This document shows, piece after piece, positions 1 to 64,000 of a stretch of 64,000 bases of DNA. The stretch's first letter is position 1. The number at the start of each line of letters is the position of its first letter. The stretch comes from Barnesiella viscericola DSM 18177. GTDB taxonomy: Bacteria > Bacteroidota > Bacteroidia > Bacteroidales > Barnesiellaceae. Location: the NCBI RefSeq assembly GCF_000512915.1, contig NZ_CP007034.1, forward strand, positions 1,364,001-1,428,000, in the 5' to 3' direction. Below the pieces are notes generated by a model. The model was not told where the DNA came from and did not search any database. It saw only the letters and a list, made by a program, of their open reading frames with translations. A program made the translations under genes and the position numbers.

Positions 1-1
1 C

Positions 2-436
2 GATTTCACCACCGACCTCCACTCGATGGGTCAATGGATTCAAGAGGGCGAGCGCATCATCTTCGAGACCGTGCTCTCGGTAGCCCAGATGCAACACACT
101 GTCACGATTCCTTCGGACCAGGAGAACCTCGACGGACTCAACTACCTGGCCGGCAAACGTGTGGACGAGGTGAACAAGATGGCCGAACTCGGTACGCAAA
201 TCGCCCACGTAGACGGCGGTGTGCCCAACCTCAAAATCGTGGTTCCCGAACTCAACGAAACCTATCTGGGCCAGCTCATCTACTTCTTCGAGAAGGCCTG
301 CGGTATCAGCGGTTACATCTTGGGTGTGAACCCCTTCAACCAACCGGGCGTAGAGGCTTACAAACGCAACATGTTTGCCCTGCTCAACAAACCCGGATAC
401 GAGGAGGAGAGCAAGGCTATCCAAGCCCGTCTTTGA
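2..436 (+). CDS. pgi: Glucose-6-phosphate isomerase, C-terminal part (cut by window start)
   Basis: Interconverts glucose 6-phosphate and fructose 6-phosphate in cytosolic glycolysis and gluconeogenesis. The reading frame is open from base 2 and begins inside the gene; only the last 144 or so residues are present. The fragment opens with [12 protein letters not shown], a stretch typical of the isomerase family, and later has the C-terminal [12 protein letters not shown] motif with its conserved Gln-Pro-Gly-Val and Lys. It ends at a TGA just before a strong hairpin terminator shared with the convergent GH31 gene. The first ATG at base 26 is internal, not the start. Identification is firm; the missing N-terminus lies outside the window. 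Confidence 0.95.
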
Positions 437-455
437 TACAACGTATCGTAACAAT

Positions 456-497
456 AAGAAAGAAGCCTGCCGGTTTTCCGGCAGGCTTCTTTCTTAT
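456..497. terminator. Bidirectional hairpin terminator between pgi and GH31 gene
   Basis: An almost perfect inverted repeat (AAGAAAGAAGCCTGCCGG and its complement around a 4-base loop) with A-rich and T-rich flanks. It can end both the plus-strand pgi transcript and the minus-strand GH31 transcript. Confidence 0.85.
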
Positions 498-513
498 TGA
501 CATCACCATTCCC

Positions 514-2820
514 TTACTGAACGGTAACTACCAGTTTCCTGTCACATGCAGTTCTCGGTATCGAAACAATCACCTTCTTACCTGCGGCATCATATTCATA
601 GTCGGTAGCGGTACCGTTAAGCGTCACCTTTGAAGGAGCCTTCTCCCGGGCCAAAAGTTCCAGCCGATAAGCCCGAGCCTGAGGCATACCGTCGAACGCC
701 CCGGTGCGAGGATAGATGGTGCAGACCGTTTTCCCTTTCTCACTCCTTTGGGTAATCCGGGTAAAAGTACAAGCCGTATCATAATCGACACTGTTGCCGG
801 CATCTTCGTAGAAGTTAAATTCGCCCGATTTCCCCGGTGCAAATTGCAGGATAAGGGTTTCGGGGCGCTCCTTCAAGTGCATGATGCGCGGATAGAGCGG
901 CACGATAGCCCCCTCGCGATAGTAATAGGGAATCTGTTCTCGGGTAAAGGAGCGAGTCACCACCCGGTTGCCATCGAGCAGCTCGCCGGTCATCACCTCA
1001 TACCACGTGCCCTTGGGCAACCATATCGTTTTTTCACTCACATTCGTACCCTTGTCCGATGTGGTAATGGGTGCCGCCAAAATATCATTGCCAAACATAT
1101 ACTGCCCTTCATAGCGATAGGCCTCATCGGCCTCGGGATAGTCGTAATACATGGGACGGCATATACTTATACCCGTATCATAGGCCCAACGAGCCATCGT
1201 ATAGATATAGGGAACGAGGGCATATCGCAAATAGATGGCATCGCGCATCTGTTCGAAATTCTCATATTTCCAGATGCGACGTTCGATGTGACTCGACGAG
1301 GTCGCATGCGTGCGCAAGACAGGCGAAAACACCCCATACTGAATCCAGCGCAAATACAATTCGGCATCGTTGTCACCATTTTGCATATGCCCGCCGATGT
1401 CGTGGCTCCAATAACCATACCCCACATTCGAAGCGGTTGCCGTAAAGTAAGGCTGGAAGGCCAGTGATGCAAAGTTGGCATAGGTATCGCCCGAGAAGCC
1501 GATAGGATAACGGTGATTACCCAGCCCGCCCCATCGGTGGAAGATGAAGGGACGACTTTTGCCCTGCTGCTTCTTGTCATTGAAAAAGACGTGGTTCAAC
1601 CAAAAGGTATTACCCAGATTGGGTTCGTTCCGTGCAATTTTCCACTGCTGCCAGTCGAGCCACCAAAAGTCTACCCCTATCTCTTCATGAGGTCTCAGAA
1701 TATGTTGGAAGAAGGCTTCATAAAAATCCCGGTTCTCAATATTCCAGCGGATAGTCCCATCGGCGGTCGAGAGACTGTCGGCCGTAATATCGGAGTATCG
1801 CTTGGACAAGTCGGCATACAACTCGTCGTAATGATCCTCCTTGGGATATACTCCATCGGCCGGGTGCAGATTGAGCGTTGTGCTCAAATGCTGGGCATGC
1901 AACCAGGCGATAAAGCCCTCGGGATCGGGGAAAAGTTCCCGGTTCCAGCTCCAGCCGGTCCACTTGGTATTATTCGTTTCCCCGGTCTTTCCGTTGCGAT
2001 GCCAATCCATATCGATGACCAGAATGTCCATAGGAATGTTGCGCGAGCGTATCTCATGCACAATATCGCGCATGTCCTGCTCGGTATAACGTTGATACTT
2101 GGAATACCAGTATCCAAATACATCAAGCGGCGGCAAAGGCATCTTCCCGGCTACCCGGGTAAAATCGCCCAAAGCCTTTTTATAGTCATGACCATAACCC
2201 AGGAAATAGAGGTCCAGCCCGTCAGGGTCCCGACGCTGGGCCACCCAATCCATACCCCCTTCGGGATCTTTCTCAAACATCAGGCTCAAACTGCCGTCCT
2301 TGCGCGGTTCCCGCTCGTCGATAACGGTCCAACCCGACCGCGAAAGCAATCCGTTTTCGAGCCAGTCACGCACATCGCCGTTGGCCTGGTCGAGCGTGCG
2401 GGTAGTACCTTTCAAATTATAGGGGTCGGACTTACCGGGATACCATACCTCTTCAATCCCGTTTACATCAAGAGCAATCTGCAAATTGGGATTGGCAGGA
2501 TCGTTACTCAATGGGTTGGAGCCCACCCGGTAGCGTAGCCGCAACTTGTCGGTCGTGATATAGAGATAGCCGTCGCGCTCCTGCCGGGTAAAATGCGGCA
2601 CCGGCAAATCGCGGTTGACTACCACAAACGAAGCCCGATCCTCAAAGAGTTGTTTACTACTGTACTCGATTCGTATCATCTCGGGAGTCAACACCGTAAA
2701 ACGCATGTTTCCCGACCGCACGACAGCCTTCTCGTTTGCCACCGGATTATATTGGGACCATGCCATACACGTGTACAAGAACCCCACCACAATAAATAAG
2801 AGATTTCTTTTGTAATTCAT
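514..2820 (-). CDS. Glycoside hydrolase family 31, exported alpha-glucosidase/alpha-xylosidase type
   Basis: Likely hydrolyses alpha-linked glucosides or xylosides in the periplasm or at the cell surface. Residues 1-22 form a signal peptide ending near AWSQ. An N-terminal beta-sandwich (about 25-230) precedes the (beta/alpha)8 barrel (about 235-590) and C-terminal beta domains. In the barrel, VIDMDWHRNG (about 268-277) lines the active site; WWLDWQQW carries the probable nucleophile Asp389; FSGDTY carries the probable acid/base Asp445. These assignments rest on GH31 family knowledge. The 768-residue length suits the family. The start is an ATG with the signal peptide directly behind it. Substrate specificity cannot be read from sequence; no SusC/D pair is adjacent. 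Confidence 0.9.
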   Translation of the reverse strand: MNYKRNLLFIVVGFLYTCMAWSQYNPVANEKAVVRSGNMRFTVLTPEMIRIEYSSKQLFEDRASFVVVNRDLPVPHFTRQERDGYLYITTDKLRLRYRVGSNPLSNDPANPNLQIALDVNGIEEVWYPGKSDPYNLKGTTRTLDQANGDVRDWLENGLLSRSGWTVIDEREPRKDGSLSLMFEKDPEGGMDWVAQRRDPDGLDLYFLGYGHDYKKALGDFTRVAGKMPLPPLDVFGYWYSKYQRYTEQDMRDIVHEIRSRNIPMDILVIDMDWHRNGKTGETNNTKWTGWSWNRELFPDPEGFIAWLHAQHLSTTLNLHPADGVYPKEDHYDELYADLSKRYSDITADSLSTADGTIRWNIENRDFYEAFFQHILRPHEEIGVDFWWLDWQQWKIARNEPNLGNTFWLNHVFFNDKKQQGKSRPFIFHRWGGLGNHRYPIGFSGDTYANFASLAFQPYFTATASNVGYGYWSHDIGGHMQNGDNDAELYLRWIQYGVFSPVLRTHATSSSHIERRIWKYENFEQMRDAIYLRYALVPYIYTMARWAYDTGISICRPMYYDYPEADEAYRYEGQYMFGNDILAAPITTSDKGTNVSEKTIWLPKGTWYEVMTGELLDGNRVVTRSFTREQIPYYYREGAIVPLYPRIMHLKERPETLILQFAPGKSGEFNFYEDAGNSVDYDTACTFTRITQRSEKGKTVCTIYPRTGAFDGMPQARAYRLELLAREKAPSKVTLNGTATDYEYDAAGKKVIVSIPRTACDRKLVVTVQ

Positions 2821-2874
2821 GATCTATAAAATTAAGGTTATTATCCACATTATCCAGCATTTGGAATGCAATTC

Positions 2875-2912
2875 AAAAAAAGGGAGAGAAGATATCTTCT
2901 TTCCCCTTTTAC
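2875..2912 (-). terminator. Hairpin terminator downstream of the lipoprotein gene
   Basis: On the minus strand, AAAAGGGGAAAGAAGAT pairs imperfectly with ATCTTCTCTCCCTTTT and is followed by a run of T. It separates the lipoprotein gene from the GH31 gene on the same strand. Confidence 0.65.
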
Positions 2913-2982
2913 ATATCAGATAAAATCCGCATTTCAACAATACAGACGATGAGTTCACCGACAAACACGGACGAAAGCTCGA

Positions 2983-3774
2983 TCACTCGGCCTCATACTC
3001 CGAAGCATCGCCCATCGTATCATCGTCTTCGAGCGCCTGCGAATCGGTAAGGATAGCCTTCACATAGGTAGGTTTCTCGTTGAACAGCACAATAGCCGAC
3101 TGGTGCCCGTCGGGGGTAATGAACTCGACTTGGGCTACGGTACCCAACACCTCGGTCGTGTCGCGCCCGGCATATTGCGCCAATGCGGCGTATGACTTGA
3201 TGTAATCCTCCACGCTCACGGCCACAAACTGGTCGTAGGCCGTCTTGGCAGCTTCATACTTGCGAATATAGGAGAAATCACGGTCCTTGTCAAATTTCAC
3301 ATAGGCCTCGTGGTCTTTGGGCAACCGCTCCATGGCCTGCTTGTAACCCTCGATTTGCGAGGCATAATTGCGGTCGTTGCCATGGGCTTGCTTGGCCTCG
3401 TTATACTTGCGGGCATAGTCGGCCCGACGGGCAAACTGGCTGTTCTCATCGAGTTTGTAATTGTGCTCGGCCACCTCCATGTCATACTTCAACTGCTGCT
3501 CGGTAGAGACATATGCGTCGATAGCCTCCTGACGACCGGCCCGCATGCTGTCGGCGATGGTCACCTCGTGGAGCACTTCGGCCTGAATCGAGTCGACCTG
3601 GTCGGCAGTCAACCCCTCGTCGGCCGTGAGGACCCACGTCCCAGCCTTCAACTCCGATTTCACATATTCTTTAAACGCACCGGCATAATCGCCATCGGCA
3701 ACTCCACCTCCGCAACCGCTCAATGCAACCAAAAGTGCACCAACCGGAATCCATTTCCATAATACTCGCTTCAT
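2983..3774 (-). CDS. Hypothetical lipoprotein, helical
   Basis: Function not recognised. The product (263 aa) begins with a lipoprotein signal: a basic start, hydrophobic stretch and lipobox ALSGCGGG, so Cys about 20 would be lipidated. The mature part is charged and probably alpha-helical, rich in Lys, Glu, Tyr and Ala, with phrases such as EAIDAYVSTEQQLKYDMEVAEHNY suggesting coiled coil. The C-terminus is acidic. The frame could extend three codons upstream to a TTG, but the ATG at 3774 sits immediately before the signal peptide and is preferred. It appears monocistronic with its own terminator. It is probably an inner-leaflet outer-membrane or periplasmic protein. Confidence 0.75.
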   Translation of the reverse strand: MKRVLWKWIPVGALLVALSGCGGGVADGDYAGAFKEYVKSELKAGTWVLTADEGLTADQVDSIQAEVLHEVTIADSMRAGRQEAIDAYVSTEQQLKYDMEVAEHNYKLDENSQFARRADYARKYNEAKQAHGNDRNYASQIEGYKQAMERLPKDHEAYVKFDKDRDFSYIRKYEAAKTAYDQFVAVSVEDYIKSYAALAQYAGRDTTEVLGTVAQVEFITPDGHQSAIVLFNEKPTYVKAILTDSQALEDDDTMGDASEYEAE

Positions 3775-3855
3775 ATTCGACAATAATTTTTCACAAAAAT
3801 AATAAATGCACTTTGATAATCAAAAGATAAATCGCGGCTTTCGATACAAATTGCC

Positions 3856-3885
3856 TTGTAAATTGTGGCAAAAACTCTACTTTTG
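3856..3885 (+). promoter_or_regulatory. Bacteroidetes-type promoter for the HAD phosphatase-aroB pair
   Basis: TACTTTTG at 3878-3885 matches the TAnnTTTG -7 box, with a TTG -33 element about 19 bp upstream and the ATG 30 bp downstream. Confidence 0.6.
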
Positions 3886-3914
3886 TAAGAAAAAACAAGT
3901 CACACGATATAAAT

Positions 3915-4655
3915 ATGCAGGAAAAGGAAGCTATCAAAAATTACCTGACTACCCATCACGCTGCTTGCATCACGCCCAAAGCGGCCCTCATCGATATGGA
4001 CGGGGTTCTCTACGACTCGATGAAAAACCATGTCGAGGCCTGGTACCGCACACTTACCCCGCTGGGCATACACTGCTCACGCGACGAGTTCTACCTGTAC
4101 GAAGGGCGTACCGGCAGCAGCACCATCAGATACCTGTTTGAAAAGCAATTCGGCCGGCAACTCACCGACGAGGAGTGTGCCGAAATCTATAAAACCAAGG
4201 TCGAGCATTTCCATCAACTGCCCCCCATCGCCCCCATGCCCGGAGCCGACCGCATGCTGCAACGGCTCGTGGCCAACGGCATACGCCCCGTGCTGGTCAC
4301 CGGATCGGGACAGAGTTCGCTGATCGACCGCCTCGACCACGACTATCCCGGCGTGTTCGAGCCAGCCTACCGGGTAACGGCCTACGACGTGAAAATCGGC
4401 AAGCCCAACCCCGAGCCTTACCTCATGGGGCTCACCAAAGCCGGAGTCAATGCCCACGAAGCCTTCGTCATCGAGAATGCCCCGTTGGGTGTCACCGCAG
4501 GAGCCGCCGCCCAGGTATTCACCGTAGCCGTCGACACGGGACCCATTCCGGCCCAAGCCCTGCTCGACGCGGGGGCCGACCTGGTCTATCCCACCATGCC
4601 CGACTTTGCCGAGCACATCGACCACCTCATCGAATTGTTCAAACAGACCCGATAA
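3915..4655 (+). CDS. HAD-superfamily phosphatase/phosphatase-like mutase
   Basis: A cytosolic haloacid-dehalogenase hydrolase of the beta-phosphoglucomutase/phosphoglycolate phosphatase branch (246 aa). Motif I is IDMDGVLYDS, whose first Asp is the expected nucleophile and second Asp the acid/base. A helical cap follows (about 35-100), then motif II VTGSG, motif III around KIGKPNPEPY (Lys), and motif IV VIENAPLGV, where the usual Asp-Asp or Glu-Asp pair reads Glu-Asn. The substrate is unknown. It lies 21 bp upstream of aroB in the same direction behind a clear promoter, so the two are probably co-transcribed, though no shikimate role is evident. Confidence 0.85.
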   Translation: MQEKEAIKNYLTTHHAACITPKAALIDMDGVLYDSMKNHVEAWYRTLTPLGIHCSRDEFYLYEGRTGSSTIRYLFEKQFGRQLTDEECAEIYKTKVEHFHQLPPIAPMPGADRMLQRLVANGIRPVLVTGSGQSSLIDRLDHDYPGVFEPAYRVTAYDVKIGKPNPEPYLMGLTKAGVNAHEAFVIENAPLGVTAGAAAQVFTVAVDTGPIPAQALLDAGADLVYPTMPDFAEHIDHLIELFKQTR

Positions 4656-4676
4656 CCCATTAACCCCCACACTCGT

Positions 4677-5732
4677 ATGGAGCCGCAAAAAATCCTGTTT
4701 ACCGCCACTCCCGGCAAAACCCTTGGCGAAATTATCGACAGCCTCGCCCACGACAACCTGTTTATCCTCTGCGACACTCATACGCAAGCAATGTCGCTGC
4801 CGCTGCTGTCGGGCGAACTCCCCATAACCCACGTCATCTCCATCGAGGCTGGCGACACTCACAAAACGTTGGAGGCACTTGCCCACGTGTGGGACGAACT
4901 GAGCCGACACGGTGCCAGCCGCAAGTCATTGCTCGTGAATCTGGGCGGAGGCATGGTGACCGATTTGGGTGGATTTGCCGCCGCCTGCTTCAAACGGGGC
5001 ATTCGGTTTGTCAATCTGCCTACTACGCTGCTCGGGGCAGTCGACGCTGCCGTAGGTGGGAAAACCGGAATCAACTTCAACGGACTGAAAAACGAAATCG
5101 GGGCATTCCGACCGGCCGATGCCGTCATCATCTCCACCCGCTTCTTTACTACCCTGCCCCACGAAGAGCTGCTCTCGGGCTATGCCGAGATGCTGAAACA
5201 TGCCCTCATCGACAGCGCCGACAGCTATCGGGCCCTGCTCGACTTCGATCTCTCGACACCCGACTGGGAACGGCTGCTCCAACTGCTCGAAGAGTCGGTA
5301 CAAGTCAAGCAACGCATCGTGGCCCAAGACCCTTGCGAGAAAGGCATACGCAAAGCCCTCAACCTGGGTCATACCGTAGGCCACGCTTTCGAAAGTCTGT
5401 CGCACCGTCGGGGGAAACCCATACCTCACGGCTATGCCGTAGCCTGGGGACTTGTGTGCGAACTGCTGCTCTCGCACCACTACCTGCAATTCCCCAGCGA
5501 TACCATCACTCAACTGGCCGACTACATCTATCGCCACTACGGAGCCTATCCCATCACCTGCAAAGACTACGAAACCCTGTATGAACTGATGACCCACGAC
5601 AAGAAAAACGAATCCGGGCACATCAATTTCACCCTCTTGCAGGCTATCGGTCAGCCGGTCATCGACCAACATGCCGACAAGGAAGAGATATTCGTAGCCT
5701 TCGACCTCTATCGCGACCTGTTCAAGTTGTAA
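4677..5732 (+). CDS. aroB: 3-dehydroquinate synthase
   Basis: Converts DAHP to 3-dehydroquinate, the second step of the shikimate pathway; cytosolic, NAD- and Zn/Co-dependent. The glycine-rich NLGGGMVTDLGG (about 88-99) binds NAD. PTTLLGAVDAAVGGKTGIN is the family signature. Metal ligands are expected at Glu in the GYAEMLKHAL segment and at the His residues of LGHTVGHAFE. The 351-residue length is normal. It follows the HAD gene by 21 bp. The next feature downstream is tRNA-Pro with its own promoter. Confidence 0.95.
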   Translation: MEPQKILFTATPGKTLGEIIDSLAHDNLFILCDTHTQAMSLPLLSGELPITHVISIEAGDTHKTLEALAHVWDELSRHGASRKSLLVNLGGGMVTDLGGFAAACFKRGIRFVNLPTTLLGAVDAAVGGKTGINFNGLKNEIGAFRPADAVIISTRFFTTLPHEELLSGYAEMLKHALIDSADSYRALLDFDLSTPDWERLLQLLEESVQVKQRIVAQDPCEKGIRKALNLGHTVGHAFESLSHRRGKPIPHGYAVAWGLVCELLLSHHYLQFPSDTITQLADYIYRHYGAYPITCKDYETLYELMTHDKKNESGHINFTLLQAIGQPVIDQHADKEEIFVAFDLYRDLFKL

Positions 5733-5802
5733 AATTTATCGATTCACTTGCAGGTACTTAGCCCGAAAAATCAAAAAACTCGCAAAAAAAGTCTCTAAAA
5801 AT

Positions 5803-5833
5803 TTTGTCATCATAAAAAATAGACCTACTTTTG
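5803..5833 (+). promoter_or_regulatory. Promoter of tRNA-Pro
   Basis: TTTG at 5803-5806 and TACTTTTG at 5826-5833 are spaced by 19 bp, and the mature tRNA starts 15 bp further on. Confidence 0.75.
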
Positions 5834-5847
5834 CATCACCAAATCAG

Positions 5848-5924
5848 CGGGGTGTAGCTCAGCCCGGTTTAGAGTACGCGTCTGGGGGGCGTGTGGTCGC
5901 AAGTTCGAATCTTGTCACCCCGAC
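5848..5924 (+). tRNA. tRNA-Pro (anticodon GGG)
   Basis: A cloverleaf can be drawn: acceptor CGGGGTG pairs with CACCCCG, the D-arm contains the AGCTCAG motif, the anticodon loop is CTGGGGG with GGG at 34-36, and the T-arm contains GTTCGAATC. CCA is not encoded. It reads CCC and CCU codons. A Rho-independent terminator follows immediately. Confidence 0.93.
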
Positions 5925-5933
5925 TGAAACAAA

Positions 5934-5966
5934 ACTCGATAATCGATGATTATCGAGTTTTTTCTT
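5934..5966 (+). terminator. Terminator of tRNA-Pro
   Basis: ACTCGATAATC and GATTATCGAGT form an 11-bp stem with a 3-base loop, followed by a long T tract. Confidence 0.9.
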
Positions 5967-6002
5967 TTTTTATCCTCTTCCCCGTTGAATCTCCCTTTAA
6001 AC

Positions 6003-6039
6003 GACTGTCGCCACAGAAGTATCCTTCTTCTGTGGCGAC
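6003..6039 (-). terminator. Hairpin terminator of the MFS gene
   Basis: GTCGCCACAGAAG and CTTCTGTGGCGAC form a 13-bp perfect stem just after the minus-strand stop codon. The T tract is weak. Confidence 0.6.
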
Positions 6040-6066
6040 GATCCAATCATTATGATTCAAACCGTA

Positions 6067-7299
6067 TCATTTCGTTCGGCGCACTATCCGCACCATCGGC
6101 AGCAACCGGCCTTTGAAACTGTGCCACAGACTGGCATGGGTTTGCGACAGGGCCAGCAGGGTAAAGCCCAACGAACAGAGCGAACATACCAGAAAAAGCA
6201 ATCCGGTAGTGGAGAGGATATTGCCCAACCCGACCAACGGGGATACAACCCCTCCAAAAGCAAACCCAGCGGCACCAAACAGCGCCGAAGCCGTGCCCGA
6301 ATTGGCTCGCTCGCAATCCATGGCCAGGGTCGTACTGGCGGTAAAGGTGAGCCCCAGGGCAAAAAGCAGCAGGAAGAGGAGGGCTTCATATACGACAAAC
6401 GAACAACCGAGACTCAACGCTACAAACTCGATGAGCGACAGCAAGGTCATGCCGGCACTACCCACAAACATGGCGTGCTCGGGATTGCTGAACTTGACCG
6501 ACAGTCCGGCTGCCAACCCGATAGCCAGGGCGTTGATTCCGAAGAAGAGGCTGAACCCGAAGGCCGAAAAGCCATAGTGCTGCTGCATGATGAAGGGCGA
6601 CGACGAGATATTGGTGAAGAGTACGCCCATGGCGAACCCCATCTGCAAGACGTAGTAGACGTACCGGCGATTGTGCAACACAACGCCGAATCCGGCCAAC
6701 ATACTTTTCAAGCTACCTCGTTTGCGACGCTCGACCGGCAACGACTCCCTGAAACGAAGATTGCCCAACAGGAGCAGTACCCCGATGCCCAGCAGTACGA
6801 CGAAGATACCTTTCCAGCCAATCGAGTCGGTGAGGAATCCACCCAGGACGGACGAGGCTACGGGAGCTACTCCGTTGATGGCTCCGATGATGGCCATGGC
6901 TTTGGCCAACTCACGACCGGTAAACAGGTCGGTAGCAATGGAGCGCGACACGACAATTCCACCGGCGCCGGCCACACCCTGTATCAATCGGAAGAATATA
7001 AAGCTCTCAATCGTACTAGAAAAGATACAGCAGACGGTCGAGACGATGAAGAGCAACATGGCGGCCAGCAACGGTGACCGACGTCCGTACCGGTCGCTCA
7101 ACGGGCCGAAAAAGAGTTGACCCAGAGCCAGTCCGATCATGCTCGAAGTGAGTCCCAGTTGGACCATCGACGCCTGGGTGTCGAAATAACCGACCATCGA
7201 CGGCAGACTGGGCAGATACATATCGGTGACAAACGGTCCGAAGGCCGTCAATGCCCCTAACAGAATAAATAAAAACAGTGCTGAATTTTTACCTTTCAT
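6067..7299 (-). CDS. Bcr/CflA-family multidrug efflux MFS transporter
   Basis: An inner-membrane drug:proton antiporter (410 aa). About 12 hydrophobic helices can be drawn. The start region has the Bcr/CflA pattern GPFVTDMYLPSLP (helix 1), and the loop between helices 2 and 3 has the MFS motif GPLSDRYGRR. Helix 5 contains a Gly-rich antiporter-like run (GAINGVAPVASSVLGG). It stands alone between tRNA-Pro and a divergent outer-membrane protein gene, with its own terminator. The substrate is unknown; relatives export bicyclomycin, chloramphenicol, sulfonamides or dipeptides. Confidence 0.9.
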   Translation of the reverse strand: MKGKNSALFLFILLGALTAFGPFVTDMYLPSLPSMVGYFDTQASMVQLGLTSSMIGLALGQLFFGPLSDRYGRRSPLLAAMLLFIVSTVCCIFSSTIESFIFFRLIQGVAGAGGIVVSRSIATDLFTGRELAKAMAIIGAINGVAPVASSVLGGFLTDSIGWKGIFVVLLGIGVLLLLGNLRFRESLPVERRKRGSLKSMLAGFGVVLHNRRYVYYVLQMGFAMGVLFTNISSSPFIMQQHYGFSAFGFSLFFGINALAIGLAAGLSVKFSNPEHAMFVGSAGMTLLSLIEFVALSLGCSFVVYEALLFLLLFALGLTFTASTTLAMDCERANSGTASALFGAAGFAFGGVVSPLVGLGNILSTTGLLFLVCSLCSLGFTLLALSQTHASLWHSFKGRLLPMVRIVRRTK

Positions 7300-7513
7300 T
7301 ACCTTTCTCTTAAAAACCGTGACAAAATTACCAAGAATGTAGCTACATGTCGCCTCTTACCAATGAGTTATTAACCTTTTTTTTCAAAGCCTCCTTTCCC
7401 CGAATTTTTCGGTCAAAACCTGTCGGCAGGGACAACCGAAAAAAATTTTTTTTATTTAACCCTATTCCACGTAAAAAAGATTTTATGACTTTCACATTCC
7501 CAGAAAGATACCG

Positions 7514-7521
7514 TATATTTG
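7514..7521 (+). promoter_or_regulatory. -7 box that fixes the start of the small barrel protein
   Basis: TATATTTG matches TAnnTTTG and overlaps the upstream ATG at 7519, so that ATG cannot be in the transcript. The ATG at 7540 is therefore the real start. Confidence 0.65.
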
Positions 7522-7539
7522 TCTCACAAATTTTGGAAA

Positions 7540-8034
7540 ATGAAAAGAATAATAGGACTTATCGTATTAGCCGTATTGCTCTGCATCAACGGGGCCCAAG
7601 CCCAATCACACAACACCAAGAGCCTGGGTGTATCGACCGGCTATCTGTTCGATAGCGAGAACGTTCATGCCGGCATCTTCATACATCTGCCCGTCTCCAA
7701 ACATTGGCGGGTAGCCCCCTCGATCAACTATGCCTTTTCGAATCACGACCGCTACGAGCTCGACATCAATGGCGACGTGCACTACCTCGTCCCCTTTGCA
7801 GGCCGCTTCTCGTTCTATCCGCTGGCGGGTATCGCCTTTCAAAGTTGGCGGGGCAATGCCTTGCAAAACGACAAGGAACTCTCCAACACCGTCAACAAAT
7901 TCGGTATCAATGCCGGAGCTGGATTCGAGATGAATCTCTCGCGCCGGCTCGACCTACACATCGAGGGCAAGTATATCTTTATCGACAAGTTCCACCAGGC
8001 CAACCTCTCCATCGGGTTGGGATACAAATTCTGA
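7540..8034 (+). CDS. Small outer-membrane beta-barrel protein
   Basis: A 164-residue exported protein with a signal peptide ending at GAQAQ (about residue 22). The mature part alternates polar and aromatic residues in short strands (for example RVAPSINYAF, FSFYPLAGIAF, RLDLHIEGKYIF) and ends in IGLGYKF, a terminal Phe typical of barrel strands recognised by the BAM machinery. The size suggests an OmpW/OmpX-like or PF13568-type eight-stranded barrel. The function is unknown. The glycosyltransferase ATG is 7 bp after the stop, so they may be co-transcribed. Confidence 0.8.
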   Translation: MKRIIGLIVLAVLLCINGAQAQSHNTKSLGVSTGYLFDSENVHAGIFIHLPVSKHWRVAPSINYAFSNHDRYELDINGDVHYLVPFAGRFSFYPLAGIAFQSWRGNALQNDKELSNTVNKFGINAGAGFEMNLSRRLDLHIEGKYIFIDKFHQANLSIGLGYKF

Positions 8035-8041
8035 CCGTACC

Positions 8042-9187
8042 ATGCCCCAGTCTGCTCCCCGCCTGCGCATTCATGTGGTATCGCTGCAAGTACCCTTTCC
8101 GCCCGACTACGGAGGAGTAATCGACATTTACTACAAGCTCAAAGCCTTCCGGGCAGCCGGCTACGAGGTCTATCTGCACACCTACCAGTACGACCGGCAA
8201 CGGGCACCGCAACTCGACGCCGTGGCCGACCGGGTCTATTACTATCCGCGCAACCGCTCGTTCACTCGCCAGCTCTCGGTCGAGCCCTACATCGTGGCCA
8301 GCCGACAGTCCTCGCAACTGCTCACCGACCTGCTGACCGACGACGCGCCTATCCTCTTCGAGGGGATACACTGCTGCGCCTTCCTGGCCGATTCCCGGCT
8401 GACAGGACGCTGCAAACTGGTGCGCATGCACAACATCGAGCATGAATATTACGCCCAACTGGCCCGCCAGGCAACAGGTTGGCGACGGCTCTACTACCGG
8501 CTCGAAGCTGTCCGGCTGAAACAATATGAACACATACTGACAAATGCCGATGCCATCTTGGCCATTACCGAGAGCGACCGGTGCTACTTCGCTTCGAAAT
8601 ACCCGCAGGTCGCCACACTGTGGCTCCCCGCCTTCCAGGCGCACAACACAGTAGCCCCCCTCACCAGTCGCGAAGAGTATATCCTCTACCATGGCAATCT
8701 GTCGGTCGAGGAGAATATCGAGGCAGCCGACTACCTGCTGCAACAGGTGGTACCGAATACACCCGGGGTGTCGTGGATATTTGCCGGAAAGAATCCCGCC
8801 CCGCGGCTGACCCAGCGCATTGCCGCCACACCCGGTGCCCGGCTCGTACCCAACCCCTCGGACGACGAGATGGAACGGCTCATACAACAGGCGGCTGCCA
8901 ACGTGCTGGTCACCTTCCAGCCCACCGGGTTGAAACTGAAACTGCTTCATGCCCTCTACACAGGCGGCCACTGCATTGTCAACAGCAAAATGCTCGTGGG
9001 CACGGGACTCGAACGGGCCTGCATCGTGGCCGATACCCCGCAAGCCCTGATCCATGCGGTAAAAGAAGTGCTCACTACCCCCTTCGACTCGGCCGAGCGG
9101 ACCCGGCGGGTCAAGCTGCTCGAGCGGTATGATCCTCGACGGAACATCGGATTAATCACCCGTTATCTCACAGAAAAAACGCTCTGA
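8042..9187 (+). CDS. Glycosyltransferase, GT-B fold (GT4-like)
   Basis: Probably transfers a sugar from a nucleotide donor in cell-envelope polysaccharide or glycoprotein synthesis; the donor and acceptor are unknown. The N-terminal Rossmann half begins LRIHVVSLQVPFPPDYGG, where the Gly pair near the N-terminus is typical of GT4 enzymes. A MHNIEHEYY motif lies near residue 130. The C-terminal half starts at YILYHGNLSVEENIEA and ends with the donor-site segment TGLKLKLLHALYTGG, which lacks the textbook E-x7-E motif. The length is 381 aa. No other sugar genes are adjacent. Its stop codon lies inside the opposite-strand sigma-factor terminator. Confidence 0.8.
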   Translation: MPQSAPRLRIHVVSLQVPFPPDYGGVIDIYYKLKAFRAAGYEVYLHTYQYDRQRAPQLDAVADRVYYYPRNRSFTRQLSVEPYIVASRQSSQLLTDLLTDDAPILFEGIHCCAFLADSRLTGRCKLVRMHNIEHEYYAQLARQATGWRRLYYRLEAVRLKQYEHILTNADAILAITESDRCYFASKYPQVATLWLPAFQAHNTVAPLTSREEYILYHGNLSVEENIEAADYLLQQVVPNTPGVSWIFAGKNPAPRLTQRIAATPGARLVPNPSDDEMERLIQQAAANVLVTFQPTGLKLKLLHALYTGGHCIVNSKMLVGTGLERACIVADTPQALIHAVKEVLTTPFDSAERTRRVKLLERYDPRRNIGLITRYLTEKTL

Positions 9188-9214
9188 CTACCCGGGGAAA
9201 GGAAGTCGGAGCGT
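9172..9214 (-). terminator. Terminator of the sigma factor gene, overlapping the end of the glycosyltransferase
   Basis: On the minus strand, AACGCTCCGACT pairs with AGTCAGAGCGTT (one G-T pair) and is followed by six T. The T tract and half the stem lie inside the last codons of the plus-strand glycosyltransferase gene. Confidence 0.75.
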
Positions 9215-9267
9215 TGCATCGCGGACGTCCCGCACCGCGATTGACCCATAACAATAGGTTTGGCAGA

Positions 9268-9771
9268 TTATTTATAGTCTTTCAAAATCTCCTGCAACCG
9301 CTGGCGCGCAAAAAAGATGCGACTCTTGACCGTTCCCAGCGGCAAATCCATCTTCTCGGCTATCTCGTGATACTTGTACCCCGCCACGTGCATGGCAAAA
9401 GGGACGCGATACTCCTCGCCGAAACTGTTGATGGCCTTGGTAATCTCTTTCACGGTATACGACCCCTCGGGCGAGGTGAAGCCCGAGTCCTGCGGCAGAT
9501 TCAGGTGATACAGGTCCTCGGTCTGGTCGATGATGGTCTGGTTGCGCACCACGCGTCGGTAGTTGTTGATAAAGATATTGCGCATGATGGTAAAGACCCA
9601 GCCCTTGAAATTGACGTTGTCGATGTATTTATCTTCGTTATCGAGTGCTTTCAGAGTCGTATCTTGAAGTAGGTCTTTCGCCTCCTCCCGATTGGCGGTG
9701 AGCATATAGGCGAAGTTCAACAGGTTGTCTTGCAAGTCGAGCAACCTGTCTTGAAATTTTAGAGAGCTCAT
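9268..9771 (-). CDS. ECF-type RNA polymerase sigma factor
   Basis: A 167-residue extracytoplasmic-function sigma factor. Region 2 is seen in FAYMLTANREEAKDLLQDTT and the following KGWVFTIMRNIFINNYRR, which contact core enzyme and the -10 element. Region 4 is the helix-turn-helix YHEIAEKMDLPLGTVKSRIF. There is no adjacent anti-sigma (FecR-like) gene, in contrast to most SusCD-linked ECF factors, so its control is not visible here. It is monocistronic with its own terminator. The target regulon is unknown. Confidence 0.92.
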   Translation of the reverse strand: MSSLKFQDRLLDLQDNLLNFAYMLTANREEAKDLLQDTTLKALDNEDKYIDNVNFKGWVFTIMRNIFINNYRRVVRNQTIIDQTEDLYHLNLPQDSGFTSPEGSYTVKEITKAINSFGEEYRVPFAMHVAGYKYHEIAEKMDLPLGTVKSRIFFARQRLQEILKDYK

Positions 9772-10057
9772 ATTTTGATAATTCGTCTGATGATTTTTGT
9801 AATTCCTGTTTACTCGTTATACTACTACTTTGTATTACGAAAATTCATCGAAAATCTACTATCAAACTACTACTATCTGAAATTCCCATATCCTCAAAGT
9901 CCCCAGAATCGACATCTGTTTTTCTGGAAAGCTCAAAAAGATTCTCTTTTCGCAAAATACAACACAATAATATCGGGTCTTGTTATTTTTTATTTACTTT
10001 GTAACATGTTTCTTATCTCTTTTAATTTTTGTTTCCTGACAATAAACACTTGGGTAC
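9772..10057. other. AT-rich divergent intergenic region
   Basis: A 286-bp region between the minus-strand sigma factor and plus-strand NfeD genes, much richer in A and T than its surroundings. It must hold both promoters. TTACTTTG near 9993-10000 resembles a -7 box with one mismatch. A 99-codon open frame crosses it, but its composition is not protein-like. Confidence 0.5.
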
Positions 10058-11422
10058 ATGAAAAAGTTTCGTAAACCGCTCTTTTTTATCCTTTTATTTT
10101 TCTGCCTTTGTGCCGCAAACGCACAAGACACTATCTATCAGATAGATATAGACAAGGAGATAGGAAGCACTACCTGGCGGTACCTGCGCACCGGGCTGCA
10201 CCGAGCGCAACAGCAGGGAGCCAAAGCCGTCATTCTCAGGCTAAATACCTACGGAGGAACGGTGGTTCACGCCGACTCCATGCGCACGGCCATACTCAAC
10301 GCGCCGCTACCGGTCTATGCCTTTGTCGACAACAACGCCGCCTCGGCGGGAGCCCTCATCGCCATCGCCTGTGACAGCATCTACATGCGCAGCAGCGCCA
10401 GCATGGGTGCCGCCACGGTGGTCAACGAGACGGGGGCAGCCATGCCCGACAAATACCAGTCGTACATGCGAGCCACCATGCGGGCCACGGCCGAGGCTCA
10501 CGGCAAGGACTCGACCGGCCGCTGGCGTCGCGACCCGCTCATTGCCGAGGCCATGGTCGACGAGCGCATCGTGGTGCCTCACCTGTGCGACTCGGGCAAG
10601 GTGCTCACGCTCACAGCCAGCGAAGCCGTGGCCCATCGCTATTGCGAAGCGGTGGTCGAGAATGTCGACGAAATCGTGACCCGACAACTGCACTACGACC
10701 ACTATACGCTGCAACAGTTCGAGCCCTCGCTCTTCGACGAGATTGCCGGGTTCCTCACCAATCCCGCCTTGCAGGCCCTGCTGGTTACCCTCATCTTCGG
10801 CGGCATATTCATGGAGTTGAAGACTCCGGGTATCGGGCTGCCCACAGCTGTTGCCTGCACGGCCGCCGTACTCTATTTCGCCCCGCTCTACATCGACGGG
10901 CTGGCGGCCAACTGGGAGATTCTCATCTTTGTCGTGGGAGTCATTCTGCTCATCTTCGAGATATTCGTTATCCCGGGCTTCGGCATTGCCGGCATCTCGG
11001 GCTTCATACTCATACTCGCCGCCCTCGTGCTGGCATTGCTGGGAAACGTCAACTTCAATTTCGATTTCGTCCCTTCGGCCGAGATTGGCAAGGGGCTGAT
11101 TACCGTCGTCTCGGGCATCATCATCTATGCGGTATTGCTGCTCGTCTTCTTCAAGAAGCTCACCAGCAAAGGACCCATCGGCCGATTGGCCCTGCACTCG
11201 GCCCAAGATAAGGAGGCGGGCTACATAGGCGTACCGCCCGAGCTGCAACAACTCATCGGCCAGACGGGGCAGGCGGCTACCATTCTGCGCCCCGCCGGCA
11301 AAGTGGTCATCGACGGCACCCAGTTCGACGCCATGGCCCTGCACGGCTACATCGAGCGGGGAGCTCAGGTGCGAGTGGTCAAATATGAGAATGCCCAACT
11401 CTATGTGGTCGAGGTGAAATAA
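10058..11422 (+). CDS. NfeD-family membrane-bound ClpP-class serine protease
   Basis: A membrane protease thought to act with stomatin-type proteins in envelope quality control. It has a signal peptide (1-22, ending ANAQ), then a ClpP/SppA-like domain (about 25-225). The putative nucleophile is Ser96 in NNAASAGAL and the general base Lys132 in PDKYQSY. Four or more transmembrane helices follow (about 240-370), then the C-terminal NfeD OB-fold (about 385-454). This is the long NfeD1b-like architecture. The usual stomatin/flotillin partner gene is not next to it. kdsB follows 39 bp downstream on the same strand. Confidence 0.88.
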   Translation: MKKFRKPLFFILLFFCLCAANAQDTIYQIDIDKEIGSTTWRYLRTGLHRAQQQGAKAVILRLNTYGGTVVHADSMRTAILNAPLPVYAFVDNNAASAGALIAIACDSIYMRSSASMGAATVVNETGAAMPDKYQSYMRATMRATAEAHGKDSTGRWRRDPLIAEAMVDERIVVPHLCDSGKVLTLTASEAVAHRYCEAVVENVDEIVTRQLHYDHYTLQQFEPSLFDEIAGFLTNPALQALLVTLIFGGIFMELKTPGIGLPTAVACTAAVLYFAPLYIDGLAANWEILIFVVGVILLIFEIFVIPGFGIAGISGFILILAALVLALLGNVNFNFDFVPSAEIGKGLITVVSGIIIYAVLLLVFFKKLTSKGPIGRLALHSAQDKEAGYIGVPPELQQLIGQTGQAATILRPAGKVVIDGTQFDAMALHGYIERGAQVRVVKYENAQLYVVEVK

Positions 11423-11461
11423 GAGAGAAAGATAAAAAAACGCTATAAAACAACTGTCGAT

Positions 11462-12205
11462 ATGAAATTCATCGGTATCATTCCGGCCCGCTACGCTTCG
11501 ACCCGATTCCCCGGGAAACCGCTGGCCGACATGAAAGGGAAATACATGATCCAGCGAGTCTACGAACAGGCCTGCAAAGTGCTCGACCGCGTGTGTGTCG
11601 CCACCGACGACGAGCGCATCTTCAACGCCGTGCAGTCATTCGGCGGACAGGTGGTGATGACCTCCGACCGTCACCGCAGCGGGACCGACCGCTGCTTCGA
11701 GGCCTATACCAACCTGGGAGGCGGCGAAGAGGTAGTCATCAATATCCAGGGCGACGAACCCTTCATCAAACCCGAGCAAATCGAGAGCCTCATCGCCTGC
11801 TTCGACTCACCTCAGACTCAGATTGCCACCCTCGTGCGCCCCTTCGAGGCGACCGAGGGTTACGAAGCGCTGGCCAATCCCAACTCGCCCAAAGTGGTGA
11901 TGAACGAACGGCACGAGGCACTCTATTTCAGCCGCTCGATTATTCCCTATCTGCGCGGCGTGGAGCCTGAACAATGGCTCTCGCGACACGTTTACTACAA
12001 ACACATAGGCATGTATGGATACCGGGCCGACGTGCTGGGCGAGATTACCCGCCTGCCCCAGTCGTCGCTCGAACTGGCCGAGTCGCTCGAACAGCTGCGC
12101 TGGCTGCAAAACGGCTACACCGTCAAGGTGGGCATCACCACGCAGGAGACCATCGGTATCGATACCCCCGCCGATTTGCAAAAAGCCATCTCGTTACTGC
12201 CATGA
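11462..12205 (+). CDS. kdsB: 3-deoxy-manno-octulosonate cytidylyltransferase
   Basis: Activates Kdo as CMP-Kdo for lipid A-core assembly in the cytosol. The protein (247 aa, the usual size) starts with the signature [19 protein letters not shown], which binds CTP. It also contains the [10 protein letters not shown] segment, whose Asp coordinates Mg. Its TGA overlaps the ATG of the M16-like gene (ATGA), implying translational coupling. It confirms a Gram-negative envelope with Kdo-containing LPS. Confidence 0.95.
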
Positions 12206-13524
12206 CCCAGACGCTCGACCGCATCACGCCACCGCCCGTGGGGGCATTCCCCCCGCTGTCGCTGCCCCGGCCCGACCGCTACCGCCACACCAACGGAATC
12301 GAGGTAATTGCCTGCAACCAGGGCGACGAAGAGGTGTGCCGCATCGACCTCATGTTCGACGGCGGCTACTATGCCGAGACGCTGCCGGGAACGGCGGCGC
12401 TCACCCTGCTCATGCTCAAAGAGGGAGCTGCCGGGAAGAGTTCCGAGACGATAGCCGAGGCCCTCGACTACCACGGGGCCTGGCTGCAAACCTCGGCATC
12501 GAGCCACTACCTTTATGTGACCCTCTATACCCTCAACCGACACCTCGACACCTGCGTGTCGCTGCTGGCCGACATCGTTGCCCGCCCCGACTTTCCGCAG
12601 CCCGAGTTCGACCGGGTGAAGGAGCGCCGCATACAGCAACTGCTCGTGCAGAACGAGAAGGTCGACGTGCTGGCGGGCAACACCTTCCTCTCGATGCTGT
12701 TCGGCGAAAATCACCCCTACGGCCGCACCACTACCCCGGCGCATCTCGCCGTTCTCACACCAGCCGAGCTGGCAGCCTATCACCGTCGGCACATACGTCC
12801 CGACGACTGCCGCATCTTCATCGCCGGCAAGATAACCGACCGCCTGCTCGACAACCTCGAACGCCACTTCGGCCCATCGTGGCAAGTACCGGCCAGGGAG
12901 CCGCAAGCCACCCCGCTCTACCCGGTGCAACCGTCCGAACAGCACATCGTCGTCACCCACAAAGAGCACGCCCTGCAATCGGGCATACGCATCGGATTGC
13001 CGGTCATCAACCGCGACCACCCCGACTTCTTTGCCCTCAAACTGCTCTGCGCAACACTGGGCGGATACTTCGGCAGCCGCCTCATGTCGAACATTCGCGA
13101 AGAGAAGGGCTATACCTACGGCATCGCCTCGACCATCGCCGCCATGCGATACGGCAGCTATCTGGTTATCTCGACCCAAACGGGAACCGAGTTCACCCGG
13201 CCCCTCATCGACGAGGTGTTTGCCGAGATAGCACGCCTGCGAAACGAGGCTATCCCTGCCGACGAACTCACGGTGGTCAAGAACTACCTGCGCGGCGAGA
13301 TGGCTCGCACCCTCGACTCGCCCTTCTCCATCGCCGACTACTACCTGTCGCTCATGGCCAACAGCCTGACCGTCGACTACTTTGCCCGACAGGACGAGGC
13401 GCTGCGACAACTCACGGCCGACGACCTGCTTGCCGCCGCCCGCCGGTACCTCATACCCGACCGCTTCTACCTGGCTGTCGCCGGCGACCGCGAGAAGATT
13501 CCCGAGTTGTCATTGCCCCGATAG
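12202..13524 (+). CDS. M16-family (insulinase-fold) protein without the HxxEH zinc motif
   Basis: A 440-residue protein with the two-lobed M16 fold. The N-terminal lobe has [11 protein letters not shown] and [22 protein letters not shown], where active enzymes carry HxxEH; here the equivalent stretch (about 66-70) reads LTLLM, so zinc-dependent catalysis is not expected. The C-terminal lobe keeps the Arg/Tyr substrate-clamp segment [14 protein letters not shown]. Inactive M16 proteins usually partner an active one, as in processing peptidase heterodimers, but no partner lies in this window. The start is chosen at the ATG overlapping the kdsB stop; the open frame extends further upstream inside kdsB. 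Confidence 0.85.
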
Positions 13525-13542
13525 CCCAACCGTCAACCCATA

Positions 13543-13586
13543 AAAAAATACGGCTCTGCACCTATCGGCAGAACCGTATTTTTTTT
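13543..13586. terminator. Bidirectional terminator between convergent genes
   Basis: AATACGGCTCTGC and GCAGAACCGTATT form a long stem flanked by A and T runs. It serves the plus-strand M16-like gene and the minus-strand small Cys protein gene. Confidence 0.85.
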
Positions 13587-13609
13587 GAAGCACCCACACC
13601 TTGCCGGCG

Positions 13610-13816
13610 CTACCGCAGCACCAACCGGCGAGGCGAGCCGCTCCACGAGCAGCCCATACAATAGACCGTGTCGAGGTCGAACCCTTCGAGGCTCTCCCCC
13701 TCGTTACGAGGCACCACCCGATAGTCGTCCGTTACATAGACCGACCGCCGTTCGCCCTGCGCATTCTTCACATACAGGGTCGGCACCTTGCATTGCGGAC
13801 AAAGCAACTTTCTCAT
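13610..13816 (-). CDS. Small two-CxxC protein, putative zinc ribbon
   Basis: A 68-residue protein with two Cys pairs, LLCPQCKVPTL near the start and TVYCMGCSWSG near residue 55, spaced as in a zinc ribbon. The middle part is GERRSVYVTDDYRVVPR. The function is unknown. It is kept as real because it has an ATG start, balanced Cys pairs, host-like codon use and a terminator after it. Confidence 0.7.
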   Translation of the reverse strand: MRKLLCPQCKVPTLYVKNAQGERRSVYVTDDYRVVPRNEGESLEGFDLDTVYCMGCSWSGSPRRLVLR

Positions 13817-13839
13817 GATTCGTCATCTTTTGAAGAAAT

Positions 13840-13882
13840 AAAAAAAATACCCCGACAGGAACCATGTTTCTATCGGGGTATT
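13840..13882 (-). terminator. Terminator of ferritin gene
   Basis: On the minus strand ATACCCCGA pairs with its complement TCGGGGTAT and is followed by eight T. Confidence 0.8.
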
Positions 13883-13932
13883 ATACTATTCAATCACAAC
13901 AAGGCAAAGGGGCAACTTCGCCCCATGGCCGA

Positions 13933-14418
13933 TTATTCTCTTTCGCCCAGTTTGTCGTCCAGGAAGAGAACACCCGATTCGTCTTTGCAACGTTTCAGTT
14001 TTTCAACGATATTCAAGGCAGTAGCCTCTTCCTCAACTTGTTCGCGGACATAGCCCCAGAGGAAATCCTGAGTAGCTTTATCCTTCTCGGCCGAAGCCAC
14101 ATTGACCAATTCATCGATCAGCGACGACACATGGCACTCGTGTTGGTATACATTCTCAAAGGCATCGAGCACGTTCTCCCATTCCTGAGGAACGACATCG
14201 ATTTTGTCCACTTTGGCTACACCGCCACGTTTAGTCATATAGTCGGCCAAGTCATAAGCGTGTTGCAACTCTTCCTGCGATTGTTTACGCATCCAATTGG
14301 CAAATCCGTCATATCCCAATTTCTTGAAATAGAACGACATCGACAGATAAAGGTTTGACGACCACATCTCGGCCGTAATCTGTACGTTAATGGCTTCTTG
14401 TAATTTCTGTGAGATCAT
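13933..14418 (-). CDS. ftnA: Ferritin, prokaryotic non-haem type
   Basis: Stores iron in a 24-subunit cytosolic shell and oxidises Fe(II) at a di-iron site. The 161-residue four-helix bundle carries the expected ligands: Glu in ITAEMWSSNLYLSMSFYF (helix A), the Glu/His pair in QSQEELQHAYDLADYM (helix B), then Glu in FENVYQHECHVSSLID (helix C) and Gln/Glu in REQVEEEATA (helix D). The terminal stretch ends KLGERE. It lies downstream of the GGGtGRT/NifU operon on the same strand but behind that operon's terminator, so it has its own promoter. The proximity fits an iron-handling neighbourhood. Confidence 0.93.
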   Translation of the reverse strand: MISQKLQEAINVQITAEMWSSNLYLSMSFYFKKLGYDGFANWMRKQSQEELQHAYDLADYMTKRGGVAKVDKIDVVPQEWENVLDAFENVYQHECHVSSLIDELVNVASAEKDKATQDFLWGYVREQVEEEATALNIVEKLKRCKDESGVLFLDDKLGERE

Positions 14419-14645
14419 AATGCTATATTTTTTAAGTTTAATATTCAGTTTTCAAAACCACAGAGAGTACTACAAAAATTGTACCACCCTCCAACCGGGC
14501 GACCACCATGCCTCACTGTCAGTATCCGGGAATAGCACCGCCCCATTTTCATGCCGTATTTTCGCCACTGGCGCAATCTTGTCCGATTCCCGGCATGGAC
14601 ATTTTGGCAGCCCCCGCCCGAGTATTCTTCACAACCGGGTTCAAA

Positions 14646-14679
14646 CAAAAAACCCCGCGACTCCTGCGAGTCACGAGGC
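14646..14679 (-). terminator. Terminator of the NifU-like/GGGtGRT operon
   Basis: On the minus strand CCTCGTGACTC pairs with GAGTCGCGGGG (11 bp with two G-T pairs) around GCAG, followed by six T. Confidence 0.85.
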
Positions 14680-14706
14680 TTTGTTATATCGACAGTGTGC
14701 TATCGA

Positions 14707-15717
14707 TTACTTGTTCAGGGCGGTAGCTACGTCCACGGCGCAAGCTACGGTGCAACCTACCATGGGGTTGTTACCGATACCGAGGAAGCCCATCATCTCT
14801 ACGTGGGCAGGTACCGATGAAGAACCGGCGAACTGAGCGTCGCTGTGCATACGACCCATCGTGTCGGTCATACCGTAAGAGGCGGGACCGGCAGCCATGT
14901 TGTCGGGGTGCAGGGTACGGCCCGTACCACCACCCGATGCCACAGAGAAGTATTTCTTGCCTCTCTCTACGCACTCTTTCTTATACGTACCGGCTACGGG
15001 GTGTTGGAAACGCGTGGGGTTCGTCGAGTTACCCGTGATCGATACGTCTACGCCTTCGTGCCACATGATGGCTACACCTTCGCGTACGTCGTCGGCGCCA
15101 TAGCATTTTACTTTGGCGCGTTCGCCCTTGGAGTAGGGAATTTCACGAACTACTTTCAATTCGCCCGTATAGTAGTCGAATTGAGTCTGTACGTAGGTGA
15201 AACCGTTGATACGCGAGATGATTTGTGCGGCGTCTTTGCCCAGACCATTGAGGATACAGAGCAGGGGCTCTTTACGTACTTTGTCGGCTTTGGCGGCAAT
15301 TTTGATGGCACCTTCGGCAGCGGCAAACGACTCGTGACCGGCCAGGAAGGCGAAGCATTTGGTCTCTTCGCGGAGCAGACGGGCAGCGAGGTTACCGTGA
15401 CCGAGACCTACTTTACGGTCGTCGGCTACCGAACCGGGGATACAGAACGATTGCAGACCGATACCGATGGCTTCGGCAGCGTCGGCAGCGTTTTTGCAAC
15501 CTTTCTTCAAGGCGATGGCGGCACCTACTACATAGGCCCACTTGGCGTTCTCGAAGCAGATGGGTTGTGTCTCCTCGCAAGTTTTATAAGGATCGAGTCC
15601 GTAAGATTCGCAGATGGCGTTGGCCTCTTCAATATCTTTGATTCCGTTGGCGTTCAAGGCAGCAAGAATTTGCTTGATACGACGGTCTTGGCTTTCAAAT
15701 TTCACTTCTCTAATCAT
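14707..15717 (-). CDS. GGGtGRT-family protein, Fe-S-associated, function unknown
   Basis: A 336-residue cytosolic protein with the name-giving motif GGGTGRT at 262-268, followed by HPDNMAAGPASYGMTDTMGRM. It has many Cys residues (C36, C47, C54, C74, C92, C121, C154, C205, C249 and one near the C-terminus at VGCTVAC), which could hold a cluster or thiols. In this family the gene commonly sits beside a NifU-like scaffold gene, as here with an 18-bp gap, so a role in Fe-S assembly or storage is inferred; the biochemical activity is not known to me. The start is the ATG directly downstream of the scaffold gene. Terminator at 14646-14679. Confidence 0.85.
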   Translation of the reverse strand: MIREVKFESQDRRIKQILAALNANGIKDIEEANAICESYGLDPYKTCEETQPICFENAKWAYVVGAAIALKKGCKNAADAAEAIGIGLQSFCIPGSVADDRKVGLGHGNLAARLLREETKCFAFLAGHESFAAAEGAIKIAAKADKVRKEPLLCILNGLGKDAAQIISRINGFTYVQTQFDYYTGELKVVREIPYSKGERAKVKCYGADDVREGVAIMWHEGVDVSITGNSTNPTRFQHPVAGTYKKECVERGKKYFSVASGGGTGRTLHPDNMAAGPASYGMTDTMGRMHSDAQFAGSSSVPAHVEMMGFLGIGNNPMVGCTVACAVDVATALNK

Positions 15718-15735
15718 AGTCTCTTCCTCCTTATT

Positions 15736-16437
15736 TTATTCGTTACGGGGATCTATATATTTCACTGCACCGGCCTCTTTGGTGAAACGACCATAGGTAC
15801 CGGTTACCTTTTTGAGAGCCTCGTTGGCGTCGGTTCCTTTTTTCACCTCTTCCATGAATTTGCCCATGTGAACAAATTCGTAACCGATGATTTCGTCGTT
15901 CTCGTCGAGAGCCAGCGTCTTGATGTAACCTTCGGTCATTTCGAGGTAACGGGGACCTTTGGCCAATGTTCCGTACAGCGTACCTACCTGGCTGCGCAAT
16001 CCTTTACCGAGGTCTTCGAGACCGGCACCGATCATCAGACCGCCTTCCGAGAAGGCCGACTGGGTACGACCGTAAACGATTTGCAGGAAGAGTTCGCGCA
16101 TGGCCGTGTTGATGGCATCGCAAACGAGGTCGGTATTCAAGGCTTCCAAGATGGTCTTACCGGGGAGGATCTCCGAAGCCATGGCGGCCGAGTGAGTCAT
16201 ACCCGAGCAACCGATAGTCTCTACCAGAGCTTCTTGGATAACACCGTTCTTTACATTCAACGTCAGTTTGCAGGCACCTTGTTGAGGAGCGCACCAACCG
16301 ATACCATGGGTCAGGCCCGAAATATCAATCACTTCTTTTGCTTTCACCCATTTTCCCTCTTCGGGGATAGGAGCCGGTCCGTGATTAGGACCTTTCTTTA
16401 CAACACACATGTGTTCTACTTCGTGTGAATAAACCAT
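15736..16437 (-). CDS. NifU-like iron-sulfur cluster assembly scaffold protein
   Basis: A 233-residue protein whose middle part resembles the NifU/IscU scaffold: GACKLTLNVKNGVIQEALVE followed by TIGCSGMTHSAAMASEIL, matching the Cys-containing strand and the GCG-type Cys loop of IscU, then GKTILEAL. The usual CGD sequence is replaced by GWCAPQQGAC, so the ligand set may differ. The C-terminal part (about 140-233) is unlike IscU. It is first in a two-gene operon with the GGGtGRT gene and probably builds or passes Fe-S clusters. It is preceded by a good Bacteroidetes promoter. Confidence 0.85.
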   Translation of the reverse strand: MVYSHEVEHMCVVKKGPNHGPAPIPEEGKWVKAKEVIDISGLTHGIGWCAPQQGACKLTLNVKNGVIQEALVETIGCSGMTHSAAMASEILPGKTILEALNTDLVCDAINTAMRELFLQIVYGRTQSAFSEGGLMIGAGLEDLGKGLRSQVGTLYGTLAKGPRYLEMTEGYIKTLALDENDEIIGYEFVHMGKFMEEVKKGTDANEALKKVTGTYGRFTKEAGAVKYIDPRNE

Positions 16438-16486
16438 AATTCGCTCTTTTTATTTGATGAGTATTTTTATGCTCTTTTCAGCGATG

Positions 16487-16494
16487 CAAAGATA
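16487..16494 (-). promoter_or_regulatory. -7 box of the NifU-like/GGGtGRT operon
   Basis: TATCTTTG on the minus strand, an exact TAnnTTTG match, about 50 bp before the start codon, giving a short AT-rich leader. Confidence 0.7.
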
Positions 16495-16594
16495 GTTTTT
16501 TTTCTTCATGCAAGCAAGAGTTAACCGGTTACAAATGCGTAAAAAAAGCGTGTAACTCATTCCGGCCACGACTGTCCTGCAAGCAATGTCGCAG

Positions 16595-18409
16595 CTACCG
16601 TGCAGGGGTATCGGCGGGTATGATGCCCATCTTTTTCATCAGGAAACAGGCGTTCATGTTTTGGGCTATGCCGGGTTGCAGGCGATAGGTGAAGGTGAGT
16701 TCGTCGCCCTCGATGGTAGCTTCGAAGCGGTAGTTGCTTATCTGCCCGGGCAACTTCTCGGCCAGCTGCCCCAACGCCAGGTCGTGGGTGGCGATGATAC
16801 CGGCGGCACCCGCCTCGACCAGCTGCCGCACCAAAGCCAGCGAGCCGATCTGCTTGTCGACCGAGTTGGTACCCCGCAAGATTTCATCGAGTATGACAAA
16901 GAGTTTCTCGCCGCTGCGCAGCCGCTCGACAATCTGTTGCAGCCGTTTGAGCTCGGCAAAGAAGTAAGACTCGTTGTCGGCCAGCGAGTCGCTGGCCCGC
17001 AAGCCGGTGAAGAGAGGCAGCGGGGTGAAGGTCATGCTGCGGGCACAGACGGGAGCCCCCATGCAGGCGAGCAGGTAGTTGACCCCTATCGTGCGCAGGT
17101 AGGTGCTCTTGCCGGCCATGTTGGCCCCAGTGATGACCTGGAAGGTCCCTTCGCTCATGGGAGCCACGTCGTTGCACACGCAGCGGTCGCGGGGAATGAG
17201 GGGGTGCCCCAGAGCCTCGGCCTGCATCACGGGCCGGCTGTCGAGGACGATACGGGGGAATACATAACGGGGGTGGTTGTGTCGGAAGGCGGCCAGTGAA
17301 CAGCACACGTCGAACTGCGCCAGCACATCGAGCCAACGGGGCAACCGGTCCCGGTTCTCGTCGAGCCAGCGGTCCAGGGCATTGAGTTGGCGCAGGTCCC
17401 ACAACAGGAATCCGTTGAGGAGGGTAAAGCCCACAAAATTACAGCGTTGGTCGAGGTTGGCGAGCAGACGTCGCAACCGGGCCACCCGTTGCGAAACCGA
17501 GCCATGGTCGTCGACACACTCGCGTTGCAAGCAGACCAGCCGCTCGCTCTCGAACCGGTTCTGCTCCACCGCCTCGAACAGACGGGCGTAGTGCGAGAGG
17601 GAGGTCAGGGCCGCGTTGAGTTGTTCCTGAATGCGGGTTACCCGCTTGGCCTGAATGCCGGCTACCGCAAGCAGGGCGACAAACAGCCACACCACCACGC
17701 TACCGGCCAGGAGTCCGCCCAGCCACAGGGCTATCAGCACGAGGTAAAGAGCAGGCAGGGCAGCTATCACGATACGCACCGGCCGCGAATTCCCGAAGCG
17801 GGGCATTTGGGCCAGCTGTCCCAGCAAGCGGGCATCATCGGCACACTCGCCCGAAGAGGCTCCCCAGGCCTGAAAATCGACGAGCAGGTCGGTGCGGCTG
17901 CTCAACTCCTCCACCGCCTCCTGCTGCCGACGAATCGCATCGGCATCGAGACGCGGGTGCTGCATGGCTTGGGCCAAAGCCCACCGCCCGGCCGCCGTGG
18001 CGCTGCGATTAAGATAGGCAAAGAGCGATTTAGGACCGAAGAGGTCGAGGTCGAAACTGTAATCGTGCGTGGGGTCGACAAACTCGTCGCCGCCGTCGAT
18101 GCCGTCGAAACGATAGTCGAGCAGAGCGAGTTCCCGACGAATGACCCGCTCGCGGCAATCGACGAACTCTTTCCGGCGGAACCAGCGGTCGTGTACCCGG
18201 GCCAGGCCCAGGAAAAGGACGATACCGACCAATGCGGCCGAGCCCCACGCCCCACTACCGGCCCCGCGCAGCAGATAGACCGCCGCCACGGCAGCCACAA
18301 AAACCACCAGGCGGAGTAATGCAATGAGCCGTATACGCCCCTTGATCCGGGCCGCTTCCCGCGCATGGGTTTCGAGGCGGGAGCGATAATCACGTTGTAT
18401 CTCTTCCAT
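16595..18409 (-). CDS. Membrane-anchored MutS-like ATPase
   Basis: A 604-residue homologue of the MutS clamp/ATPase part. The C-terminal ATPase has Walker A TGANMAGKSTYLRT, Walker B LFVILDEILRGTNS and the ATHD segment after it. There are no MutS mismatch-reading or connector domains. The N-terminus has a helical region followed by hydrophobic pairs (about residues 27-65 and 210-255), predicting four membrane helices, which mismatch repair MutS lacks. The frame runs 58 codons further upstream, but that stretch crosses a TAtcTTcG promoter-like box, so ATG 18409 is chosen. Its role is not established and it is unlikely to be the main mismatch repair protein. Confidence 0.82.
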   Translation of the reverse strand: MEEIQRDYRSRLETHAREAARIKGRIRLIALLRLVVFVAAVAAVYLLRGAGSGAWGSAALVGIVLFLGLARVHDRWFRRKEFVDCRERVIRRELALLDYRFDGIDGGDEFVDPTHDYSFDLDLFGPKSLFAYLNRSATAAGRWALAQAMQHPRLDADAIRRQQEAVEELSSRTDLLVDFQAWGASSGECADDARLLGQLAQMPRFGNSRPVRIVIAALPALYLVLIALWLGGLLAGSVVVWLFVALLAVAGIQAKRVTRIQEQLNAALTSLSHYARLFEAVEQNRFESERLVCLQRECVDDHGSVSQRVARLRRLLANLDQRCNFVGFTLLNGFLLWDLRQLNALDRWLDENRDRLPRWLDVLAQFDVCCSLAAFRHNHPRYVFPRIVLDSRPVMQAEALGHPLIPRDRCVCNDVAPMSEGTFQVITGANMAGKSTYLRTIGVNYLLACMGAPVCARSMTFTPLPLFTGLRASDSLADNESYFFAELKRLQQIVERLRSGEKLFVILDEILRGTNSVDKQIGSLALVRQLVEAGAAGIIATHDLALGQLAEKLPGQISNYRFEATIEGDELTFTYRLQPGIAQNMNACFLMKKMGIIPADTPAR

Positions 18410-18620
18410 AAGTCTTCGAGCAAGGGAAAAAATGTCATTCCCACGACCTGCGAAGATAAAAAATATTCGGCGAACAGCCTTCCTGCGGTCGCTGCTATTT
18501 TCATTCGGCAGCCCGGCAATCAGCTCGGCATAACGGTTCTCGGCCTGCGGGAGCAGATTGCCGGTACCGATGCGGCTCTTCAATCTGCACCTTTTATTAG
18601 ATTATTCCAGGTAAATTCCC

Positions 18621-18628
18621 TACATTTG
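18621..18628 (+). promoter_or_regulatory. -7 box for the DUF1573-MeaB-FHA gene run
   Basis: TACATTTG matches TAnnTTTG, 27 bp before the first DUF1573 start codon. Confidence 0.6.
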
Positions 18629-18654
18629 CAAGGAGTAGATAAAACCATACGAAG

Positions 18655-19041
18655 ATGAAAAAACAGTTGAGCCTGCTGCTGATGCTACTGGTCTCCCTGT
18701 CGCTTTTTGCCGGGAGCAAGGGTAAGATTGCGTTCGAAGCTACCCGTTACGACTTCGGCTACATCGAGGAGTCGAAGGGTGTCGTAGCCCATGACTTTGA
18801 ATTTACCAACACCGGGAAAGGCGCGCTCATTATCATCGACACGCGCAGCATGTGCGGCTGTACCGCCTCGAAATATTCCCGGGAGCCCATTGCCCCGGGC
18901 AAGAAGGGAATCATCAACGTGACGTTCGACCCCAAGGGCCGACCGGGAGCTTTCCGCAAAGAGATCAAGGTCTACACAAGCGCCGGCAAGTCGCCCGTAA
19001 AACTTATTGTCGAGGGGGTTGTTGTACCTAAAAAACAGTAG
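18655..19041 (+). CDS. DUF1573 protein (short), exported
   Basis: A 128-residue protein: signal peptide to about residue 22 (LSLFAGSKG) and one immunoglobulin-like DUF1573 domain. Features are YDFGYIEESKG, then FEFTNTGKGALIIIDTRSMCGCTAS with the conserved CGCT dipair, then VTFDPKGRPGAF. The domain is common in Bacteroidetes periplasmic and surface proteins; its function is unknown. It is first of two tandem DUF1573 genes 2 bp apart. Confidence 0.85.
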   Translation: MKKQLSLLLMLLVSLSLFAGSKGKIAFEATRYDFGYIEESKGVVAHDFEFTNTGKGALIIIDTRSMCGCTASKYSREPIAPGKKGIINVTFDPKGRPGAFRKEIKVYTSAGKSPVKLIVEGVVVPKKQ

Positions 19042-19043
19042 TT

Positions 19044-20114
19044 ATGAAACGTTCCATTTTGACTATTCTTTTCGGTACATGGCTGGCTGTCGCCTGGGCT
19101 CAACCCAAAATCGTTTTCGACTCGAAAGAGCACGATTTCGGCACCTTCGAGGAGGAGACCGGCCCGGTGACCCACATTTTCAAGTTTGTCAACCAGGGCA
19201 ACGAGCCGCTCATGGTCACCAACGTGCGAACGACCTGCGGCTGCACCGCCTCGCAATACACCCGGGAACCCATCGCTCCCAACGATTCGGGTGAAATCAA
19301 GGTGACCTATAACCCCAAAGGCCGTCCCGGCCGCTTTTCCAAACCGGTTTATGTCACGACCAATGCCTCGGTCGACCGCGAGACCCTGCGCATCAAGGGC
19401 ATTGTCATCGGCTCGAAATCGCGCCGTCATGCCAACCCCTACCACATAGGCGACCTGTCGCTGCGCAGCCTGCACATACCGCTGTTCGATACGCCCAAAG
19501 GGCATCTGCGCACCGGGCAACTGGTCGTGCGCAACGAGGGTAAGACGGAACTTATCCCCATCTTCAAGCATGTGCCGTCGCATATCCTGGTCGAAATGAT
19601 TCCGTCGATACTTCACCCCGACGAGGAGGGTATCATCAAGATTCACTACGACCCCGACGCCGTCGACGACTGGGGCTTCCGCCGCGACGAGTTCTCGGTG
19701 GGATTCGAGCACGAGAAGGGGAGCGAGTTCAACACCATCACCGTATCGGCCAACCTGCTCGACGACTTCTCGACCTGGACTCCCGAACAGCGGCAACAGG
19801 CCGGGCACCTGACACTCTCGACCGATGTGGTCGATTTCGGCATCATCAAAGGAAACAAGAATTGCAAACAGACGGTGACGATTACCAACAGCGGCAAGTC
19901 GAAACTGACCCTGCACAAGGTGACGAACGAGAATCGCCCCTTGAAAACGAAACTGAAACGCCACACGATCAATCCCGGCAAATCGGCCGAGCTGATTATC
20001 GAGGTGGATCCCTCGCTGGCCCGTACCAATCTGCTGAATTGCCGGGTCATGATTATCTCCGACGACCCCAACCAACCGTCGGTACCCATACGGGTATTAG
20101 GTTCTTTTGAATAA
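19044..20114 (+). CDS. DUF1573 protein (long), exported
   Basis: A 356-residue protein with signal peptide (to about 19, ending AWAQ) and a first domain that closely parallels the upstream gene: KEHDFGTFEEETG, VRTTCGCTASQYTREPIAP and VTYNPKGRPGRF. Two further Ig-like beta domains follow (about 125-240 and 245-355), the last with VDFGIIKGNKNCKQTVTITNSG. The first domain and the short neighbour share the phrase REPIAP, indicating gene duplication. Role unknown; probably periplasmic or surface-exposed. MeaB follows 21 bp downstream. Confidence 0.85.
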   Translation: MKRSILTILFGTWLAVAWAQPKIVFDSKEHDFGTFEEETGPVTHIFKFVNQGNEPLMVTNVRTTCGCTASQYTREPIAPNDSGEIKVTYNPKGRPGRFSKPVYVTTNASVDRETLRIKGIVIGSKSRRHANPYHIGDLSLRSLHIPLFDTPKGHLRTGQLVVRNEGKTELIPIFKHVPSHILVEMIPSILHPDEEGIIKIHYDPDAVDDWGFRRDEFSVGFEHEKGSEFNTITVSANLLDDFSTWTPEQRQQAGHLTLSTDVVDFGIIKGNKNCKQTVTITNSGKSKLTLHKVTNENRPLKTKLKRHTINPGKSAELIIEVDPSLARTNLLNCRVMIISDDPNQPSVPIRVLGSFE

Positions 20115-20135
20115 CTTTTTAATGGATACAAGATT

Positions 20136-21233
20136 ATGGAGCACCCCGAAAACGACGCACAATATGCCGGCCTTGCCGTCAACAAAGGTATCGAGCAACC
20201 GCCTACCGTCAACCCCTACTTGAAAAAGATGCGCACGGCTCACCGCCGTACGTTCACAGCAGCCGAATATGTCGAAGGTATCGTCAAAGGCGACACGAGC
20301 ATTCTGAGCCAGGCCGTCACGCTGGTCGAGAGCAGCCGGTATGAACACCAGGCCATCGCCCAGGAGGTTATCGAGAAATGTCTGCCTCATGCGTGCGACT
20401 CGGTGCGGGTGGGTATCACCGGCGTACCGGGTGCGGGCAAGAGTACCTCGATCGACGCCTTTGGCCTTCACGTGCTCAAACGGGGCGGCAAACTGGCCGT
20501 GCTGGCCATCGACCCCAGCAGCGAACGTTCCAAAGGAAGTATCCTGGGCGACAAGACGCGCATGGAGAAACTGGCCATTCACCCCAACGCCTTTATCCGG
20601 CCTTCCCCCTCGGCAGGCTCGCTGGGCGGCGTGGCCCGCAAGACCCGCGAGACCATCGTGCTGTGCGAGGCGGCCGGCTACAACAACATCTTTGTCGAGA
20701 CCGTGGGTGTGGGCCAGTCGGAGACGGCCGTCCACTCGATGGTCGATTTCTTCCTGCTCATTCAGCTGGCCGGTACCGGCGACGAGCTGCAAGGTATCAA
20801 ACGGGGTATCATGGAGATGGCCGACGGTATCGTCATCAACAAGGCCGACGGCAGCAACATCGAGAAGGCCAAACTGGCCCAGGCCCAGTTCCGCAACGCC
20901 CTGCACCTCTTCCCCCCCACGCCATCGGGGTGGACGCCTCAGGTGCTCACCTACTCGGGCTACTACGAGATAGGCATCGCCGAGGTGTGGGAGATGATCG
21001 ACAACTACGTGGCCTTTGTCAAGAAAAACGGATACTTCGACTACAAGCGTCAGGAACAGGCCAAGTACTGGATGTTCGAGACCATCAACGAGCAGCTGCG
21101 CGACCACTTCTACCGCAACCCGCAAATCGAGAAGATGCTCGAAGAGAAACAGGCCCGCGTGCTCAACAACGAGCAGAGCTCGTTCATGGCGGCCAAAGAT
21201 GTGCTCGACTACTATTTCAACCACATAAAATAA
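20136..21233 (+). CDS. meaB: Methylmalonyl-CoA mutase-associated GTPase MeaB
   Basis: A cytosolic G3E-type GTPase that protects B12-dependent methylmalonyl-CoA mutase and gates cofactor loading and reactivation. P-loop ITGVPGAGKSTSIDAFG, then AIDPSSERSKGSILGDKTRM (switch region of the ArgK/MeaB family), FVETVGVGQSE (Walker B/switch) and the base-specificity motif NKADG. The length is 365 aa. The mutase subunits are not in this window. An FHA gene follows 12 bp downstream, and DUF1573 genes precede it. Confidence 0.93.
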   Translation: MEHPENDAQYAGLAVNKGIEQPPTVNPYLKKMRTAHRRTFTAAEYVEGIVKGDTSILSQAVTLVESSRYEHQAIAQEVIEKCLPHACDSVRVGITGVPGAGKSTSIDAFGLHVLKRGGKLAVLAIDPSSERSKGSILGDKTRMEKLAIHPNAFIRPSPSAGSLGGVARKTRETIVLCEAAGYNNIFVETVGVGQSETAVHSMVDFFLLIQLAGTGDELQGIKRGIMEMADGIVINKADGSNIEKAKLAQAQFRNALHLFPPTPSGWTPQVLTYSGYYEIGIAEVWEMIDNYVAFVKKNGYFDYKRQEQAKYWMFETINEQLRDHFYRNPQIEKMLEEKQARVLNNEQSSFMAAKDVLDYYFNHIK

Positions 21234-21245
21234 CCGCAGTCCGTT

Positions 21246-21764
21246 ATGAAACAGGTCGTATGTCCCAAATGTGGCAAAGAGTTCACCTTCGACGAATCGC
21301 GCTACGACGGCTCGTGCCACATCTCGTTCATCTGCCCGGGGTGCCGCAAACGCTTCGTCATGAGTCTCGATGAAATCGAGGCGACCGAGGGGGGTGATAT
21401 AGACGCCTCGCACGGCTACATCACCGTGCTCGAGAATGCCTTCGGCTACCGGCAGGAGTTCCCCCTGCACCCGGGCGACAACCTCATCGGGCGGGCCTCG
21501 AAGGGGACCGAGGTCGACATCGCCATCGAGACAAGCGACATGAGTATGGACCGCCGCCACTGCATTATCCACGTCAAGGAGAAGGGGGGCCGGCCGCAAC
21601 TCACCCTGCGCGACAACCCCAGCCTCACCGGCACCTTCCTGCGCAACACGCTGCTGGGCGACCGCGAGCGGGCCCTGCTCCACGACGGCGACGTAGTGTC
21701 GATAGGGGCCGCCACCTTCATCGTCCACATTCCCGGCGAAGAGGAGGACGACTATTTCGAATAA
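21246..21764 (+). CDS. Zinc-ribbon plus FHA domain protein
   Basis: A 172-residue protein with two Cys pairs at the N-terminus (VCPKCGKEFTF and FICPGCRKRFVM, a zinc ribbon of the MJ0042 type) and a C-terminal forkhead-associated domain (about 70-165) that would bind phosphothreonine. FHA marks are LIGRAS (Gly-Arg), DMSMDRRHCIIHV (Ser/Arg-His) and NPSLTGTFLRN (Asn-Gly region). No kinase gene is adjacent. It closes the meaB run and probably has a signalling or adaptor role; the partner is unknown. Confidence 0.85.
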   Translation: MKQVVCPKCGKEFTFDESRYDGSCHISFICPGCRKRFVMSLDEIEATEGGDIDASHGYITVLENAFGYRQEFPLHPGDNLIGRASKGTEVDIAIETSDMSMDRRHCIIHVKEKGGRPQLTLRDNPSLTGTFLRNTLLGDRERALLHDGDVVSIGAATFIVHIPGEEEDDYFE

Positions 21765-21875
21765 CCCCGTAGCGAGGTGGGTATCGATCCTCGCCCATAT
21801 CCTAACATAAACACACGACACAGATTCATGAAAAACAACCCAATCCCTTACCCGAAACACACTAAAACCATTCAT

Positions 21876-24377
21876 ATGATCAAACAACTCTCACTGCTGG
21901 TGCTGTTGGCCCTGCCCCTCGGGCTGTCGGCTCAAACACAGGTACGCACCGAAACCCTGCTGGAAAAAGGGTGGAAATTTACCCGCGAAGACAACACACA
22001 GTTCAAAGACACGCAATGCGACGACTCGCAATGGCAGTCGGTACGCATTCCGCACGACTGGGCCATCTACGGTCCGTTCAGTATCAACAACGACAAACAT
22101 AACACGGCCATCGTTCAGGACGGACAGAAAGAGGCCATGGAGCATGCCGGCCGCACAGGCGGTCTGCCCTTCGTAGGTACCGGCTGGTACCGCCGCTCGT
22201 TCGAGGTACCCCAATCGATCGAAGGGAAGAAATACACCTTGATTTTCGACGGAGCCATGAGCCACGCCCGCGTCTACATCAACGGGCAGGAGGCCTGCTA
22301 CTGGCCCAACGGCTACAACACCTTCTTTGTCGATGCCACCCCCTACCTGCGCCCGGGCGAAAGCAACCTGCTGGCCGTGCGGCTCGAAAACTTTACCGAG
22401 AGCTCGCGCTGGTATCCCGGAGCCGGTCTCTACCGCAACGTCCATCTGGTGGTGACCGACGAGGCTCACGTGCCGGTGTGGGGTACGCAAATCATCACCA
22501 CCGACCTCAACGACCGCTATGCCAAGGTGACGCAGAGTACCTCGTGGGAGATGCCCGAGGGGAAATCGATGAGCGACTATGTCATCGAGACCTCCATCGT
22601 CGACCCCAGCGGCAAGACCATCACCACCGACCGCATGCGCGGCAGCAACTTCGACCACAACACCTTCAACCAGGAGTTTGTCGTGGAGCAACCCGCCGTG
22701 TGGACCCCCGAGACACCCAACCTCTACACCTCGGTGTCGAAGGTCTATGAAGGCAACGAACTGAAAGACGAATATACCACCACCTTCGGTATCCGCACCG
22801 TCGAGGTACGCCAGGGCGAAGGCTTCTTCCTGAACGGCAAACCATTGAAATTCAAAGGTGTTTGCAACCACCACGACCTGGGTCCGTTGGGCGGTATCGT
22901 CAACGAGGCCGGTATCCGCCGCCAGATACGCATGCTCAAAGAGATGGGCTGCAACGCCATTCGCACCTCGCACAACATGCCGGCTCCCGAGCTGGTACGC
23001 CTCTGCGACGAGATGGGTATGATGGTGATGGCCGAGTCGTTCGACGAGTGGGCCACGGCCAAGGTACAGAACGGCTACCACCTCGTCTTTAACGAATGGG
23101 CCGAGAAGGACATCGTCAACCTTGTGCGCCACTATCGCAACAACCCCAGCGTGGTGATGTGGTGCATCGGCAACGAGGTACCCGACCAGTGGTCGGGCGA
23201 CCAGGGACCCAAGCTCACCCTGTGGCTGCAAAACATCTGCCACCGCGAGGACCCCACCCGTCCCGTTACCCAGGGTATGGACGCCCCCGATGCCGTAGTC
23301 AACAACAACATGGCTGCCGTGCTCGACGTGCCGGGCTTCAACTACCGCCCCTTCAAATACATCGAGAGTCAGAAGAAACTGCCCCAGGGCATCATTCTGG
23401 GCAGCGAGACAGTCTCGACCATCAGTTCGCGCGGCGTCTACAAATTCCCCGTAGAGCGTCGCTCCATGCCCAAATATCCCGACCACCAGAACTCGTCCTA
23501 CGACGTGGAACACTGCGGCTGGTCCAACCTGCCCGAGGACGACTTTATCCAGCACGACGACCTGGCCTACTGCATGGGCGAGTTCGTGTGGACCGGATTC
23601 GACTACCTGGGTGAGCCCACCCCCTACTACTCCGATTGGCCCAGCCACTCGTCGCTCTTCGGTATCATCGACCTGGCCGGTATCCCCAAAGACCGCTACT
23701 ACCTCTACCGCAGCCACTGGAACCCCGAGGCCGAAACGCTGCATATCCTGCCTCACTGGAACTGGGAAGGCCGCGAAGGCGAGGTAACCCCCATCTTTGT
23801 CTACACCAACTACCCCACGGCCGAACTCTTCATCAACGGCAAGAGCCAGGGCAAACGCACCAAAGACCTCTCGGTGACCGTTCACAACAGCGGCGACTCG
23901 CTCTCGACCGCCCAGTTCAAGCGTCAACAGCGCTACCGCCTCATGTGGATGGATACCCGCTACGAGCCGGGCACCGTCAAGGTGGTGGCCTACGACGAGC
24001 AGGGTAACGCCGTGGCCGAGAAGGAGATGAAGACGGCCGGCAAACCCTACCGCATCGAACTCACGGCCGACCGCTCAACCATCGCTGCCGACGGCCGCGA
24101 CCTCTCGTTCATCACCGTCAAGGTGGTCGACAAAGAGGGCAACCTCTGCCCCAACGCCTCGAACCAGATTTCGTTCAAGGTGAAAGGCAAAGGCTACTAC
24201 CGCGCCGGCGCCAACGGCGACCCCACCTCGCTCGAATCGTTCCAGGAGCCCCGCATGAAGGTATTCTCGGGCATGATGACCGCCATCGTCGCCTCGACCG
24301 AAGAGCCGGGCAAGATCACCCTCGAAGCTACCGCCAAAGGGTTGAAGAAAGCTACCCTCGTCATCGAGAGCAAATAA
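21876..24377 (+). CDS. Exported GH2 beta-galactosidase
   Basis: Hydrolyses beta-linked galactosides (or similar glycosides) in the periplasm or on the surface. A signal peptide (1-20, LGLSAQ) follows the ATG at 21876; two upstream in-frame ATGs (21777, 21828) would place it internally, so 21876 is chosen (833 aa). Domains: sugar-binding jelly roll (about 30-195), Ig-like (200-305), TIM barrel (310-600), then DUF4982-like and C-terminal Ig-like domains (620-833). The likely acid/base is Glu434 in WCIGNEVPDQ and the nucleophile Glu511 in ILGSETVST, from GH2 family knowledge. FVWTGFDYLGEP is also typical. Specificity is not certain. Confidence 0.9.
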   Translation: MIKQLSLLVLLALPLGLSAQTQVRTETLLEKGWKFTREDNTQFKDTQCDDSQWQSVRIPHDWAIYGPFSINNDKHNTAIVQDGQKEAMEHAGRTGGLPFVGTGWYRRSFEVPQSIEGKKYTLIFDGAMSHARVYINGQEACYWPNGYNTFFVDATPYLRPGESNLLAVRLENFTESSRWYPGAGLYRNVHLVVTDEAHVPVWGTQIITTDLNDRYAKVTQSTSWEMPEGKSMSDYVIETSIVDPSGKTITTDRMRGSNFDHNTFNQEFVVEQPAVWTPETPNLYTSVSKVYEGNELKDEYTTTFGIRTVEVRQGEGFFLNGKPLKFKGVCNHHDLGPLGGIVNEAGIRRQIRMLKEMGCNAIRTSHNMPAPELVRLCDEMGMMVMAESFDEWATAKVQNGYHLVFNEWAEKDIVNLVRHYRNNPSVVMWCIGNEVPDQWSGDQGPKLTLWLQNICHREDPTRPVTQGMDAPDAVVNNNMAAVLDVPGFNYRPFKYIESQKKLPQGIILGSETVSTISSRGVYKFPVERRSMPKYPDHQNSSYDVEHCGWSNLPEDDFIQHDDLAYCMGEFVWTGFDYLGEPTPYYSDWPSHSSLFGIIDLAGIPKDRYYLYRSHWNPEAETLHILPHWNWEGREGEVTPIFVYTNYPTAELFINGKSQGKRTKDLSVTVHNSGDSLSTAQFKRQQRYRLMWMDTRYEPGTVKVVAYDEQGNAVAEKEMKTAGKPYRIELTADRSTIAADGRDLSFITVKVVDKEGNLCPNASNQISFKVKGKGYYRAGANGDPTSLESFQEPRMKVFSGMMTAIVASTEEPGKITLEATAKGLKKATLVIESK

Positions 24378-24408
24378 CACCCACACGCGGCACCCGCCAC
24401 GCACACTG

Positions 24409-24450
24409 CACCACCCCGGCCTCACCCGAGCGCCGGGGTGGTGTCTTTTT
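24409..24450 (+). terminator. Terminator of the GH2 gene
   Basis: CACCACCCCGGC and GCCGGGGTGGTG form a perfect 12-bp stem with an 11-base loop, followed by TCTTTTTAT. Confidence 0.9.
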
Positions 24451-25301
24451 ATCCCCCCTCCCCGCCTGCTGGATTTTCAAGACCATGTCGCGTATTTTCT
24501 TCGCCTGGATACCGCATCGTAGCGCGGAATGACCGAAACGACGCGTGCAGCGTTCCCCTTCCGCCTTTATCGGGCCGGGAGGAGGCCAGCCAGCCGAGGA
24601 TAAGGGCGAAGAGTGTCTGAGCGCAGCGAGTTCCGCAGCCCCCGAGGGCGGTGCCAGCCGCCGAGCGACAAAGCCCGATAACAGCGGCGGCGCTTCTTGG
24701 TTCGTTCTTCTCGCTGCTGAGAAGAATGAACATCACCCGGGTATTCCCTGGATTCCGCGTCGCAGCGCGGAATGACTGAGCCTCCACGTCGCAGCACGGT
24801 ATGACACAACCCGTCACCCCGCACCCCGATGCGGGGTCCAGCGGCACGATAAAACGTGTAGGCTGAAAAGGACACCGGGTAAAAAGCAAGCCCAGAGATT
24901 TCTGGATACCGCGTCGTAGCGCGGAATGACCAAAACGACGCGTACAGCGTTCCTCCTCCTTTATCGGGCCGGGAGGAGGCCAGCCAGCCGAGGATAAGGG
25001 CGAAGAGTGTCTGAGCACAGCGAGTTCCGCAGCCCCCGAGGGCGGTGCCAGCCGCCGAGCGACAAAGCCCGATAACCGCGGCGGCGCTTCTTGGTTCGTT
25101 CTTCTCGCTGCTGAGAAGAATGAACATCTCCCGGCATTACACCCGGGTATTTCCTGGATACCGCATCAAGTGCGGTATGACACGCCCCGTCACCCCGCAC
25201 GGCGATGCGGGGTCCAGCGGCTCGATAAAACGTGTAGGCTGAAGAATATACCAAACAGCAAGCCCGGGTATTCTTGAATACAGCATCAAGCGCGGTATGA
25301 C
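24451..25301. repeat. Patch of modular palindromic repeats (two cores, about eight satellites)
   Basis: An 850-bp non-coding patch. It holds two copies of a core of about 170 bp (24564-24733 and 24958-25130), nearly identical and ending in the hairpin TTCTTCTC-gctgct-GAGAAGAA. Short palindromes surround them, each TGGATxCCGCnn..nnGCGGxATGAC or GTCACCCCGCA..TGCGGGGTCCAG: about 24505-24533, 24749-24775, 24813-24840, 24902-24930, 25153-25182, 25189-25216 and 25270-25302. A third core lies at 47691-47866. Open frames here on either strand are by-products of the repeats. No transposase or integrase is present. Confidence 0.9.
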
Positions 25302-25333
25302 AAAAAGGCGACAGGTGATAAACACCTGTCGCC
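25302..25333 (-). terminator. Terminator of the leucine-rich repeat gene
   Basis: GGCGACAGGTG and CACCTGTCGCC form a perfect 11-bp stem, followed on the minus strand by five T. Confidence 0.85.
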
Positions 25334-25368
25334 CACACCCGAAAGGGAAAAATCAATCTCGTGAAAAT

Positions 25369-26658
25369 TTACTTCACGATCACCTTTTGCGAACGGCTGC
25401 TCGTGCGCACCACATAGACTCCTGCATCGGCAAGCTGCACGGTAGCGGCGTGACCTGCATAGACCAGCTGCCCCGTGGCCGTATAGACCCGATAGTCCCC
25501 ATCGACATTCTCCACATGCAGGGTATGATTCTCCACATAGATGCACGCCCCACTATCAAGAACTGTCTCTACACTACTTTCCATCTCCTGGATATTCATG
25601 AAATAGCGCCAATACTCAGCGGCTTGATAAGCCTCTTTACAACCGGCCGGTACATAAAGTATTCCATAGTTGCCGAAGGTATTCGGCCCAATTTCGGGCG
25701 GTGTTACGGCATGCACCGTTACCGACTCCAATTGGTTGCAGTTAGCAAAGGCATAATCACCGATACCCGTTACCAACTCAGGAATTGTGATTGAGGTCAA
25801 ACCACTACACCAAGAGAAAGCACTCTCACCAATACTCGTTAACGACTCGGGTAGCGTGATTGTGGTCAAACCACTACACCAAGAGAAAGCACTCTCACCA
25901 ATACTCGTTAACGACTCGGGTAGCGTGACTGTGGTTAGGCCACTGCAACTACGAAAAGCCGCGTAACCGATACTCGTTAACGACTCGGGTAGCGTGATTG
26001 TGGTCAAACCACTACACCAAGAGAAAGCACTCTCACCAATACTCGTTAACGACTCGGGTAGCGTGATTGAAGTCAAATTACTACACAGACAGAAAGCCCC
26101 CCCTCCGATACTCGTCAACGACTCAGGTAGCGTGATTGTGGTCAAGCCCGTGCATTCATAAAAAGCATTATTCCCAATAATCTCTACCGATTCGGGTATC
26201 GTCATCGAGGTCAAACCCCTGCAATCATAAAATGCCCAATCGCCAATACTCGTGACCGAATTGGGAATTGAGATTGAGGTTAAACCTCTGCAAGAAGAAA
26301 ATGCCGATTTTCCGATACTCGTGACCGACTCGGGTAGCGTGATGGAGGTCAAACCTGTACAACCCGAGAAAGCCGCGTAACCGATACTCGTGACCGACTC
26401 GGGTAGCGTGATGGAGGTCAAACCTGTACAACCCGAGAAAGCCGCGTAACCGATACTCGTCACAGGAAAGACATCGCCCAAATAGTTGATTGAAGCCGGA
26501 ATAACCACATCGCCCGAATAGGGGGTATCGCCCCGAATAACCACAGCCCCCTCATTGTTCAAATCGTAATAGATTCCATCTACTTCAAAGGCTTCAGCCC
26601 GAGTAACTCCGCACAAAAGGGCTATCACCAAAAGCCACACTGGTAAATAAGATTTCAT
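25369..26658 (-). CDS. BspA-like leucine-rich repeat protein, exported, probable T9SS cargo
   Basis: A 429-residue surface protein. Signal peptide to about 23 (VTRAEA). Eleven 23-residue LRR_5 units, of form VTSIGYAAFSGCTGLTSITL plus PES, run from about 55 to 310; several units are almost identical in DNA as well. After a non-repeat segment (HAVTPPEIGPNTFG and on), the C-terminus YRVYTATGQLVYAG ... GVYVV ... KVIVK matches the type A sorting domain used by the type IX secretion system; a PorQ gene lies at 50.8 kb. BspA-type repeats bind host or bacterial surfaces, which is inference here. The start at 26658 is chosen because the signal peptide begins there; the frame extends 39 codons upstream. 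Confidence 0.85.
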   Translation of the reverse strand: MKSYLPVWLLVIALLCGVTRAEAFEVDGIYYDLNNEGAVVIRGDTPYSGDVVIPASINYLGDVFPVTSIGYAAFSGCTGLTSITLPESVTSIGYAAFSGCTGLTSITLPESVTSIGKSAFSSCRGLTSISIPNSVTSIGDWAFYDCRGLTSMTIPESVEIIGNNAFYECTGLTTITLPESLTSIGGGAFCLCSNLTSITLPESLTSIGESAFSWCSGLTTITLPESLTSIGYAAFRSCSGLTTVTLPESLTSIGESAFSWCSGLTTITLPESLTSIGESAFSWCSGLTSITIPELVTGIGDYAFANCNQLESVTVHAVTPPEIGPNTFGNYGILYVPAGCKEAYQAAEYWRYFMNIQEMESSVETVLDSGACIYVENHTLHVENVDGDYRVYTATGQLVYAGHAATVQLADAGVYVVRTSSRSQKVIVK

Positions 26659-26862
26659 AGCATCATATTTTCTGTCTCCCTGCCCCCCTGGGGTAGACGT
26701 TATAAAAAACAAAAGCGTAGGGAACATTTTACCCTCTTGAATCGAGTAATACGCTTTTATAGAATTATTTCGCAAAATTAAGGTATAAATTGCTAAACCA
26801 GATCAACCGGGCGTGCTTTTTTCATTCTTCCGCAATAAAATGCAAATGATTCCTGTCGCTAT

Positions 26863-26892
26863 TCCCGGGATACCGCAACGCGATGCGGAACG
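26863..26892. repeat. Isolated degenerate palindromic satellite
   Basis: GGGATACCGCAACGCGATGCGGAACGAGTG matches the satellite units of the 24.4-25.3 kb patch with decay in the right arm. It lies between the LRR gene and the PFP terminator. The rest of the 26776-27031 gap holds only that terminator. Confidence 0.65.
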
Positions 26893-26919
26893 AGTGAGGC
26901 CGCCACGCCTGCGGAACCT

Positions 26920-26958
26920 AAAAAAATACCCCCGACCCGGAACGCTCCGGGTCGGGGG
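26920..26958 (-). terminator. Terminator of the PPi-phosphofructokinase gene
   Basis: CCCCCGACCCGGA and TCCGGGTCGGGGG form a perfect 13-bp stem with a 4-base loop; the minus strand then runs TATTTTTTT. Confidence 0.92.
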
Positions 26959-27031
26959 ATTTTGCAAGCCGCAAGTGCGGATTTTTTGGTTAGTTTATTA
27001 TAACGGGCATAATGCCCTTTTCCTGAATCGA

Positions 27032-28684
27032 TTAGTCAATCGAACCGTCTTGCTCCAGCTTCAAGGTCTTGGTGGGCTGGTCGCAAACCTCGGTGGGGCC
27101 AAAGTATTGGATAGGACCGGGGTATACGTAGCAGGTGTTCATAGCCCACTCGTCGCGATGTGCAGCAAAGTACTTGAAGGGGGCACCGTCGAGGTGAACG
27201 AGGGCTTTTTGGATCACGGGTTTCATCTCGCCGTGACGACGCTCCATGTTCATCATCATGGTCACAGGCACACCGCCGGCAATCCATTCGCTGGCCGGTT
27301 TGGTGGTGTTGCGTACCGACGACATGTAACCGGTGCGGCCTTCGCCTACGAGCAACGATGCGGTGTAACCCAGCGAGTAGCAGTAGTCGGCATCGAAGTT
27401 GGAGGGGTCGGCGCAACGGCCTTCATATCCGAAGAAGTGGTACTGGGTAGCGAACTTGCCGTCGTATTTGCCTTCGGCTTTCATCTCGGCCAGGCGACGT
27501 CCTACCATTTCGCCCAGCAGTTTCTCGGTCTCGATGAGCGATACCTGTACGTTTCCGTGGGGGTCGCGGTCGAGCGTGAGCTGACGGGCTACACCTTCGG
27601 GCAGGCTGGCATAGATGGCCGAGTTTTCGGGCGAGAGGTGTTTGATGATGTAGTTTCTCTGCTCCGATTTCTTGATCATGGCAAACTCGGAACCGTTCTC
27701 GGCCAGGTAGTCGTTGAGTTCGGCGATGAGTCGCTTCATGGCGGGAATGAACTCGATGAGGCCTTCGGGAATCAGCACGGTACCGAAGTTGAAGCCTTTG
27801 GCGGCACGGGCGGCTACGATATTGGCAATGTTGTTGACGATGTCGTCGAGGGTCATCTGCTTGGCCTCAACCTCTTCGGAAATCAGGCAGATGTTGGGTT
27901 GTGTCTGCAAGGCGCATTCAAGAGCGATGTGCGAAGCCGAACGTCCCATCAACTTGATGAAGTGCCAGTATTTCTTGGCCGAGTTGCAGTCGCGTTGGAT
28001 ATTACCGATTACCTCGGAGTATACCTTGCAGGCGGTATCGAAACCGAAGGAGCACTCGATCATCTCGTTCTTCAAGTCGCCGTCGATGGTCTTGGGGCAA
28101 CCGATTACCTGTACGCCGGCACCGATCTGTTTGTAGTATTCGGCCAGCACGCAGGCGTTGGTGTTGGAGTCGTCGCCACCGATGATAACCACGGCCTTGA
28201 TGCCCAACTCCTTGATGATTTCGAGACCGCTGTCGAACTGTTCTTTCGTTTCGAGTTTGGTGCGGCCCGAACCGATGATGTCGAAACCACCCGTGTTGCG
28301 GTAGTCGTCGATGATATCGGCGGTAAGTTCCATGTATTTATGGTCGATGAGTCCGCCCGGGCCCAGCAGGAAACCGAAGAGGCGGCTATCCTTGTTCATG
28401 GCTTTGAGTCCGTCGAAGAGACCCGAAATTACGTTGTGTCCACCGGGAGCCTGACCACCCGAGAGGATTACGCCCACGTTGATGGCGGGATACTCTTTCT
28501 TGGGGGCTGCTTCAAAACGGAGCACGGGCATGCCGTAGGTATTGGGGAACAACTTGGCGATAGCCTCCTGGTCGGCCACCGATTGCGTGGCTTTGCCCTC
28601 GACGATGGTTACGCCGTTCTTAATGGCTTCGGGCAGCTTGGGCTGATACGAAGCACGAGCAGTTTGAAGTGCACTTTTCTTCAT
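27032..28684 (-). CDS. pfp: Pyrophosphate-dependent 6-phosphofructokinase
   Basis: Interconverts fructose 6-phosphate and fructose 1,6-bisphosphate using PPi, reversibly, in the cytosol. At 550 aa it belongs to the long PFP class. The active-site GGDDSNTNA has Asp-Asp where ATP enzymes have GGDG, and [10 protein letters not shown] has the Lys typical of PPi enzymes. The glycine-rich [13 protein letters not shown] binds the phosphoryl donor. An ATP-type pfkA is also present at 53.6 kb, so both enzymes coexist. It is monocistronic with its own terminator. Confidence 0.94.
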
Positions 28685-28839
28685 TGTAAACTCTTTTGTT
28701 TATGTATGTTGATGATAACTTTTTCGTGTGGGCAAAGTTCGTATTTTTTTTTCAAAGAGCCAAACGGCAGGGTATTAAATTCCCACGACAGCCGGGTCAC
28801 AGCCCCACTCACTGTCGGGTGGCGAAAAAAGTGGCAACC

Positions 28840-28878
28840 CAAAAACCAGCCCCGGGGTTCACCACCCCGGGGCTGGTT
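28840..28878 (-). terminator. Terminator of the phage-type cluster
   Basis: CCAGCCCCGGGG and CCCCGGGGCTGG form a perfect 12-bp stem, followed on the minus strand by TTTTTGGG. It ends the transcript of the 205-residue gene. Confidence 0.88.
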
Positions 28879-28934
28879 GCATAAAGAGAGCCAAGTGCTT
28901 CGGTTATCCTTGCGATGAACACTTCGGCTCTATC

Positions 28935-29552
28935 CTATCGGACCACGCCTCGCAGCATCGATGCGGCTCTATCGGGTTGCCCCAATATCTCAAACACGAG
29001 GGCCGCACAGGTAGAACAGACGACAGGGACCAGCGCATCGCTCATTTCATAGCCGTTATATCGCAAGCGGGGATAGGGCACATAACGAGCCGTTTTCACC
29101 TGATGCTCCTCGACGCGCAACGGCAACGAGTAGTAATCGAGATACTTGACTCCCTCCTCGTCCGACAAGACACACACCGGATTGACTGAACCTCCCCGCG
29201 TGTAGGGATTGAATTGCAACTCATACAGCGGCGAGGTGCGGTCGATAAACGTGGTCACAGGCTGACGCCACCCTTCCATACAGAATTCGGTCATGCGCCA
29301 CACATCTTCGGGCAAAGTGACCCTTCCGCTCCCATCGGACCGCCGCTCAGGTTCCAAATCAGAAGCGCAGTCGTTCTGGGGCAGCTCCGATAGGGGGGTC
29401 GACACCCACACGGCAAGCACGGCATCGGCCATCTTGTTCTGGATATAGGTCTCGATATTGATACCCGATTTCACTGTAACGGAGCCTTCGTCGGTCAGCT
29501 CTTCCATGTTCGTCTTTACCCGTTGAACCAAATCGTCTAAACTTACCCGCAT
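28935..29552 (-). CDS. Phage-type protein of unknown function (205 aa)
   Basis: Not recognised. It begins MRVSLDDLVQRVKTNMEELTDEGSV and continues with a region on a conserved-looking FNPYTRGGSVNPVCVLSD and a C-terminal VVCSTCAALVFEILGQP. No signal peptide, transmembrane helix or nucleic-acid motif is seen. Its placement three base pairs after the tail-fibre-like gene, at the end of the capsid cluster, suggests a head-completion, neck or tail structural protein; this is inference from gene order. GC content and codon use resemble host genes. A strong terminator follows. Confidence 0.6.
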   Translation of the reverse strand: MRVSLDDLVQRVKTNMEELTDEGSVTVKSGINIETYIQNKMADAVLAVWVSTPLSELPQNDCASDLEPERRSDGSGRVTLPEDVWRMTEFCMEGWRQPVTTFIDRTSPLYELQFNPYTRGGSVNPVCVLSDEEGVKYLDYYSLPLRVEEHQVKTARYVPYPRLRYNGYEMSDALVPVVCSTCAALVFEILGQPDRAASMLRGVVR

Positions 29553-29555
29553 GGC

Positions 29556-30659
29556 CTACCCCCTTTTCTGCTTCAAGACATTATTCTCATCGACATAAAT
29601 ATCGCCTTCGACCAGGGTATCGCTCCACTGTTTCAACCGACAGTTCAACCCGTTGAGCGACAGTTGGCTGGTATTCAACGTCTGGCCCGCACTATCGAGT
29701 TGCGACAGGGTAATCTGTTGTGGCGAAATCGACAGCTCGCGTGAGCCGGAGTCATCGAACTGAGACATCAACAGTCTTACCTGGTTATTGTTATCCCAGT
29801 CGATAATCAGAACCTCCTTGTTGTTTCTCCAAAACTTTATTCCCCGTTCAACCGGGCTTATCACAATTTCGCTGTCACCTCCGGCCGGGACCCGCAGTTC
29901 TCCTGCCGTAGACAGAAAAGTCCCGGTCTCCAAGTGGTGGATAATGCCATCGCCCAACTCCCAGGTAGAGCCAAACCCTTTAACTCGAATGGCCTGTTGC
30001 CGATCGAGAACAATCAGTTGACCCGTAGGGAAATACAGTTGGTCGGCCACCGCATAAAAATGGGTTACCTCCTCCCATTTGTCCGATTCGTCGGGAATCT
30101 CTCCGGTAACACTCCCCGCCTGCTTCACCCGATAGTATTTACCCAGGTAGTAGACTACATCGGTAAATCCATCGGCATAAATATAAGTCGATGATTCGGT
30201 CCAACTTCCCCGATACATGTAGGACAAGTGTACCGCATCATCAAGCGATATGGGTGTGACATAATCACGCCAGGTGGTACCGTCCCACACCAGTACAATC
30301 ACAGCCGCCGAGGTAGTCGTTACCGTCAAGGGCGACACGCCTTTCAATGCCAGGAAATGATACGACCCGGCATGACCGGCAATATAGACAAAACAGGCTT
30401 CCTTTCCACTCTCGACGTTGGGACTGAATGAGTTTGTGTCGGTAATGATTCCGAAAAAGGGAGCCGGAGCCGCATGATTCGAATCGTACCACGAACGCCC
30501 GGTGGCGTCCCAAACCCAAATCGACTGGGTCTTGCCGTTAACAAAAAACTCACCGGGCAAACCGCCCTCGGGATAGGCCGAGAGCAGGGCATCAAGCCCG
30601 TAGAAAAATCCCAGGCACCCGTTTTGCCCGCGCAAATGGCTATGTTCTTTCACTTTCAT
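29556..30659 (-). CDS. Phage fibre or receptor-binding-type protein (367 aa)
   Basis: A beta-rich protein with short aromatic repeats such as WVWDATGRSWYD (about 48-59) and VLVWDGTTWRDYVTP (about 135), a pattern seen in phage fibre and carbohydrate-binding proteins, then a middle GYYRV-like segment (YYLGKYYRVKQAG) and a C-terminal stretch with alternating polar residues (QITLSQLDSAGQTLNTSQLS) fitting a trimeric fibre. It ends VYVDENNVLKQKRG-like (DIYVDENNVLKQKRG). The role is inferred from composition and position. It overlaps the preceding 127-codon gene by 4 bp, so they are translationally coupled. Confidence 0.55.
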   Translation of the reverse strand: MKVKEHSHLRGQNGCLGFFYGLDALLSAYPEGGLPGEFFVNGKTQSIWVWDATGRSWYDSNHAAPAPFFGIITDTNSFSPNVESGKEACFVYIAGHAGSYHFLALKGVSPLTVTTTSAAVIVLVWDGTTWRDYVTPISLDDAVHLSYMYRGSWTESSTYIYADGFTDVVYYLGKYYRVKQAGSVTGEIPDESDKWEEVTHFYAVADQLYFPTGQLIVLDRQQAIRVKGFGSTWELGDGIIHHLETGTFLSTAGELRVPAGGDSEIVISPVERGIKFWRNNKEVLIIDWDNNNQVRLLMSQFDDSGSRELSISPQQITLSQLDSAGQTLNTSQLSLNGLNCRLKQWSDTLVEGDIYVDENNVLKQKRG

Positions 30660-31039
30660 CGTCTTTTCCCTTTCTTTAATTGTGTGAATACAAGGTGGAA
30701 CCGCTCGGCTGCCTGTTCAATCAGAGTCGGGGTAGAGACCTCCTCGTCGGTAAGTCCATACGGTTCCTTTCTCAAATAGTCCCGGGCAGCCTGCCACGAG
30801 CGTATGCCGGGGACGAGGGTATAAGTCTCGGGCTCGGGTTGGGCTTTGCTCCCTTCGAGCAGCGTAAACCGTTTGCCATATCCCCGGCTCTGTTCCAGGG
30901 CCCGTTGCAACGCCTCGTCGTCGGTCGAAAAAAGTCCGTTCACCCCGTCGTGAGCATAAAAATGGACCCGCTGGGGAACTCCCTCGACAACAACCGATGT
31001 GGACAGATTGCCCAGGCTCGTTCGATAAATCTTGATCAT
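30656..31039 (-). CDS. Small phage-type protein of unknown function (127 aa)
   Basis: Not recognised. It starts MIKIYRTSLGNLSTSVVVEG, contains VHFYAHDGVNGLFSTDDEALQRALEQS and ends with a basic tail (QLKKGKRR). It is probably soluble and mixed alpha/beta. It sits directly after the capsid gene's terminator and overlaps the fibre-like gene by 4 bp, which suggests a head or head-tail joining role. There are no catalytic motifs. Confidence 0.6.
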   Translation of the reverse strand: MIKIYRTSLGNLSTSVVVEGVPQRVHFYAHDGVNGLFSTDDEALQRALEQSRGYGKRFTLLEGSKAQPEPETYTLVPGIRSWQAARDYLRKEPYGLTDEEVSTPTLIEQAAERFHLVFTQLKKGKRR

Positions 31040-31074
31040 AATCTATTTCTTCATTTTTAATAAACGATACTTCT

Positions 31075-31121
31075 GTTTCAAAAACGGGGCAGCCGGTTTT
31101 TGGAATCTCCGGTTGCCCCGT
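31075..31121 (-). terminator. Terminator after the capsid gene
   Basis: On the minus strand ACGGGGCAACCGG pairs with CCGGCTGCCCCGT (one mismatch) and is followed by five T. It lies between the capsid gene and the next virion gene, so capsid transcripts can be uncoupled from downstream genes. Confidence 0.8.
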
Positions 31122-31185
31122 GCAGTCCCCTCCTCAAAAAGCGACTATAATCCAGCCTGCGCCCGACTTATCGCCGAGCCGCGAA

Positions 31186-32586
31186 TCAATCGCCGCCGGG
31201 GATTACCGGCTCGATGCGCATGTGAGCGGCCGGATAGCGCAACGTCAAACAGCTGGCCTCGGTCAGCACCAGAGCATCGGTATTGCGCACACCCGATTTT
31301 TTCAGGTCGAGCTCCTGGGCATCGAACGGCACATGCGACCACTTCTGGATAAACTCGGGGTCGAACACGAAACCGTAGTCGCTCATGCCGCAATCGTCGA
31401 AGACCTCGGAGTAGAGCACATAGAGTTTACCGAACTTCGAGCGGATTTCCGAGAAGTCGATACCCCACATCACCTTGTCCTCACGAGCCATCACCACCTT
31501 GGTCAACTCGATCTTGTTGATGCGGCCGATGAACGACGAACCACCGATGAGGATCTTGCGCTTGTTGCCGCCGTTGCCCGTGAAGGCCTGACGCATCATG
31601 TCGATGAGGTCGTTTTGCGTCATCTCGACCGACGGGTTGTAGGTGTAGTGGTTGCCGGCCTGCCACCAGATACCGCCCGTGAGCATCACGTTCTCCTTCT
31701 TGCGGGGGTCGAAGATGGTGTTCTTCACCCCGAACATAAAGCTCTTCTCCATGCCCAGACGCATGTCGTAGATGGCGGCCTCCTCGGCATCGGAGAAGTC
31801 CCACTCGACCTCCTTGTTGGCAATCTTCTGGAAGGTCGACTGCTCGATCTGCATCTTGAAAATCTGGCAATAGTTCTGGCTCTTGACGGGCAAGGCGGCA
31901 AACTGAGCCGTCTGCACGTCGAGCTCGGTAGCGGCACGTCCCATGCGGATAAGCGGCGTATTCACAGGAATTGAGGGCACGCAGTTGGTCACCGTGCCAA
32001 TCTTGGCTCCGTTGATGGGATAGACCGTGAGCGAGCCGGTCTCCTCGTCTTTGGAAGCAATGTAGAGCACCAGGTCGGCATTCGACTGGGTACCGTCGGG
32101 CTCATAGCCCTTCACACCCTGCACGAGAATCGTCTCGGACACCTCGAAGATGCTGTTGTCGACGGCATCGATCTTGGCCTTCTTGTGCGTGTCGTTGGCC
32201 GAACCCGAGGCGGGGGCCGTATAGGCCGTCTTCAAATAAGACTTGGTAGGCTTCACGTCGACCGAGTAGTAATCGACAATCATCGACGACGCCTTGCGGG
32301 CCCCGTTCCAACGCGACAGCTGGTCGATAGGCGTGGACATGGGCCGAATGCGCACAATGCGCTTATCTACCTCGTTGCGCAACAGCGAAGGACTGTTCTC
32401 GCGCACAATATCGGTCGTGAGCGGCTCGTTGGTCACGAGCTTGCCGCCCGACATGCCCGGGATAATGGCGGCCAAAGCCAGGCCACCGTCAAACAGGCCC
32501 GACCAGATGTGCCAGCACACCACCAGAGCAATCAGTCCCACCAGCCAAAGCAGTGGAGTTTTCCACTTCATCAAAAACTTTTTCAT
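31186..32586 (-). CDS. SU10/HK97-type major capsid protein with hydrophobic N-terminus
   Basis: Likely phage major capsid protein (466 aa). The region from about 56 carries the SU10-like (DUF5309-type) pattern: LTTDIVRENSPSLLRNEVD, RIVRIRPMSTPIDQLSR, then PLIRMGRAATELDVQT, and LGMEKSFMFGVKNTIFDP with TGGIWWQAGNH. Unusually, residues 1-45 read MKKFLMKWKTPLLWLVGLIA then LVVCWHIWSG, a clear membrane-spanning or signal-like helix ahead of the fold. ATG 32586 with GGAAAG upstream is chosen over 32619. An internal Met at 45 (base 32454) has no visible ribosome site. The scaffold-like gene lies upstream, a terminator downstream. Confidence 0.75.
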   Translation of the reverse strand: MKKFLMKWKTPLLWLVGLIALVVCWHIWSGLFDGGLALAAIIPGMSGGKLVTNEPLTTDIVRENSPSLLRNEVDKRIVRIRPMSTPIDQLSRWNGARKASSMIVDYYSVDVKPTKSYLKTAYTAPASGSANDTHKKAKIDAVDNSIFEVSETILVQGVKGYEPDGTQSNADLVLYIASKDEETGSLTVYPINGAKIGTVTNCVPSIPVNTPLIRMGRAATELDVQTAQFAALPVKSQNYCQIFKMQIEQSTFQKIANKEVEWDFSDAEEAAIYDMRLGMEKSFMFGVKNTIFDPRKKENVMLTGGIWWQAGNHYTYNPSVEMTQNDLIDMMRQAFTGNGGNKRKILIGGSSFIGRINKIELTKVVMAREDKVMWGIDFSEIRSKFGKLYVLYSEVFDDCGMSDYGFVFDPEFIQKWSHVPFDAQELDLKKSGVRNTDALVLTEASCLTLRYPAAHMRIEPVIPGGD

Positions 32587-32696
32587 CGTTTCTTTCCAAT
32601 TTAAATTCAACAAAAACATAAGATTTCAAAAAAACAGGTTTGTAAATAGTTTCACTCATTCCCGGCAGGGGACAGATGTCCCCCCCGACGGCCGGA

Positions 32697-33455
32697 CTAC
32701 AAGTCCCACACACTGCGGCGACGGCGGTTCCCGAAGAAGGGCGACTGGTCATCACCGGCCTCGAAGCTGCCGCTGTTGCGTAAAGGGGGTAACGAGTCGC
32801 CCGAACGCTCACGCTTCTCGAAAACGATGCGGGCATTACGGCCGCGCACCTCGCCGTCGTGCTCGGCACACGACAGGTCGCTGTCGTAGTGCAGCCCCTT
32901 GAAGAGCAACTCCAATACCTCGTCGTTCAACTCGCCCATGAACACATGGTTGCACAAGTGGTACACCCGGTCGAGGAACGACTCGAACTCACTGTCGCTC
33001 ATACCCTTGTCGGCCTTGAAGCGCTCCATGCAACGCGTGCTCTTCTGCAAGTTGTCGCGCATCTGCGATTCCAGTTCGTTGAAGCGGGCCATGCGCGACA
33101 GGTACTCATCGTTGGCCCGGCGTACCTCGGCCATGCGCCCCTCGTCCTGGGCACAGTCGAGCATGTCGCGCCCGAAATAGCGCACACACGCCACCAGCGC
33201 ATCGTCGCCCCCTATCACGTCCGAGATGAAAGCCCCCATCTTGGGATTGGCCGTAAACAACTTGCACAGTTTGCCCTGGTCGTCGGCCAGCCGTTCATAG
33301 CGTTCGTTGCGATACGAGTCATACTCCTCCAAGGCATCGAACAGCTCGTCGTCGTTGTCCAGGCGTCGGGCCGGGAAACGTTGCAAGATTTTCTCCACCA
33401 GCAAATCGCGGGATCTGCGTCGGTTGCGATTTTCTTTCTGATAATTCTTTTCCAT
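32697..33455 (-). CDS. Coiled, charged phage-type protein, possible scaffold (252 aa)
   Basis: Not recognised by a named motif. The protein is strongly charged and mostly helical: MEKNYQKENRNRRRSRDLLV, DELFDALEEYDSYRNERYER and LESQMRDNLQKSTRCMERFK suggest coiled coil, and the C-terminus is basic (FFGNRRRRSVWDL). Its place immediately upstream of the capsid gene, its size and composition match phage scaffolding or capsid-assembly proteins. That role is inference. The start follows an AT-rich leader with a TTACTTTG near-promoter box around 33500. Confidence 0.6.
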   Translation of the reverse strand: MEKNYQKENRNRRRSRDLLVEKILQRFPARRLDNDDELFDALEEYDSYRNERYERLADDQGKLCKLFTANPKMGAFISDVIGGDDALVACVRYFGRDMLDCAQDEGRMAEVRRANDEYLSRMARFNELESQMRDNLQKSTRCMERFKADKGMSDSEFESFLDRVYHLCNHVFMGELNDEVLELLFKGLHYDSDLSCAEHDGEVRGRNARIVFEKRERSGDSLPPLRNSGSFEAGDDQSPFFGNRRRRSVWDL

Positions 33456-33593
33456 AAAACTTAATGATTAGATTTCCCATATATGGTACCGCAAAGTAAG
33501 CCCCGCACACACCCCGTTTTGTGGCAGCTTCATACAAACTCGACTCCCGCCGAAAGATTTCGCCGCAAATGAACGATTACCGAAAAATTTCTT

Positions 33594-33601
33594 TATTTTT
33601 G
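33594..33601 (+). promoter_or_regulatory. -7 box of the fumarase gene
   Basis: TATTTTTG matches TAnnTTTG, 81 bp before the start codon. Confidence 0.55.
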
Positions 33602-33681
33602 CATCACGATTACCCCGCATCGCCCCTCCCGCAGCGGCGGCGGACTATCGACCGACAACACAAACCAAATAAGATATAACT

Positions 33682-35322
33682 ATGGCTATCACACCGTTTA
33701 AGTATCAACCCATGTTCCCGCTGGGCGAAGATACGACCGAGTACTATCTGCTTACGAAAGACTATGTGTCGGTAAGCGAGTTTGAAGGGAAACCTATCTT
33801 AAAAATCGCCAAAGAGGGTCTCACCGCCATGGCCAACGCTGCCTTCCGCGACGTATCGTTCATGCTGCGCCGCTCGCACAACGAGCAAGTGGCCAAAATC
33901 CTGCACGACCCCGAAGCCAGCGAAAACGACAAATACGTGGCCCTCACCTTCCTGCGCAATGCCGAGGTAGCCGCCAAAGGCGTACTGCCCTTCTGCCAGG
34001 ATACGGGTACGGCCATTATCCACGGCGAAAAAGGCCAACAGGTATGGACCGGATACTGCGACGAAGAGGCCCTCTCGCTGGGCGTCTACAAGACCTACAC
34101 CGAGGAAAACCTGCGCTACTCGCAAAACGCTCCCCTCTCGATGTACGAAGAGGTGAACACCAAGTGCAACCTGCCCGCCCAAATCGACCTCGAAGCCACC
34201 GAAGGCATGGAATACCGATTCCTCTGCGTGACCAAAGGCGGCGGCTCGGCCAACAAAACCTACCTCTATCAAGAGACCAAAGCCATTCTCAACCCCGCCA
34301 CCCTCGTGCCCTTCCTCGTTGAGAAGATGAAGACCCTCGGTACGGCAGCCTGCCCGCCCTACCACATCGCCTTCGTCATCGGCGGTACCTCGGCCGAGAA
34401 GAACCTGCTCACCGTCAAGCTCGCCTCGACCCACTACTACGACAACCTGCCCACCACGGGCAACGAATACGGCCGCGCCTTCCGCGACGTCGAGCTCGAG
34501 AAACAGGTACTCGAAGAGGCTCACCGCATCGGCCTCGGTGCACAGTTCGGTGGCAAATACTTTGCCCACGACGTGCGCATCATACGTCTGCCCCGTCATG
34601 GCGCCTCCTGCCCCGTAGGTCTGGGCGTAAGCTGCTCGGCCGACCGCAACATCAAGTGCAAAATCAACAAAGACGGTATCTGGATCGAGAAACTCGACAG
34701 CCACCCCGGCGAACTCATTCCCGAGGAACTGCGTCAGGCCGGCGAAGGCAATGCCGTGAAGATAAACCTCAACCAACCCATGAGCGAGATTCTCAAAGAG
34801 CTCGACAAATACCCCGTAGCTACCCGCCTCTCGCTCAACGGCACCATCATCGTGGGCCGCGACATCGCACACGCCAAACTCAAAGAGCGCCTCGACCGCG
34901 GCGAAGACCTGCCCCAGTACATCAAGGACCACCCCATCTACTACGCCGGTCCCGCCAAGACCCCGAAAGGCATGGCCTGCGGCTCGATGGGACCCACGAC
35001 AGCCGGTCGTATGGACCCCTACGTCGACCTCTTCCAAAGCCACGGAGGCTCCATGATCATGTTGGCCAAGGGTAACCGCAGCCAAGCCGTCACCGACGCC
35101 TGCAAGAAACACGGCGGCTTCTACCTGGGCAGCATCGGCGGTCCGGCCGCAATCCTCGCCCAGAACAACATCAAGAGCATCGAGTGCGTCGAGTATCCCG
35201 AGCTCGGCATGGAGGCCATTTGGAAAATCGAGGTAGAAGACTTCCCTGCATTTATCCTCGTCGATAACAAGGGCAACGACTTCTTCAAACAGATCAAACC
35301 CATCTGCCCCGCCCACAAATAA
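33682..35322 (+). CDS. fumB: Class I fumarate hydratase (Fe-S type)
   Basis: Hydrates fumarate to malate in the cytosol using a [4Fe-4S] cluster; in Bacteroidales it works mainly in the reductive direction during fumarate respiration. The 546-residue single chain joins the alpha-type (1 to about 290) and beta-type (about 340-546) domains of two-subunit enzymes. Cys in [27 protein letters not shown] and others are probable cluster ligands. The C-terminal half has [11 protein letters not shown] and [11 protein letters not shown]. The fum symbol letter is provisional. A strong terminator follows. Confidence 0.94.
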
Positions 35323-35353
35323 TCCCGCGGGACACAGACCCTACTTATACCAT

Positions 35354-35397
35354 CGGGGCTGCCTCGTTAATGAGGCAGCCCCGACGTGTTTTTTTAT
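35354..35397 (+). terminator. Terminator of the fumarase gene
   Basis: CGGGGCTGCCTC and GAGGCAGCCCCG form a perfect 12-bp stem, then GACGTGTTTTTTT. Confidence 0.92.
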
Positions 35398-35410
35398 AAA
35401 TTCAATTCTT

Positions 35411-36052
35411 CTACTTTCCCCGCTTCTCCTTCTCGAGAAGATGCTTTACCGCCAACCGATAGGTATAACGCACCTTCGGGTCATCTTGATCCCAAGAGGT
35501 CAGTTCATCGAGAACCAACTGTGGAAATTTCTTGCTAATATCTCTCAGAGCATTTCCTACCGATTTTCTCACATACTCACTCGAATCGGCCTTATGCTTA
35601 CTCAAAAAAACGACAGCCTCCAAAGGGTGTTCCTTGAAATAGGGCCGCGAGGTCCATATCCTCAGTCCTTCGGTAACAGCCCGAACCACATTCGGGTAAC
35701 CATCGGCCAACCATTCGGCAATAAGAGGCAATGCTCTTTCATACCCTCGCTCTTTACAAATAAAATCAAACGACTTGGCCAGCATCTCCTGCACACGCCA
35801 ATTCTCATCACGGCTTACCCGCTCTTTCAAAAAACTCAGGGCCTTTTCATTCTCCACCCCTACATACCCCAATAAAACGACCGACAACATACGCACCTGA
35901 TAAACCTGATTCTCAAACAATTCGAGTGAAAGGGCATAACATTCTTCATCACTATACGATGAGTGTATCTGATGAGCAGCATCTAAAATATGCTGGAATC
36001 CATTCTCAACCGTTACAATATAGGCTATAATCTCTTCAATATTCATATTCAT
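35411..36052 (-). CDS. HEAT-repeat DNA alkylation repair (AlkD-like) protein
   Basis: A 213-residue all-helical protein with tandem HEAT-like units, for example YQVRMLSVVLLGYVG, NWRVQEMLAKSFDFIC, YPNVVRAVTEGLRIWT and SEYVRKSVGNALRDIS, as in AlkD DNA glycosylases that wrap damaged DNA. AlkD enzymes use a catalytic Asp-Trp pair near the substrate; the segment EGLRIWTSRP holds a Trp, but I cannot confirm the Asp. So it may be an active glycosylase or a non-catalytic relative. It could also begin two codons later. Adjacent genes are unrelated. Confidence 0.78.
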   Translation of the reverse strand: MNMNIEEIIAYIVTVENGFQHILDAAHQIHSSYSDEECYALSLELFENQVYQVRMLSVVLLGYVGVENEKALSFLKERVSRDENWRVQEMLAKSFDFICKERGYERALPLIAEWLADGYPNVVRAVTEGLRIWTSRPYFKEHPLEAVVFLSKHKADSSEYVRKSVGNALRDISKKFPQLVLDELTSWDQDDPKVRYTYRLAVKHLLEKEKRGK

Positions 36053-36085
36053 TATATTATGGTTACCGTATCCAAGTCGTGCAAT

Positions 36086-37108
36086 TCAATCGATATTTTG
36101 AGAATGAGATTTTTGTTCCATCATCTCGCGCACACTGTTTACCTCGTCAATAAGTTGTGTTTGTGAAGGCAGATACAATTTATATTCACTGGCCAGTATG
36201 GTTTTATTATCTTCGGGAAGAGCCATCTTCACGGCCGTATCGTTCTTGCTGGTACACAACAGGATACCTACGGTGGGATTCTCGTCGGCCATCTTTTCCA
36301 CCCGGTCGTAATAGTTGACATACATCTGCAACTGTCCCAAATCCTGATGGGTCAGTTTGCCGGTCTTCAACTCAACGACCACAAAACATTTCAACAACCG
36401 GTTGTAGAAAACCAAGTCGGCAAAAAATTCGTCATCTTCCAACAAGATACGTTTCTGCCGAGCCACAAACGTGAACCCTTGCCCCAGTTCGAGCAAGAAG
36501 TGCTGCAAATGAGTGATAATGGCCGATTCCAAATCTTTTTCATAATAAGCCGCCTGAGGCTTCAATCCCAAAAATTCCAAATACATGGGGTCTTTGATAA
36601 TCTCCTGCGGCGACTGCGGTATACGCTCCTTTCGCGCCACAGCCAACACCGACTCCTTGTCGTTGCTCAACAACAGCCGTTCGTACAACTGAGAGTTTAT
36701 CTGCCGTTCCAGCTCCCGGGCCGTCCACGAATTGTTCACGGCCTCCAATTCGTAATACTCCCGTTTATCCACATCAGGTATCTGTATAAGAGTCCTATAC
36801 TGAGTCCAATTCAATTGTGAACGCAGTGCGTTCTCAATCGGATACAAGCGATAAAACTGGCGACAGAAAGAAAGTTGTCGCACCGAAAATCCGCTGCCAT
36901 AGTCGGGTTCCAACTGCTTGGCCAAATTCTTTATCAGGTAACTGCCGTAGTCGGCCCTGTCTTTTCCCTGCTGCTCTTCCTCAAAAATGCGGCGTCCCAA
37001 CTGCCAATACATCTGAACCCGACAGAAATCCACACTACGCACCGCATGAGCACGAGCCGCATCGATAATGCCGCGAATATCGTTCAAAAACAGTTCTTCC
37101 TTCTTCAT
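36086..37108 (-). CDS. PDDEXK nuclease-domain protein (DUF1016/YhcG type)
   Basis: A 340-residue protein of the YhcG family. An N-terminal helical DNA-binding-like part (LNDIRGIIDAARAHAVRSVD ...) precedes the C-terminal PD-(D/E)xK nuclease core: FFADLVFYNRLLKCFVVVELKTGKL with Asp and the Glu-Leu-Lys motif. Relatives are thought to process DNA in restriction-like or mobile contexts, but the target is unknown. The start is set at 37108: a TACTTTTG promoter box (37116-37123) lies just upstream and a longer frame would cross it. Confidence 0.85.
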   Translation of the reverse strand: MKKEELFLNDIRGIIDAARAHAVRSVDFCRVQMYWQLGRRIFEEEQQGKDRADYGSYLIKNLAKQLEPDYGSGFSVRQLSFCRQFYRLYPIENALRSQLNWTQYRTLIQIPDVDKREYYELEAVNNSWTARELERQINSQLYERLLLSNDKESVLAVARKERIPQSPQEIIKDPMYLEFLGLKPQAAYYEKDLESAIITHLQHFLLELGQGFTFVARQKRILLEDDEFFADLVFYNRLLKCFVVVELKTGKLTHQDLGQLQMYVNYYDRVEKMADENPTVGILLCTSKNDTAVKMALPEDNKTILASEYKLYLPSQTQLIDEVNSVREMMEQKSHSQNID

Positions 37109-37115
37109 ATCTCCG

Positions 37116-37123
37116 CAAAAGTA
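37116..37123 (-). promoter_or_regulatory. -7 box deciding the start of the PDDEXK gene
   Basis: TACTTTTG on the minus strand leaves a leader of only about 7 bp before the ATG at 37108. Confidence 0.6.
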
Positions 37124-37204
37124 TTTACTTGTAAGAGTTGTATATACAAATATAAACAACTCCTTTCAATTGACCAAATGCAGAAAAATCCCCCACAAAA
37201 CAGG

Positions 37205-37241
37205 CAGGGCACAGCGAACGGCAATCGTTCGCTGTGCCCTG
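37205..37241 (-). terminator. Hairpin downstream of ubiE
   Basis: CAGGGCACAGCGAACG and CGTTCGCTGTGCCCTG form a perfect 16-bp stem with a 5-base loop. The following T tract is weak on the minus strand, so it may be a terminator or RNA-stability hairpin. Confidence 0.75.
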
Positions 37242-37297
37242 TATGGTCAGGCAACGGCCTCATGAGCAGGAGATTTGCCCCACCCCGGCCGATGGAT

Positions 37298-38044
37298 TCA
37301 GACTTTCTTCTTCTCCCCGATGTAGATGGTGCAGGCACCAAAAGTGAGCCGACGGCAATAGCAGTGGTCGAAACCGGCGCGGCGGAAGATGTCGAGCATC
37401 GCCTCGCCCTGTGGCACGGCGGCGACCGAACGGGGCAGGTAGCTGTATGCGCTGCGGTCTTTCGACACGAGTCGGCCTACGAAGGGGATAAAGGTATAGG
37501 TGTAGAACTTATAAAGCTGACGGAAGGGGAAATGCTCGGGAGTCGACAGTTCGATGACGCACAATGCACCGCCGGGCCGAAGCACCCGGTACATCTCGCG
37601 GAAGCCGGCTTCGAGGTGCTCGAAGTTGCGCACCCCGTAGGCCACGGTCACCACATCGAAACTGTTGTCGTCAAAATCCATCGACAGACAATCCTGCACC
37701 TCGAAGAGGATACGGCGCTGGGCATTGCGCTTGACCGCCTTCTCGCGGGCAATCCGCAACATGCCCTCCGAGAGGTCCACGCCGATAATCTGGTCGGGAT
37801 TGAGTCGCTCGTCGAGCAGCAGGGCCAGGTCGCCCGTGCCCGTAGCCACATCAAGTATGCGGCGGTGGGGATAGCGGCGCAACATCTTCACGGCCACCCG
37901 CCGCCACCAGCGGTCTATGCCCACGGTCATGGTGCGGTTCATCGCATCGTAGGCCGGCGCAATGGAGTCGAACATCTCGCGCACCTGCGTGGTCTTGTCG
38001 GTCTCCTCGTTATAGGGTTTTATCTCTTCTGCCTTATAGTCCAT
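37298..38044 (-). CDS. ubiE: Demethylmenaquinone methyltransferase
   Basis: Methylates demethylmenaquinone to menaquinone with SAM, the last step of menaquinone synthesis; membrane-associated cytosolic enzyme. Class I methyltransferase: motif I LDVATGTGDLALLLD (about 57-71), then GVDLSEGML and VTVAYGVRNFEHL, the UbiE/MenG signature. The length is 248 aa. It follows purC by 27 bp, so the two are probably one transcript. No other menaquinone genes are adjacent. Confidence 0.93.
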   Translation of the reverse strand: MDYKAEEIKPYNEETDKTTQVREMFDSIAPAYDAMNRTMTVGIDRWWRRVAVKMLRRYPHRRILDVATGTGDLALLLDERLNPDQIIGVDLSEGMLRIAREKAVKRNAQRRILFEVQDCLSMDFDDNSFDVVTVAYGVRNFEHLEAGFREMYRVLRPGGALCVIELSTPEHFPFRQLYKFYTYTFIPFVGRLVSKDRSAYSYLPRSVAAVPQGEAMLDIFRRAGFDHCYCRRLTFGACTIYIGEKKKV

Positions 38045-38071
38045 TCGTGGTATGTTCCTTTCTCCGCCCGT

Positions 38072-39025
38072 TTATTTCTTGCGGCTGTTCAGGAAGTCGG
38101 TCACGTTCTTCTCGATACGGGCGGCCAAGTCTTCGCCTTCGGCCTTGACAAACTTCTCGCCCACGATGTGCTCGTAGAGCTCGATGTAGCGGTCCGACAC
38201 GCTGTTGCAATAGGCCTCGGTCATCTCGGGTACCTTTTGACCCTCTTTGCCCTGGAAGCCATTTTGAATCAGCCACTGGCGTACAAACTCTTTCGAGAGC
38301 TGGCGTTGCTCTTCGCCACGGGCCAGACGCTCTTCATACCCCTCGGCATAGAAGTAGCGCGACGAGTCGGGCGTGTGGATTTCGTCGATCAGGATAATCT
38401 TGTCGCCGATTTTACCGAATTCATATTTCGTATCCACGAGGATAAGACCTTTTTGGGCAGCCATCTCGCAGCCGCGTTGATAGAGAGCCAGGGTATATTT
38501 TTCGAGTTGCTCGTAGTCCTCGCGCGAAACGATACCGCGGGCTATGATTTCGTCTTTCGAGATATCCTCGTCGTGACCCTCGGCAGCTTTGGTCGTAGGC
38601 GTGATGATGGGGTGCGGGAACTTCTCGTTCTCCTTCATACCCTCGGGCATGGTCTCGCCGCACAACGTGCGGTTGCCGGCCTTGTATTCACGCCAGGCAT
38701 GGCCCGTCAAATAACCCCGCACAACCATCTCGACCTTGAACGGTTCGCAACGCAGACCCACCGTAACCATGGGGTCGGGAGTAGCCACTTTCCAGTTCGG
38801 AAGAATATCCGACGTAGCGTCCAGGAACTTGGCGGCAATCTGGTTCAGCACCTGTCCCTTGTAGGGAATACCCTCGGGCAGAATGACGTCGAATGCCGAG
38901 ATGCGGTCGGTTACTACCATCACCAGCAACTCGTCGTCGATATTGTACACATCGCGCACTTTACCATGATACACACTCTTTTGTCCGGGAAATTTGAAAT
39001 CGGTTTTTACCAAAGCATTTTTCAT
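38072..39025 (-). CDS. purC: Phosphoribosylaminoimidazole-succinocarboxamide synthase
   Basis: Joins CAIR and aspartate with ATP to form SAICAR in purine synthesis. The 316-residue chain is the long type also seen in other Bacteroidetes. Motifs are [23 protein letters not shown] and [13 protein letters not shown]. The start at 39025 ([12 protein letters not shown]) is chosen over 39082 because the latter reaches into the promoter box at 39085-39092. It lies upstream of ubiE. Confidence 0.95.
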
Positions 39026-39084
39026 TTCTGTAATACTTTTTCTGTTTATAATATAGTCGTTGTATGTCTTGTGAAAAGACACGG

Positions 39085-39092
39085 CAAAGATA
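39085..39092 (-). promoter_or_regulatory. -7 box of purC-ubiE
   Basis: TATCTTTG on the minus strand, an exact TAnnTTTG match, about 60 bp before the chosen purC start. Confidence 0.65.
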
Positions 39093-39278
39093 CAACATAA
39101 AAACGAGATAGCACGTCAATTAAAACAGATTAAGCATTACCCTCGTCGACAATCTTTCTCCCCCTCATCACACAATCACACTCCCCCCCCGAGCCACATT
39201 CCCAAAAGGAAGATATTCTCTCCGACCCTGTCATCACGGGTCCCTGCTCCATCGGGGCCAGCCGACCGTCCACAGGCC

Positions 39279-40295
39279 TCACGCCTCGGGCTTCTCCTTA
39301 CCGGCCTCCTTAGCTGCCTCGCGCTCCTGCTTGCGAGCCTCGGCAGCCTTACGCACCTTCTCGTCGTGTTTTTCGTAAGCCTCGACAATGCGCTGTACCA
39401 GTTTGTGCCGCACAATATCCTTCTTGTTGAACTCCACGCGGGCTATCCCCTCGACATTCTTCAAGATGCCTATCGCCTGCACCAGACCTGAGGTCTGCGA
39501 GGCCGGCAGGTCTATCTGGGTCATATCGCCCGTCACAATCATCTTGGCGTTCATGCCCAGACGGGTCAGGAACATCTTGATCTGGTGCGTCGTGGTGTTC
39601 TGCGCCTCGTCGAGAATGATCACCGCATCGCTCAGCGTGCGGCCGCGCATGAAGGCCAACGGGGCTATCTGTATCACGTTCGACTCCATGTACTCTTTCA
39701 GCTTCGCCGCCGGAATCATATCCTCCAAGGCATCGTACAAGGGTTGCAGATAGGGGTCGATCTTATCTTTCATGTCGCCCGGCAGAAATCCCAGTTTCTC
39801 GCCGGCCTCGACCGCCGGACGGCTCAGGATAATCTTCTTCACCTCCTTGTTCTTCAAGGCTTTCACAGCCAAGGCGATGGCCACGTAGGTCTTGCCCGAA
39901 CCAGCCGGGCCCAGGGCAAAGGTGAGGTCGTTGTGGGCAAAGGCCTCGACCAGTTTCTGCTGGTTGGGGGTGCGACCCGTAATCGGCTTGCCGTTCACGC
40001 CGTAGATGATGAGATTCTCCTGCGGCTTGACCGTCTGGGGAGCGTCGCCCTTGATGATGTCGATGATTACCTCCTCGCTCAACTGGTTATATTCGGCACA
40101 ATACTTTTCGAGCTGTTTGATCTTCTGCTCAAAAAGTTCGGTCTCCTTCTCGTCGCCGATTACCTTCATCACATTCCCCCGGGCAGCGATACGCACCTTG
40201 GGGAAAAGATTCTTGACCACCTGCACATTGGCGTTGTTCACACCATAAAAAGTCACCGGATCGACGGCGTCCAATATAATTACTCTTTCTATCAT
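39279..40295 (-). CDS. phoH: PhoH-family ATPase
   Basis: A cytosolic P-loop ATPase, often considered a putative RNA helicase or RNA-handling factor. Walker A is GPAGSGKTYVAIALAVK (about 135), Walker B is AVIILDEAQN, and sensor-like segments ARLGMNAKMIVTGDMTQIDL follow (TGD-Q). The N-terminal part (1-100) is a KH-like or PIN-linker region of the PhoH type; the C-terminus is Lys/Glu-rich. Exact RNA substrates are not known. Gene order then continues to purC. Confidence 0.92.
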   Translation of the reverse strand: MIERVIILDAVDPVTFYGVNNANVQVVKNLFPKVRIAARGNVMKVIGDEKETELFEQKIKQLEKYCAEYNQLSEEVIIDIIKGDAPQTVKPQENLIIYGVNGKPITGRTPNQQKLVEAFAHNDLTFALGPAGSGKTYVAIALAVKALKNKEVKKIILSRPAVEAGEKLGFLPGDMKDKIDPYLQPLYDALEDMIPAAKLKEYMESNVIQIAPLAFMRGRTLSDAVIILDEAQNTTTHQIKMFLTRLGMNAKMIVTGDMTQIDLPASQTSGLVQAIGILKNVEGIARVEFNKKDIVRHKLVQRIVEAYEKHDEKVRKAAEARKQEREAAKEAGKEKPEA

Positions 40296-40424
40296 TCAAT
40301 TGTTTCCTCTTCTTCACCCGGGCCGACCCTCACCGCTGCGACTCCCGGCGGAATCTCCGCCTCGACGCGGTCCCGCGGGCACCCGGGCAACTCATGCAAA
40401 AATAAAAAAATATCTGCTTATTCA

Positions 40425-41528
40425 TCAAAACAAAGCAGGATAATTCGCCGACATCTTTTCGAGGAAGCCCTCGGTGAGCCGCGACACGGCATAGTCGCCC
40501 AACTCTCCGACGGCGATGCGCACATAGTCCTCCATCGGGAGGAGCTGTTCGGTCTCGACCACATAAAAGCGGGCGTGAATCACCCGGTGCGAGAGCACAT
40601 GCTTGCAGGCATACACCTGTGCCGACACGCTCACCCGCCCAGCTCCGGCAAACAACCGGGCCCACTCCTCGCTCTGCTGCAACACGTCGAGCGAGGCCTC
40701 CTCGGCCGTCTCGATAAGCGGCAGTTCATACAGGTTGCGCCAGATGTCACGCCCCTCGCGCCGACGCACCCAGGTATAATCGCCATGCCGCACATAGAAA
40801 TAGTTGAAATAGCGGGGCTTCACCACCGTGCGTCCCAGCTTGACCGGCAGTTCCTCTACCCGACCCGTTGCCAAGGCCATACAGCGGTCGGCAAAGATAC
40901 ACCCGCCACACTGCGGCGAACGGGGCACGCAATACAAGGCGCCGAACTCCATCAGAGCCTGGTTGTATCCCCCCGGGTCCTTCCGGTCGAGCAACTCGTC
41001 GGCCAGGGCGGCAAAGAGTTTTTTCCCCTCGGTCGTGTCGATAGGCGTGTCGATGCCGTAGATGCGCGCGAGCACCCGGTAGACATTGCCGTCGACCACG
41101 GCATGGGGCAACCCGTAGGCAAACGAAGCTATCGCCGCCGCCGTATAGTCGCCTATCCCGGGCAACGAACGTATCGCCTCGTAGGTCGTGGGGAACTCCC
41201 CGCCAAACCGCTCCACCACCTGCCGGGCGGCAGCCAGCAGGTTGCGGGCCCGACTGTAATAGCCCAGCCCTTGCCACAGTTTCATCACCTCATCGTCGTC
41301 GGCCGCAGCCAGCGCACGCACGTCGGGGAAGCGGGAGACAAACCGGTTGTAATACGCATACCCCTGCACCACCCGTGTCTGTTGCAGGATAATCTCCGAT
41401 ATCCAGATGCGATAGGCATCGGTAATGCCCCGCCACGGCAGCACCCGATGGTTGCGGGCATACCAGTCGTGCAGGTCGGCCGCCAGCGGAGCGACCGCCT
41501 CGCTCGGTATTTTTTTCTCTTTTCTCAT
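40425..41528 (-). CDS. mutY: A/G-specific adenine DNA glycosylase
   Basis: Removes adenine misincorporated opposite 8-oxoguanine. The helix-hairpin-helix segment LPGIGDYTAAAIASFAYG and catalytic Asp in VDGNVYRVLARIYGID are present. The [4Fe-4S] loop is visible as CVPRSPQCGGCIFADRC (C-x6-C-x2-C-x5-C). The C-terminal half (about 230-367) is the NUDIX-like 8-oxoG recognition domain. Start 41528 (MRKEKKIPSE) is chosen because the longer frame crosses the promoter box at 41533-41540. Divergent from the DUF3843-like gene. Confidence 0.95.
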   Translation of the reverse strand: MRKEKKIPSEAVAPLAADLHDWYARNHRVLPWRGITDAYRIWISEIILQQTRVVQGYAYYNRFVSRFPDVRALAAADDDEVMKLWQGLGYYSRARNLLAAARQVVERFGGEFPTTYEAIRSLPGIGDYTAAAIASFAYGLPHAVVDGNVYRVLARIYGIDTPIDTTEGKKLFAALADELLDRKDPGGYNQALMEFGALYCVPRSPQCGGCIFADRCMALATGRVEELPVKLGRTVVKPRYFNYFYVRHGDYTWVRRREGRDIWRNLYELPLIETAEEASLDVLQQSEEWARLFAGAGRVSVSAQVYACKHVLSHRVIHARFYVVETEQLLPMEDYVRIAVGELGDYAVSRLTEGFLEKMSANYPALF

Positions 41529-41532
41529 AATG

Positions 41533-41612
41533 CAAAGATAGGACAAATCGCACAAAGCCTCACAAAAAAGGGGCCACACAAAACCTTCTTTTCCGATTTA
41601 TACTTACATTTG
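41533..41612. promoter_or_regulatory. Divergent promoter pair, mutY and DUF3843-like gene
   Basis: CAAAGATA at 41533-41540 is TATCTTTG read on the minus strand for mutY; TACATTTG at 41605-41612 is the plus-strand box. The two -7 boxes lie about 65 bp apart. Confidence 0.6.
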
Positions 41613-41637
41613 CAATCGTACCTAATTTTTATCTGTT

Positions 41638-42966
41638 ATGAACAACGACAAACAGCGCATATACAGCGGAGACTGGAAAACCCTGCACCCCTATACCGGG
41701 TCGGCGCCTACCGATCTCTACTACATCACGTTGGCCAACAAGGTGCTGGCCGCCATTCGCCCCATCGAAGAGGCTCTTGCTGATGACGACTATCGCAAGA
41801 TCGACGACAGCGAACAGAAGGAGCTGGCCTGTATCCTCACCGCCTACTTCGAGGACATCATCTCGCAAACGGGTATCTTCCAGGCCTTCACCCGGGTCTA
41901 TCGCCGCCGCTTCGGCAAACCGCTGCCCTTCTACACGCTCGACAGCGACTACACCCCCGGCGAAATCAACATCGAGGAGGTGCAGTTCCTCATCTGGCAC
42001 TACCACATGCAACTCAACAACCTCGACGTGGCCTACTCGCCTGCGCTCGACACCTTTGCCGCCATAGCCGCCGATGTCATGGCGCTGTTTGAAGCCGAAT
42101 ACGAAACGGCTCCCGAGAACGAGAAACTGCTCCACTATTTCCAGCTCGACGAGAAGGAACAGCACAATCTCTACGCCCTTCACTCGCGCTTCCTGTGGCT
42201 CTGCACCCAGTCCTACCTCTTCTCCAACAACGGGTTCCTGCTCGAAGACCAGGCCGAGTCGCTGGCCGACGAGGCCAAGGAGGCCGGCATGGAGGATCAG
42301 GTTCCCGACATGGTCAACCAACTCTGCAACGACTTCGGCTTCAACCAGGTCACCGAGTTCATGCGGCTCACCCCGCCCCGCTGGCTGGCCGAGGTATTGG
42401 GCGAGGAGTCGCCCCTCTACGCCTCGCTCATGAGCATGGGACACAAATACACCGGCTACTACCGCTACGAAGGGGGTGACGACCAGGTGACCCGCTTCCG
42501 CCACATCGCCAGCGACCGGGTACTCGAAGTGACCAACCGTTCGCTCGTGGGACTGCCCCGCAACATGAAGGACCCTTCGCTCATTCTGCGCACCGGCTTT
42601 GTGGAGTGGAACGGCCAGTGGTGGCTCTCGGGACAGATAAGCAGCTACGAGGATAGCGAAGACCTCATCGGCCAAATCACCGGCGATGACGACGAGTACA
42701 ACCTCTTCGAGCCGGAAGAGGATCTGCCCGACGACGAACAACAGATTATCCTCACCGACATTCTCGCCACCACCGAGGGCGAAGAGGGGCAACCCCTCGA
42801 CGAATCGGATACCGCCTGGCAGGCTCTGTTGAGCGACGAGATTGGCGAAGATTTCTTCATCGCCCAGGTACAGGCCGGACAAATCAAGGGACTCTGCTTC
42901 TACGACGACCCGAACAACCTGCTGCTCGACAACCTCCGCTTCGTCACCGAATATGTCAAACGATAA
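41638..42966 (+). CDS. DUF3843-like protein (442 aa)
   Basis: Likely DUF3843 family, from the start RIYSGDWKTLHPYTGSAPTD and LYYITLANKV, which resembles that family's N-terminal pattern. The product is cytosolic (no signal peptide), helical in the first two thirds, and rich in acidic residues in the last third (for example DLIGQITGDDDEYNLFEPEE). The function is not known. It stands downstream of its own TACATTTG promoter and is followed by an esterase gene. Confidence 0.7.
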   Translation: MNNDKQRIYSGDWKTLHPYTGSAPTDLYYITLANKVLAAIRPIEEALADDDYRKIDDSEQKELACILTAYFEDIISQTGIFQAFTRVYRRRFGKPLPFYTLDSDYTPGEINIEEVQFLIWHYHMQLNNLDVAYSPALDTFAAIAADVMALFEAEYETAPENEKLLHYFQLDEKEQHNLYALHSRFLWLCTQSYLFSNNGFLLEDQAESLADEAKEAGMEDQVPDMVNQLCNDFGFNQVTEFMRLTPPRWLAEVLGEESPLYASLMSMGHKYTGYYRYEGGDDQVTRFRHIASDRVLEVTNRSLVGLPRNMKDPSLILRTGFVEWNGQWWLSGQISSYEDSEDLIGQITGDDDEYNLFEPEEDLPDDEQQIILTDILATTEGEEGQPLDESDTAWQALLSDEIGEDFFIAQVQAGQIKGLCFYDDPNNLLLDNLRFVTEYVKR

Positions 42967-42996
42967 CCCTATTTTTCAACCTCAATCCCATTCATC

Positions 42997-43833
42997 ATGA
43001 AACGCTTATTGCTGCTACCCTTTCTCCTTTTGCTCGGCTTAGTTGGCCTCTATGCCCAACAGATCGACACCATTACCATACACAGCCAGATGGGACACGA
43101 CATCAAAAACATCGTGATTCTGCCCCAAGGTTATGCCGAGGGCGACACCCGCTACCCGGTGGTCTATCTGCTCCACGGACACGGTGACAACCATACCTGC
43201 TGGATCAACATCAAACCCGAACTGCCCCAAATCGCCTCGCAATACGGCTTTATCGTCGTGTGTCCCGACGGAAAGAGGAGCTGGTACTGGGACAGTCCGC
43301 TCCACAAGGACATGCAATTCGAGACCTACATCTCCGACGAACTCATTCACTACATCGACTCCCACTACCGCACCGTGGCCGACCGCCGCGCCCGCGCCAT
43401 TACCGGGCTTAGCATGGGTGGACATGGAGCCATGTGGAACGCCATTCGCCACCGCGACGTCTTCGGAGCAGCCGGCAGCACCAGCGGCGGGGTCGACATC
43501 CGTCCCTTCCCCAACAACTGGAACATGAAAGAGCAACTGGGCGAACAGGCCGCCCACCCCGAGAACTGGGAGAGCCACACCGTCATCAACCTGGTTCCTT
43601 CGCTCAACGACGGCGACCTGGCCCTCATCATCGACTGCGGCCTCGACGACTTCTTCCTCGAAGTCAACCGCAATTTCCACCAATCGCTCATCGACCACCA
43701 CATCAAGCACGACTACATCGAGCGCCCGGGAGCCCACAACCGCTTCTACTGGAACAACTCCATCGACTACCAGCTGCTGTTCTTCCACAAGTTCTTCACC
43801 CAACCGGCCGCAAAGGAAGAGGCTACTCGATAA
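42997..43833 (+). CDS. Exported esterase, alpha/beta-hydrolase (PF00756 type)
   Basis: A 278-residue secreted or periplasmic serine esterase of the EstD/S-formylglutathione-hydrolase superfamily. The signal peptide is residues 1-21 (LVGLYAQ). The nucleophile elbow is ITGLSMGGHGAMW (Ser), the acid is in IDCGLDDFFLE (Asp) and the base in PGAHNRFYW (His). The oxyanion segment is VYLLHGHGDN. The substrate may be a feruloyl or acetylated polysaccharide ester, by analogy. It lies upstream of the HIUase gene. Confidence 0.88.
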   Translation: MKRLLLLPFLLLLGLVGLYAQQIDTITIHSQMGHDIKNIVILPQGYAEGDTRYPVVYLLHGHGDNHTCWINIKPELPQIASQYGFIVVCPDGKRSWYWDSPLHKDMQFETYISDELIHYIDSHYRTVADRRARAITGLSMGGHGAMWNAIRHRDVFGAAGSTSGGVDIRPFPNNWNMKEQLGEQAAHPENWESHTVINLVPSLNDGDLALIIDCGLDDFFLEVNRNFHQSLIDHHIKHDYIERPGAHNRFYWNNSIDYQLLFFHKFFTQPAAKEEATR

Positions 43834-43955
43834 CTCGCGAGGAGGGGGGGAGGAGGATAGAGTCCCCTCTGCCCCGCAAAAGCAAAAGCCAACGAGCCGT
43901 AACACCCAGAGTAACAAGATTACCCATAAGTTTAACCCCTAAACCGATTAAGATT

Positions 43956-44372
43956 ATGAGCAAAAATCTGATTCTTACAGCCCTGCTGACTCTGCTGATG
44001 GCAACCGCATCGATTGCCCAGGAAACCGTCTACCAACTATCCAGCCACATTCTCGACATCAAAACCGGCCAACCGGCCACCGGTGTCAAGATTACCCTCT
44101 CCCGGCTGGACGACAACCGGTCGTGGCAGACCATCGACGAGAGGGCTACCGATGCCAACGGACGGGTGAAGGAGTTTCTCGCGAAGAGCCCCGACACCGA
44201 CAACCGGGGTATCTACAAACTCACCTACCTCGTAGGTCCCTATTTCAAGGCACAGGCCCAGAATTCGTTCTACCCCTTTATCGAGGTAGTCTTCGAGATT
44301 AAAGACGACAGCCACTACCACGTGCCCATCACCCTCTCGCCCTATGGCTACTCGACCTACCGGGGCAACTGA
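43956..44372 (+). CDS. uraH: Exported 5-hydroxyisourate hydrolase (transthyretin-like)
   Basis: Hydrolyses 5-hydroxyisourate to OHCU in uric-acid breakdown, probably in the periplasm. A signal peptide (1-21, ending ASIAQ) precedes a transthyretin-fold domain of about 115 residues starting LSSHILDIKTGQPATGVKI (the catalytic His is the second of these residues' His). The C-terminus reads LSPYGYSTYRGN; family enzymes end YRGS, so the terminal Ser is Asn here. Catalytic Arg and His residues are likely conserved. Other urate genes are not nearby. A terminator hairpin follows 50 bp downstream. Confidence 0.85.
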   Translation: MSKNLILTALLTLLMATASIAQETVYQLSSHILDIKTGQPATGVKITLSRLDDNRSWQTIDERATDANGRVKEFLAKSPDTDNRGIYKLTYLVGPYFKAQAQNSFYPFIEVVFEIKDDSHYHVPITLSPYGYSTYRGN

Positions 44373-44421
44373 TTCGAGTGAAATTCGGCAAAAAGTTATT
44401 TACAAGCCTCTTATAAATTTC

Positions 44422-44460
44422 AAACCGATGTTAAATTGTTAATAAAACATCGGTTTTTTA
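44422..44460 (+). terminator. Terminator of uraH
   Basis: AAACCGATGTT and AACATCGGTTT form an 11-bp stem, followed by a T run. Confidence 0.8.
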
Positions 44461-44501
44461 ATTCGATTACGTTAAATACTATTTGATTTTAGATTTCACC
44501 G

Positions 44502-44533
44502 TTTGGAAAACAGAACTCCCCGCCTTATATTTG
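44502..44533 (+). promoter_or_regulatory. Promoter of a short transcript (candidate sRNA)
   Basis: TTTG at 44502-44505 and TATATTTG at 44526-44533 with a 20-bp spacer match the Bacteroidetes consensus. There is no protein gene downstream before the terminator. Confidence 0.7.
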
Positions 44534-44539
44534 TACCAT

Positions 44540-44601
44540 GTTTTTTCATAGTATTAGATTTAAGGTTTACAGATTGGCTGTCGTGAGACAGCCTTTTTTA
44601 T
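44540..44601 (+). ncRNA. Candidate small RNA, about 60 nt, with terminator hairpin
   Basis: Between the promoter at 44502-44533 and a perfect intrinsic terminator (GGCTGTC-GTGA-GACAGCC followed by six T, 44576-44599) lies only a 60-nt stretch, AT-rich and without a real reading frame. The 5' end is placed about 7 nt after the -7 box. This is inferred from promoter and terminator alone; it could instead be a leader or an attenuated remnant. Confidence 0.45.
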
Positions 44602-44703
44602 TTCCCCCCGCCCCTGTCCCAACAAAAACTCAGGGGAAAAAGCGAAGAACAGAAGGAAGCAGGGGGTGAAGAAAAAGGGGAGCCTAATCCAAATAAATCC
44701 AGG

Positions 44704-44740
44704 AAAAACAAAAGCCGCTGCAACTGCGTTGCAACGGCTT
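44704..44740 (-). terminator. Terminator of tRNA-Ser
   Basis: On the minus strand AGCCGTTGCAAC pairs with GTTGCAGCGGCT (one G-T pair), followed by TTTTGTTTTT. Confidence 0.85.
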
Positions 44741-44745
44741 CGGAG

Positions 44746-44833
44746 CGGAGTAAGGGGGATTCGAACCCCCGATACGCTTTTGACGTATACACGCTTTCCA
44801 GGCGTGCCTCTTCAACCACTCGAGCATCACTCC
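44746..44833 (-). tRNA. tRNA-Ser (anticodon GGA)
   Basis: Read on the minus strand, acceptor GGAGTGA pairs with TTACTCC; D-arm contains the GAGTGGTTGAA motif; the anticodon stem CACGC/GCGTG encloses loop CTGGAAA, with GGA at 34-36. A long class II variable arm follows (ACGTC... TATCG region), and the T-arm contains GTTCGAATC. The length is 88 nt; CCA is not encoded. It reads UCC and UCU codons. Confidence 0.93.
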
Positions 44834-44980
44834 ATCGGGTTGTTCCCGTAAAAACGGTGGCAAATATAATACATTTTTCGGGTTCAACGAAAGTTTTTGC
44901 AAAAATAGTATCGCCATGCGATTCGCTCTCCCCGGGCAAATGCACGACAAAAGCCCCGAAAACAACCCGGCCGTCGGCAC

Positions 44981-46090
44981 TTACAGGGTGTCGAATTTGT
45001 TTTCACACACGACCTCCTTTGGCTCGTCGGTATAGAGTTCGCGCGGGAGGATATGCGGATAGGCATGCCACTGGCGTATCGACATCGTGCCGCGTCCGCC
45101 CGTCAACACCCGCACCGTACCGTCGCGTTGGGTAAAGGTTCCCGTCACCCGGCCGTAGGTCAACGTGGCCACCGGGTTGTCGGGCACCCGGTGCGTGGCG
45201 CCCCAGGTCGTCGCGTTGCACACGTGAGCCTCCGCCTCGTAACGGCCGTCGGCCACCTCGATAGCGATGCGATAGGTCGTGGGGATAAACCCGTCCAACT
45301 CCCGCAGGAAAGCCCAATCCTCGTGGGTTATGGTCAACTTGCCTTCGGGATAATAGCGTTGCGTAGCCAAATCATACAGGGCAAAATCTTTCATGCCCAG
45401 TCGCATGTCATACATCGAGGCATGCATCTCGTTGAACGAGACCCACCCCCAGTCTTCCCAGCCACCAATCTCGGCCGCACACGAATCGACAGCCACATAC
45501 CGCTCGCGGATACCCATGCCCGAGACCCGTATCGACCGGCCGTTCAGCACAATCTCGCCCGTCACTACCCCCGACCAGTTATACCCGTAGGTGATGCTGT
45601 GCTGGGTGAGATACGACGGGGTCTCCCGCCCATACCAGAGGGGACAGCCCGAGGGGCGATGCCACAAATCGGCCCGATAGGCACCGTCGAGCGAGTCGAG
45701 CAGGAAGTGCCACGAGTGGTCGGCAAAACACTCCACCCGGTACTGGGGTCCGCAGCTCACCCGCACACAGTCGTCGCCCCGCTCGATCGAGAGGCTGCCG
45801 GCAGGCTGACGCCACATGCGTTCATACAGCATGCCGGGATATTCGGTCACCTTGTAAACCGACTCGGGCAACTGGCGGGACTGCCCTTCGCCCCGGGCCA
45901 CCGTCAACGTAACTACATCGAGCTTTTCGAGACTCATCGAGAGAATGGCCCCGCCCACCGAATAGAGTTCGCCGTCGTCGCCCGTCAGCGAAAACTGATG
46001 GAGCCAATCGAGGAAACCGCTGCGCACCGCTTCATCGACTCCGGCACGAGCCTCGTCGGCAAAAGTCACCTGTGGATTCGCTATCTTCAT
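44981..46090 (-). CDS. Lipocalin-like (AttH/CrtC-type fold) protein
   Basis: Function not recognised with certainty. The 369-residue protein lacks a signal peptide and has a beta-rich pattern with Trp-rich turns (GGWEDWGWVSFNEMHASMYD, ITYGYNWSGVV), resembling AttH/CrtC hydroxyneurosporene-synthase-like lipocalin proteins. It also has conserved-looking MGIRERYVAVD. It may bind or modify a hydrophobic ligand. It is divergent from an AraC-family regulator, which may control it, though the intergenic region is shared. Alternative families are possible. Confidence 0.45.
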   Translation of the reverse strand: MKIANPQVTFADEARAGVDEAVRSGFLDWLHQFSLTGDDGELYSVGGAILSMSLEKLDVVTLTVARGEGQSRQLPESVYKVTEYPGMLYERMWRQPAGSLSIERGDDCVRVSCGPQYRVECFADHSWHFLLDSLDGAYRADLWHRPSGCPLWYGRETPSYLTQHSITYGYNWSGVVTGEIVLNGRSIRVSGMGIRERYVAVDSCAAEIGGWEDWGWVSFNEMHASMYDMRLGMKDFALYDLATQRYYPEGKLTITHEDWAFLRELDGFIPTTYRIAIEVADGRYEAEAHVCNATTWGATHRVPDNPVATLTYGRVTGTFTQRDGTVRVLTGGRGTMSIRQWHAYPHILPRELYTDEPKEVVCENKFDTL

Positions 46091-46405
46091 GGCCGCTCCT
46101 CCTTCTCGACCGGTTCGAGAAACCGCTCGACAAATCTCTTCTCTATCCGTTCATACACACTCACTACGCCTCTTTCGAGCCGCTTGTAGGCATCGACTAC
46201 TACGGTTTCGACTTTGCCCGTTTTCAATTTGTACGTTCCCATATCGTTTATGGATTAAATTCTACGGCAAAGGTAGATACCCCATCGGCCACTTATTGGC
46301 ACAGAGAGGCAAAGAATTGGTATATTTTTCCTATTTATCACCAAATAGACCAAAATAATAAAATATTTTGGTATATATTTGCCTTACAAAAAGAGAGTGA
46401 AAACC
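46091..46405. promoter_or_regulatory. Divergent control region with inverted repeat before the AraC gene
   Basis: An AT-rich region shared by two divergent genes. The -7 box TATATTTG is at 46374-46381. Directly upstream lies the inverted repeat ACCAAAATA (46349-46357) and TATTTTGGT (46364-46372), and a TTGGTATATTT direct repeat occurs at about 46318 and 46368. These suit an autoregulatory binding site. No gene is seen here. Confidence 0.6.
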
Positions 46406-47290
46406 ATGCGAGAGCCCATACCCTACCTGCAATGGAAAGAGCGAATCGACGCCCAAACCCCCGACGACTGCCGCGTGGGTAACGATTTCCTCATCGTGAA
46501 AAAACCGCGTGAAACCGACCTCGTCGACCAGCCCTTCCGGCTCGACATGACCCTCTCGGTCTTTCTCGCCACCGGGCACTGCACCTTCATGGCCGACTGG
46601 GTGGAGTACAAGGCCCAGGCCCCCTGCCTCTTCACCGTCTCACCCGGGCAGATATTCCAGCTGATTGCGCTCAGCGACGACGCCAAGCCCTGCACCATCA
46701 TCATGTCCGAAGCCTTCTCGGCCAGTCTCTTCAAGGAGTACGGCAGTTTCGGGGCGCTGCATCAATCCATCGTACGCCAACCCGTTATCGACCTCACCTG
46801 CGACAGCCAGGCCTTTACCCGCTATCTCGCCATGCTCGAAGCACTGTTACAATCGCCCTTCAACACCTTCAAACTCGAAGCCGTCCGGCACCTCTCCCTT
46901 GCCATGTTTTACAGCTACTCCTACCAGCTGCACCACATCAGCGAGGTACCCCCTGCCACCAAGCAGGAAAACCTGTTCCAGCAATTCAAGACCCTGCTCC
47001 GGCGCCACTACCGGCAGGAGCGCGAAGTCGCCTTCTATGCCTCGCAGCTCTGCATCACACCCAAATACCTGTCGGTCATTGTCAAGCAGCAGACCGGCCA
47101 AACGGCCCTCGCCTGCATCGAAACCTACGTCATCACCGAGTGCAAGGCCCTGCTCCTCTCGACCGACTTGACTATCCAGCAGATTGCCGACCGCCTGCAC
47201 TTCCCCTCACAATCGGTATTCGGCAAATTTTTCAAACGGGTCATCGGCCTGTCGCCCCGCGCCTATCGCCAGCAACACAGCCACTTGTAA
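46406..47290 (+). CDS. AraC-family transcriptional regulator
   Basis: A 294-residue regulator. The N-terminal part (1-180) is an AraC-type sensing domain, including TVSPGQIFQLIALSD. The C-terminal pair of helix-turn-helix motifs is FYASQLCITPKYLSVIVKQQ and then LTIQQIADRLHFPSQSVFGK with FFKRVIGLSPRAYR, the AraC signature. The ligand is unknown. A TTG start nine codons earlier lies in the -7 box, so ATG 46406 is preferred. The divergent lipocalin-like gene may be its target. Confidence 0.92.
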   Translation: MREPIPYLQWKERIDAQTPDDCRVGNDFLIVKKPRETDLVDQPFRLDMTLSVFLATGHCTFMADWVEYKAQAPCLFTVSPGQIFQLIALSDDAKPCTIIMSEAFSASLFKEYGSFGALHQSIVRQPVIDLTCDSQAFTRYLAMLEALLQSPFNTFKLEAVRHLSLAMFYSYSYQLHHISEVPPATKQENLFQQFKTLLRRHYRQEREVAFYASQLCITPKYLSVIVKQQTGQTALACIETYVITECKALLLSTDLTIQQIADRLHFPSQSVFGKFFKRVIGLSPRAYRQQHSHL

Positions 47291-47923
47291 TCTCCCCCAC
47301 TCCGCACTCGATGAAGCGTCTTGTCACCCCGCACAACGATGCGAGGTCCAGTTGTGAGCCGCTTGTGGAAAACATAGGAACGTACAACCCGTGCGTTCTA
47401 AAAAGAGGTACGAGCAAGAAAACGACCCAGATGTGAAATCACTGCCCGAGTATTTCTGGATTCCGCATCACGGTGCGGAATGACAGAACCACCGCGTCGG
47501 AGCGCGGTATGACTCTTCCCGTCACCCCGCACGGCGATGCGGGGTCCAGAAGGAGAGGAAGGATTTTGAGGTATTCACGCCCGAATATTTCCTGGAATCC
47601 AGGTCAAGCCTGGAATGACAGACGGTATTTCTGGATTCCGCGTCGTTGCGCGGAATGACTGGAACGATGCGTCGCAGCGTTCCCCCTCCGCCTTTATCGG
47701 GCCGGGAGGAGGCCAGCCGACCGAGGCATGAGGGCGAGGATTGTCTGAGCGCAGCGAGTTCCGCAGCCCCCGAGGGCGGTGCCAGCCGCCGAGCGACAGA
47801 GCCCGATAACAGCGGCGGCGTTTCTTGGTTCGTTCTTCTCGCTGCTGAGAAGAATGAACATCTCCCGGCATTACACCCGAGTATTTCCTGGATACCGCAT
47901 CTAGTGCGGTATGACACAGCCCG
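47291..47923. repeat. Second patch of modular palindromic repeats (one core, about seven satellites)
   Basis: It holds a third core copy at 47691-47866, closely matching those at 24.56 and 24.96 kb, with the same hairpin at its end. Satellites include about 47326-47353, 47456-47483, 47489-47514, 47518-47550, 47590-47620, 47631-47660 and 47885-47915. The last satellite's GTCACC tail overlaps the stop codon of tatD. No coding gene is supported in the patch. Confidence 0.9.
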
Positions 47924-48691
47924 TCACCACTCCCCGAACAGGCGGAAAGCATTGGCCGTAGTAGCCGCCTCGACCTCGGCAACCGTCACTCCCAGAATAT
48001 CGGCTATGCGCTGGGCCATGCGGGGCAGATACGACGGTTCGTTGCGCTTGCCCCGGTAGGGCACGGGGGCCAGGTAGGGGGCATCGGTCTCGAGCAGAAG
48101 GCGGTCGATACCCACCTCGCGCACCATCTCTTCGAGGTGGGCGTTCTTGAAGGTGACGATGCCGTTTATCCCGAAGTAATAATCGCCCAACGTGCGCAGG
48201 GTGCGCACCTCGTCGGCCGTGCCGGTGAAGCTGTGGAATACCCCGCGGAACGACGGCACCCGTCCCGACTGCAACAGCGACACCATCTCGGCAAAGGCCT
48301 CGCGGCAGTGGATAATCACGGGCAGGTCGAGCTCGACGGCCCAACCCGTCTGCACGGCAAAAGCCTCCTCCTGCTCCCGGGCGAAACTCTTGTCCCAGTA
48401 GAGGTCGAGCCCTATCTCGCCCACGGCGCAATAGTCGCCGGCGAGCAGCAGCGCACGCGTACGGTCGAGCTGTTCGCGGTAATCGGCTTCGACCGAGGTA
48501 GGGTGCAGCCCCATGGCCATGCGGCAATAGCCGGGGTAAAGGTTGTGGGTGGCCTGCATGGAGGTCACCGTGGTGAGGTCGACATTGGGCAGAATCACCC
48601 GCTCCACGCCCGCCTCGCGGGCATGACGCACCACCTCGTCGCGGTCATCGTCAAACTCTTCGAGATAAATATGGGTATGCGTATCAATCAT
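47924..48691 (-). CDS. tatD: TatD-family metal-dependent hydrolase
   Basis: A cytosolic TIM-barrel DNase/hydrolase (255 aa). Metal-binding motifs: DTHTHIY, GEIGLDLYW (Glu), VIIHCREAF (His), FHSFTG (His) and LLLETDAPYLAP (Asp). The start is MIDTHTH at 48691; the frame runs 71 codons further upstream without protein-like sequence. It overlaps the preceding gene by 8 bp and is probably co-transcribed with it and the polyprenyl synthase gene. Confidence 0.93.
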   Translation of the reverse strand: MIDTHTHIYLEEFDDDRDEVVRHAREAGVERVILPNVDLTTVTSMQATHNLYPGYCRMAMGLHPTSVEADYREQLDRTRALLLAGDYCAVGEIGLDLYWDKSFAREQEEAFAVQTGWAVELDLPVIIHCREAFAEMVSLLQSGRVPSFRGVFHSFTGTADEVRTLRTLGDYYFGINGIVTFKNAHLEEMVREVGIDRLLLETDAPYLAPVPYRGKRNEPSYLPRMAQRIADILGVTVAEVEAATTANAFRLFGEW

Positions 48692-49388
48692 TTTCGGGTC
48701 GTTTTTCGCCGCTTCGGTAATAGTAGACGATGCCGTAGTCCCGGCAACGAGCCAGCCGGGCAGCCGGTGGAAGAGCAGCATAGAAAGCCTCCACTTGGTT
48801 CCACAGGTCAAGAATAATGCGGTCGGCCTCCTCACGCAACGCATCGAGCCCCGACTGCGAGCGCGTCGTGTTGAGCTTGTAGTTCTGCTGCTCGTAATAG
48901 GCATCTTTGAAAATATCGTAATGCACCTTCACCTTGGCAATCGTGGGGTTGTAGATGGGGGCACCTCCGTGCGAAAGCCGCTCACGCTCCCCTTCGATGA
49001 GCCGCTCGCCCCACACAAGGATATGCTTCTCGCTCGTGAGGTCGGGCACGGTAAAATCGTCGGGGTCGAGTCCGTAGAACGGCTTGTGCTCCTTGCGCAC
49101 CTCGTTGCGCACCACCGCCAGGTTGAGCACCTGGATAAAGTGCGAGATGTAGAGACGCGCCATTTTCAGGTGATTCTGATACTGCCGGTTGGCCTCGGCC
49201 TGAGCCGTGTAGCAATACTGGAACTGCTCCACCGCACTCTTGAACCGTCGCAACAGGGCACGGGCCTCGTTCAGCGTCTTGTACGAAGCGGCCTGATGCT
49301 CTACGTCACAAGCATGCTCCATAGCCACCCCCTTTTCGAGGGCGGTAATGCGGGCGTTGTCGGTATTGGGCAATCGGCGGTAGGGCAT
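48684..49388 (-). CDS. Hypothetical helical protein (234 aa)
   Basis: Function not recognised. The product is helical and soluble; it has YNPTIAKVKVHYDIFKDAYY and LNEARALLRRFKSAVEQFQY with leucine-rich stretches. It overlaps tatD by 8 bp and follows the polyprenyl synthase by 24 bp, so it belongs to a three-gene operon. Its open frame and overlap with neighbours support that it is real. Confidence 0.6.
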   Translation of the reverse strand: MPYRRLPNTDNARITALEKGVAMEHACDVEHQAASYKTLNEARALLRRFKSAVEQFQYCYTAQAEANRQYQNHLKMARLYISHFIQVLNLAVVRNEVRKEHKPFYGLDPDDFTVPDLTSEKHILVWGERLIEGERERLSHGGAPIYNPTIAKVKVHYDIFKDAYYEQQNYKLNTTRSQSGLDALREEADRIILDLWNQVEAFYAALPPAARLARCRDYGIVYYYRSGEKRPEND

Positions 49389-49412
49389 GGCGTGAGGTTT
49401 TTATCGGGAAAA

Positions 49413-50387
49413 TCAATGGTCACGTTTAATCAGTCGGCGGGCCAGGTCGTACAACGGCTGTTTCGCCTCCTCGGGCACGGAGATCTGTTGCAAGGCCTCG
49501 ATGGCCCGACGGCTGTACAGGTCGACCTGTTGCAGGCACAATTCGCCCACACCCAACCGGTTGTAGAGTGCCGTCACGGCTGCAATCTTCTCGGCCGGGT
49601 CATAGTCGGTCGCCGACAACCAGTGCGACAGCTCCCCGGCATCGGTACCCCGGGCACGCAGCTGGGCGTTGATGAGCATATAGGTCTTCTTGTTGTTGAG
49701 AATATCGCCGCCTATCTTCTTGCCGAAACGGGCCGGGTCGCCATAGACATCGAGCCAGTCGTCCTGCAACTGGAAAGCCAGCCCCAGCGACTCGCCGAAA
49801 CGGTAGATGCGGTCGGCATCGTCGGCACCGGCACCACCTATGATGGCACCAATCTTCAAGGCACCGCCCAGCAGCACGGCCGTTTTGAGGCGTATCATCT
49901 CGATGTATTCGGCCTCGGTCACATCGTCGCGGCTCTCAAACTCCATATCGAACTGCTGCCCTTCGCAGATTTCGAGGGCCGTTTTCAGGAACCAGTCGAC
50001 GACCGCCGCCGTGTGCGGAGCCGGTGTGCGGGCTACGTAGCGGAAGGCGATAATCTCCATCGCATCGCCCGAGAGAATGGCCGTATTCTCGTCCCACACC
50101 TTGTGCACGGTAGGCTTGCCCCGACGCACATCGGCCTTGTCCATCACGTCGTCGTGCAGGAGGGTAAAGTTATGAAACACTTCCAGCCCCACGGCTGCGT
50201 CGATAGCCCTGTCGGCATCACCGCCAAACAACTCGCAGGCGAGCAGGGTCAGCAACGGGCGCACCCGTTTGCCTCCCAACGAAAGTTCGTAGCGCACAGG
50301 CGCATACAACCCGTCGGGCGACGGAGCATACTCTATTTTTGAAAGTGCGGTCTCTATCGTGTCGAAATATTTTTGCAAACCTTCCAT
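49413..50387 (-). CDS. Polyprenyl diphosphate synthase
   Basis: Joins isopentenyl diphosphate to allylic diphosphates for quinone tails or undecaprenyl carriers. The 324-residue chain has the first Asp-rich motif LLHDDVMDKADVRRGKPT and the second QLQDDWLDVYGD, both binding Mg-diphosphate. The segment before the first motif contains the chain-length-determining region, which I cannot read with confidence, so the product (C15 to C40) is uncertain. It is first in an operon with a hypothetical gene and tatD. Confidence 0.9.
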   Translation of the reverse strand: MEGLQKYFDTIETALSKIEYAPSPDGLYAPVRYELSLGGKRVRPLLTLLACELFGGDADRAIDAAVGLEVFHNFTLLHDDVMDKADVRRGKPTVHKVWDENTAILSGDAMEIIAFRYVARTPAPHTAAVVDWFLKTALEICEGQQFDMEFESRDDVTEAEYIEMIRLKTAVLLGGALKIGAIIGGAGADDADRIYRFGESLGLAFQLQDDWLDVYGDPARFGKKIGGDILNNKKTYMLINAQLRARGTDAGELSHWLSATDYDPAEKIAAVTALYNRLGVGELCLQQVDLYSRRAIEALQQISVPEEAKQPLYDLARRLIKRDH

Positions 50388-50820
50388 AATCAGATTTTCG
50401 TTTTTTGATGTGTTACATAGAATAGAACGGAGTCAAATTTAGTTATTTCCGCCGAGTCGAACAAACAGAAGCGTAAATAAGTTTAGTCACAAACCGGACC
50501 GATGATATACTTTATTTCTCTTTTTCCCGTTATTAAAACATTGAAAGAGGTTTATCCCACTGGGCAGAGGGCCCGGTACAGCCCAATCGGGGAACAAGGG
50601 TTCCCTATTTGTCGCTGCATCGCCTTTGCTATCTTTTCAGAAGAGAGTAGGCGGCTCGGCTCTGTCAAACTCGAAAACTCTGTTTTCGTTTGCCACAGCC
50701 CTCGCCTTTCACTATCTTTCCAGAAGAAAGGAGGCGGCTCGGCTCTGTCAAACTCGAAAACTCTGTTTTCGTTTGCCACAGCCCTCGCCTTTCACTATCT
50801 TTGACCCTCGAAAACGAATT
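50388..50820 (+). promoter_or_regulatory. Intergenic region with a tandem promoter array before porQ
   Basis: A 433-bp gap. At 50621-50785 it holds an 82-83 bp unit repeated twice, plus a partial third copy to 50804. Each unit places a TTTG -33 box about 18-20 bp before a TAtcTTTn -7 box: TATCTTTT (50630-50637), TATCTTTC (50713-50720) and the perfect TATCTTTG (50796-50803), with TTTG at 50608, 50689 and 50772. The last is 18 bp before the porQ ATG. The region upstream (50388-50600) shows no gene. Confidence 0.8.
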
Positions 50821-51849
50821 ATGAGATACTCGCTTCGATACATATCAATACTGCTGGCTCTCGCCACCTGCCTGGTCGGGAAGGGACAAGAAGGGACAAG
50901 TTCGTTCGACTTTCTCAACATTCCCACCTCGACCCACGCCTATGCACTGGGGGGTACCAACATATCGGTAATCGACGAGGACGTCAACCTGATTAACCAG
51001 AACCCGGCTCTGCTGGGTCCCGAGTCGGACCTGCAACTGGGGCTCAACTACATGAAATACGTGGGCGGCATCAATCTGGCCGGAGCTACCTTTGCCAAGG
51101 CCGCCGGCGAACGGGGTGCCTGGGCGGCCGGTATCCAGTACTACGGCTATGGCAAGATGAAGAGTGCCGACGAAACGGGTGTCATCACCGGTGAGTTTTC
51201 GCCCAAAGACATTGTGTTCAACGGCATCTATTCACATGATTTCAACTCCTTCCTGCGGGGCGGCATCAACGCCAAGGTCATCTACTCCTCCTACGAGCAA
51301 TACACCTCGTGGGCCCTCGCCGTCGACTTGGGTCTCAACTACTACAACGCCGACAACGACCTGTCGCTCTCGCTCGTGGCCCGCAATCTGGGTGGTCAGA
51401 TCAAGCGCTACAACGAGACCTTCGAGCGTATGCCTTTCGACTTGCAGATAGGCTACACCCAAAGTCTCCAACACGCCCCCATACGGGTATCGGTCACCGC
51501 CCGCCACCTCACCCGGTGGAAGCTGCCCTACCCCACCATTGAGAACAATGCCTACACCAGTGGCGACGCCGTTATCGAGAAGAGCGGTTTTGTCGACAAC
51601 CTCTTCCGCCACCTCATCTTCGGTGTGGAGTACCTGCCCACCGACAGGCTCTACTTCGGGTTGGGATATAACTACAAAACCCGCACCGACATGAAGACGG
51701 CCAGCCGAAATTTCCTCTCGGGATTCAGCATCGGCGGCGGCATCAAGGTGCGCATGTTCGGCCTGGGCGTAGCCCTCGCCCAGCAACACACGGGAGCCAC
51801 CACCCTCATGGTCAACCTTGCCATCAATCTTTTTGAATTCAAAAAATAA
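50821..51849 (+). CDS. porQ: Type IX secretion system protein PorQ-like
   Basis: An outer-membrane barrel needed in the type IX secretion machinery for maturing or anchoring CTD-bearing cargo. The 342-residue product has a signal peptide (to about 22, LVGKGQ). Barrel-like strands follow (FLNIPTSTHAYALGGTNISV, NPALLGPESDLQLGLNYM). It ends INLFEFKK. The start is the ATG after the tandem promoters. It is followed by cmk (9 bp) and ispH, a cluster seen in many Bacteroidetes. Confidence 0.82.
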   Translation: MRYSLRYISILLALATCLVGKGQEGTSSFDFLNIPTSTHAYALGGTNISVIDEDVNLINQNPALLGPESDLQLGLNYMKYVGGINLAGATFAKAAGERGAWAAGIQYYGYGKMKSADETGVITGEFSPKDIVFNGIYSHDFNSFLRGGINAKVIYSSYEQYTSWALAVDLGLNYYNADNDLSLSLVARNLGGQIKRYNETFERMPFDLQIGYTQSLQHAPIRVSVTARHLTRWKLPYPTIENNAYTSGDAVIEKSGFVDNLFRHLIFGVEYLPTDRLYFGLGYNYKTRTDMKTASRNFLSGFSIGGGIKVRMFGLGVALAQQHTGATTLMVNLAINLFEFKK

Positions 51850-51858
51850 CCAAACCCT

Positions 51859-52560
51859 ATGGATAAACCTCGCATTACCATCGCCATCGACGGTTTCTCG
51901 TCCTGCGGCAAAAGCACCATGGCCAAGGCCCTGGCCCGCCGCATCGGCTACATCTATATCGACAGCGGAGCCATGTACCGCGCCGTCACCCTCTACTGTC
52001 TCGACCACAACCTCATCGACGGCGACACCGTCGACACTGAGGCGCTGCGCTCGCACATGGACGACATTCACATCGACTTCCGTCCCGACCCCGCCACGGG
52101 CAAGACCCACACCTTCCTCAACAACCGGGACGTGGAGCAGGAGATTCGCTCCATGCGGGTATCGGACAAGGTGAGCCCCGTGAGCGCCATACCCTTCGTG
52201 CGCACCGCCATGGTGGCCGCCCAGCAGAAGATGGGCGAACGCAAGGGTATCGTCATGGACGGACGCGACATCGGTACCACCGTATTCCCCCGCGCCGAGC
52301 TGAAAATCTTTGTCACGGCATCGGCCGAGACCCGCGCCCAACGTCGGGTCGACGAACTGAAAGACAAGGGTGTAGCGGTCGATTTCGACGAAGTGGTAGC
52401 CAACATCAACAAGCGCGACCACATAGACCAGACCCGGAAGGAGAGCCCCTTGCGCCGGGCCGACGACGCCATTCTGCTCGACAACTCGCACATGACTATC
52501 GACGAGCAGGACGCCTGGCTGCTGGCCCGATACAACGAGGCCATCGCCCGTCAGCAATAA
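51859..52560 (+). CDS. cmk: Cytidylate kinase
   Basis: Phosphorylates CMP and dCMP with ATP in the cytosol. Walker A is [15 protein letters not shown], with Ser-Ser-Cys-Gly-Lys-Ser; the CMP-binding region includes [13 protein letters not shown] and the Asp-Gly-Arg-Asp segment [14 protein letters not shown]. The 233-residue length is normal for the family. It sits between porQ and ispH. Confidence 0.94.
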
Positions 52561-52601
52561 CCCCGAGTAACAAAGAAAAAAGGAGAAAGGAGAGAAAACA
52601 G

Positions 52602-53495
52602 ATGGCACGTATCGAAATCGACGAACACTCGGGCTTCTGCTTCGGGGTAGTCACTGCCATACGCAAGGCCGAGGAGGAGCTCGACCGCACCGGCCACCTC
52701 TACTGTCTGGGCGACATCGTCCACAACAGCAACGAGGTGGAACGGCTCAAAGCCAAAGGTCTCATCACCATCGACCACGAGCAACTCAAACAGCTGCACA
52801 ACGTGAAGGTGCTGCTGCGGGCTCACGGCGAACCGCCCGAAACCTACCGCATCGCCGCCGAGAACCACATCGAGATTATCGACGCCACCTGCCCCGTCGT
52901 GCTGCAACTGCAACGCAAAATCAAAGCCGCCTACGACTCCAATCCCCCCGAAGAGGCCCAGATTGTCATCTACGGCAAGACCGGCCACGCCGAGGTGAAC
53001 GGACTTGTGGGCCAGACCCGCGGGCAAGCCGTGGTAATCGAAAACAGTCACGACCTCGACAAAATCGACCTCCGCAAAAAGCTGCTCCTCTACTCACAGA
53101 CCACCAAGTCGGTCGAAGGCTTCCGCCATATCGTCGACGAAATCAAGCAGCTGAAACCCGACGGCCGTTTCGAGTCGTTCGACACCATCTGCCGGCAGGT
53201 CGCCAACCGCATTCCCAACATTCGCGAGTTTGCCCGACGGCATGACCTCGTCCTCTTCGTCTGCGGCAAGAAGAGCTCCAACGGGCGCGTGCTCTTCGGT
53301 GAATGCCAGCAAGTCAACCCCCAGTCGCACCTGGTCTCCGACGTCTCCGAAATCGACCCCGCCTGGCTCGAAGGGAAAGAGAGCATCGGCATCTGCGGAG
53401 CCACCTCGACCCCCCGCTGGCTCATGACCGAAGTGCAGAAATATGTAGCCCAACTGCTCGAAAAAGAGAATCCCGGTTCCTCGGCCGGCGAATAA
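52602..53495 (+). CDS. ispH: 4-hydroxy-3-methylbut-2-enyl diphosphate reductase
   Basis: Makes isopentenyl and dimethylallyl diphosphate in the MEP pathway. The [4Fe-4S] ligands are visible as Cys13 (SGFCFGVV), Cys97 (DATCPVV) and Cys197 (FDTICRQ). The length is 297 aa. It follows cmk by 41 bp. The presence of ispH and a polyprenyl synthase in the window fits isoprenoid supply for carriers and quinones. Confidence 0.95.
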   Translation: MARIEIDEHSGFCFGVVTAIRKAEEELDRTGHLYCLGDIVHNSNEVERLKAKGLITIDHEQLKQLHNVKVLLRAHGEPPETYRIAAENHIEIIDATCPVVLQLQRKIKAAYDSNPPEEAQIVIYGKTGHAEVNGLVGQTRGQAVVIENSHDLDKIDLRKKLLLYSQTTKSVEGFRHIVDEIKQLKPDGRFESFDTICRQVANRIPNIREFARRHDLVLFVCGKKSSNGRVLFGECQQVNPQSHLVSDVSEIDPAWLEGKESIGICGATSTPRWLMTEVQKYVAQLLEKENPGSSAGE

Positions 53496-53617
53496 CCGAT
53501 AGCACACAGGGCTGCACCGCACGGTCAAAAAAAACGTAAAAAAATACCGTTTGTTACAAAAATATTTATTTACGACTAACATTTCCTGCTCGGCATCGGT
53601 TATTCGATTTTTATCTT

Positions 53618-53625
53618 TATCTTTG
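53618..53625 (+). promoter_or_regulatory. -7 box of pfkA
   Basis: TATCTTTG matches TAnnTTTG, 23 bp before the ATG; no clear -33 box. Confidence 0.55.
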
Positions 53626-53647
53626 CCAAGAACTAAACATTACAGGT

Positions 53648-54628
53648 ATGTCGCAAATTAAATGTATAGGTATTTTGACTTCCGGAGGCGATGCTCCCGG
53701 AATGAATGCGGCCATTCGCGCGGTAACCCGTGCAGCCATCTACAACGGATTTGAGGTAAAAGGGATTTATCGGGGCTACAAAGGGCTCATCACCGGCGAG
53801 ATAGCACCGTTCAAAACACAAAACGTAAGTAACATCATACAGCAAGGCGGTACCATCTTGAAGACCGCCCGCTGCCAGGAATTCAAAACAGCCGAAGGCC
53901 GTAAGATTGCCTACGACACGCTGGTCAAAGAGAATATCGACGCTCTTGTCGTGATCGGTGGTGACGGTACCCTCACCGGTGCCCGCATCTTCGCAACCGA
54001 GTATAACTACCCCATTGTAGGTCTGCCCGGTACCATCGACAACGACCTCTACGGCACCGATACCACCATTGGCTACGACACCGCGCTTAACACCATCATG
54101 GAGGCCGTCGACAAGATTCGCGACACGGCCACCTCGCACGAGCGCCTCTTCTTCATCGAAGTCATGGGCCGCGATGCCGGATTCCTCGCCCTCAACGGTG
54201 CCATTGCCACCGGAGCCGAGGCCGCCATTATTCCCGAGATTTCGACCGAGGTCGACCAGCTCGAAGAACTGATCAAAAACGGATTCCGCAAATCGAAGAA
54301 CAGTAGTATCGTACTCGTGGCCGAAAGCCCCATCACCGGTGGAGCCATGCACCTGGCCGAACGCGTACAGAAAGAGTATCCGCAGTACGACGTGCGGGTA
54401 ACCATTCTGGGCCATATCCAGCGCGGCGGTTCACCCACGGCCCACGACCGTATCCTGGCCAGCCGCATGGGAGCTGCCGCCATCGACGCCCTGCTTGAAG
54501 ACCAACGCAACGTCATGATTGGTATCCGCAACAACGAAATCGAATACGTCCCCTTCAACAAGGCCATCAAGAACGACAAGCCCATCGACCGCGAGTTGCT
54601 CAACACCCTGCGCAAACTCTCGATTTAA
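53648..54628 (+). CDS. pfkA: ATP-dependent 6-phosphofructokinase
   Basis: Phosphorylates fructose 6-phosphate in glycolysis. The glycine-rich [18 protein letters not shown], the active-site GGDGTLTGA (Gly where PPi enzymes have Asp) and [20 protein letters not shown] indicate the ATP type. The length is 326 aa. The window also encodes the PPi-type enzyme at 27.0-28.7 kb. A terminator follows. Confidence 0.95.
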
Positions 54629-54692
54629 GAAGGAGAACAGAGAGAAGAGTTGTACCCCCATCGGGACAGTCCTCTCGAATCCACCGATATGA

Positions 54693-54732
54693 GTCCCGCC
54701 GGAAAAATCTCCGGCGGGTCTCTTCATTTTCA
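54693..54732 (+). terminator. Terminator of pfkA
   Basis: CCCGCCGGA and TCCGGCGGG pair around a short loop, followed by TCTCTTCATTTT. Confidence 0.7.
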
Positions 54733-54850
54733 GAGGGAGGCCAATTCAGCTTATCAAAATGGTATGACTTTATCGAATTATGGCACAAATACTTCGCGCC
54801 ATATTACCGACCTTTGCCATCGACAGCAGTTCCCTGTAAATCGACACATC

Positions 54851-55519
54851 ATGAGCCAGTGTATCAAATCGTTTATCCAGAATCTCAATATTGTCGTCGG
54901 GTGTACCATCGGGTGCAGTTACTGCTATGCCCGCAACAACTGCCGACGCTACCACATGACCCCCGATTTTTCCACCCCCGAGTACATGCCCCGCAAGTTG
55001 CGACGACTCGAAACCCCTCGTCCGCACACCCTCCTGCTCACCGGCATGAGCGATTTCTCCGACTGGCGCCCCGAATGGATTGCCGAGGTATTCGCCCACA
55101 TCGCCTGCAACCCGCAGCACACCTGCCTCTTCCTCACGAAACACCCCGAGCGTATAGACTTCCACACCACCCTCGACAACGTATGGATTGGAGTCACCGT
55201 CACCTGCGAAGCCGAAAAACAACGGTTGGACAAATTGCGCCGGCTCATCAGCGCCTGCCACTACTTCGTCACCTTCGAACCCTTGTTCGACGACCTCGGT
55301 AGCCTCGATTTAGAGGGTATCGACTGGGTGGTCATCGGTACCGAGACCGGTCGACGCAGAGGCAAGGTCACCGCTCACCCCCAGTGGGTAACCCGCATTA
55401 CCCAACAAGCCCAAGCCCGCAACATACCCGTATTCATGAAAGAAGAACTCGCCCCCATCATGGGCGAAGAACAGATGATACAAGAATTACCCCAACCCTT
55501 TATATTCCCAACCGTATGA
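54851..55519 (+). CDS. Radical SAM mobile pair protein A
   Basis: A 222-residue radical-SAM-type protein of the mobile-pair A family. The cluster motif is CTIGCSYC (C-x3-C-x2-C), with YCYARNNCRRYH behind it, and later LLTGMSDFSDWRPEW, FLTKHPERIDF and WVVIGTETGRRRGK. The enzyme would cleave SAM to start radical chemistry; the substrate is unknown. The ATG at 54851 is chosen; the frame extends 67 codons upstream. Its TGA overlaps the ATG of protein B (ATGA), so the two are coupled. Confidence 0.82.
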   Translation: MSQCIKSFIQNLNIVVGCTIGCSYCYARNNCRRYHMTPDFSTPEYMPRKLRRLETPRPHTLLLTGMSDFSDWRPEWIAEVFAHIACNPQHTCLFLTKHPERIDFHTTLDNVWIGVTVTCEAEKQRLDKLRRLISACHYFVTFEPLFDDLGSLDLEGIDWVVIGTETGRRRGKVTAHPQWVTRITQQAQARNIPVFMKEELAPIMGEEQMIQELPQPFIFPTV

Positions 55520-56400
55520 ATACAGAACCTGCCATTCAAGAAATCGACGTGCGCAGCATCATGACCCGGTCGACCCTCCCGGTCGGCGGCTATTCGGTCA
55601 ACCCCTACGTAGGCTGCACTCACGCCTGCCAGTATTGCTACGCCTCGTTCATGAAACGATTTACCAACCACCCCGAACCCTGGGGTACCTTCCTCGATGT
55701 CAAGAACTGGGAACCCATCAAGAACCCTCAAAAATACAACGGCAGCCGCATCGTCATCGGGTCGGTCACCGACGGCTACAACCCGCAGGAGGCCACCTTC
55801 AAACGCACCCGCCGCATTCTCGAAGAGCTGCAAGGCTGCGATGCCGAGGTCATGATCTGCACCAAGTCCGACCTGGTCTTGCGCGACCTCGACCTAATCA
55901 AACAATTCCCCAAAGCAACGGTCTCGTGGTCAATCAACACACTCGACGAGTCATTCCGGGCCGACATGGACCATGCCGCAAGCATCGCCCGGCGTATCGA
56001 AGCCATGCGGCAGACCTATGCCGCCGGCATACGCACCGTCTGCTTCATCTCACCCATCTTCCCCGGCATCACCGATGTAAAGGCCATCATCGAGCAGGTA
56101 AAAGAGTTCGCCGACCTCATCTGGCTCGAAAACCTCAACCTGCGCGGTCAGTTCAAGGGGCGCATCATGCGCTACATCGGCGAGAAATATCCCGCACTGC
56201 TCCCGCTGTACGAAGAGATTTACAACCACAAACGCCTCGACTACTGGAAAGGTCTCGAAGCCGACATCTCGCAATACGTCAGCCAGAAGGGATACCCCTA
56301 TCGCATCAACGACCTTCCCTACGGGCGCTCGCAACCAGGGAGGCCCGTCGTCGTCAACTACTTCTACCACGAGAAGATACGGCTCGACAAAAACAAATAG
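55516..56400 (+). CDS. Radical SAM mobile pair protein B
   Basis: A 294-residue radical SAM enzyme. Cluster motif CTHACQYC (C-x3-C-x2-C) lies within VNPYVGCTHACQYCYASFMK. The rest includes EPWGTFLDVKNWE and VIGSVTDGYNPQEATFK, and ends in a conserved WKGLEADI-type region. It is translationally coupled to protein A. In other genomes this pair moves as a unit, sometimes with a MarR regulator; no regulator gene is seen here. Substrate unknown. Confidence 0.85.
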   Translation: MNTEPAIQEIDVRSIMTRSTLPVGGYSVNPYVGCTHACQYCYASFMKRFTNHPEPWGTFLDVKNWEPIKNPQKYNGSRIVIGSVTDGYNPQEATFKRTRRILEELQGCDAEVMICTKSDLVLRDLDLIKQFPKATVSWSINTLDESFRADMDHAASIARRIEAMRQTYAAGIRTVCFISPIFPGITDVKAIIEQVKEFADLIWLENLNLRGQFKGRIMRYIGEKYPALLPLYEEIYNHKRLDYWKGLEADISQYVSQKGYPYRINDLPYGRSQPGRPVVVNYFYHEKIRLDKNK

Positions 56401-56541
56401 AGAAACTTTCTCCTCCCCATATCCCTTTGACCGAGGTACACATACCTTTTGGCAAAGGGATTTGCGACATGCGACGACAGAATAGCCCGCGAACCGCTCG
56501 GCAAAATGCAGATTTTATTTGCATTTAAAATCGACTTACGT

Positions 56542-56549
56542 TATCTTTG
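56542..56549 (+). promoter_or_regulatory. -7 box of the Rel/Spo gene
   Basis: TATCTTTG, 22 bp before the ATG at 56571. It also covers a TTG at 56547 that would otherwise look like an upstream start. Confidence 0.65.
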
Positions 56550-56570
56550 TCTATCTTAGATTTCAAAGTT

Positions 56571-58811
56571 ATGGAACCGTCGGACCAAGCATACACCAAC
56601 GAAGAGCAACTCATCGAAGACAAATTTCAGGAACTGCTCAACGGGTATCTCAACTCAAACCACCGCAAGAAAGTAGAGATCATCGAGCGTGCATTCAAAT
56701 TTGCCAAAGAGGCCCACAAGGGCATACGCCGTCGTTCGGGCGAACCCTACATACTCCACCCCATCGCCGTGGCCCGCATCGTGAGTCAGGAGATAGGGCT
56801 GGGCTCCACCTCGATATGCGCCGCGCTGCTCCACGATGTAGTCGAGGACACCGAGTACACCGTCGAGGACATCGAAAACCACTTCGGCAAGAAGATAGCC
56901 TCGATTGTCGACGGACTGACCAAAATTTCGGGCGGTATCTTCGGCGACCAGGCCTCGGCCCAGGCCGAGAACTTCCGGCGGCTGCTGCTCACCATGTCGG
57001 AGGATATCCGGGTCATTCTCATCAAGATGGCCGACCGCCTGCACAACATGCGCACCCTCGGCTCCATGCTCCCCAGCAAGCAGTACAAGATTGCGGGCGA
57101 GACACTCTACATCTACGCCCCCCTGGCTCACCGGCTGGGACTCTTTGCCATCAAGACCGAACTCGAAGACCTCGCCTTCAAATACGAACACCCCGACGCC
57201 TACAACCAAATCAAACAGAAGATTGCCGAGACCGAAGAATCGCGCCAGCAAATCTACAACAACTTTGCCAAGCCCATTGTGGCCAAACTTAAAGAGTTGG
57301 GCTTCGATTTCGAGATGAAGGCCCGCGTCAAATCCATCTACTCCATCTGGAACAAAATGGAAGCCAAGCACATACCCTTTGAGGAGGTGTACGACCTCTA
57401 CGCCGTGCGCATCATCTTCAAATGCCCCAACGAAGCCGACGAGAAGAAAGAGTGCTGGACCATCTACTCGGTCATCACCGACATCTACAAGCTACACCCC
57501 GAGCGTACCCGCGACTGGGTGAGCCGCCCCAAGGCCAACGGCTACAAAGCCCTGCACCTCACCGTCATGGGCCCCGACGGCAACTGGATCGAGGTGCAGA
57601 TACGGAGCGAAAAGATGGACGAAATCGCCGAGCGCGGTTTTGCCGCCCACTGGAAATACAAGGTGGGCAACTCCGACGAAGAATCGGAACTCGACATCTG
57701 GTTAAAAACCATCAAGGACATTCTCGAACACCCCGAGCCCAATGCCATCGACTTTCTCGATACCATCAAGCTCAACCTGTTCAGCACCGAGATTTTCGTC
57801 TTCACCCCCAAGGGCGAACTCATCACCCTGCCCAAAGATGCCACCGCCCTCGACCTGGCCTTCACCCTGCACTCCGACCTGGGATTCCACTGCATCGCAG
57901 CCAAGGTGAACCATCGGTTGGTACCCCTGAGCCAGAAACTGCAAAGCGGCGACCAGGTAGAAATCCTCACCTCCAAGTCGCAGACGCCCAAGGAGGAGTG
58001 GCTCAACCTCGTCACCACTGCCAAGGCCCGCAGCCGACTCATGACCGCCCTGCGCAAAGACCGGCGCAAAATCATCGCCAAGGGCGAAACCCAGTTCAAG
58101 GAGTACCTCGCAAACAACCATCTCGACTACAGCAATGAGCTGGTAACCAAGATTGTGAGCGCCCTGGGTCTGCAAAACCGGGAGGACCTCTTCTTCAAAA
58201 TCGGAAACGAAGAGATTACCCCCAACGAAAACATCAAGAAAATCATTAAAGGGAAAAGTGTCAATCCCTTCATGCGATATCTCAAACTCTCGTTCGGCAA
58301 CAACAGCAAGAACGAGCCGGCCAAGACCCAACAGCCCCAACACCCCACCATCGACCGCAAGCAGACCTACATCTTGCGCGATGTAAACGGTGTGAAGAAC
58401 TACAAGGTGGCCGACTGCTGCTGCCCCATACCCGGCGACGACGTGCTGGGCTATGTCGAGGACGACGAAACCGTTGTCGTGCACAAGCGCGAATGCCCCG
58501 TGGCCATGCGCCTGAAATCGAGCTTCGGGCCCCGACTGGTCTCGACCCAGTGGGAGGCGAGCAAGTCGCTCTCCTTCCCCGCCAAAATCGAGATACAGGG
58601 TATCGACCGCATGGGCATTCTCAACGAGATTACCCGGGTCATCTCCAACGAACTGATGCTCGACATGCGCGGCCTCACCATACAGGCCAACGAAGGCGTA
58701 TTCGACGGCACGGTCAACATCATGGTGCACGACACCCAGGTGGTCGAATCGCTCTGTAACAAATTACGAAAAATAAAAGGCGTGCAGAAAGCGGCACGCT
58801 GCAAAGAATAA
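56571..58811 (+). CDS. Bifunctional (p)ppGpp synthase/hydrolase (Rel/Spo)
   Basis: Makes and degrades (p)ppGpp in the stringent response. Domains: HD hydrolase (about 30-190; LLHDVVEDTEYT with His-Asp), synthetase (about 240-370; KARVKSIYSIWNKM and GYKALHLTVMGP), TGS (about 405-465) and C-terminal zinc-finger-like and ACT regions (about 560-746, including CCCPIPGDDVLG). Both catalytic halves look intact. Start 56571 follows the promoter box. The 7TM-HD gene follows by 12 bp. Confidence 0.93.
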   Translation: MEPSDQAYTNEEQLIEDKFQELLNGYLNSNHRKKVEIIERAFKFAKEAHKGIRRRSGEPYILHPIAVARIVSQEIGLGSTSICAALLHDVVEDTEYTVEDIENHFGKKIASIVDGLTKISGGIFGDQASAQAENFRRLLLTMSEDIRVILIKMADRLHNMRTLGSMLPSKQYKIAGETLYIYAPLAHRLGLFAIKTELEDLAFKYEHPDAYNQIKQKIAETEESRQQIYNNFAKPIVAKLKELGFDFEMKARVKSIYSIWNKMEAKHIPFEEVYDLYAVRIIFKCPNEADEKKECWTIYSVITDIYKLHPERTRDWVSRPKANGYKALHLTVMGPDGNWIEVQIRSEKMDEIAERGFAAHWKYKVGNSDEESELDIWLKTIKDILEHPEPNAIDFLDTIKLNLFSTEIFVFTPKGELITLPKDATALDLAFTLHSDLGFHCIAAKVNHRLVPLSQKLQSGDQVEILTSKSQTPKEEWLNLVTTAKARSRLMTALRKDRRKIIAKGETQFKEYLANNHLDYSNELVTKIVSALGLQNREDLFFKIGNEEITPNENIKKIIKGKSVNPFMRYLKLSFGNNSKNEPAKTQQPQHPTIDRKQTYILRDVNGVKNYKVADCCCPIPGDDVLGYVEDDETVVVHKRECPVAMRLKSSFGPRLVSTQWEASKSLSFPAKIEIQGIDRMGILNEITRVISNELMLDMRGLTIQANEGVFDGTVNIMVHDTQVVESLCNKLRKIKGVQKAARCKE

Positions 58812-58823
58812 CCCCATAAAGTC

Positions 58824-60932
58824 ATGGATCAAACCCGCATACAGAAAATCCTGTCCAGCAAACGAGTCCTGCAATTTCTCTTTTTCATAGCCGCGGTGGC
58901 CCTGGTTACCTATTTCTTCCCCGGCGAAGGAAAATTCCGCTACACCTTCCAGGAGGGTAAACCGTGGAAATACGGACTGCTCACCGCACCTTTCGACTTC
59001 CCCATCTACAAGGACGAAGCCGTCATTCAACAAGAGAAAGACAGCATCATGCTGGGCTTCCAGCCGGTATTCTCATTCAACAACACGGTGGGGACCAAAT
59101 CCACAACCGACTTCGAAAAATCGCTCGGCAGCCACCCCAACCTGTCCATATCCCCCTCGTTGCGCAAAAATCTGGTCGAGGCTCTGCGCGACACCTACCG
59201 CAAAGGAATCGTCTCGTCCGACGACTATACCCGTCTGCAAACGGGCAAGTTCAAGGAGATACGCATCGTCGAGAACAACGTGGCCCGCGAAATGCCCGTG
59301 GCCGACCTGCAATCGCCCCGCGAAGCCTATGAAAACATCATCAACCGCTTCCCCGACGCCTACACCCACCACGTGCTGCAAAACTGCAACCTCAACGACT
59401 ATCTCAACACCAACGTCACCTTCGACAGCATCACCACCGACCGCCTCAAAGACAACCTGCTGCAACGCATTGCCCTCTCCGACGGCATCGTGCAAGCCGG
59501 CGAACGCATCGTCGACCGGGGCGAAATCGTCACCCCGCAAACCTACCGCATACTCAAATCGCTCGAATCCGTCTCGCTCAAAAAGAGTACCGTCAACGAC
59601 CACCGGGGCTACACCGTCATCGGGCAGATTATCGTCTTCACCTGCCTCTTTGCCTTCTTCTACCTGTTCCTGGCCCTCTTCCGTCCGCAGACCTTCAACG
59701 AAATGCGCACCCTCGGCTTCATCATGATGCTCATCGTGGGACTCTCGCTCATCGCCTTTTTCTTCTCCGAAGTACGCGTACAAGGCATCTACCTCGTGCC
59801 CTTTGCCATCATACCCATCATAGTCGTCACCTTCTTCGATTCGCGCACGGCCCTCTACGTACACCTCATCACCGTACTCATCTGTGCCTTCACCGCCCCC
59901 TTTGCGCTCGAATTCATCTTCCTGCAACTCATCGTGGGCATGACCGCCATCGACAGCCTCAGCGACCTCTCCCGCCGGTCGCAACTCATGCGCTGCGCCG
60001 TACTCGTCTTCTTCGCCTACTGCTTCGCCTACATAGGGTATACGCTGCTCTCCGAGGGCGACTTGTCGAAACTCAACTACAACATGTTCATCTACTTCGG
60101 CATCAACTGCGTGTTCCTGCTCTTTGCCTACCTGCTCATCTACATCTTCGAGAAGAGCTTCGGATTCATCTCCACCGTCACGCTGGTCGAACTCTCCGAT
60201 GTGAACAACCCCATACTGCGCCAGCTCTCCGAGGAGTGTCCCGGCACCTTCCAGCATTCGCTGCAAATCTCCAACCTCGCCGCCGAAGCAGCCAACAAGA
60301 TTGGAGCCAAAGCCCAACTGGTACGTACCGGCGCCCTCTACCACGACATCGGCAAGCTGAAAAATCCCGCCTTCTTCACCGAAAACCAGTCGGGATTCAA
60401 CCCACACACCCCCCTCTCGTTCGAGCAGAGTGCCCAGATTGTCATCTCGCACGTCAACGACGGATTGAAAATGGCCGATAAACACCGCCTGCCCCAAGCC
60501 ATCAAAGACTTCATCGCCACCCACCACGGCAAGGGAAAGGCCAAGTTCTTCTACAACTCCTATCGCAACAAATACCCTGACCGCCCCGTCGACGAGTCGA
60601 AATTCACCTATCCCGGCCCCAACCCCTTCACCAAGGAGACCGGTATTCTCATGATGGCCGATGCCGTCGAAGCCGCCTCGCGCAGCCTCAAAGAGTACAC
60701 CAACGAGAGCATCTCGCAACTCGTCAACCGCATCATCGACTCACAAATTGCCGACGGCCTGCTGCGCGACACCCCCCTCAGCTTCCGCGATGTCGAGACC
60801 ATCAAGGCCACCTTTATCGAGAAGCTCAAAACCATCTACCACACCCGCATCAGCTATCCCGAACTCAACAAGAGCGAGAAGCCCCGCGAGGAGAAAGCGC
60901 CCGAGACACCGGCACAAACGACTGGTATTTAA
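58824..60932 (+). CDS. 7TM-HD (PgpH/YqfF type) cyclic-di-AMP phosphodiesterase-like protein
   Basis: An inner-membrane protein of 702 residues. An N-terminal extracytoplasmic 7TMR-HDED region (about 45-270), seven membrane helices (about 270-470) and a C-terminal HD domain (about 485-670) are seen. The HD motif is in FQHSLQISNLAAEAANKIGA and ALYHDIGKLKNP, with His-Asp metal ligands. Family members hydrolyse c-di-AMP. It follows the Rel/Spo gene in the same direction. Convergent with the AT-rich restriction operon. Confidence 0.9.
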   Translation: MDQTRIQKILSSKRVLQFLFFIAAVALVTYFFPGEGKFRYTFQEGKPWKYGLLTAPFDFPIYKDEAVIQQEKDSIMLGFQPVFSFNNTVGTKSTTDFEKSLGSHPNLSISPSLRKNLVEALRDTYRKGIVSSDDYTRLQTGKFKEIRIVENNVAREMPVADLQSPREAYENIINRFPDAYTHHVLQNCNLNDYLNTNVTFDSITTDRLKDNLLQRIALSDGIVQAGERIVDRGEIVTPQTYRILKSLESVSLKKSTVNDHRGYTVIGQIIVFTCLFAFFYLFLALFRPQTFNEMRTLGFIMMLIVGLSLIAFFFSEVRVQGIYLVPFAIIPIIVVTFFDSRTALYVHLITVLICAFTAPFALEFIFLQLIVGMTAIDSLSDLSRRSQLMRCAVLVFFAYCFAYIGYTLLSEGDLSKLNYNMFIYFGINCVFLLFAYLLIYIFEKSFGFISTVTLVELSDVNNPILRQLSEECPGTFQHSLQISNLAAEAANKIGAKAQLVRTGALYHDIGKLKNPAFFTENQSGFNPHTPLSFEQSAQIVISHVNDGLKMADKHRLPQAIKDFIATHHGKGKAKFFYNSYRNKYPDRPVDESKFTYPGPNPFTKETGILMMADAVEAASRSLKEYTNESISQLVNRIIDSQIADGLLRDTPLSFRDVETIKATFIEKLKTIYHTRISYPELNKSEKPREEKAPETPAQTTGI

Positions 60933-60955
60933 ATATTAGATTAAGTGGAATTATA

Positions 60956-61687
60956 TTACAAAGCCATGATTGTATGATAGACTTTATCTATAAAGCTCTC
61001 ATAATCATTTAGTATAACACCATTCCCAAAATGATTATAATCATGTTCTGTCAACGACAGAGATGGATTCAATGATTTATAATAATCCATATATTGTTCA
61101 CTATTCCTTAAATCATCATTTTCAGGAATATGCACAATATAGATCAAGGTTTTATTGGGTGTATGAAAATAGATTTCCGAATTATCCCTCGAAAGAATTA
61201 CATACTTTTCCGCATTATGTTCCGTAAAAGATTCCCATTTATGAAGTTCTCCCGAACGTTTATAATACGGGAGCTTATCTAGAATAATAAAAATCTGGAA
61301 ATAAGGGCAATTACCGCTTCGTATATTAGCCGTTTCCCCCAACATATTTTCAAAATAATTATTCGAGTTTTGAGAATAATTCTGCATCACAAACTTAACC
61401 GATAAACCGGCAACGGCAATATTCCCTTTTTTTACTGTTATATCCACTGCTTTATCGATATAACGACCTTTTATTTTTACTTCTTTTCCTTCTTTATATC
61501 CTTGAGAAAAAACGACATAATCTGAACCCAATCTCTCAGCTAAATCTTGTGCAATAGCCCCGTGCAGAGGTTTAAGTTTGGCCGTACTCCTAGATGTTCC
61601 CGATTCCAGGAACTCTCTAAATGAATTAGACAATACTCTTAAAAAGGTCGAGTTGTCGAGAGGGAATGTTATTATCTCTTCTTGCAT
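60956..61687 (-). CDS. Putative restriction endonuclease (type II, AT-rich operon)
   Basis: A 243-residue candidate restriction enzyme, judged from its overlap with a methyltransferase. A possible PD-(D/E)xK core is IDKAVDITVKKGNIAVAGLS with the following VKFV: Asp82, then Ser96-Val97-Lys98, so the usual Asp/Glu is Ser, a variant. Next is NYFENMLGETANIRSG. The recognition sequence cannot be read. It overlaps the methyltransferase by 62 bp. Base content is far more AT-rich than neighbours, suggesting transfer. Confidence 0.65.
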   Translation of the reverse strand: MQEEIITFPLDNSTFLRVLSNSFREFLESGTSRSTAKLKPLHGAIAQDLAERLGSDYVVFSQGYKEGKEVKIKGRYIDKAVDITVKKGNIAVAGLSVKFVMQNYSQNSNNYFENMLGETANIRSGNCPYFQIFIILDKLPYYKRSGELHKWESFTEHNAEKYVILSRDNSEIYFHTPNKTLIYIVHIPENDDLRNSEQYMDYYKSLNPSLSLTEHDYNHFGNGVILNDYESFIDKVYHTIMAL

Positions 61688-63110
61688 AGTCTAAATTTAT
61701 TTTATAATTTATATACAGTTCTATATCCTTTGAATTAAAGGTATAATATCCCCCGTTCTTATAATTTTTAAGAAGTGATATATAGCGAATAAACTCTTCA
61801 TTCCGTATTATTTTCTCCAGTTGAGTATATGAAATGTGTTCATTCGGGAGAATATATAAGCCGCTGTATACCCCGCTTCCCGGGGGTACTTCGGTCAATT
61901 TTATACTATTAATATCTTTAATGCAAGTATTTATCGCGTACTTTTCTTTGCAAACATCTTTCAAGGCCTGAGCTCTACCATATAGGAACCAACCTGGTGT
62001 CTCCTCCTTTTTTCTCCCTTTCAATAACTTTTCTGCATTGTTGTCCAAATACGCACACACATTCTTGTCTGATGATATCTGTTCATAGGATAAAGGATTT
62101 CCTTCTTTATCGTATGGGAAAAAAGCACGAGACCATTTTCCTGTTGATGCTTTTACAACAGGTATAGTATACTTGTCAAAAGGAATATTTCCTATAAATA
62201 TTTCATCATACAATGTAGCAAAACCATTCTTTACTCGAATATACTGTTTTACATTTGAGTATCTAATACGCTTCAACAAATCCAACTCTTTTCTATTAGA
62301 GAAATAGAATTTATTCCGGATATTAATCTCATCGTATGATAAGAAGTCAATACAACAGATATGATTCTTTTGTGAATCATATACATCATATTCAATCCGA
62401 TTATTATTTTCTCTTTTCTCAAAGCGGGAAATCATGGTATAAGTAGTAGCTTTGAATGGTTGGAAATGTCCTAAATCCACAACTCCAGTCAAATACTTAT
62501 TATAAATAATTTCATTTCGCATATTTTCTCCCGCCAAACTATTCAACCAAGAACTCGGTGTAATATAACATAAAGTTCCCCCAGCAGCCAACATGCGAAA
62601 ACCCAATTCAAAAAATACCAGGAACAAATCGGTCATTCCCCCACTCGCAAACGTAAATCTCTTCACGTCAATGTAATCAGACTCCAAATTATGAACCCTC
62701 ACATAAGGAGGATTTCCCACTACGAAGTCCATCTTACCATCATACTTTCTCTCTTTTAAGGCATTACCTCTAACAATATCCCAAGCAACATCGGTAATCC
62801 CAAACTGAGAAGATATATGATTTAAATTTTCGATACACTTACCGTAAATCTCCGAATCAATTTCTATTCCATGGATATACTCTTGCAATTCTTTTTTCAG
62901 TAACTGAGTTTCATTACTGTATTTTAGAAAAGTTCGACAATAACGCAGAACAATTTCACACAAAAACGCGCCATCTCCACAGCTATTATCAATGATATGT
63001 TTCCTTAATATGTAAGGAGATTCCACATAGCCACAATAATCTAATATGCTTATGACTAAATAACCAGGAGTAAAAACTTGACCGTTATGTTTTATTTGTC
63101 TACTTCCCAT
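61626..63110 (-). CDS. N6-adenine DNA methyltransferase (type II, TaqI/Eco57I-like)
   Basis: A 494-residue SAM-dependent DNA methyltransferase. Motif I (SAM binding) is DNSCGDGAFL at 41-50; motif IV (catalytic) is NPPYV at 133-137. A C-terminal target-recognition region follows (about 250-490). It protects host DNA from the partner endonuclease. Its upstream TATCTTTG box (63118-63125) lies within 8 bp of the ATG, so the message is almost leaderless. AT-rich composition marks it as acquired. Confidence 0.88.
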   Translation of the reverse strand: MGSRQIKHNGQVFTPGYLVISILDYCGYVESPYILRKHIIDNSCGDGAFLCEIVLRYCRTFLKYSNETQLLKKELQEYIHGIEIDSEIYGKCIENLNHISSQFGITDVAWDIVRGNALKERKYDGKMDFVVGNPPYVRVHNLESDYIDVKRFTFASGGMTDLFLVFFELGFRMLAAGGTLCYITPSSWLNSLAGENMRNEIIYNKYLTGVVDLGHFQPFKATTYTMISRFEKRENNNRIEYDVYDSQKNHICCIDFLSYDEINIRNKFYFSNRKELDLLKRIRYSNVKQYIRVKNGFATLYDEIFIGNIPFDKYTIPVVKASTGKWSRAFFPYDKEGNPLSYEQISSDKNVCAYLDNNAEKLLKGRKKEETPGWFLYGRAQALKDVCKEKYAINTCIKDINSIKLTEVPPGSGVYSGLYILPNEHISYTQLEKIIRNEEFIRYISLLKNYKNGGYYTFNSKDIELYINYKINLDYARRDNNIPSRQLDLFKSIV

Positions 63111-63117
63111 GATAAGA

Positions 63118-63125
63118 CAAAGATA
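63118..63125 (-). promoter_or_regulatory. -7 box of the restriction-modification operon
   Basis: TATCTTTG on the minus strand, exact TAnnTTTG, 7 bp before the start codon. Confidence 0.65.
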
Positions 63126-63236
63126 GTATATTTTCTTTTCCTTTAAAGGCTTCTTTATCCCAAAAATCTACCTTTTATTACCCTGCCATAAAGCTGGGGC
63201 AAACACCTGTTTTCTTTGCAGAAAATTGGAAGAGTC

Positions 63237-64000
63237 ATGGGGATTGTACAACACGACGAAACGATAACGATTGAAGCCAACCGACTGCGAAACGAACAAC
63301 TGAAACGATTCTATTCGCCCGAGACGGGCGAGGGGAGCGACACGGGCGACCGCCGACCGATACGGATCGGCGACGCTCCGCTGCCCCTGCAATATATCCC
63401 GGCGGCCATGTTTGACGAGCCGCTGGTCCAACAGCTCGCACAGGCGGGCAGCCTCGCGGGCTATCTGCGGCAGCAAGGGGTCGACACGCCCGGCGAAGGG
63501 CACACACTGCTACCCAACGGAGAGAGCGACGACGAGGGCGACATCTCACCCCTCCTGTCGCTGTGGCGGGAGTGGATACGGGTGCGCATTCGATACGACT
63601 TTGAGTTCTGGGCATACAGTTTCGTGCGCATCAAGAACAAGCTGGGGGCCGACGACATACCCTTCCGGCTCAACCGGCCACAACGCCGCATACTGGGTAT
63701 GCTCGAATCCATGCGCACCACCGACCGCCCCATTCGCCTCATCTTGCTCAAAGCCCGCCAATGGGGCGGCTCCACCCTCATACAGATTTACATGGCCTGG
63801 ATACAGCTGGTGCACCGGCGCAACTGGAACAGCGTGATATGCGCCCACATCAAGGAGGCGGCGGCCAACATCAAGGGCATGTACAGCAAACTGCTGGCCA
63901 ACTATCCCGACTGGCTGCTCGACGAGGGCAAGCCCAAATTCCGCCCCTTCGAGCGCATGGCCAACACCTCGGTCATCGTCGGGCGCGACTGCCGGGTCAC
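63237..64000 (+). CDS. Phage terminase large subunit, N-terminal part (cut by window end)
   Basis: The frame stays open to the window edge (254 codons). It begins MGIVQHDETITIEANRLRNE, then has a terminase ATPase segment: RLNRPQRRILGMLESMR and LLKARQWGGSTLIQ at about 171-183, where RQWGGST is the adenine/P-loop region of phage terminases, followed by WIQLVHRRNWNSVICAHIKE. Terminases package phage DNA into capsids. The nuclease domain lies outside. GC content is host-like. It is divergent from the restriction operon and about 30 kb from the capsid cluster. Confidence 0.82.
   Translation, partial: MGIVQHDETITIEANRLRNEQLKRFYSPETGEGSDTGDRRPIRIGDAPLPLQYIPAAMFDEPLVQQLAQAGSLAGYLRQQGVDTPGEGHTLLPNGESDDEGDISPLLSLWREWIRVRIRYDFEFWAYSFVRIKNKLGADDIPFRLNRPQRRILGMLESMRTTDRPIRLILLKARQWGGSTLIQIYMAWIQLVHRRNWNSVICAHIKEAAANIKGMYSKLLANYPDWLLDEGKPKFRPFERMANTSVIVGRDCRV

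Follow-up and report, generated by a model that had tools for sequence, protein, structure and literature searches.

Within the window analysed here (a stretch of 64,000 nucleotides from the complete 3.08-Mb genome of Barnesiella viscericola), we describe a major capsid protein (MCP) that begins with a hydrophobic helix whose codons are translated and are under purifying selection within the genus. On a reading to which we give about even credence, it is the MCP of a domesticated short-tailed-phage particle whose genes are spread over the chromosome in the manner of a gene transfer agent (GTA), and the helix is a phage-derived membrane-targeting element that rhomboid proteases would trim in the related phages.

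Translated on the minus strand from the ATG at 32586, the protein starts with MKKFLMKWKT and continues directly with residues 11–28, PLLWLVGLIALVVCWHIW, so that the helix follows a Lys-rich start exactly where a previous sequence-only reading had placed it. Another in-frame ATG at 32619, upstream of Met1, would give a protein of 477 aa. We compared the nine genomes of the genus by Nei-Gojobori dN/dS, whose values are rough because synonymous sites are near saturation. The codons upstream of Met1 gave 1.67 (gaps in 32 of 99 cells), compared with 0.108 for residues 1–10, 0.134 for 11–28, 0.077 for 29–41, 0.087 for 42–60 and 0.039 for 61–466 (0.049 for the whole MCP). This contrast in dN/dS and gaps around Met1 makes 32586 the likely start and the helix a translated segment, and the start at 32619 was discarded on the same grounds. 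An internal start at Met45 was also discarded, given that only 10 of 83 aligned homologues have Met there and that the helix codons are under selection. The proposed translation from 32586 is thus borne out, and most homologues do not begin at the internal Met. Across the same 83 homologues, alignment columns 12–27 stay hydrophobic while residue identities vary, and position 39 is Ala in 62.

The body of the protein is a capsid of the SU10/HK97 type, a first assignment on which profile, model and structure search now agree. PF17236 (SU10_MCP) matches residues 65–459 (E 1.4e-50, 172.9 bits versus a cut-off of 24.1), the AlphaFold model has a mean pLDDT of 80.8 and a pTM of 0.66, and Foldseek finds HK97-fold capsids as the best PDB matches, with 9in6 (Vibrio cholerae phage VP1, E 2.2e-21) at the top and crAss001, P1 and SU10 after it. 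The capsids of SU10, VP1 and crAss001, among these best structural matches, have the HK97 fold in common with the MCP, but the Vibrio phage MCP that we checked is without an N-terminal helix. In this sole outgroup examined, the expectation that capsids of the class usually start at the fold therefore held. The model shows a helix at residues 11–33 and low confidence at 33–48 (about 40–57 per block at 31–60); because this poorly ordered stretch of some 25 residues joins helix and fold, the helix does not lie directly before the capsid fold as originally described.

A 4.5-kb cluster (genome positions 1392935–1397455) holds the MCP gene in second place; it encodes, in order, a 252-aa protein, the MCP and proteins of 127, 367 and 205 aa, and related phages have homologues of all five in their head module (Table 1). 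For the four besides the MCP, Pfam and NCBIfam provided no useful name. The 252-aa protein, whose homologue precedes the MCP in related phages, can be assigned by position as the scaffold-position gene, and the 127-aa protein is the counterpart of the gene that follows the MCP there. A short motif like RRxSVWD is seen at the end of the scaffold-position gene (loose pattern matches in 63 of 137 loci). The 205-aa protein is 32% identical to gp54 of the Bacteroides phage BF1-TP2 and 33% identical to p215 of L010, a locus from the viral collection. The fibre-like protein of 367 aa evolves fast, with 50–64% identity within the genus versus 87–99% for the MCP, which is found as one copy in each of the nine genomes, and could be a receptor-binding part.

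No integrase or replication gene was found in the 4.5-kb cluster, and neither a terminase nor a portal lies within it. An active prophage at this site was discarded because the flanks are housekeeping genes and the portal and terminase are located elsewhere. Among 80 named loci taken with 3-kb flanks, fumarase stands beside the cluster in 15; it adjoins the cluster in all nine genus genomes, 2/2 of family f61, 2/3 of f29, 3/3 of f69 and 2/2 testable of f89, and in none of three each in f22 and f26. Two side observations concern the surroundings. Positions 35411–37159 hold HEAT/DNA-alkylation-repair-like and YhcG (DUF1016) nuclease genes, present among the nine genus loci in the window and L037 only, a pair that probably inserted recently between the fumarase gene and ubiE. 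Overlapping ORFs at 24449–25356 and 47522–47982 have near-identical translations in both stretches, which indicates dispersed intergenic repeats.

Table 1. Features of the capsid cluster, its flanks and the dispersed phage-type genes (window positions; genome positions refer to the source genome, G000).
Feature	Window position	Strand	Genome position	Details
Major capsid protein (MCP), HK97 fold, SU10_MCP	31186..32586	-		466 aa; PF17236, AlphaFold, Foldseek
Hydrophobic-helix codons, residues 11–28	32503..32556	-		dN/dS 0.134; model helix 11–33
LALAA motif codons, residues 36–40, possible cleavage region	32467..32481	-		alignment
252-aa protein in scaffold place	32697..33455	-		phrog_22323 E 2.2e-37; 30% to L010 p251
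127-aa structural-cluster protein	30656..31039	-		phrog_23743 E 0.00083; 29% to L010 p133
367-aa fibre-like protein (putative role)	29556..30659	-		N-part 39% to L010 p425
205-aa possible head-tail adaptor (putative role)	28935..29552	-		phrog_22135 E 1.1e-19
Fumarate hydratase, chromosomal flank	33682..35322	+		adjoins cluster in several families
Phosphofructokinase, flank on other side of cluster	27032..28684	-		
Large terminase (TerL), solitary, runs off window	63240..64000	+	C1:1427240-1429279	
Portal			1148792-1150687	~245 kb from MCP cluster
Hub-like protein			1132348-1134888	
Homologue of phage gene V_182			1154802-1155422	

The packaging genes are found elsewhere on the chromosome. TerL, a complete gene, lies about 31 kb from the MCP cluster, matches the TerL of L010 at 52% over 676 columns and carries the motif LKARQWGGST, invariant in 26 aligned sequences. 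Beside it, at 60956–63110, we noticed by eye a DNA methyltransferase-like gene together with another gene; the two may form a restriction pair. Of 295 genomes from the order, 22 have the MCP, and TerL is present in exactly these 22, apart from a weak partial match in one more genome. Among 27 genomes with the MCP, TerL was present in 27 and the portal also in 27, one merely a fragment (G272, 117 residues) and one with an internal stop; the portal match of G033 (G033:C14:58644-60029) contains a single in-frame TAA, a possible sign that the element is in decay in that genome. The hub was recovered in 25 of the 27, three of them split or weak (G272 has no hub, and that of G001 is split over two contigs), and in the f26 genomes searched it was absent or matched weakly. 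Where the dispersed type shares a contig, TerL and MCP are 13 to 92 kb apart, and in the f26 genome G146 they are close together. Compact prophages account for G027, one of the 27, and for second MCP copies in G142 and G238, two genomes (L058, L059) that have a prophage with the same MCP type besides the dispersed element.

These genes have also diverged together. For MCP, TerL, portal and hub, the correlations between protein distances are r 0.81–0.94 (0/999 permutations as high), and for the four against fumarase they are r 0.74–0.84 (0/999 permutations reaching this), values that partly reflect the contrast of the genus against the rest. Within the genus dN/dS is 0.113 for TerL, 0.064 for the portal, 0.110 for the hub and 0.014 for fumarase. 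In the MCP tree (midpoint root) the window's clade comprises 111 rows with support 0.944, made up of genome loci and five viral-collection rows (L010, L217–L220), with the rhomboid-bearing phages outside it. Phage structural genes are therefore fixed at several host loci and inherited vertically under purifying selection, as in GTAs, and domestication, one of three options originally raised for this protein, is well supported by the dispersed, co-occurring and co-diverging genes. By its gene pattern this set is a GTA-like element, which may form particles and transfer DNA. L010, nested in the clade beside a Coprobacter locus, has a hub and (by eye) an antirepressor-like ORF, so it may be a live phage; it may represent a phage near the origin of the element or an escape from it. 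The portal had no match in the 27.5-kb record of L010, which is uninformative as to its absence.

The helix extends far beyond Barnesiella. At a hydropathy threshold of 1.8 (mean of 15 residues), it was called in 92 of the 97 distinct MCPs that belong to the window's clade, a fraction biased towards helix-bearing relatives because the genome loci are the nearest 80 of 159, and in 44 of 45 distinct MCPs outside the clade, mostly phage. Two of 141 loci (the incomplete L228 and the anchorless L256) were left out before counting; the viral loci exclude the 22 weakest of the 80 matches listed (L274–L295, E 8e-15 or weaker) and include near-duplicates (L241–L244 share one N-terminus). Helix-bearing N-termini have a net positive start and a variable hydrophobic core. 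Since this MCP family has the helix as a common trait, both in phages of Bacteroidales and in the domesticated relatives of these phages, the novelty implied for a single protein does not stand. In family f26, probably the Muribaculaceae, 109 of 119 genomes match the MCP (G328, G366 and G397 weakly), and they represent 29 of its 30 genera. Among its 104 strong MCP matches, 50 have open frames below 445 aa, too short for the helix, which is therefore dispensable in this family. One f26 locus (L054, 8509–12397) is compact, with a short scaffold-position ORF, a helix-less MCP, a 182-aa ORF and a 485-aa portal. In many MCPs of Muribaculaceae or Prevotellaceae loci (L165–L215) the helix ends in LGGC or LTGC, resembling a lipoprotein box.

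Phage genomes suggest what the helix might be for. In HK97-type capsids an N-terminal delta domain may be removed during assembly by a prohead protease. Between the head genes of the phages considered here, where a prohead protease would be expected, lies a six-helix rhomboid instead. A rhomboid-profile match is found 981–1991 bp upstream of the MCP in 44 of the 54 viral loci with both MCP and terminase (7 of 61 viral-type loci, without MCP or TerL, were excluded), the terminase being beyond the rhomboid in 39 of the 44 and elsewhere in five. All ten phage rhomboids scanned match PF01694, eight above the cut-off, and in 22 of 22 aligned sequences the Ser, both His near it in helix 2, the Asn and the last His are invariant, residues that we take to be catalytic. 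After the helix, the phage MCPs display V-x-M/T-A followed by D/E/A/N, i.e. a rhomboid-like site VxMA↓(D/E)A; among 42 distinct N-termini, V is found in 37, M/T in 40, A in 40 and then D/E in 26. Rhomboid substrates are described, in the part of PMC2941825 drawn on here, as needing a small P1 and hydrophobic P4 and P2′, with a negative P1′ mentioned for an artificial substrate; the phage site fits in its P1 and P4, but its P2′ is mostly Ala and not the large hydrophobic residue preferred there.

Helix and rhomboid are nevertheless not tightly coupled, given that the helix is present in 44 of 44 viral loci with a rhomboid and is kept in 9 of 10 without one nearby. Since it is near-universal either way, only phage L273 favours coupling: it has neither helix nor rhomboid, and its MCP starts near the would-be mature end. 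No rhomboid-profile ORF was found at any fetched GTA-type locus; such ORFs were restricted to phage-type loci and the G027 prophage. The source genome does have two tandem host rhomboids (1947481–1948624). Most bacteria possess rhomboids, and those of the host are uninformative here because they were matched in 14 of 14 control genomes as well. Judged from sequence, cleavage of the MCP after the helix is plausible, considering the rhomboid neighbour in phages, the conserved VxMA site and the one phage, L273, that has neither helix nor rhomboid.

Combining these observations, the helix in Bacteroidales phages would hold the newly made MCP, and hence the growing prohead, at the inner membrane, and the phage rhomboid would cut after the conserved VxMA site and so release the capsid. 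The domesticated lineage would have lost the viral rhomboid and, outside f26, mostly kept the helix under selection; the LALA↓A site of Barnesiella might then be a substrate of signal peptidase or of one of the two host rhomboids, or it might stay uncut. Membrane insertion and assembly at the membrane, the latter another of the options originally raised, are steps that we infer. The main weakness of a membrane anchor is topological: the K-rich start predicts an N-in orientation, which would place the capsid domain beyond the cytoplasm, and packaging ATPases cannot function there. The conflict could be resolved if the helix were cut off early, formed a hairpin or lay peripherally on the membrane. 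The wider proposal, that a class of Bacteroidales phages builds HK97-fold proheads tethered to the inner membrane by a transmembrane helix on each capsid subunit and matured by a phage rhomboid, and that several families domesticated them into a GTA, dropping the rhomboid and sometimes the helix, we put forward tentatively, as falling a little short of an even chance.

In one alternative the helix never enters the membrane but acts as a hydrophobic N-arm, or as a segment like the delta domain, and packs on the scaffold or on neighbouring subunits in the prohead. DNA packaging has to be cytoplasmic, the poorly ordered linker of the AlphaFold model would let the helix reach neighbours, and the scaffold-position gene has its short conserved C-terminal motif in 63 of 137 loci. 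However, the length, K-rich start and freely varying hydrophobic core resemble a transmembrane segment, and a membrane protease recurs as the MCP neighbour in phages, and we consider a non-membrane arm unlikely. An ordinary Sec signal peptide, removed by signal peptidase I or, in some lineages, by signal peptidase II, with export of the MCP as the outcome, seems improbable to us. An n-h-c layout with an AxA-like end is seen in 90 of 92 helix-bearing clade members (loose pattern, by inspection), and many Muribaculaceae loci have LxGC lipobox-like ends, but an exported MCP could not be packaged by TerL, yet TerL is intact and conserved. The phage VMMA sites, moreover, have Met at -3, a residue that is poor for signal peptidase I.

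Other doubts concern the element and not the helix. It is somewhat unlikely, though worth consideration, that the domesticated particle made by the dispersed genes does not transfer DNA but has another role, for instance in killing or as a compartment. The portal stop in G033 and, in the f26 genomes searched, a hub that is absent or weakly matched would suit such a role, but the presence of terminase, portal and MCP together in 27 of 27 genomes argues for DNA packaging. That the cluster is a decaying prophage remnant is hardly credible: the 4.5 kb do lack integrase and replication genes, but the frames are open and dN/dS is 0.05–0.11 in MCP, TerL, portal and hub, in nine of nine genomes.

Should the preferred reading, a domesticated particle with a phage-derived membrane-targeting helix, be true, tailed phages would have a route of capsid maturation that is bound to the membrane and in which an intramembrane enzyme serves as the prohead protease, and a GTA-like element in 109 of 119 f26 genomes would amount to a standing route of gene exchange in gut Bacteroidales. 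Literature searches, with bioRxiv preprints outside their scope, found no Bacteroidales GTA, capsid rhomboid or signal-bearing HK97 capsid, and the text of a 2025 rhomboid review is without the words 'phage', 'viral', 'virus' and 'capsid'. For Bacillota a 2026 gut survey reports GTA-like packaging, and for Bacteroides it reports lateral transduction; in the part of it drawn on here, GTA-like packaging is confined to organisms outside the phylum of Bacteroidales (PMC12946183).

Among known systems, the HK97-type delta domain is an N-terminal MCP segment that may be removed, as we propose for the helix, but the segment here is a hydrophobic helix, and its candidate protease, a rhomboid, is itself integral to the membrane. 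The closest phages are BF1-TP2, BKO1-TP3 and BS-TP4 of Bacteroides (PQ571263, PQ571269 and PQ571277), with MCPs 41–42% identical and the same kind of helix, and with scaffold-position, adaptor-like, portal and terminase homologues in common with the Barnesiella element. They differ in their compact genomes of 64–68 kb and in the rhomboid-annotated gene beside the head genes in all three (in one case by structure match, under another product name). The Faecalibacterium agent FpGTA is described, in the part of the source drawn on here, with two loci about 125 kb apart (PMC12946183), and in comparison with that description the Barnesiella element belongs to another phylum, is unrelated to it by any test made here, has an MCP with a membrane helix and encodes a putative particle. 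In its general design it resembles the established GTAs (RcGTA, BaGTA and FpGTA), in all of which, as here, phage-derived structural and packaging genes lie at several loci and are vertically kept.
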